In this document: piece by piece, positions 1 to 15,326 of the stretch | How positions within the stretch are numbered: position 1 is the stretch's first letter | How the letters are laid out: every line of letters starts with the position of its first letter | Origin: an uncultured Pseudomonadota bacterium | GTDB taxonomy: Bacteria; Pseudomonadota; Alphaproteobacteria; Rs-D84 | Direction: 5' to 3' | DNA: 15,326 nucleotides | Assembly: GCA_946628805.1 (NCBI GenBank) | Contig: CAMOXB010000083.1 | Span: 1 to 15,326, forward strand | The notes under the pieces: model-generated | Seen by the model: the letters and a program-made list of their open reading frames with translations, nothing else | Database searches by the model: none | What the model was told of the DNA's origin: nothing | Program-made: the position numbers and the translations under genes

Positions 1-60
1 CCCATCAGAAAAACACTTTCTGATAAAAAATATGTTATCAAAAAATATTTCCTATTACAA
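1..60 (-). promoter_or_regulatory. Promoter and 5' part of a third leader RNA copy, cut by the window edge
   Basis: Read on the minus strand: a -35-like TTGTAA (55-60), a 17-bp spacer and a -10-like TAACAT (32-37), then a hairpin with stem TCAGAAA/TTTCTGA (5-11 with 17-23) followed by TGGG at the edge. Positions 1-45 match 5904-5948 at 43 of 45 bases, and the hairpin stem is identical. The rest of the leader and its gene lie outside the window. It directly follows the dnaA terminator, just as the copy near 5930 directly follows another terminator. The promoter call is inferred from spacing and from recurrence of the arrangement. Confidence 0.6.
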
Positions 61-64
61 CAGC

Positions 65-92
65 AAAAAAAACACCAACCAAACGGTTGGTG
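65..92 (-). terminator. Rho-independent terminator of dnaA
   Basis: Perfect 8-bp stem CACCAACC/GGTTGGTG (73-80 with 85-92) with a 4-nt loop. On the minus strand it is followed by eight Ts (65-72). It lies 38 bases after the dnaA stop codon. Confidence 0.85.
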
Positions 93-108
93 TCTTTCTT
101 TCTCCTTT

Positions 109-122
109 TTCGTTCGAACGAA
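109..122. repeat. 14-bp perfect palindrome after dnaA
   Basis: TTCGTTCGAACGAA is self-complementary and begins 8 bases after the dnaA stop codon, before its terminator. It could be a protein-binding site or a small snapback structure. No function is assigned. Confidence 0.4.
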
Positions 123-129
123 CAAAACT

Positions 130-1404
130 TTATTTGCACAATTTTATCATATCTTCGATTTCGGCGTTTAATATCAAATCACATGCTTTTTGTTTTTCAA
201 TTTGTGATAACGCATAAACAACCGTTGCATGATCACGTCCGCCACAGATGTTTCCGATTTCTGTTAATGATAAATTTGTTGATGCCTTTAATGCAGCCAT
301 CATTATTTGACGTGCACGAACAACACGACGGGCACGCGAATTTCCACAGATTTCATCAAATGAAATTGCCATCTTTTCACACATTGTTTTTACCATCATC
401 AATGGTGTTTTTGTTTTATTCAAAACATCAGCCAACAAACGTGATGCAACATCCATATTTACACGTTCGCCCATTAATTCTGTATATGTTTTGATTTTAT
501 TGATAACACCATTTACCAAATGACCATCGCCGTTAATCTGTTTTGAAATTTCATTTGCAACCGTCATATCAACCCCGGCATTTAACAACATTGAACGACG
601 AACATATGCGTTTGGCGTTGCAACATCAACAACCAATCCCGATGCAAACAATGATTGAATACGACGATCAAAACCATTTAATGAATTTGGTGCACCATTT
701 GCAGTCAGCACGATATTCTTGCCTGCATTATGCAAATCCATAATCAATTGCATAAATTCATCCATTGTTGCACGTTTTCCCGCCAGCGCACATACATCGT
801 CCATAATAAACATATCGCAATTTCTGCAAAAATCTTTCCATGAAAATATTGTTTTATCACGTAATGAACGTGCAAAGTCTGCAACGAATTGACCGCCAGA
901 CATACGAACAACATTTTTATTTGTTGTATTGCAAATGCAATCTAACAACATTGTTTTTCCAGAACCCGCCGGCCCGTAAATAAATAATTGTGAAAAAGAT
1001 GATTCATTTGATGCGATTTTCTTGCAGGCTGCAACTGCAAACATATTTTCATCAGACGTAATAAACGAATCAAATCCGTTTTTATTTTGCACAGTTTTTG
1101 TTTCTGGAATAAATTCGCAAACCACATTGTCATTTGCAGACACAACAACATTATTATTCGCACGAACCGAAATATTAACGTCCAAACAAAAATCCGCCGC
1201 TATATTCGCCAGGGTTTTTCCGTATTCCCTTGTGACATAGTCGGCGGTAAATTGATTTTGCGCAACCAGCGTCAAACAGTTTCCACATATATTTGCATTT
1301 AACGGCGCAATCCAAGCATTAAAACCCGCAGAATCTATTTTGGCCGCAAATGCCCCCATAACCGATTCCACATTTACAGTTTTATTTATCGCTATTGCTT
1401 GCAT
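130..1404 (-). CDS. dnaA: Chromosomal replication initiator protein DnaA (divergent)
   Basis: A 424-residue initiator that binds origin DnaA boxes and opens oriC. Domain I is about residues 10-75 (a WIAPL...FTADYV pattern), followed by a short domain II. The AAA+ core has Walker A GPAGSGKT (144-151) and Walker B FIMDD (199-203). C-terminal domain IV has the RARRVVRARQ helix (357-366) and the DnaA signature GGRDHATV (388-395), so box recognition looks intact. The start at 1404 follows a clear AAAGGAG; a longer in-frame reading from 1476 lacks this support. It is slightly shorter than typical DnaA (about 450-470). In a from-memory alignment the arginine-finger position (SRF in E. coli) is SLF (L252) and the sensor-II Arg position is H295, which is unusual for a sole initiator. 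A candidate promoter and an FNR-like box lie upstream and a terminator downstream. Confidence 0.93.
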   Translation of the reverse strand: MQAIAINKTVNVESVMGAFAAKIDSAGFNAWIAPLNANICGNCLTLVAQNQFTADYVTREYGKTLANIAADFCLDVNISVRANNNVVVSANDNVVCEFIPETKTVQNKNGFDSFITSDENMFAVAACKKIASNESSFSQLFIYGPAGSGKTMLLDCICNTTNKNVVRMSGGQFVADFARSLRDKTIFSWKDFCRNCDMFIMDDVCALAGKRATMDEFMQLIMDLHNAGKNIVLTANGAPNSLNGFDRRIQSLFASGLVVDVATPNAYVRRSMLLNAGVDMTVANEISKQINGDGHLVNGVINKIKTYTELMGERVNMDVASRLLADVLNKTKTPLMMVKTMCEKMAISFDEICGNSRARRVVRARQIMMAALKASTNLSLTEIGNICGGRDHATVVYALSQIEKQKACDLILNAEIEDMIKLCK

Positions 1405-1523
1405 TGTCGTTTGCTCCTTTTTCCTTCTAAAAAGAGTATCCGTTTTCCCGAAATGGTTATAAAACCACCCCCGCACATAAATCGCCTTTATGCCGCCTAC
1501 TCTTTTGTCTCTCGCTTTGTTGA

Positions 1524-1537
1524 TTGATATAAATCAA
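1524..1537. promoter_or_regulatory. Perfect FNR/FixK/Anr-type box upstream of dnaA
   Basis: TTGAT-ATAA-ATCAA matches the consensus TTGAT-N4-ATCAA exactly and extends to a 7-bp inverted repeat with 4-bp spacer (1522-1539). FNR, Anr and FixK/FnrL proteins bind this motif; that is established knowledge. The box lies between dprA and dnaA, downstream of the candidate dnaA -10, a position that would suit repression. Binding here is inferred. Confidence 0.45.
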
Positions 1538-1556
1538 TCGTTTGGATGTTCAATAA

Positions 1557-1586
1557 TTTATAAGATTAATTTCTGTTTGCAACCAA
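1557..1586 (-). promoter_or_regulatory. Candidate dnaA promoter
   Basis: On the minus strand, TTGGTT (1581-1586), an 18-bp spacer, then TATAAA (1557-1562). It would give a 5' untranslated region of about 145 nt containing the FNR-like box and a small hairpin CATAAA/TTTATG. An alternative further upstream is TTGTCA-17-AATAAA. Support is sequence match only. Confidence 0.3.
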
Positions 1587-1653
1587 ATGTTGATTTATTT
1601 TTAAAGATTTATTTTTTGACAACGATTCGTTTTTTTATTTGATTTTCGCACTT

Positions 1654-1674
1654 TGTATATACAGTGTATATACA
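1654..1674. repeat. Two adjacent TGTATATACA palindromes
   Basis: Perfect 10-bp palindromes at 1654-1663 and 1665-1674, separated by one G, give an 11-bp period, about one helical turn. They lie 9 bases beyond the dprA stop, in the 279-bp gap before dnaA. This is the usual look of a paired dimer-binding operator. The regulator is unknown. Confidence 0.5.
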
Positions 1675-1683
1675 TATAAAAAA

Positions 1684-2694
1684 TCAATTTAAAACATATC
1701 CGCCATCTTGTTTTCTTATTAAACCTTGTAATTCCAAGACCACTAATTCAGACTTGATTTCCGAAATACTTTTTTTGACAAGATTTGCCAATACAGATTC
1801 TGACACCGGAATCATTCCTATCTTGTCCAAAATTTCGTTTTCATTTTTATTATTTTTTTCGTTTTTGACTTCTTTTTCTTCACCAAAAAAGTCTTTTATT
1901 GATGTGCACATATGCGCCACACCACTTTTGATTAATGAATTTGGTCCGATACTGCGCGCATCACTGGGGTGTCCAGGCACCGCAAATATGCGTTTTTCGT
2001 AATCAATTGCGAATCGGGCGGTTGCCATGCTGCCTGATTTTGCGTCGGCTTCGCCAACGATTAAGGTTTCTGATATACCGGCAACCCAACGATTTCTTTG
2101 AACAAAATTCGATGCGATTGGTTCCATACCAACCGGCATTTCACTTATTACAACACCGCGATCCAATATTTCATAATAAAGCGATTCGTTTTCCAGTGGC
2201 CATATATAATCAACACCACCTGCCAAGACCGCGATTGTCTGCGCGTTTCCGTTCCCAGACAATGCACCGCGATGCGCCGCGGCGTCTGTCCCCATCGCCA
2301 TACCAGATACAACTGCGAAATTATGATTCGCAAAAGCGTTCGCAATTTCTGAAATAAAATTCATACCTGCGGCGGTTGAATGACGCGTTCCAACAATCGA
2401 TACACACTTTTTATTTAATGTTTCGATATTTCCACGCACGCTTATTACAATCGGGTGATTTTTAATATTCTTTAATTCAACTGGATATCGCGAATCGCAA
2501 TCCGATATATATTCAATTCCCATATCATATGCACGATCCATTTCGCGTTTAACCGAATCGATAAAATCAGACGACATTGATAAATGTTCAACGATATTTT
2601 CATCCGCCCCATATTCAGATTGCAATTTTCCATATGCGACCGGACCAATACCAGGTGTTCGTAATATCAAAAGTTTTTTTAACATATCATTCAT
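1684..2694 (-). CDS. dprA: DNA-processing protein DprA (Smf)
   Basis: A 336-residue cytoplasmic protein that, in characterised systems, binds incoming single-stranded DNA and loads RecA during transformation. The N-terminal helical part includes LRTPGIGPVAYGKL (11-24). The Rossmann fold is clear: VSIVGTRHST (98-107), FAVVSGMAMGTDAAAHRGAL (126-145), TIAVLAGGVDYIWP (153-166) and RIFAVPGHPSD (235-245). A 17-residue E/K/N-rich linker (271-287) leads to a C-terminal winged-helix domain (about 288-336), as in many DprA proteins. Length is normal and no damage is visible. There is no clear Shine-Dalgarno before 2694; M4 (2685) is an alternative start. The terminator of the upstream gene ends only 3 bases before the ATG. 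No other competence gene is in the window. Confidence 0.94.
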   Translation of the reverse strand: MNDMLKKLLILRTPGIGPVAYGKLQSEYGADENIVEHLSMSSDFIDSVKREMDRAYDMGIEYISDCDSRYPVELKNIKNHPIVISVRGNIETLNKKCVSIVGTRHSTAAGMNFISEIANAFANHNFAVVSGMAMGTDAAAHRGALSGNGNAQTIAVLAGGVDYIWPLENESLYYEILDRGVVISEMPVGMEPIASNFVQRNRWVAGISETLIVGEADAKSGSMATARFAIDYEKRIFAVPGHPSDARSIGPNSLIKSGVAHMCTSIKDFFGEEKEVKNEKNNKNENEILDKIGMIPVSESVLANLVKKSISEIKSELVVLELQGLIRKQDGGYVLN

Positions 2695-2697
2695 AAC

Positions 2698-2732
2698 AAA
2701 AAAGATTGTAGAACAAAACTACAATCTTTTTT
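2698..2732 (-). terminator. Bidirectional-looking terminator between the 259-aa gene and dprA
   Basis: Perfect 14-bp stem (2698-2711 with 2719-2732; arms start AAAAAAGATT and end AATCTTTTTT) around a 7-nt loop. The minus-strand T-run ends almost at the dprA start codon, so it should stop the transcript of the 2756-3535 gene. Confidence 0.8.
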
Positions 2733-2755
2733 AAGTAAAAAATCACAGATTTTTA

Positions 2756-3535
2756 TTATTTTGCAAATTCAGTGATTAAATCTTTATATGTATCACAACC
2801 TTCGGTTGATGGGTTTTGTGCGCAAGCCTGTTTCAAAACAGTCAAAGCATTTACAACATTTTGGTATTCAACCGAATTAACATCATACGATTTCAACACA
2901 GATCTATATAATTGTGTTCCAGATAATTCTTTTTGACCTGTCCAGCCTTTGATTGATGTATTACCGATTAATTCCATTACACCAACACCAAGACCGGCAC
3001 CACCGACAGTCGATGCAACGATACCACCGATACGTGCACCCTTGCGCGCATCAAGGATACGTTGTTCCATTTCTTTTTCGTTTGCCCATGAACCACAATC
3101 AATTGATTCACCCCACATAAAATATTTTGCCGGGACATCCGATACAGAAATACGCGATTCATCATCAGATTTCAATTCAACACGAACAAAGCATACATTG
3201 TTTTGTGGATTAACAGTATCTTCGACCATTGTTGCATAATTTGATGTATCACTGAAACGTGATGCCCAAACAAAAGTATTTCCAATACCGATATTATTAT
3301 TCATACACGCGTTGCGTTCGGCTTCGCGCATATCGATTTCTGGTTCTTTTTCTTCGACAACCGTGGTATTTTGATTTGTGTTATTTGCCAACGCCATACC
3401 ATTTAATTGATTAATTGATGCCGTATAACGTGGTGCAGATGTAATACGATTAGACATTGCCGGGCGCGCAGAATTTGCCGCCATTGCGCCACATGAAATC
3501 ATTGATAAAACAATAAATGATACAAAACGTTTCAT
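2756..3535 (-). CDS. Exported protein of unknown function, 259 aa
   Basis: The start at 3535 is set by AGAGGG seven bases upstream and gives a textbook signal peptide: MKR, a hydrophobic stretch, then GAMA-AN with cleavage near residue 19. A longer reading from 3589 would hide this signal. The mature part begins with a low-complexity A/S/R/N/T segment. It then has a region with four cysteines and a glycine-rich hydrophobic stretch (IGGIVASTVGGAGLGVGV, about residues 179-196) that could insert in a membrane or pack as a glycine-zipper-like helix. The C-terminus has two cysteines spaced like a disulfide pair. I recognise no family. It has its own promoter and terminator, so it looks monocistronic between plsY and dprA. 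Confidence 0.82.
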   Translation of the reverse strand: MKRFVSFIVLSMISCGAMAANSARPAMSNRITSAPRYTASINQLNGMALANNTNQNTTVVEEKEPEIDMREAERNACMNNNIGIGNTFVWASRFSDTSNYATMVEDTVNPQNNVCFVRVELKSDDESRISVSDVPAKYFMWGESIDCGSWANEKEMEQRILDARKGARIGGIVASTVGGAGLGVGVMELIGNTSIKGWTGQKELSGTQLYRSVLKSYDVNSVEYQNVVNALTVLKQACAQNPSTEGCDTYKDLITEFAK

Positions 3536-3560
3536 AATATATTCCCTCTTTATGAACCTA

Positions 3561-3589
3561 ATTATATCACAAAATGGGCAAAAAAACAA
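3561..3589 (-). promoter_or_regulatory. Promoter of the 259-aa exported protein
   Basis: On the minus strand: TTGTTT (3584-3589), exactly 17 bp, TATAAT (3561-3566), preceded by TGA (extended -10). The start codon is 26 bases downstream of the -10. Confidence 0.6.
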
Positions 3590-3598
3590 ACACTATAT

Positions 3599-4186
3599 TT
3601 ATTTTTTCCATTTCCATTCAATCTTGGATTCTTGTCCATTGAAAAGGCGTTTTACGTTTTCACGATGACGAACAAAGCACAATATCGCAATCGCCAAGAA
3701 TGCAAATCCAACACCTGGTTCAATAACAAAACCGAAAATTGGCAAAAGCGTAAATACAACCAATGCCCCGGCTGATGAATATCCCAATCCCAACGCAACA
3801 ATCAGCCATTCAATACCTTCGATAACAAATAATATTGGGTTTATTGCCAACAAAATACCAAAAAGTGACGATATACCCTTGCCCCCATGGAATTTCAGCC
3901 AAACAGGGAAACAATGCCCGATAATCGCGGCAAAACCGCACCACGCGGCAAATCCTTCACCACCAACATAGCGACCAATCAAAACCGCAATTATCGCCTT
4001 GGTCATGTCAAGAATCCATGTCAATCCTGCCAAACGCAATCCGCCAACACGCATAACATTTGTTGCACCGATATTCCCAGAACCAACCCGGCGCAAATCA
4101 CCCTTGTTAAAAACCTTTGCAATCAATAAACCGAACGGTATAGAACCTAAAAAATACGATAAAATTAAAGAAAAAATGTAAGACAT
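3599..4186 (-). CDS. plsY: Glycerol-3-phosphate acyltransferase PlsY
   Basis: A 195-residue integral inner-membrane enzyme that moves an acyl group from acyl phosphate to glycerol-3-phosphate, the first step of phospholipid synthesis in the PlsX/PlsY route. Family motifs are present: LGSIPFGLLIAK (13-24), GSGNIGATNVMR (35-46) and GHCFPVWLKFHGGKGI (90-105). About five hydrophobic segments fit the known topology. The start at 4186 follows AAGGGAA; a longer reading from 4279 overlaps rpsT and lacks support. Length is normal. It is divergent from rpsT with 74 bp between start codons. plsY close to dprA is common in bacteria; here one gene is inserted between them. Confidence 0.95.
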   Translation of the reverse strand: MSYIFSLILSYFLGSIPFGLLIAKVFNKGDLRRVGSGNIGATNVMRVGGLRLAGLTWILDMTKAIIAVLIGRYVGGEGFAAWCGFAAIIGHCFPVWLKFHGGKGISSLFGILLAINPILFVIEGIEWLIVALGLGYSSAGALVVFTLLPIFGFVIEPGVGFAFLAIAILCFVRHRENVKRLFNGQESKIEWKWKK

Positions 4187-4260
4187 TGTTATTTTCCCTT
4201 GATTTTGTGTTTCTTTTCTATAAAATATCATAAAACCATATAAAATAAAAGGAAAATAAA

Positions 4261-4521
4261 GTGGCAAACCATAAATCATGTAAAAAAAGAATTTTAGTAA
4301 CAGCTAAAAAGAACGAAATCAATACTGCACGTCGCAGTGCTGTTAAAACAGAAACCAAGAAAGCATTGAAAGCGATTGAATCTGGTGATAAAACCGCGGC
4401 GGTTGCTGCAACACGTTCTGCAGAAAGCAAAATCATGAAAGCAGCAGGCAAAACAATGTCTAAAAAAACTGCATCACGCAAGGTTTCGCGTTTGGCAAAA
4501 AAAGTTGCTAAGATTGCTTAA
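4261..4521 (+). CDS. rpsT: 30S ribosomal protein S20
   Basis: An 86-residue lysine/alanine-rich helical protein that binds 16S rRNA. The N-terminus MANHKSCKKRI and the pattern RRSAVKTETKKALKAI...AAGKTMSKKTASRKVSRLAKKVAKI are typical of S20. It begins with GTG, supported by AAAAGGAA nine bases upstream; the length matches the family. A strong terminator follows. In many alphaproteobacteria rpsT lies next to dnaA; here both are nearby but about 2.9 kb apart and on opposite strands, suggesting rearrangement of an ancestral neighbourhood. Autogenous control is known for S20 in some bacteria but nothing in the short leader shows it here. Confidence 0.96.
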   Translation: MANHKSCKKRILVTAKKNEINTARRSAVKTETKKALKAIESGDKTAAVAATRSAESKIMKAAGKTMSKKTASRKVSRLAKKVAKIA

Positions 4522-4540
4522 TAAAACAATTTTACAAATT

Positions 4541-4568
4541 AAAAACCACCCAATCGGGTGGTTTTTTT
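4541..4568 (+). terminator. rpsT terminator, also usable from the minus strand
   Basis: Stem CCACCC/GGGTGG (4546-4551 with 4556-4561), loop AATC, preceded by five As and followed by seven Ts. It separates rpsT from the convergent gene ending at 4567; the minus strand gets a shorter T-run. Confidence 0.88.
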
Positions 4569-5736
4569 ATTTACAATTAAGTTTTTCAATTTTGTTATTT
4601 TGGAAAAAATTGTTTTTTAATAAACCATTGATACAGGATTCAACCGTGGAATACTGGCTTCCAGAGATCATCCCCGTTGATCCATCATTCCCGTTCCATG
4701 ACTTTAATGTATAATAACAAGATTGTTCTCTTGTTTTCCAATGAAATTCACGATCCGATAACACACAATCACAACTTTTTGAACCATCGGCATTTATTTT
4801 ATATTTTGCACCAACACTTTCACATATGCTTTGATTTTTTGAAACATCATAACATACAGCAGTTTCCCAATCCCATGCATTTCCTGCATCACGACAATCA
4901 CGTTCATGCTGTGATCCACACTCTTCAATAACAGGATCCCATTGTGCTAATTTCCATTTATTAGGATATTTATCAATCGATTTTTTCACTTCATCGGCAT
5001 ATTCCTTGTCATCATATTCACCAGCAAGATATAATTCATAATAATTCAAACACATAAACTTTTTATTTGCCGAATCCCACGAATACTTAAATCTGCCTTT
5101 CTGTGTACCATGCGGCAAAATACATGTATTATCCTTCCATTCACCTTTCCAATATAAACACGCATCTTTTTCTGTCATATTTGATAAATCAATATTGCGG
5201 TAATCCAAAACATCTGTATTGTATGTTTCTTGTGTAATATTATTAAATACACACTTTGTCTTATCTGCATTTGGTATTTCATTGTCTTTGCATTTTATTA
5301 AATCATTTATACCACCGGATCCCCCAGGACACGCGTAACCAGACACACATGCTTTGCAACCATGCAATTTATCAGCCAAATATTGCCCTGGTGCACAATT
5401 TAATACACATTTTATTTTATCCGAACTTACTATTTCGCTTGGCAAACATTTTTTAATACCTTGATCGTTTAATGATGGGACAAAGAACCCACCGGCACAT
5501 GCATAGTATCGATCTTTACATGAACTACATTTTTTTGCGTTCGCAGGCAAATATTGTCCCGGCAGACATTTTACACTTGATTTTAACAAGCCATTTAAAC
5601 AACATTCCTCAAAATCTGATTTCAAACCAGATTGTATAAAACATTGCTTCATTATATCTTTTGAAATAACAACACTTTTGGCACGCGCCCCAATACACGC
5701 AAATAGAGCCGTTATCATTAATATAATTTTTCGCAT
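4567..5736 (-). CDS. Cysteine-rich exported protein with CxPGQY repeats, 389 aa
   Basis: Signal peptide MRKIILMITALFACIGARA (cleavage about 19). Residues about 58-170 hold two visible tandem cysteine modules of the form C-x-PGQYL...C..C.....C.GG, reminiscent of GCC2/GCC3- or TNFR-like extracellular repeats. The C-terminal half is also cysteine-rich (WKGEWKDNTC, WDWETAVC and FHWKTREQSC segments), so the mature protein is probably disulfide-bonded outside the cytoplasm. Function is unknown; a surface or periplasmic interaction role is inferred. The start at 5736 follows AAAGGA. Expression is probably controlled by the leader and terminator at 5754-5927 directly upstream. Similar repeat proteins seem to be expanded in gut alphaproteobacterial genomes, which is recollection rather than a search result. 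Confidence 0.82.
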   Translation of the reverse strand: MRKIILMITALFACIGARAKSVVISKDIMKQCFIQSGLKSDFEECCLNGLLKSSVKCLPGQYLPANAKKCSSCKDRYYACAGGFFVPSLNDQGIKKCLPSEIVSSDKIKCVLNCAPGQYLADKLHGCKACVSGYACPGGSGGINDLIKCKDNEIPNADKTKCVFNNITQETYNTDVLDYRNIDLSNMTEKDACLYWKGEWKDNTCILPHGTQKGRFKYSWDSANKKFMCLNYYELYLAGEYDDKEYADEVKKSIDKYPNKWKLAQWDPVIEECGSQHERDCRDAGNAWDWETAVCYDVSKNQSICESVGAKYKINADGSKSCDCVLSDREFHWKTREQSCYYTLKSWNGNDGSTGMISGSQYSTVESCINGLLKNNFFQNNKIEKLNCK

Positions 5737-5753
5737 AAAGGCATCCTTTTATA

Positions 5754-5927
5754 CAAAAATACCGCCATAAATTCAGGCGGTTGGAGGCAAGAAACAATTT
5801 GACGTCAAATTGTGTGCATATTCTGTACATTCTACATCCCTCCAACCACAGAGGTTGGAGATTTAACGTCTCTTTCAGACGAACGTCAATCGGGTCTCTT
5901 GACCCCATCAGAAAAACTCTTTCTGAC
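5754..5927 (-). promoter_or_regulatory. Structured leader RNA (copy A) with trp-type attenuator
   Basis: In RNA order on the minus strand: P1 TCAGAAA/TTTCTGA (5926-5908), then TGGGG; P2 GGGTC/GACCC (5905-5892); P3 CGTCT/AGACG (5881-5867); TTAAA. Segment 1 is CTCCAACC (5860-5853), segment 2 GGTTGGAG (5847-5840). A spacer holds the 20-bp palindrome ACAATTTGACGTCAAATTGT. Segment 3 is CTCCAACC (5786-5779), overlapping by 3 nt the terminator stem ACCGCC/GGCGGT (5781-5776 with 5766-5761), which is followed by TATTTTT. Segments 1:2 or 2:3 can pair, not both; 2:3 would disrupt the terminator. The Shine-Dalgarno of the 389-aa gene follows at once. The effector is unknown. Confidence 0.65.
5761..5781 (-). 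terminator. Attenuator terminator of leader copy A
   Basis: Stem ACCGCC/GGCGGT with a 9-nt loop, followed on the minus strand by ATTTTTG. It lies 24 bases before the start codon of the 389-aa gene, so it can only work as a conditional (leader) terminator for that gene. Confidence 0.7.
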
Positions 5928-5934
5928 AAAAAAT

Positions 5935-5963
5935 ATGTTATCAAAAAAAGATTTTTAACACAA
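5935..5963 (-). promoter_or_regulatory. Promoter of leader copy A
   Basis: Minus strand: TTGTGT (5958-5963), 17 bp, TAACAT (5935-5940). The -10 and 17-bp spacing are shared with the copy at 32-60. Predicted start of transcription is near 5927. Confidence 0.5.
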
Positions 5964-5971
5964 TACAAAAA

Positions 5972-5991
5972 ACATCCGCGATTGCGGATGT
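5972..5991 (-). terminator. Terminator ending the secretin transcript and its repeat-rich 3' flank
   Basis: Perfect 8-bp stem ACATCCGC/GCGGATGT with a 4-nt loop, followed on the minus strand by TTTTTTG. There is no other terminator between it and the secretin stop at 6308, so transcripts probably run through the three repeats before ending here. Confidence 0.75.
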
Positions 5992-6078
5992 AAAAAATAA
6001 ATTAGAATGATGAAGATGAGAAGCCGTTGGCAAGCGCAGTGTAGTAAACCTACATAAGCGCGACAACGGCAATCAGAT
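5989..6078. repeat. Palindromic hairpin repeat, copy 1 (exact 90-bp direct repeat)
   Basis: Identical over 90 bp to 6200-6289. The core (6016-6078) folds with outer stem GCCGTTG/CAACGGC (6023-6029 with 6064-6070), inner GCGC/GCGC and apical TGTAG/CTACA. It overlaps the terminator at 5972-5991 by three bases. It lies between the secretin gene and leader copy A. Confidence 0.85.
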
Positions 6079-6125
6079 ATGCAACACAAAACGCGAAAGC
6101 GGTAAAATTAAAGAGAATTGTTCAG
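6079..6125. other. Spacer between repeats 1 and 2
   Basis: AT-rich, no coding signal. One short plus-strand hairpin CGC-GAAA-GCG with a GNRA-type loop is visible. With the repeats and leader A it makes up the 571-bp stretch without a gene (5737-6307). Confidence 0.35.
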
Positions 6126-6188
6126 ATGCGAAGTTGTCGAAGCGTGCAGTGTACAAATGTTACATAAACGCGACGACAACCAGCAGAT
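6126..6188. repeat. Palindromic hairpin repeat, copy 2 (diverged)
   Basis: Aligns without gaps to the 63-nt core of copies 1 and 3 (start ATGNGAAG, end CAGAT, shared AGTGTA and TACATAA). The outer stem is GTTGTCG/CGACAAC (6133-6139 with 6174-6180): three of seven base pairs changed on both sides, pairing kept. Confidence 0.8.
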
Positions 6189-6199
6189 TTTATAACCAC

Positions 6200-6289
6200 T
6201 GTAAAAAATAAATTAGAATGATGAAGATGAGAAGCCGTTGGCAAGCGCAGTGTAGTAAACCTACATAAGCGCGACAACGGCAATCAGAT
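6200..6289. repeat. Palindromic hairpin repeat, copy 3 (identical to copy 1)
   Basis: Exact 90-bp match to 5989-6078. It begins 18 bases beyond the secretin stop codon in the direction of secretin transcription. The exact identity, with a diverged copy between, suggests recent duplication or gene conversion. Confidence 0.85.
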
Positions 6290-6307
6290 TTATTATTATA
6301 ATTTATT

Positions 6308-7906
6308 TTAATTCAGTGGGGCGCCCCAATGTTGTTGAATACTGCGTTCCGCATCCATTGGGCTGACCAATACTTGTGGTGTCAAGATAACAACCAAAAC
6401 TTCACGTGATGCCGCGGTTTCGCTCGAACCAGACAATGCCATAAAGTCTGCATCGCCCAGGCCATAACGTGTATCATCGTTCTTTTGTTTTTCAAATCCT
6501 GATACAACCAACATCTGACCAGATTCCATGATAACTTCCTGCATGAAAGAACGTTCTTCAACTTCTGGTAATTGCAATGTGACTGCACCGATTGTTTGGG
6601 TTGACATTTTCAACAATTCACGAACTGACATTTTGAATAAAAGCAAGATTTTGCCATTTTCCAAAACGTTAGGCAATAATTGCATTGAAAATCCTGTTTC
6701 CAAATCGTCTTGGTCAACGGTACTGGATTCAACTGTTGTAAATGTTCTTGATTCGAAACGTTTGATATATCCGGTTGATTTTGTGTTCGTTACCGGGGCA
6801 ACACGATTATTACGTGTTGTAACACCAACGTTTGTGACTAATGAAACCTTGCCCTGCTTTGCCAATGCTTCGATTAAAGCATTCGATCCCGCGGCGCGTG
6901 CCATTGAACCATTACGGATTTGATTTTCAGAATATGTTCCGGTTAATCCAGTAACCGCATCAGCAACTTTGTTTGATAAAACCGCGACATTCATTGATGA
7001 TGCTTCGGTTGATGCCAAGTTATTCTTTGGATTTGCAACAATATTCAATCCAGATGTCGAATTAATTGCTGCCGCCAAATTCAGACCAAATGCAGATTCA
7101 TTAGACAACGAAACTTGTAAAACCTTTACGTCAATTGTGACCAATTGCGAAAGTCTTTTGTTTTGTTTTGCAATATATTCACCAACACGATTTAATATTG
7201 ATGGCGCCGCCGTCACAGTGATTGTTCCCAAACTGCGCGATACAGTAAATTGTGCATTTTTCGAATTATTTATAATTGAATTAATGGTGGCTTCGACTTC
7301 GTCCCATTCTTTCAGTGTTGATTCCAATGATACCTGGTTACCAGAATCCGTCTGGACAGATGATTGATATGATACGTCTGTCCCCAGCGCATATAATGTA
7401 TATGTGCGCGTTTCGGTTTCATAGAATACAATTGAATCTTTATCATAATACCACAGCAAATCTAAATCCGTTGCGATTTGTGATAACAATCCAGATAATT
7501 TTCCGGTATATGCAACATCCACAGTCTTTTTCAATTTTTCAGCATCAACCTGGCTGTCGATTTTCACAGGAATCCCAGTGATTGAATTAATATCGTTTGC
7601 CAAGACCTGTAATGTGACCGGTTCATTTAATAAAATTGTTATTCCGGTATCTGTTTCAAATTTTGATGGCAAATTATTCTTGTGTTCCAATAATGTTGAT
7701 TTATTTCCCAACCAGACACCTTCGGACATGGAAACAGTATCCCCACTGGTGACCTTGGCACGTGGGTTCTTTGCCATTTCAAAGGCTTCGTATGCGTTAA
7801 CGAAATTATTATCGACCGTTGCAGAAACTTTGGCAGATTCCTTTAATGTGCATCCTGTCAACGCAATCAACAAACCGATAAAACATATATTGAAACGAAT
7901 TTTCAT
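6308..7906 (-). CDS. Type IVb pilus-type secretin, outer-membrane lipoprotein (PilN/BfpB-like)
   Basis: A 532-residue protein. The signal peptide ends in the lipobox LTGC (C19), so it is probably lipid-anchored, as PilN/BfpB-type secretins are. Residues about 85-170 look like an STN-type N-terminal domain (ITILLNEPVTLQVLANDI...GLLSQIATDLDLLWYYD). A ring-building domain with FTVSRSLGTITVTAAP follows. The C-terminal half is the secretin barrel, with VEERSFMQEVIMESGQMLVVSGFEKQKNDD and VLVVILTPQVLV near the end. Secretins form the outer-membrane gate for pili or type II/III secretion substrates. The start at 7906 follows GGGGGAAA. It is 25 bp downstream of the TcpQ-like gene and surely cotranscribed with it. 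No pilin, ATPase or platform gene is present in the window. Confidence 0.88.
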   Translation of the reverse strand: MKIRFNICFIGLLIALTGCTLKESAKVSATVDNNFVNAYEAFEMAKNPRAKVTSGDTVSMSEGVWLGNKSTLLEHKNNLPSKFETDTGITILLNEPVTLQVLANDINSITGIPVKIDSQVDAEKLKKTVDVAYTGKLSGLLSQIATDLDLLWYYDKDSIVFYETETRTYTLYALGTDVSYQSSVQTDSGNQVSLESTLKEWDEVEATINSIINNSKNAQFTVSRSLGTITVTAAPSILNRVGEYIAKQNKRLSQLVTIDVKVLQVSLSNESAFGLNLAAAINSTSGLNIVANPKNNLASTEASSMNVAVLSNKVADAVTGLTGTYSENQIRNGSMARAAGSNALIEALAKQGKVSLVTNVGVTTRNNRVAPVTNTKSTGYIKRFESRTFTTVESSTVDQDDLETGFSMQLLPNVLENGKILLLFKMSVRELLKMSTQTIGAVTLQLPEVEERSFMQEVIMESGQMLVVSGFEKQKNDDTRYGLGDADFMALSGSSETAASREVLVVILTPQVLVSPMDAERSIQQHWGAPLN

Positions 7907-7931
7907 ATTTTCCCCCGTCCCCTGTTCAGGT

Positions 7932-8837
7932 TTATTCTTCTGTGGTTGAAACGACAACTACGCGGTTTCCTTTGTAAAATTTAGCATATGGAATCGGTGT
8001 TGCACGTTCAAAATTACGAATTAATGCCGATGCTACATCAACAAAGCGACCTTTGAATACGGCACTGGCTTCGATTGGATATTCGCGCGATGTTGTCCAT
8101 ACCAAATCCCAGCCTTCTTTGTCGCACCATGATTGTAATACCTGGCGCAAAGTTTGACCGTTTGTAACAACCCACGAACGAACCTGGTCTTGAACAACCG
8201 CTGGGGCTTCTTCATCAACATATTCGTTTATCGCGATATCTGTATCCGAACCATTGTTTGTTGCAATTGAATTGCATGTCTTTTCTGCCGCAAAACCCGC
8301 ACGTTGTGCAAACACCGCATAAGAATCCGACGATTTATTACAATTTTTATGACCACTGCGCGACATCGCCAATACACTGCCACCATCATCTTCCATCATT
8401 TCACGACGCATTAATGGCATTTCGGCATCATTTGTGCATTCATAATCAAAACCAACCGGGATTTGATTGCCATTTGAAACATCTGGACCACCAGACCAAC
8501 CGGCGCCATGTGTGACAATATTATTTTCAATCACAAGACCCGAACCAATCTTTGAAACAATTTTTGTTCCATCATTTCCGCATCCATTACCCGAACATGC
8601 AACCGTTACATCCGCTTCAGATCCAGGTGCCGGCCACACATCAGATTCCATTTCAACGTATTCCATTTCTTCATATTCAGGTGCAACGTATTCGCGATTT
8701 ACATCTTCGGCAACATATTCTTGTTCACCAGAATCATAAAAAACTTCGGATGTGACAACCTGTTGCAGTCCATCGTTTGCCGATGCCATACCGATAAAAC
8801 CCGCACATACCATAAATGCACATACTTTTTGGAACAT
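7932..8837 (-). CDS. TcpQ/PilL-like pilus assembly protein, 301 aa
   Basis: Signal peptide of about 20 residues (ends GMASA-ND). It is followed by an E/Y-rich acidic segment (35-66) with repeated EYV motifs, then a glycine/cysteine region. The C-terminal domain (about 219-298) matches the TcpQ pattern: WVVTNGQTLRQVLQSWCDKEGWDLVW, then FKGRFVDVASALIRNF and a final YKGNRVVVV. In Vibrio TCP and related type IVb systems such proteins stabilise the secretin; the next gene here encodes that secretin, which supports the call. The start at 8837 follows AAGGAAAG, and a strong promoter lies just upstream. The long N-terminal part resembles nothing I can name. Confidence 0.8.
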   Translation of the reverse strand: MFQKVCAFMVCAGFIGMASANDGLQQVVTSEVFYDSGEQEYVAEDVNREYVAPEYEEMEYVEMESDVWPAPGSEADVTVACSGNGCGNDGTKIVSKIGSGLVIENNIVTHGAGWSGGPDVSNGNQIPVGFDYECTNDAEMPLMRREMMEDDGGSVLAMSRSGHKNCNKSSDSYAVFAQRAGFAAEKTCNSIATNNGSDTDIAINEYVDEEAPAVVQDQVRSWVVTNGQTLRQVLQSWCDKEGWDLVWTTSREYPIEASAVFKGRFVDVASALIRNFERATPIPYAKFYKGNRVVVVSTTEE

Positions 8838-8870
8838 AATTCTTTCCTTTCCTTAATATTATTATATCTG

Positions 8871-8899
8871 ATTATAACAATTTGACCGAATCTGTGCAA
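8871..8899 (-). promoter_or_regulatory. Promoter of the TcpQ-secretin operon
   Basis: Minus strand: TTGCAC (8894-8899), exactly 17 bp, TATAAT (8871-8876). The -10 lies 33 bases before the start codon. This is one of the best-matching promoters in the window. Confidence 0.7.
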
Positions 8900-8954
8900 G
8901 ACTTAAAATTACAAAAAATATAATACATAAAAAATCGCACGAATCGGTAAAACG

Positions 8955-8963
8955 TGTTATACT
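8955..8963 (+). promoter_or_regulatory. Extended -10 promoter of the suf-containing cluster
   Basis: TGTTATACT is an extended -10 element (TGN-TATACT), 22 bases before the first start codon. There is no good -35. No Fur, RirA or IscR site is obvious nearby. Confidence 0.45.
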
Positions 8964-8985
8964 GGTATGCAAAAGGAATCATAAA

Positions 8986-9528
8986 ATGGAAAATACGATT
9001 ATATTAATTTTTGTCATCGTTTGCGCGATATTTAGTGTTTGTTCGCTGTTTCTTTCAATAAAAACTGGCAAGAACATAAAAAACATTAATAAAACACTGA
9101 CATATCAATATAACCTGTTGGTAAAAATTCAAACCATATTGAAAAATAAATTTTCAGTTAACGAAACCACAGACAAAGCCGAAATTATATACCAAGATTT
9201 GTTGCAAGACCTGATTCCAATCATGGCAACAATGGACGTAATGCCACGTAATACATCGGAACACCCGCTTTGGCGTGCGTTGGGTGGCATAATGGACGAA
9301 TATGCAAAAAATCCGTTTGTTCTGGAAAAATTGCGTCGTGCAATAAAACTGGATTCGAATATCGCACATAATGTATCGCATTACCTTAATCGCGCAAATA
9401 TGTTTTTACAACATATGGCATCGACTGATTCGGACGGTATTTTATCAACAACATTTACAGACGGTCTTTTGGGACAATCATTAACATTTTTTGCCCAGGC
9501 ACAAACATTGGCAAACAGCGATAAATGA
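8986..9528 (+). CDS. Unknown membrane-anchored protein, 180 aa, first gene of the suf cluster
   Basis: One N-terminal transmembrane segment (about residues 4-26: IILIFVIVCAIFSVCSLFLSI), then a basic, asparagine-rich stretch and a helical, mostly soluble domain with no cysteines after the membrane segment. The start follows AAAGGAA. Its stop codon overlaps the sufB start (ATGA at 9525-9528), so the two are translationally coupled, which hints at a shared function. I recognise no domain. The topology (short N-terminal anchor, cytoplasmic or periplasmic body) cannot be settled from sequence. It is not a SufA, SufU, SufT or IscR homologue by eye. Confidence 0.8.
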   Translation: MENTIILIFVIVCAIFSVCSLFLSIKTGKNIKNINKTLTYQYNLLVKIQTILKNKFSVNETTDKAEIIYQDLLQDLIPIMATMDVMPRNTSEHPLWRALGGIMDEYAKNPFVLEKLRRAIKLDSNIAHNVSHYLNRANMFLQHMASTDSDGILSTTFTDGLLGQSLTFFAQAQTLANSDK

Positions 9529-10865
9529 CAGCATTAAACGAAAAACTTGTTCGGGAAATATCAAATCTGCGTGGCGAACCAGATTGGATGTTGCAATGGC
9601 GTTTAGATGCATTAAAAAAATGGTTAAAAATGCGTGAACCACATTGGGCTGAAATTGACTATGAACCGATTAATTATGACGCACTAAATTACTATAACAC
9701 ACCGGAAAAAATCGATAATTCAAAATTAAAAGAAACATATGATAAAATGGGATTGCCGGAAAGTGAACAGCGCGCCCTTTTGGGTATGGCAACCGATACT
9801 GTTATTGACAGCCAATCCGTCCATACCTCATATAGTGATGAATTAAAAAAATTTGGGATAATATTTTTACCTTTATCCACAGCCGTTATTGAATATCCAG
9901 AATTAGTTAAACAATATATCGGCACAATCGTTCCAAACGACGATAATTTCTTTGCAGCATTAAACGCGGCGGTATTTTCAGACGGAACATTTGTATATAT
10001 ACCAAAGAACGTAAAATGCCCGATTGATTTAGCCAGTTATTTTCGAATTGAAACTGCGAAAATCGGACAATTTGAACGCACTCTTATTATCGCCGACGAA
10101 GGTTCAACCCTTTCGTATATGGAAGGATGCAGCGCCCCACGCCGTCCAAATCATCAATTACACAGTGGCGTCGTTGAAATCGTCGTTCATAAAAATGCAC
10201 ACGTAAAATATTCGACTGTTCAAAACTGGTATGCGGGGGATTTTGCCGTATACAACGATTTGCCAACAAATAAAAACGGTATATTAAATTTCGTTACCAA
10301 ACGTGGAAAATGTTTTGAAAATGCATCGCTGGATTGGACCCAGGTTGAAATTGGTTCAGCAATGACATGGAAATATCCGTCTACAATTTTATATGGCGAT
10401 AATTCACAAAGTGATTTTTATTCGCTTTCCATAACACGCGGTGCACAAATGGCGGACACAGGAACAAAGATGATTCATATTGGCAACAATACAAAATCAA
10501 ATATTGTTTCATATGGCGTCGCATCAGATTATTCACGACAAACATTTCGCAGTCTGGTTTCTTTTACCGGTGTAAACGGAAAAAACGCATGCAAATGCGA
10601 CAGCCGTATCATTGGCAATAATGCGACCGCAAACACAATTCCAACCGTTATTCATAGCAATGCAAAAAACGAACAATCACACGAAGCGACCACCGGCGCA
10701 ATCGACCCAGACGCTTTGCGATTCTTGATGCAAAGCGGTATTGACGAAGACGAAGCAACCGCATTAATAATTGGCGCAAATGCATCACCCATTATTTCAC
10801 GATTACCAATGGAATTCTTGGTTGAATCAAAACAATTAATACAAATGGCACTAAAAAAAGAATAA
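9525..10865 (+). CDS. sufB: Fe-S cluster scaffold protein SufB
   Basis: A 446-residue scaffold of the SUF system; with SufC (and usually SufD) it assembles Fe-S clusters from persulfide sulfur and iron in the cytoplasm. Close matches to E. coli SufB are VFSDGTFVYIPKNVKCPIDL (150-169), YMEGCSAPRR (198-207), HKNAHVKYSTVQNW (222-235), ADTGTKMIHIGNNTKS (310-325) and HEATTGAI (386-393). C358 in CKCDSRIIG corresponds to E. coli Cys405 and E387 to Glu434, both needed for cluster assembly, so the scaffold chemistry looks intact. The E. coli N-terminal CxxCxxxC-like motif is not seen. It overlaps the upstream gene by ATGA; sufC starts 3 bases after its stop. Confidence 0.96.
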   Translation: MTALNEKLVREISNLRGEPDWMLQWRLDALKKWLKMREPHWAEIDYEPINYDALNYYNTPEKIDNSKLKETYDKMGLPESEQRALLGMATDTVIDSQSVHTSYSDELKKFGIIFLPLSTAVIEYPELVKQYIGTIVPNDDNFFAALNAAVFSDGTFVYIPKNVKCPIDLASYFRIETAKIGQFERTLIIADEGSTLSYMEGCSAPRRPNHQLHSGVVEIVVHKNAHVKYSTVQNWYAGDFAVYNDLPTNKNGILNFVTKRGKCFENASLDWTQVEIGSAMTWKYPSTILYGDNSQSDFYSLSITRGAQMADTGTKMIHIGNNTKSNIVSYGVASDYSRQTFRSLVSFTGVNGKNACKCDSRIIGNNATANTIPTVIHSNAKNEQSHEATTGAIDPDALRFLMQSGIDEDEATALIIGANASPIISRLPMEFLVESKQLIQMALKKE

Positions 10866-10868
10866 AAA

Positions 10869-11546
10869 ATGTTAGAAATAAAAAATCTTTGTGTATCAAT
10901 GAACGAAAAACCATTATTAGAAAATATAAATATGGTTGTACGTGACGGCGCACGGCATCGTCTGGCTGGACATAATGGTTCGGGCAAATCAACATTGGTT
11001 AACACAATCGCAGGCGATAATTCTTACCATATCGACAGCGGTCAAATAATATTCAACGGCACCGACATAACACACGAAAATGCAACAACACGTGCGTTGA
11101 TGGGGATATTCTTGGGCGCACAAAACGTCCCAGAAATCCCAGGACTTACATTATTATCCTTCTTGAAACATTCGTGCATTGCGCATACACATTTTGAAAC
11201 AGGCAAAGATTTATCAATGGGCGAATTTCTGGAACGTGTTGAAAAAGCCTGTGCAAAACTAGACATACCAAAAGAATGGCTTAATCGTTATGTAAACGTT
11301 GGGTTTTCAGGGGGCGAACGAAAACGCATTATGTTACTTCGTTTGATTTTAACACAACCGAAATTGGCAATACTGGACGAACCAGATTCGGGTGCAGATG
11401 CGGTCGTTCAAAAACAAATCGCCACAATAATAAGTGAAATGAAAGACACTGCGTTTTTATTCATATCACACCAAGACGCATTTTCATCTTCAATTGATAT
11501 AAGTGAAACAACCACTTTGGATAATGGCAAAATTGTGATAAAATAA
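10869..11546 (+). CDS. sufC: SUF system ATPase SufC
   Basis: A 225-residue ABC-type ATPase that drives conformational change in the SufB scaffold. It has Walker A GHNGSGKS (34-41), the Q-loop in GAQNVPEIPG (83-92, the SufC-specific EIPG), signature FSGGERKR (146-153), Walker B LAILDEPDSG (166-175) and H-loop His201 in ISHQ. It is about 25 residues shorter than E. coli SufC. The usual DSGLDID after Walker B is DSGADAV here. It begins 3 bases after sufB with no separate strong Shine-Dalgarno, so it is probably coupled. No sufD, sufS, sufE/U or sufA follows; the next genes encode unrelated membrane proteins. Confidence 0.95.
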   Translation: MLEIKNLCVSMNEKPLLENINMVVRDGARHRLAGHNGSGKSTLVNTIAGDNSYHIDSGQIIFNGTDITHENATTRALMGIFLGAQNVPEIPGLTLLSFLKHSCIAHTHFETGKDLSMGEFLERVEKACAKLDIPKEWLNRYVNVGFSGGERKRIMLLRLILTQPKLAILDEPDSGADAVVQKQIATIISEMKDTAFLFISHQDAFSSSIDISETTTLDNGKIVIK

Positions 11547-11570
11547 GAAAGACAACAAAAGGATACAAAT

Positions 11571-12398
11571 ATGAAAAATCAATTAAAACAATGGCTTTTT
11601 AACAAACCGATATTATTTGCATCGGTATTTTTTGCAATGACAATTATTTTGGGGCTGGTATATTCATTGTTTCAAACGTTTTTAAGTTTTGAATCAATAT
11701 TGCCAATATATTTCATATTTGCATTATCGTTTATATGCGCAACATATTATATGATAAAGAAATTACCACACGATAAAATGTATCGTAATGATTTTATTGC
11801 TATCAATAACGGCGCATCAATTATATCAATTGCAACATCATTAATTGCAATATTATCAATCGGATTGGCAGGCCCAATGATTCAACGAAAAATGATGATG
11901 ATGTATTTATTACACCAATCTGCGTTTTTAATTATATTTATCGCGATTATATTGTTGTCTTTATATATCCTTGGGGTTGCAGTTGCAAATATATATGCAA
12001 AATATAAACGCGCAACAACAATGGGTATTAATTCATGGCGTGTAATATTGTCAATGCCATTTGGATTTTTATTAATGTGGACACCGGGATATTTAATCGA
12101 AGAAAAAGGAAAAAAACCAAATCTGGTTATAAAATCAAATTGGTATAATCGTTTTAATAATTGGGTTTTATCGAATTTTTCAAATGTGTTGTTTATGTTC
12201 TTGTTCCTGACATTTGCACGCTGTGTTATATCTGGATTACCAACATTAATATTAACGACTGCATTATTGGTTCTTTATACATTATGGTATGTAAAACACA
12301 AATCAGATTTTGTAAAAAATATAAACAACGGATACGCATTAACCGCAGTTGGTATTAATATCGCTGTATTGGTCGCCGTCCTTTTAACCATAGGATAA
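11571..12398 (+). CDS. Polytopic membrane protein of unknown function, 275 aa
   Basis: Starts after AAAGGATAC, 24 bases downstream of sufC, and ends 4 bases before the transporter gene, so it is probably in the same transcript. Six to eight hydrophobic segments are visible: about residues 13-35, 43-61, 82-103, 115-140, 157-173, 202-220, 223-241 and 254-274. There is an N-in basic start and a central amphipathic loop (EEKGKKPNLVIKSNWYNRFNNW). A methionine-rich patch RKMMMM is notable. There are no charged motifs of known transporter families and I do not recognise a domain. A link to Fe-S assembly or to the neighbouring transporter is only positional. Confidence 0.8.
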   Translation: MKNQLKQWLFNKPILFASVFFAMTIILGLVYSLFQTFLSFESILPIYFIFALSFICATYYMIKKLPHDKMYRNDFIAINNGASIISIATSLIAILSIGLAGPMIQRKMMMMYLLHQSAFLIIFIAIILLSLYILGVAVANIYAKYKRATTMGINSWRVILSMPFGFLLMWTPGYLIEEKGKKPNLVIKSNWYNRFNNWVLSNFSNVLFMFLFLTFARCVISGLPTLILTTALLVLYTLWYVKHKSDFVKNINNGYALTAVGINIAVLVAVLLTIG

Positions 12399-12402
12399 AA
12401 GT

Positions 12403-13446
12403 ATGCATAACCTGGTATTTTTCATCGCATTAATATTCATTTTATGGATTGGCCGTTCGATATTTATACCATTGCTTTTCGCAACATTTTTGTGGTATTT
12501 ATTGAACGCGATTTCTACATATTATCGACGTATTATGCCATGTAACAAATCCGAAAAATGCAGTGTATATTTACACAAATTTTATAATATTTTATCACCG
12601 ATTTTATCGCTTTTATCGGTTGGTGGTGTTATATATCTGTTTTCAACCCAGGTACGCCCAATGTTATCAGAATTATATAACGCAACCCCGATATTACAGC
12701 AAAAATTACTGGAATTTTCGGAATTTATTTCACGTAAAATCGGTATTGGAATTGATTTGGATTTAATACCTAACCTGCCCCAGATTGCCGGGTACATAGG
12801 TTCATCATTGGCGGGCCTTGCAACATCAACCGGTATGGTTTTGATATATTTAATATTTATGTTTGTTGAACAAAGTTCGTTTAACAAAAAAATCGATGCC
12901 ATGCCATTAAGCCGTATAAAGTCAAAAAAACTTCGTTTCATATTAAACAGTATTGATGAAAATATGAAAAAATATTTATTTACAAAAACATTTATTTCCG
13001 CCGCGACTGGAATATGTGCATATATATTATTACATTTTATCGGTCTGGAATACGCATCGGTTTGGGCGTTTATAATATTCGTGTTAAATTATATTCCAAC
13101 AATCGGTTCGATATTTGCATGCGGTCTGCCAATCGCATACGCGTTAATCAGTGGCGACACATGGCATTTACCGGTCTTTACTGCAATTTCATTAATTGGT
13201 CTGGAAATATTATTTGGAAATATCTTAGACCCAAAATTAACAGGAAAGACATTGAACATCTCTACATTAGCAATATTAATAAACCTGGTATTTTGGGGTA
13301 TGATTTGGGGCCCAGCCGGAATGTTTTTCAGTGTTCCAATTTTGGTTGGCATATACGTCACAACCGCCCAGTTTTCATCGACACGTTGGATTGCAACATT
13401 GCTTTCAACCGATGGTAAAATCCCAGATGAAACCCAAAACGATTAA
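12403..13446 (+). CDS. AI-2E family (PerM/YdbI-type) membrane transporter
   Basis: A 347-residue integral membrane protein. N-terminal hydrophobic segments are followed by a central soluble-looking helical region (about 75-130), then further membrane segments. The family hallmark LNYIPTIGSIFACGLPI (about 227-243) is clear. So is the C-terminal pattern DPKLTGKTLNISTLAILINLVFWGMIWGPAGMFFSVPI, which matches the usual D-P-x-x-x-G-x-x-L...W...G..G..L..P. Members have been linked to autoinducer-2 export, Na+/H+ antiport and other efflux, so the substrate cannot be named. The start at 12403 lies four bases after the previous stop, with GGATAAAAGT as a likely overlapping Shine-Dalgarno. It is the last gene of the cluster, closed by a terminator. 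Confidence 0.9.
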   Translation: MHNLVFFIALIFILWIGRSIFIPLLFATFLWYLLNAISTYYRRIMPCNKSEKCSVYLHKFYNILSPILSLLSVGGVIYLFSTQVRPMLSELYNATPILQQKLLEFSEFISRKIGIGIDLDLIPNLPQIAGYIGSSLAGLATSTGMVLIYLIFMFVEQSSFNKKIDAMPLSRIKSKKLRFILNSIDENMKKYLFTKTFISAATGICAYILLHFIGLEYASVWAFIIFVLNYIPTIGSIFACGLPIAYALISGDTWHLPVFTAISLIGLEILFGNILDPKLTGKTLNISTLAILINLVFWGMIWGPAGMFFSVPILVGIYVTTAQFSSTRWIATLLSTDGKIPDETQND

Positions 13447-13452
13447 AAAAAT

Positions 13453-13479
13453 AAAAATGCCATCAAATATGGCATTTTT
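13453..13479. terminator. Bidirectional terminator between convergent genes
   Basis: 11-bp stem AAAAATGCCAT/ATGGCATTTTT (13453-13463 with 13469-13479) with loop CAAAT and T-runs on both strands. It serves the transporter gene (plus) and the LamG-like gene (minus). Confidence 0.85.
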
Positions 13480-13482
13480 ATT

Positions 13483-14367
13483 TTAATCAATTCCATAAAT
13501 AAAATTTCCTGTTCCAGAATTCCCATAAAATTTTTGTTCAACAATATCCCACATACCGTTTGATGGAACAACATAATCACCAATAACCATACCTGCTGGC
13601 ACAGGCACAAAATGCCGAACAAGATTACCATTATCATAAATAAAGGTTTCATAGAAACGCACACCGCTTTTCGCAATATGTATATCCGTATAAGAATACG
13701 ATCCAAATAATAGCACAGAAGACGAAGCCTGAAAATCTGAATACGAATGATTAACTTGGAATATATTTACATAATTCATATCGAAAACTGTTATAATATT
13801 TTTGTTTTTATCTATTAATACTTTTTCATTTGTCCTGCATCGTGGTCCGGTTACTACAGAACTATTATAATCGTCTCTATACACTTTTTCATTTGTACAT
13901 AAAAACATAAAACTTTTATTGGCATAACCTCTGCGTTCGCCAAAAACATTAGTACCCGTTAAATCTTTTTGATATACCGTTGCAACAATACGCGTATCTT
14001 GATTTGGCATAAAACCTGTATCTATATACTGAGTCCCTGTACTTTCCAGGTACAAGCAGGGATTTGCACCAATCAAATTTGCGTTTTCATCAAATTCGTA
14101 TAAATCTATTGTATCATCAAAGACATAATATTCTTTGCCTTCATAACTTATATGTAATTCACGTTCTGAATCAGAATTTATTTTAAACGGACATGTTGAC
14201 ATATTGGCATAAAAAACATCATCTCCTATCTTAACATTTAATGATGGGATTGTATTTTTTTCAGAATTTAAATATAAATAATCATCACCAATATGTAAAA
14301 TATGTTCATGGGCACCCAAGACTGTGAACGGAATAAATAAAAATATTATTATCAGCATTTTTGACAT
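13483..14367 (-). CDS. Exported LamG/concanavalin-like protein, 294 aa
   Basis: The start at 14367 has GGAGG eight bases upstream; a TTG at 14379 lies inside that Shine-Dalgarno and is not the start. Signal peptide MSKMLIIIFLFIPFTVLGA. An N-terminal domain of about 85 residues has one cysteine. Then comes a LamG-like beta-sandwich region opening with LYLESTGTQYIDTGF and closing with FVPVPAGMVIGDYVVPSNGMWDIVEQKFYGNSGTGNF. This signature is frequent in predicted surface proteins of gut bacteria. The ligand is unknown; glycan or host-surface binding is inferred. It is preceded by leader copy B with a terminator, so it probably shares regulation with the 389-aa cysteine-rich gene even though the proteins are unrelated. 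Confidence 0.82.
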   Translation of the reverse strand: MSKMLIIIFLFIPFTVLGAHEHILHIGDDYLYLNSEKNTIPSLNVKIGDDVFYANMSTCPFKINSDSERELHISYEGKEYYVFDDTIDLYEFDENANLIGANPCLYLESTGTQYIDTGFMPNQDTRIVATVYQKDLTGTNVFGERRGYANKSFMFLCTNEKVYRDDYNSSVVTGPRCRTNEKVLIDKNKNIITVFDMNYVNIFQVNHSYSDFQASSSVLLFGSYSYTDIHIAKSGVRFYETFIYDNGNLVRHFVPVPAGMVIGDYVVPSNGMWDIVEQKFYGNSGTGNFIYGID

Positions 14368-14385
14368 TAGTTCCTCCAAATCGCA

Positions 14386-14419
14386 AAAATAAAAAACCGC
14401 ATCAAAAATTGAAGCGGTT
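14386..14419 (-). terminator. Attenuator terminator of leader copy B
   Basis: Stem AACCGC/GCGGTT (14395-14400 with 14414-14419), extended by inner TCAA/TTGA, followed on the minus strand by TTTTTTATTTTT. It ends 8 bases before GGAGG of the gene it precedes. Confidence 0.78.
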
Positions 14420-14571
14420 GGAGTTCGTTAATCCGTCAAAAGCTCGGACATGCTGATTTTGCATAATGCATTATTCACATACTCCAACCAACACGATTGG
14501 AGTTTTTAATGTCTGCACAGACAGCTTTCGATAGAGGTAACGACACCCCAACACCAGGCTTTTCTGATGTC
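14386..14571 (-). promoter_or_regulatory. Structured leader RNA (copy B) with trp-type attenuator
   Basis: Same order as copy A on the minus strand: P1 CATCAG/CTGGTG (14569-14552), TTGGGG; P2 GGGGT/ACCTC (14549-14534); P3 TGTCT/AGACA (14523-14510); TTAAA. Segment 1 is ACTCCAATC (14503-14495) and segment 2 GGTTGGAGT (14489-14481). A spacer holds the palindrome ATAATGCATTAT. Segment 3, ACTCCAACC (14424-14416), overlaps the terminator stem AACCGC/GCGGTT by 4 nt. From TGGGG to TTAAA the distance is 41 nt in both copies, although most bases differ. Pairing 2:3 and the terminator exclude each other. GGAGG and the start codon of the 294-aa gene follow. Confidence 0.65.
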
Positions 14572-14577
14572 ATTTAT

Positions 14578-14606
14578 ATAATATATTAAACATGAATTTA
14601 ATGCAA
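14578..14606 (-). promoter_or_regulatory. Promoter of leader copy B, -35 inside the end of ruvX
   Basis: Minus strand: TTGCAT (14601-14606), exactly 17 bp, TATTAT (14578-14583). The -35 is formed by the last two sense codons of ruvX (Leu-His). Predicted start of transcription is near 14571, giving a leader of about the same length as copy A. Confidence 0.6.
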
Positions 14607-15047
14607 CCGTTTTAACATACTGATTGCGTTTTCAAGGATGATTTTTGCCGATACTGAATCCAATTCAGATTTGATTTTTGCGATGCTTTTACGCCCTATT
14701 TCTTCCTGGGCTGTGGCGGATGTCAGGTTTTCTTCGATAAATATAATTGGCAAATCTGTTTGCGCAGACAGAGCATTTGCAAATTCACGAACCATTTTCG
14801 TTGTATCTGAATCTGAACCGTCACTATAAAGCGGCAGTCCCAGTACAATTCCAGATATTTTTTCCGCCACCGCAAAATCAGCGATTTTCTGGATTAATTC
14901 GTCTTGGGTTTTGATATATAACTGGGGACGCGTAAAGACAAAACCACGATTTTCGTCTGACACCGCAATACCACAACGACGAAGTCCCCAATCGATTCCT
15001 AAAATTCGCCCGATGCGCGGAAAATCCTTGTAATCAGATAAAATCAT
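14598..15047 (-). CDS. ruvX: RuvX/YqgF-family putative pre-16S rRNA nuclease (Holliday-junction-resolvase fold)
   Basis: A 149-residue RNase H-like protein. YqgF/RuvX processes the 16S rRNA 5' end in E. coli and has also been described as a resolvase. Motifs: ILGIDWGLRRCGIAVSD (15-31) with catalytic D19, VLGLPLYSDGSDS (68-80), IIFIEENLTSATAQ (101-114) and SELDSVSAKIILEN (127-140) with D130. The usual DERLTT is EENLTS, so the third acidic position is shifted or substituted. The start at 15047 follows AAAGGAT; a longer reading to 15299 runs antisense through gatC and is rejected. It is divergent from gatC (37 bp between starts), an arrangement I associate with alphaproteobacteria. Confidence 0.92.
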   Translation of the reverse strand: MILSDYKDFPRIGRILGIDWGLRRCGIAVSDENRGFVFTRPQLYIKTQDELIQKIADFAVAEKISGIVLGLPLYSDGSDSDTTKMVREFANALSAQTDLPIIFIEENLTSATAQEEIGRKSIAKIKSELDSVSAKIILENAISMLKRLH

Positions 15048-15084
15048 AGTATAATCCTTTATGTTTTTAATAATAGGATTCAAA

Positions 15085-15326
15085 ATGGCATTTAGCAAGC
15101 AACAATTACATAAATTCGCAGATTTAATTCGAATTGAAATATCTGATGAAAAACTGGAAAAAATGAACATCGATGGTGTTGTTGAATGGTTGGATAAATT
15201 GCAACAAATTGACACGACAGGTGTTGAACCGATGTTAAGTCCGGCTGAACATAAATTACCATTGCGCGACGATGTTGTAACCGAACCAAATATGCGCAAT
15301 GAAATATTGGCTAACGACCCAGATAC
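15085..15326 (+). CDS. gatC: Asp/Glu-tRNA amidotransferase subunit C (GatC), 3' end cut by the window
   Basis: 80 complete codons are visible from ATG at 15085, preceded by TAGGAT; the frame is open to the edge. The protein begins MAFSKQQLHKFADLIRIEIS and continues with a helix like GVVEWLDKLQQIDTTGVEPM and LPLRDDVVTEPN...ILANDPD, the standard GatC pattern (central TxGVxPM, then LRxDxV). GatC stabilises the GatA-GatB enzyme that converts Glu-tRNA(Gln) or Asp-tRNA(Asn) to the amidated forms, implying indirect Gln-tRNA or Asn-tRNA synthesis. gatA probably follows outside the window. Full GatC is about 95 residues, so only the last 15 or so are missing. Confidence 0.93.
   Translation, partial: MAFSKQQLHKFADLIRIEISDEKLEKMNIDGVVEWLDKLQQIDTTGVEPMLSPAEHKLPLRDDVVTEPNMRNEILANDPD

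Follow-up and report, generated by a model that had tools for sequence, protein, structure and literature searches.

A repeated leader RNA with the layout of phage C4 antisense RNA, a candidate attenuator in bacteria of the order Rs-D84

Two genes on the minus strand of a 15,326-nt window (the whole stretch of DNA analysed) are each preceded by a similarly organised leader, which raises the question of what the leaders do and what might switch them. The window lies in a 652-kb genome (74% complete) that appears to belong to the genus of Candidatus Enterousia, order Rs-D84. A sequence-only reading had described the pair as an apparently undescribed attenuator through which a common signal switches surface proteins on. 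Its observation of two leaders was confirmed, and its interpretation was partly supported.

The two leaders and their copies

The elements P1, TGGGG, P2, P3, TTAAA, segments 1, 2 and 3 and a terminator-like hairpin were found in this order in both leaders, at the places where they had been reported. The features of leader 1 and its gene, all on the minus strand, are as follows.

5935..5963, minus: putative promoter (TTGTGT, 17 nt, TAACAT), weak consensus, unflagged by the strict scan; promoter-like signal is family-wide
5777..5927, minus: leader 1 RNA, P1 to segment 3 (own-genome match to covariance model R1, E 4.3e-34; fold z -5.4)
5908..5926, minus: P1 hairpin (two-sided changes in 7/7 P1 pairs over 48 copies)
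5892..5905, minus: P2 hairpin (paired in 78.5% of cells over 48 copies)
5894-5901, minus: X5 (a1-like), CAAGAGAC, in the P2 loop region (X/Y complementarity)
5882..5889, minus: Y5 (b1-like), TTGACGTT (X5-Y5 site single in own assembly)
5867..5881, minus: P3 hairpin (covariation alignment and sequence)
5839..5861, minus: 1:2 hairpin (segment 1, 5853-5861; segment 2, 5839-5847)
5815..5837, minus: P5 with conserved GAAT..GAAT loop (covariation alignment and sequence)
5788..5812, minus: antisense part with P6, Y3 (b'-like, 5799-5806) and X3 (a'-like, 5788-5795)
5754..5787, minus: segment 3 (5779-5787) and overlapping terminator-like hairpin 3:4 (5776-5781 with 5761-5766; T-rich tail 5754-5760)
4567..5736, minus: gene 1, 389-aa protein with signal-peptide-like start (no Pfam match)

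Those of leader 2 and its gene are given below.

14578..14606, minus: putative promoter (TTGCAT, 17 nt, TATTAT), unflagged by the strict scan
14414..14571, minus: leader 2 RNA, P1 to segment 3, a divergent copy (R1 match E 2.2e-9; fold z -6.6)
14552..14569, minus: P1 hairpin
14534..14549, minus: P2 hairpin with X5 TCGTTA (14538-14543)
14523..14531, minus: Y5, TCGAAAGCT (X5-Y5 site single in own assembly)
14510..14523, minus: P3 hairpin
14481..14503, minus: segment 1 (14495-14503) and segment 2 (14481-14489)
14450..14480, minus: P5 region with an additional inner hairpin
14425..14448, minus: antisense part with Y3 (14436-14444, in the P6 loop) and X3 (14425-14430); P6 stem TCCG/CGGA replaces CAAT/ATTG
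14385..14424, minus: segment 3 (14416-14424), terminator-like hairpin (14414-14419 with 14395-14400) and T-rich tail
13483..14367, minus: gene 2, 294-aa protein from ATG with signal-peptide-like start (no Pfam match, scanned as the 298-aa reading from TTG at 14379)

Each stem sequence named in the sequence-only reading was located in both leaders, as were the 41-nt distance from TGGGG to TTAAA and the 17-nt spacer of the putative promoters. The fold z scores are relative to 200 dinucleotide shuffles for each leader, and 0 of 200 shuffles folded as well as leader 1 or leader 2. Pairing of GGGG with CCTCC of segment 3 appeared in the predicted folds of both leaders; it was set aside as a defining helix because GGGG changes along with its P2 partner in several relatives, as judged by eye.

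By simple consensus the promoters and terminators of both leaders are weak. The strict promoter scan flagged neither promoter, and the terminator scan, which allowed loops of up to 8 nt, flagged neither hairpin, that of leader 1 because its loop exceeds this limit. Across the family, a promoter-like pair scoring at least 9 of 12 was present in 100 of 141 copies, compared to 12.6% of shuffled upstream stretches, and the pair ended 6 or 7 nt upstream of the leader in 118 of the 141.

The genome contains at least 18 copies of the leader, the window's two included. CTCCAACCGC occurs 17 times, and 0 times when read backwards; a leader was visible at all 17 places, one of them interrupted by a contig end. 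Model R1 gave 17 matches in this genome, comprising 16 of these 17 places and one new copy cut by a contig end. The covariance-model search that had been proposed for the pair also found copies before genes in related genomes: within the order Rs-D84, 171 of 190 genomes gave covariance-model matches to the leader, as did 14 alphaproteobacterial genomes outside it. The scaffold is constant, with many copies per genome, some in tandem. IMG/VR contigs carry three copies, one of which is near phage tail genes.

The aligned matches numbered 168 (48 in alignment A5, 99 in A6 and 21 in A7). Seven were excluded from the counts of 1:2 and 2:3 pairing, terminators, ORF distance and folding, namely five degenerate A6 rows (two of L093 and one each of L107, L141 and L142), the contig-cut L033 and a reverse-strand match in L196, leaving 161. 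An ORF starts within 130 nt after the leader in 140 of the 161, at a median distance of 46 nt in the own genome, 48 in relatives and 40 in distant genomes; for the other 21 no start was found within 130 nt, in some owing to a contig end. The genes had been described as encoding exported proteins. This holds for both window genes in that they have signal-peptide-like starts, but the targets in relatives also include non-exported kinds, among them small helix-turn-helix-like proteins, a GmrSD restriction enzyme and a glycosyltransferase. A leader on a viral contig precedes an ABC transporter gene. By eye, several downstream genes look like paralogues.

Competing pairings and the helices X and Y

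Covariation of the pairing was strong. Over the 48 copies of A5, 92.6% of cells were paired, compared to 39-46% in slid controls, and two-sided changes numbered 485, compared to 138 in shuffles; these counts lean towards the model because A5 was fitted to it. The weakest helices were P2, paired in 78.5% of cells and mostly open at its outermost pair, and P5, paired in 68.2%.

Both 1:2 and 2:3 are possible in 158 of 161 copies. Segment 2 occurs as 34 kinds of string, 19 of which lack GTTGGAG, and several variants show concerted replacement in all three segments, such as CTCCTGACC/GGTCAGGAG/CTCCTGACC in L081. The triad is imperfect in some divergent copies (only 6 bp for 2:3 in L114; only part of segment 1 in L068). 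A terminator-like hairpin follows in 147 of 161 copies, compared to 35 of 456 control windows, and begins within segment 3 in 146 of the 147. Segment 2 can thus take part in two exclusive pairings kept by covariation, and the terminator-like hairpin overlaps the putative antiterminator before a gene. The attenuator with mutually exclusive 1:2, 2:3 and 3:4 pairings is therefore well supported as a reading of the sequences across copies.

Fold predictions covered 158 of the 161 leaders, with energies that ignore pseudoknots and kinetics. The predicted lowest-energy fold contained X/Y in 154, 1:2 in 154 and hairpin 3:4 in 149. When the terminator was left out, 2:3 was predicted in 126 of 158 with X5/Y5 blocked and in 7 of 158 with X5/Y5 free. 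With the terminator present and X5/Y5 blocked, only 43 of 158 folded as 2:3, so timing would matter.

The helices X and Y, which the sequence-only reading overlooked, link the loop of P2 and its neighbour to the 3' part of the leader. What had been called a palindromic spacer is hairpin P6: its loop is Y3, complementary to Y5, and the bases directly before segment 3 are X3, complementary to X5. Both complementarities are present in 16/16 full-length copies of the own genome. Mean pairwise identity among these copies is 0.45 for X and 0.38 for Y, compared to 0.91-1.00 for segments 1-3; the X and Y letters are mostly private to each copy, with identity at random level among unrelated copies. For 145 of 160 leaders (own genome 15/16, relatives 111/124, distant 19/20) the own two-helix pairing was better than with any of the 15 swapped partners; this number was 125 of 160 under stricter placement and 117 of 160 by duplex energy. 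The idea of a common signal that switches surface proteins on is thus unsupported as written: the differing letters suggest locus-specific recognition, while one input common to all copies, sensed through the constant scaffold, is possible. Of the 16 full-length own-genome copies, the two window leaders were used to search for X5-Y5 sites, and exact matches in the 74% complete assembly were found only at these leaders themselves.

Likeness to phage C4 and sRNA-Xcc1 RNAs

Comparison with the C4 RNA of phage P1 (RF01695) and its a1-b1 element (RF03163) revealed an equal order of elements, with a1 and b1 labelled 'putative' in the phage P1 record: a1, b1, a segment-1-like complement and an outer stem like 2:3, which encloses one hairpin, then another whose loop carries b', and finally a', immediately ahead of the 3' strand. 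As in C4, the leader has an a1-b1-like upstream part complementary to a b'-a'-like part within a stem-closed two-hairpin module. C4 RNA is cut by RNase P, and the GG that opens segment 2 would be compatible with a cut of this kind in the 5' strand of the outer stem. The leaders differ from phage C4 in the regulated genes, which are bacterial surface and other genes, and in the terminator-like hairpin, which follows segment 3 in the leaders; in phage P1 a similar one, seen by eye, lies between b1 and the segment-1-like part. A second, a2-b2-like target at the ribosome-binding site of the gene was not above background (own genome 0/15, relatives 7/107, distant 1/19; swapped 2.9%, 4.0% and 6.4%). 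The Rfam models C4 and c4-a1b1 (clan CL00128) gave no match at the window copies or 20 other scanned loci and did match phage P1, the positive control; a 53-nt piece compared with phage DNA by similarity search gave no match. Since C4, c4-a1b1 and sRNA-Xcc1 are all without a match at the window copies, it is the layout that suggests kinship with C4. According to PMC5320573, numerous C4-like RNAs of Acinetobacter vary in the letters of a' on a constant scaffold.

In relatives, the 87-nt model of sRNA-Xcc1 (RF02221) appears from an alignment to correspond to the leader from segment 2 to segment 3, with the 2:3 stem, P5-like and P6-like hairpins and X3. Four loci of relatives (L242, L245, L249 and L264) are matched at the same position by both covariance model R2 and RF02221. 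RF02221 exceeded its gathering score in 3 of 96 Rs-D84 genomes, with no match at the window copies; its one match in the own genome (E 0.003, position not listed) was below the cut-off. R2 had no match at 30 phage-type sRNA-Xcc1 loci of other genomes. X5/Y5-like upstream parts were seen by eye at many of these 30. Against a GC-rich, noisy background, their own X/Y pairing exceeded all 15 swaps at 13 of 30 (11 of 30 under stricter placement), and a second X5-Y5 copy lay downstream at 11 of 29 (swapped 3.8%), or 15 of 30 by a looser rule. Ten downstream proteins, picked by eye from the 30 loci with 20 left unscanned, comprised nine of antirepressor type, one Bro-N match among the ten being under the Pfam cut-off, and one SymE; three of the ten ORFs start 109-224 nt after the RNA. 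AAUA..GAAUA, resembling the P5 internal loop, recurs by eye in the sRNA-Xcc1 loci.

The description as apparently undescribed therefore stands in that Rfam, including T-box, SAM and other known riboswitches, has no match at either window copy, but falls in that the layout is known from phage C4 antisense RNA and the sRNA-Xcc1 model recognises the 3' half of the leader in some relatives. We infer a common origin with phage C4 and sRNA-Xcc1 RNAs. Transcription attenuators of the trp-leader type and of plasmid antisense attenuation share with the leaders the mutually exclusive hairpins that end in a terminator before a gene. In contrast to them, the leaders have their complementarity inside a single transcript and show no conserved leader peptide; by eye, the conserved GAATATATTGAATAA lacks a conserved start codon across copies, and a leader peptide was rejected. 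The title of a 2011 paper calls sRNA-Xcc1 a trans-acting RNA. It was published as an 88-nt RNA of Xanthomonas (PMC2996969), and PMC12444791 locates it in integron cassettes there. An integron attC site was considered for this reason and rejected because the copies lie scattered and come with an upstream part and a terminator-like hairpin of their own. A Xylella vesicle paper predicts plant targets for sRNA-Xcc1 homologues (PMC12189769). The C4-like parts at many of the 30 loci, together with the mostly antirepressor-type proteins among the ten scanned, suggest a function for sRNA-Xcc1, and a local target should be considered before plant targets.

Proposed mechanism and alternatives

Comparison and modelling bring together covarying helices, competition of 1:2 with 2:3, an overlapping terminator-like hairpin, the X/Y pairs, a close downstream gene and the element order shared with phage P1 C4. 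We consider it probable that each leader is a self-contained, C4-like self-antisense attenuator that is off by default; its action by transcription termination, the default state and switching via capture of X5/Y5 are what we infer from these features. Transcription would begin at or just upstream of P1. As the RNA emerges, Y3 in hairpin P6 would fold back onto Y5 next to P2, and X3, which follows P6, onto X5 in the P2 loop. This closed fold would hold segment 1 on segment 2 and leave segment 3 free to form hairpin 3:4, and transcription would stop. Were X5/Y5 occupied or unavailable, segment 2 would pair with segment 3 once the latter was made, giving a C4-like fold in which hairpin 3:4 is weakened and the gene is read. 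RNase P might cut at the GG of segment 2.

A metabolite riboswitch, in which the P1 loop, GGGG, P3 and the P5 loop GAATATATTGAATA form the pocket for one ligand and X/Y are drifted structural helices, is unlikely. It would fit the constant scaffold in many copies per genome, the default-off attenuator logic and the conserved P5 loop, which has counterparts in distant copies, and random-level X/Y identity is also expected from drift with compensation. However, the target genes are mixed, by eye, the letters of P1 and P3 vary between species and some copies seem to be without P3, and the C4 layout accounts for X/Y without a ligand. Somewhat less likely still is an antiterminator system in which 2:3 is stabilised by one RNA-binding protein bound to the conserved P5 or P1 elements. 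Few unpaired parts are as conserved as the P5 internal loop, and its AAUA..GAAUA look-alike, seen by eye in sRNA-Xcc1 loci, points the same way, yet such a protein would be compatible with the C4-like attenuator, as its trigger.

The 88-nt sRNA-Xcc1, the tandem copies and the 21 of 161 leaders with no nearby ORF start found, some from contig ends, would also suit a stand-alone trans-acting small RNA with an incidental downstream gene and a hairpin that is its 3' end. We regard this as improbable given the tight spacing of start codon to leader, the conserved competition of 1:2 with 2:3, and the lack of exact X5-Y5 sites of the window leaders elsewhere in the assembly. That the copies are a DNA repeat multiplied through gene duplication or by mobile elements, with no RNA function, is hardly credible: paralogue-like downstream genes and the three IMG/VR copies, one near phage tail genes, would be expected, but compensatory changes throughout contradict this reading, the three segments change in concert and the downstream genes are unrelated.

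If the C4-like attenuator is correct, a phage-type antisense module would have been rebuilt as a cis attenuator and put to repeated use in genomes no larger than about 1 Mb. A speculative extension, to which we give a small chance, is a genome-wide set of self-addressed feedback switches in which each surface gene holds its own on or off state. Leader RNA that was read through or cut at segment 2 would take the C4 fold and expose Y3-X3, which would capture X5-Y5 only in the transcript made next from the same locus, so that the gene stays on; the private X/Y pair would be the address that prevents cross-talk. If true, this would be phage immunity logic repurposed for surface variation in a host-dependent gut bacterium.

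The two leaders and their helices

Both leaders of the window lie on the minus strand.

5777-5927, minus strand: leader 1, with a putative promoter 5' and a terminator-like hairpin 3'
14414-14571, minus strand: leader 2, with a putative promoter 5' and a terminator-like hairpin 3'

The sequence-only reading had described shared stems and a 41-nt distance from TGGGG to TTAAA. All of the named stems were located in both leaders, the distance was 41 nt in each, and the predicted fold of each was far better than those of shuffled sequences. Strict promoter and terminator scans flagged neither leader. Comparison of both with Rfam gave zero family matches, in agreement with the earlier failure to place them in the T-box, SAM or ribosomal-leader families, and a Pfam search with the products of both leader genes returned no match. 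Proteins with Secretin and TcpQ domains are encoded at 6308-8837, between the two leader genes, which suggests a pilus or secretion locus.

In addition to P1, P2, P3 and the three segments, the leader contains P5, in whose loop GAAT..GAAT is conserved, and P6. Two further helices are long-range. Helix X pairs the P2 loop (X5) with the bases directly 5' of segment 3 (X3), and helix Y pairs the stretch 3' of P2 (Y5) with the P6 loop (Y3); both were present in 16/16 full-length copies of the own genome. Stem bases had been said to differ while pairing was kept, and strong covariation was found in an alignment of 48 copies, which scored 0.567 versus 0.155 for shuffled and 0.06-0.10 for slid partners. 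In that alignment 92.6% of cells were paired and two-sided changes occurred at 35 of 46 pairs, counts that lean towards the model because the alignment was fitted to it; P2 (78.5% paired) and P5 (68.2%) were the least regular helices. When X and Y partners were taken from other copies as a control, the own partners outscored all 15 swapped ones in 145 of 160 leaders under a looser rule, topped all of them in 125/160 under stricter placement, and were best by duplex energy in 117/160.

Copies, distribution and downstream genes

A count of the string CTCCAACCGC over the own genome gave 17 occurrences, and 0 for its backward reading. A leader was present at all 17 places, one of them cut by a contig end. 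The first covariance model, R1, gave 17 matches there, comprising 16 of these places and one new copy, itself cut by a contig end; since R1 thus adds one copy to the 17 places, the genome holds at least 18. The further copies in relatives that a model search had been expected to reveal were found: R1 matched 60 of the 99 genomes examined, with 55/59 in the genus (own genome counted), 5/18 in the rest of the order and 0/22 in other orders, and R2, built on 48 copies, gave matches in 171 of 190 genomes from the order. A class-wide draw gave R2 matches in 18 of 385 genomes, 14 of the 18 outside the order. Copy numbers are lower bounds, because only 31 (R1, 99 genomes), 16 (R2, order) or 8 (R2, class) candidates were scored per genome. 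When 150 of its 366 candidates were scored, a single-contig genome of the same genus showed at least 24 copies with E no higher than 0.01, 12 on each strand.

A pattern scan of named genomes yielded at least 112 stretches; some titles among the matches listed are labelled Rickettsiales bacterium, and the sources, where named in the titles of the matches listed, are animal gut or rumen. Enterousia has been placed in order Rs-D84, with genomes of about 1 Mb or less, and a symbiotic or parasitic way of life has been proposed (PMC12306168). Three copies were found on IMG/VR contigs, two of them followed by the same 316-aa gene; an ABC transporter gene lies 3' of the leader on a viral contig. One IMG/VR-contig copy (in L175:1250-13164) is preceded by phage tail sheath, tape measure and tail genes and a DNA-methyltransferase-like gene, and is perhaps at a prophage edge. 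Tandem leaders also occur, for example three in about 630 nt in L044 (1501-2128). In L044, L107, L126, L093, L141 and L142 several are equipped with promoter-like and terminator-like parts of their own, some are degenerate, and there is little or no gene between them.

An ORF starts at most 130 nt 3' of the leader in 140 of 161 copies, with a median gap of 46 nt in the own genome (13/16), 48 nt in relatives (105/122), 39 nt on viral contigs (3/3) and 40 nt in distant genomes (19/20). The sequence-only reading had assigned the leader to exported-protein genes, and this held for the own genome, where 12 of 13 genes had a signal-peptide-like start by a crude rule. It held in part elsewhere (relatives 50/105, viral 2/3, distant 7/19; background by the same rule 174/887 ORFs at these loci, leader genes among them), as leader genes of relatives also encode small helix-turn-helix-like proteins, a GmrSD restriction enzyme and a glycosyltransferase. 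Palindromic-looking repeats (CTCGCTGTAG..., CCCCCTCC...GGGGGAG) lie between leader and gene at L008, L014 and L017 of the own genome.

Competing pairings and the letters of X and Y

The proposal of competing, attenuator-type pairings was supported by comparison of the copies. Segment 2 can pair with segment 3 (2:3) over at least 7 pairs in 159 of 161 copies and with segment 1 (1:2) over at least 5 pairs in 160, and both pairings are possible in 158. A terminator-like stem (at least 5 pairs and a T-rich tail) was present in 147/161 copies versus 35/456 control windows, and begins within segment 3 in 146 copies. Among 34 segment-2 strings, 19 lack GTTGGAG, and several of these show concerted change of segments 1, 2 and 3, such as CTCCTGACC/GGTCAGGAG/CTCCTGACC in L081 and CCTCTCGC/GGCGAGAGG/CCTCTCGCC in L190. 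A need for segment 2 to pair with each of the other two would be expected to produce such concerted change. Exceptions were L114, in which 2:3 is reduced to 6 bp, and L068, in which segment 1 is kept in part only. An own-genome copy (L010:347-498) has an altered segment 1, with AGATACATC replacing CTCCAAC.

Of 158 predicted folds, 154 contained X/Y, 154 contained 1:2 and 149 contained the terminator, and the median cost of forcing 2:3 was 13 kcal/mol; the default state of the leader would be off. Before transcription of the terminator, the predicted fold was 2:3 in 126/158 copies when X5/Y5 were held unpaired and in 7/158 when they were free. With the terminator present and X5/Y5 held unpaired, 2:3 fell to 43/158, and the outcome would therefore depend on timing.

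The letters of X and Y are nearly private to each copy. Mean pairwise identity in the own genome was 0.45 for X5 and 0.38 for Y5, against 0.78-0.80 for P1, 0.97 for P3 and 0.91-1.00 for segments 1-3; X letters were common to two pairs of copies, and 16/16 Y strings were distinct. Where two leaders precede genes with products 80% or more identical, the identities were 0.95 (X) and 0.91 (Y); these 7 pairs are non-independent and include doubtful automatic X/Y assignments. The values were 0.66 and 0.53 for products 40-80% identical (58 pairs), and 0.54 and 0.38 for unrelated products. This pattern fits locus-specific recognition of the C4 type, and drift with compensation is a further possible source of it.

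Possible kinship with sRNA-Xcc1 and phage C4

When distant leaders were scanned permissively with Rfam, four loci showed matches to sRNA-Xcc1 (RF02221) below threshold, each spanning segment 2 to segment 3. Within the order, 64 of 96 genomes had an RF02221 match with E no higher than 0.01, in 3 of them above the gathering score, and some matches coincided with R1 or R2 leaders (G099, G056, G004). R2 scored 4 of 30 fetched RF02221 loci of the order at the same place (L264, E 1.7e-20; L245, L242 and L249, E 1e-5 to 6e-4). By eye, most of these 30 (L240-L269, e.g. L241:1501-1592 and L245:1501-1591) represent a second leader class of the same bacteria, with GGTCGGGG/CCCCGACC-like 2:3 stems, a terminator-like hairpin and an a1-b1-like element of its own; many of the loci include exported-protein genes. 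Own X/Y topped all swaps in 16/30 (looser) or 15/30 (stricter), and a second X5-Y5 copy was found in 8/30 (swapped 10.1%) or 7/28 (7.3%), near-duplicate loci included.

Across other genomes of the phylum RF02221 matched 57 of 398, and 30 loci were taken (L210-L239). R2 matched none of these 30. An upstream a1-b1-like part was visible by eye in many, and own X/Y topped all swaps in 13/30 (looser) or 11/30 (stricter), a result that is weaker and stands against a GC-rich background. A second X5-Y5 copy lay downstream, at the ribosome site, in 11/29 (stricter; swapped 3.8%) or 15/30 (looser; 5.9%), a third to half of the loci. Ten downstream proteins, picked by eye, matched Bro-N (4, one below cut-off), P22_AR_N (2), Rha (2), KilA-N (1) and SymE (1) in Pfam. 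These loci often look C4-like, with an upstream X5-Y5, a second downstream copy and, in those scanned, antirepressor- or SymE-type genes. The arrangement resembles that of C4 RNA in phage P1: the P1 record gives the order putative a1 and b1, then C4, a2, b2, icd, and the P1 sequence shows an outer stem, a b' hairpin, a' and a segment-1-like complement. C4 blocks the ant operon (PMC8198154); RNase P cutting, variation of a' and the occurrence of C4-like RNAs in multiple copies in Acinetobacter have been described (PMC5320573), and c4 and c4-a1b1 were listed by Weinberg 2010 (PMC2864571). In the Rfam results RF02221 carried no clan, and both C4 and c4-a1b1 were placed in CL00128. The isrK model matched the a1-b1 region of P1 (L270:28231-28312; E 6e-6, below the gathering score), and isrK may be an a1-b1-type element.

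Among the titles and passages covered on Enterousia, Rs-D84, alphaproteobacterial structured RNAs, sRNA-Xcc1/RF02221, C4, P1, antirepressors and attenuation, neither the leader nor a C4-like view of sRNA-Xcc1 was found described, which does not prove its absence from the literature.

Whereas C4 has a2-b2 targets, the window leader family instead has a terminator-like hairpin fused to segment 3. An a2-b2-like second target was found under the stricter rule in 0/15 own-genome, 7/107 relative and 1/19 distant leaders, not above the swapped background (2.9%, 4.0% and 6.4%), and under the looser rule in 0/16, 10/121 and 2/20. The family would therefore act much as an attenuator built from C4-like parts, yet is not filed as a member of C4 or sRNA-Xcc1. 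As judged from sequence comparison, the leader is a genuine RNA of attenuator type, widespread and with strong covariation, and a new form within the C4/sRNA-Xcc1 kind of antisense RNA.
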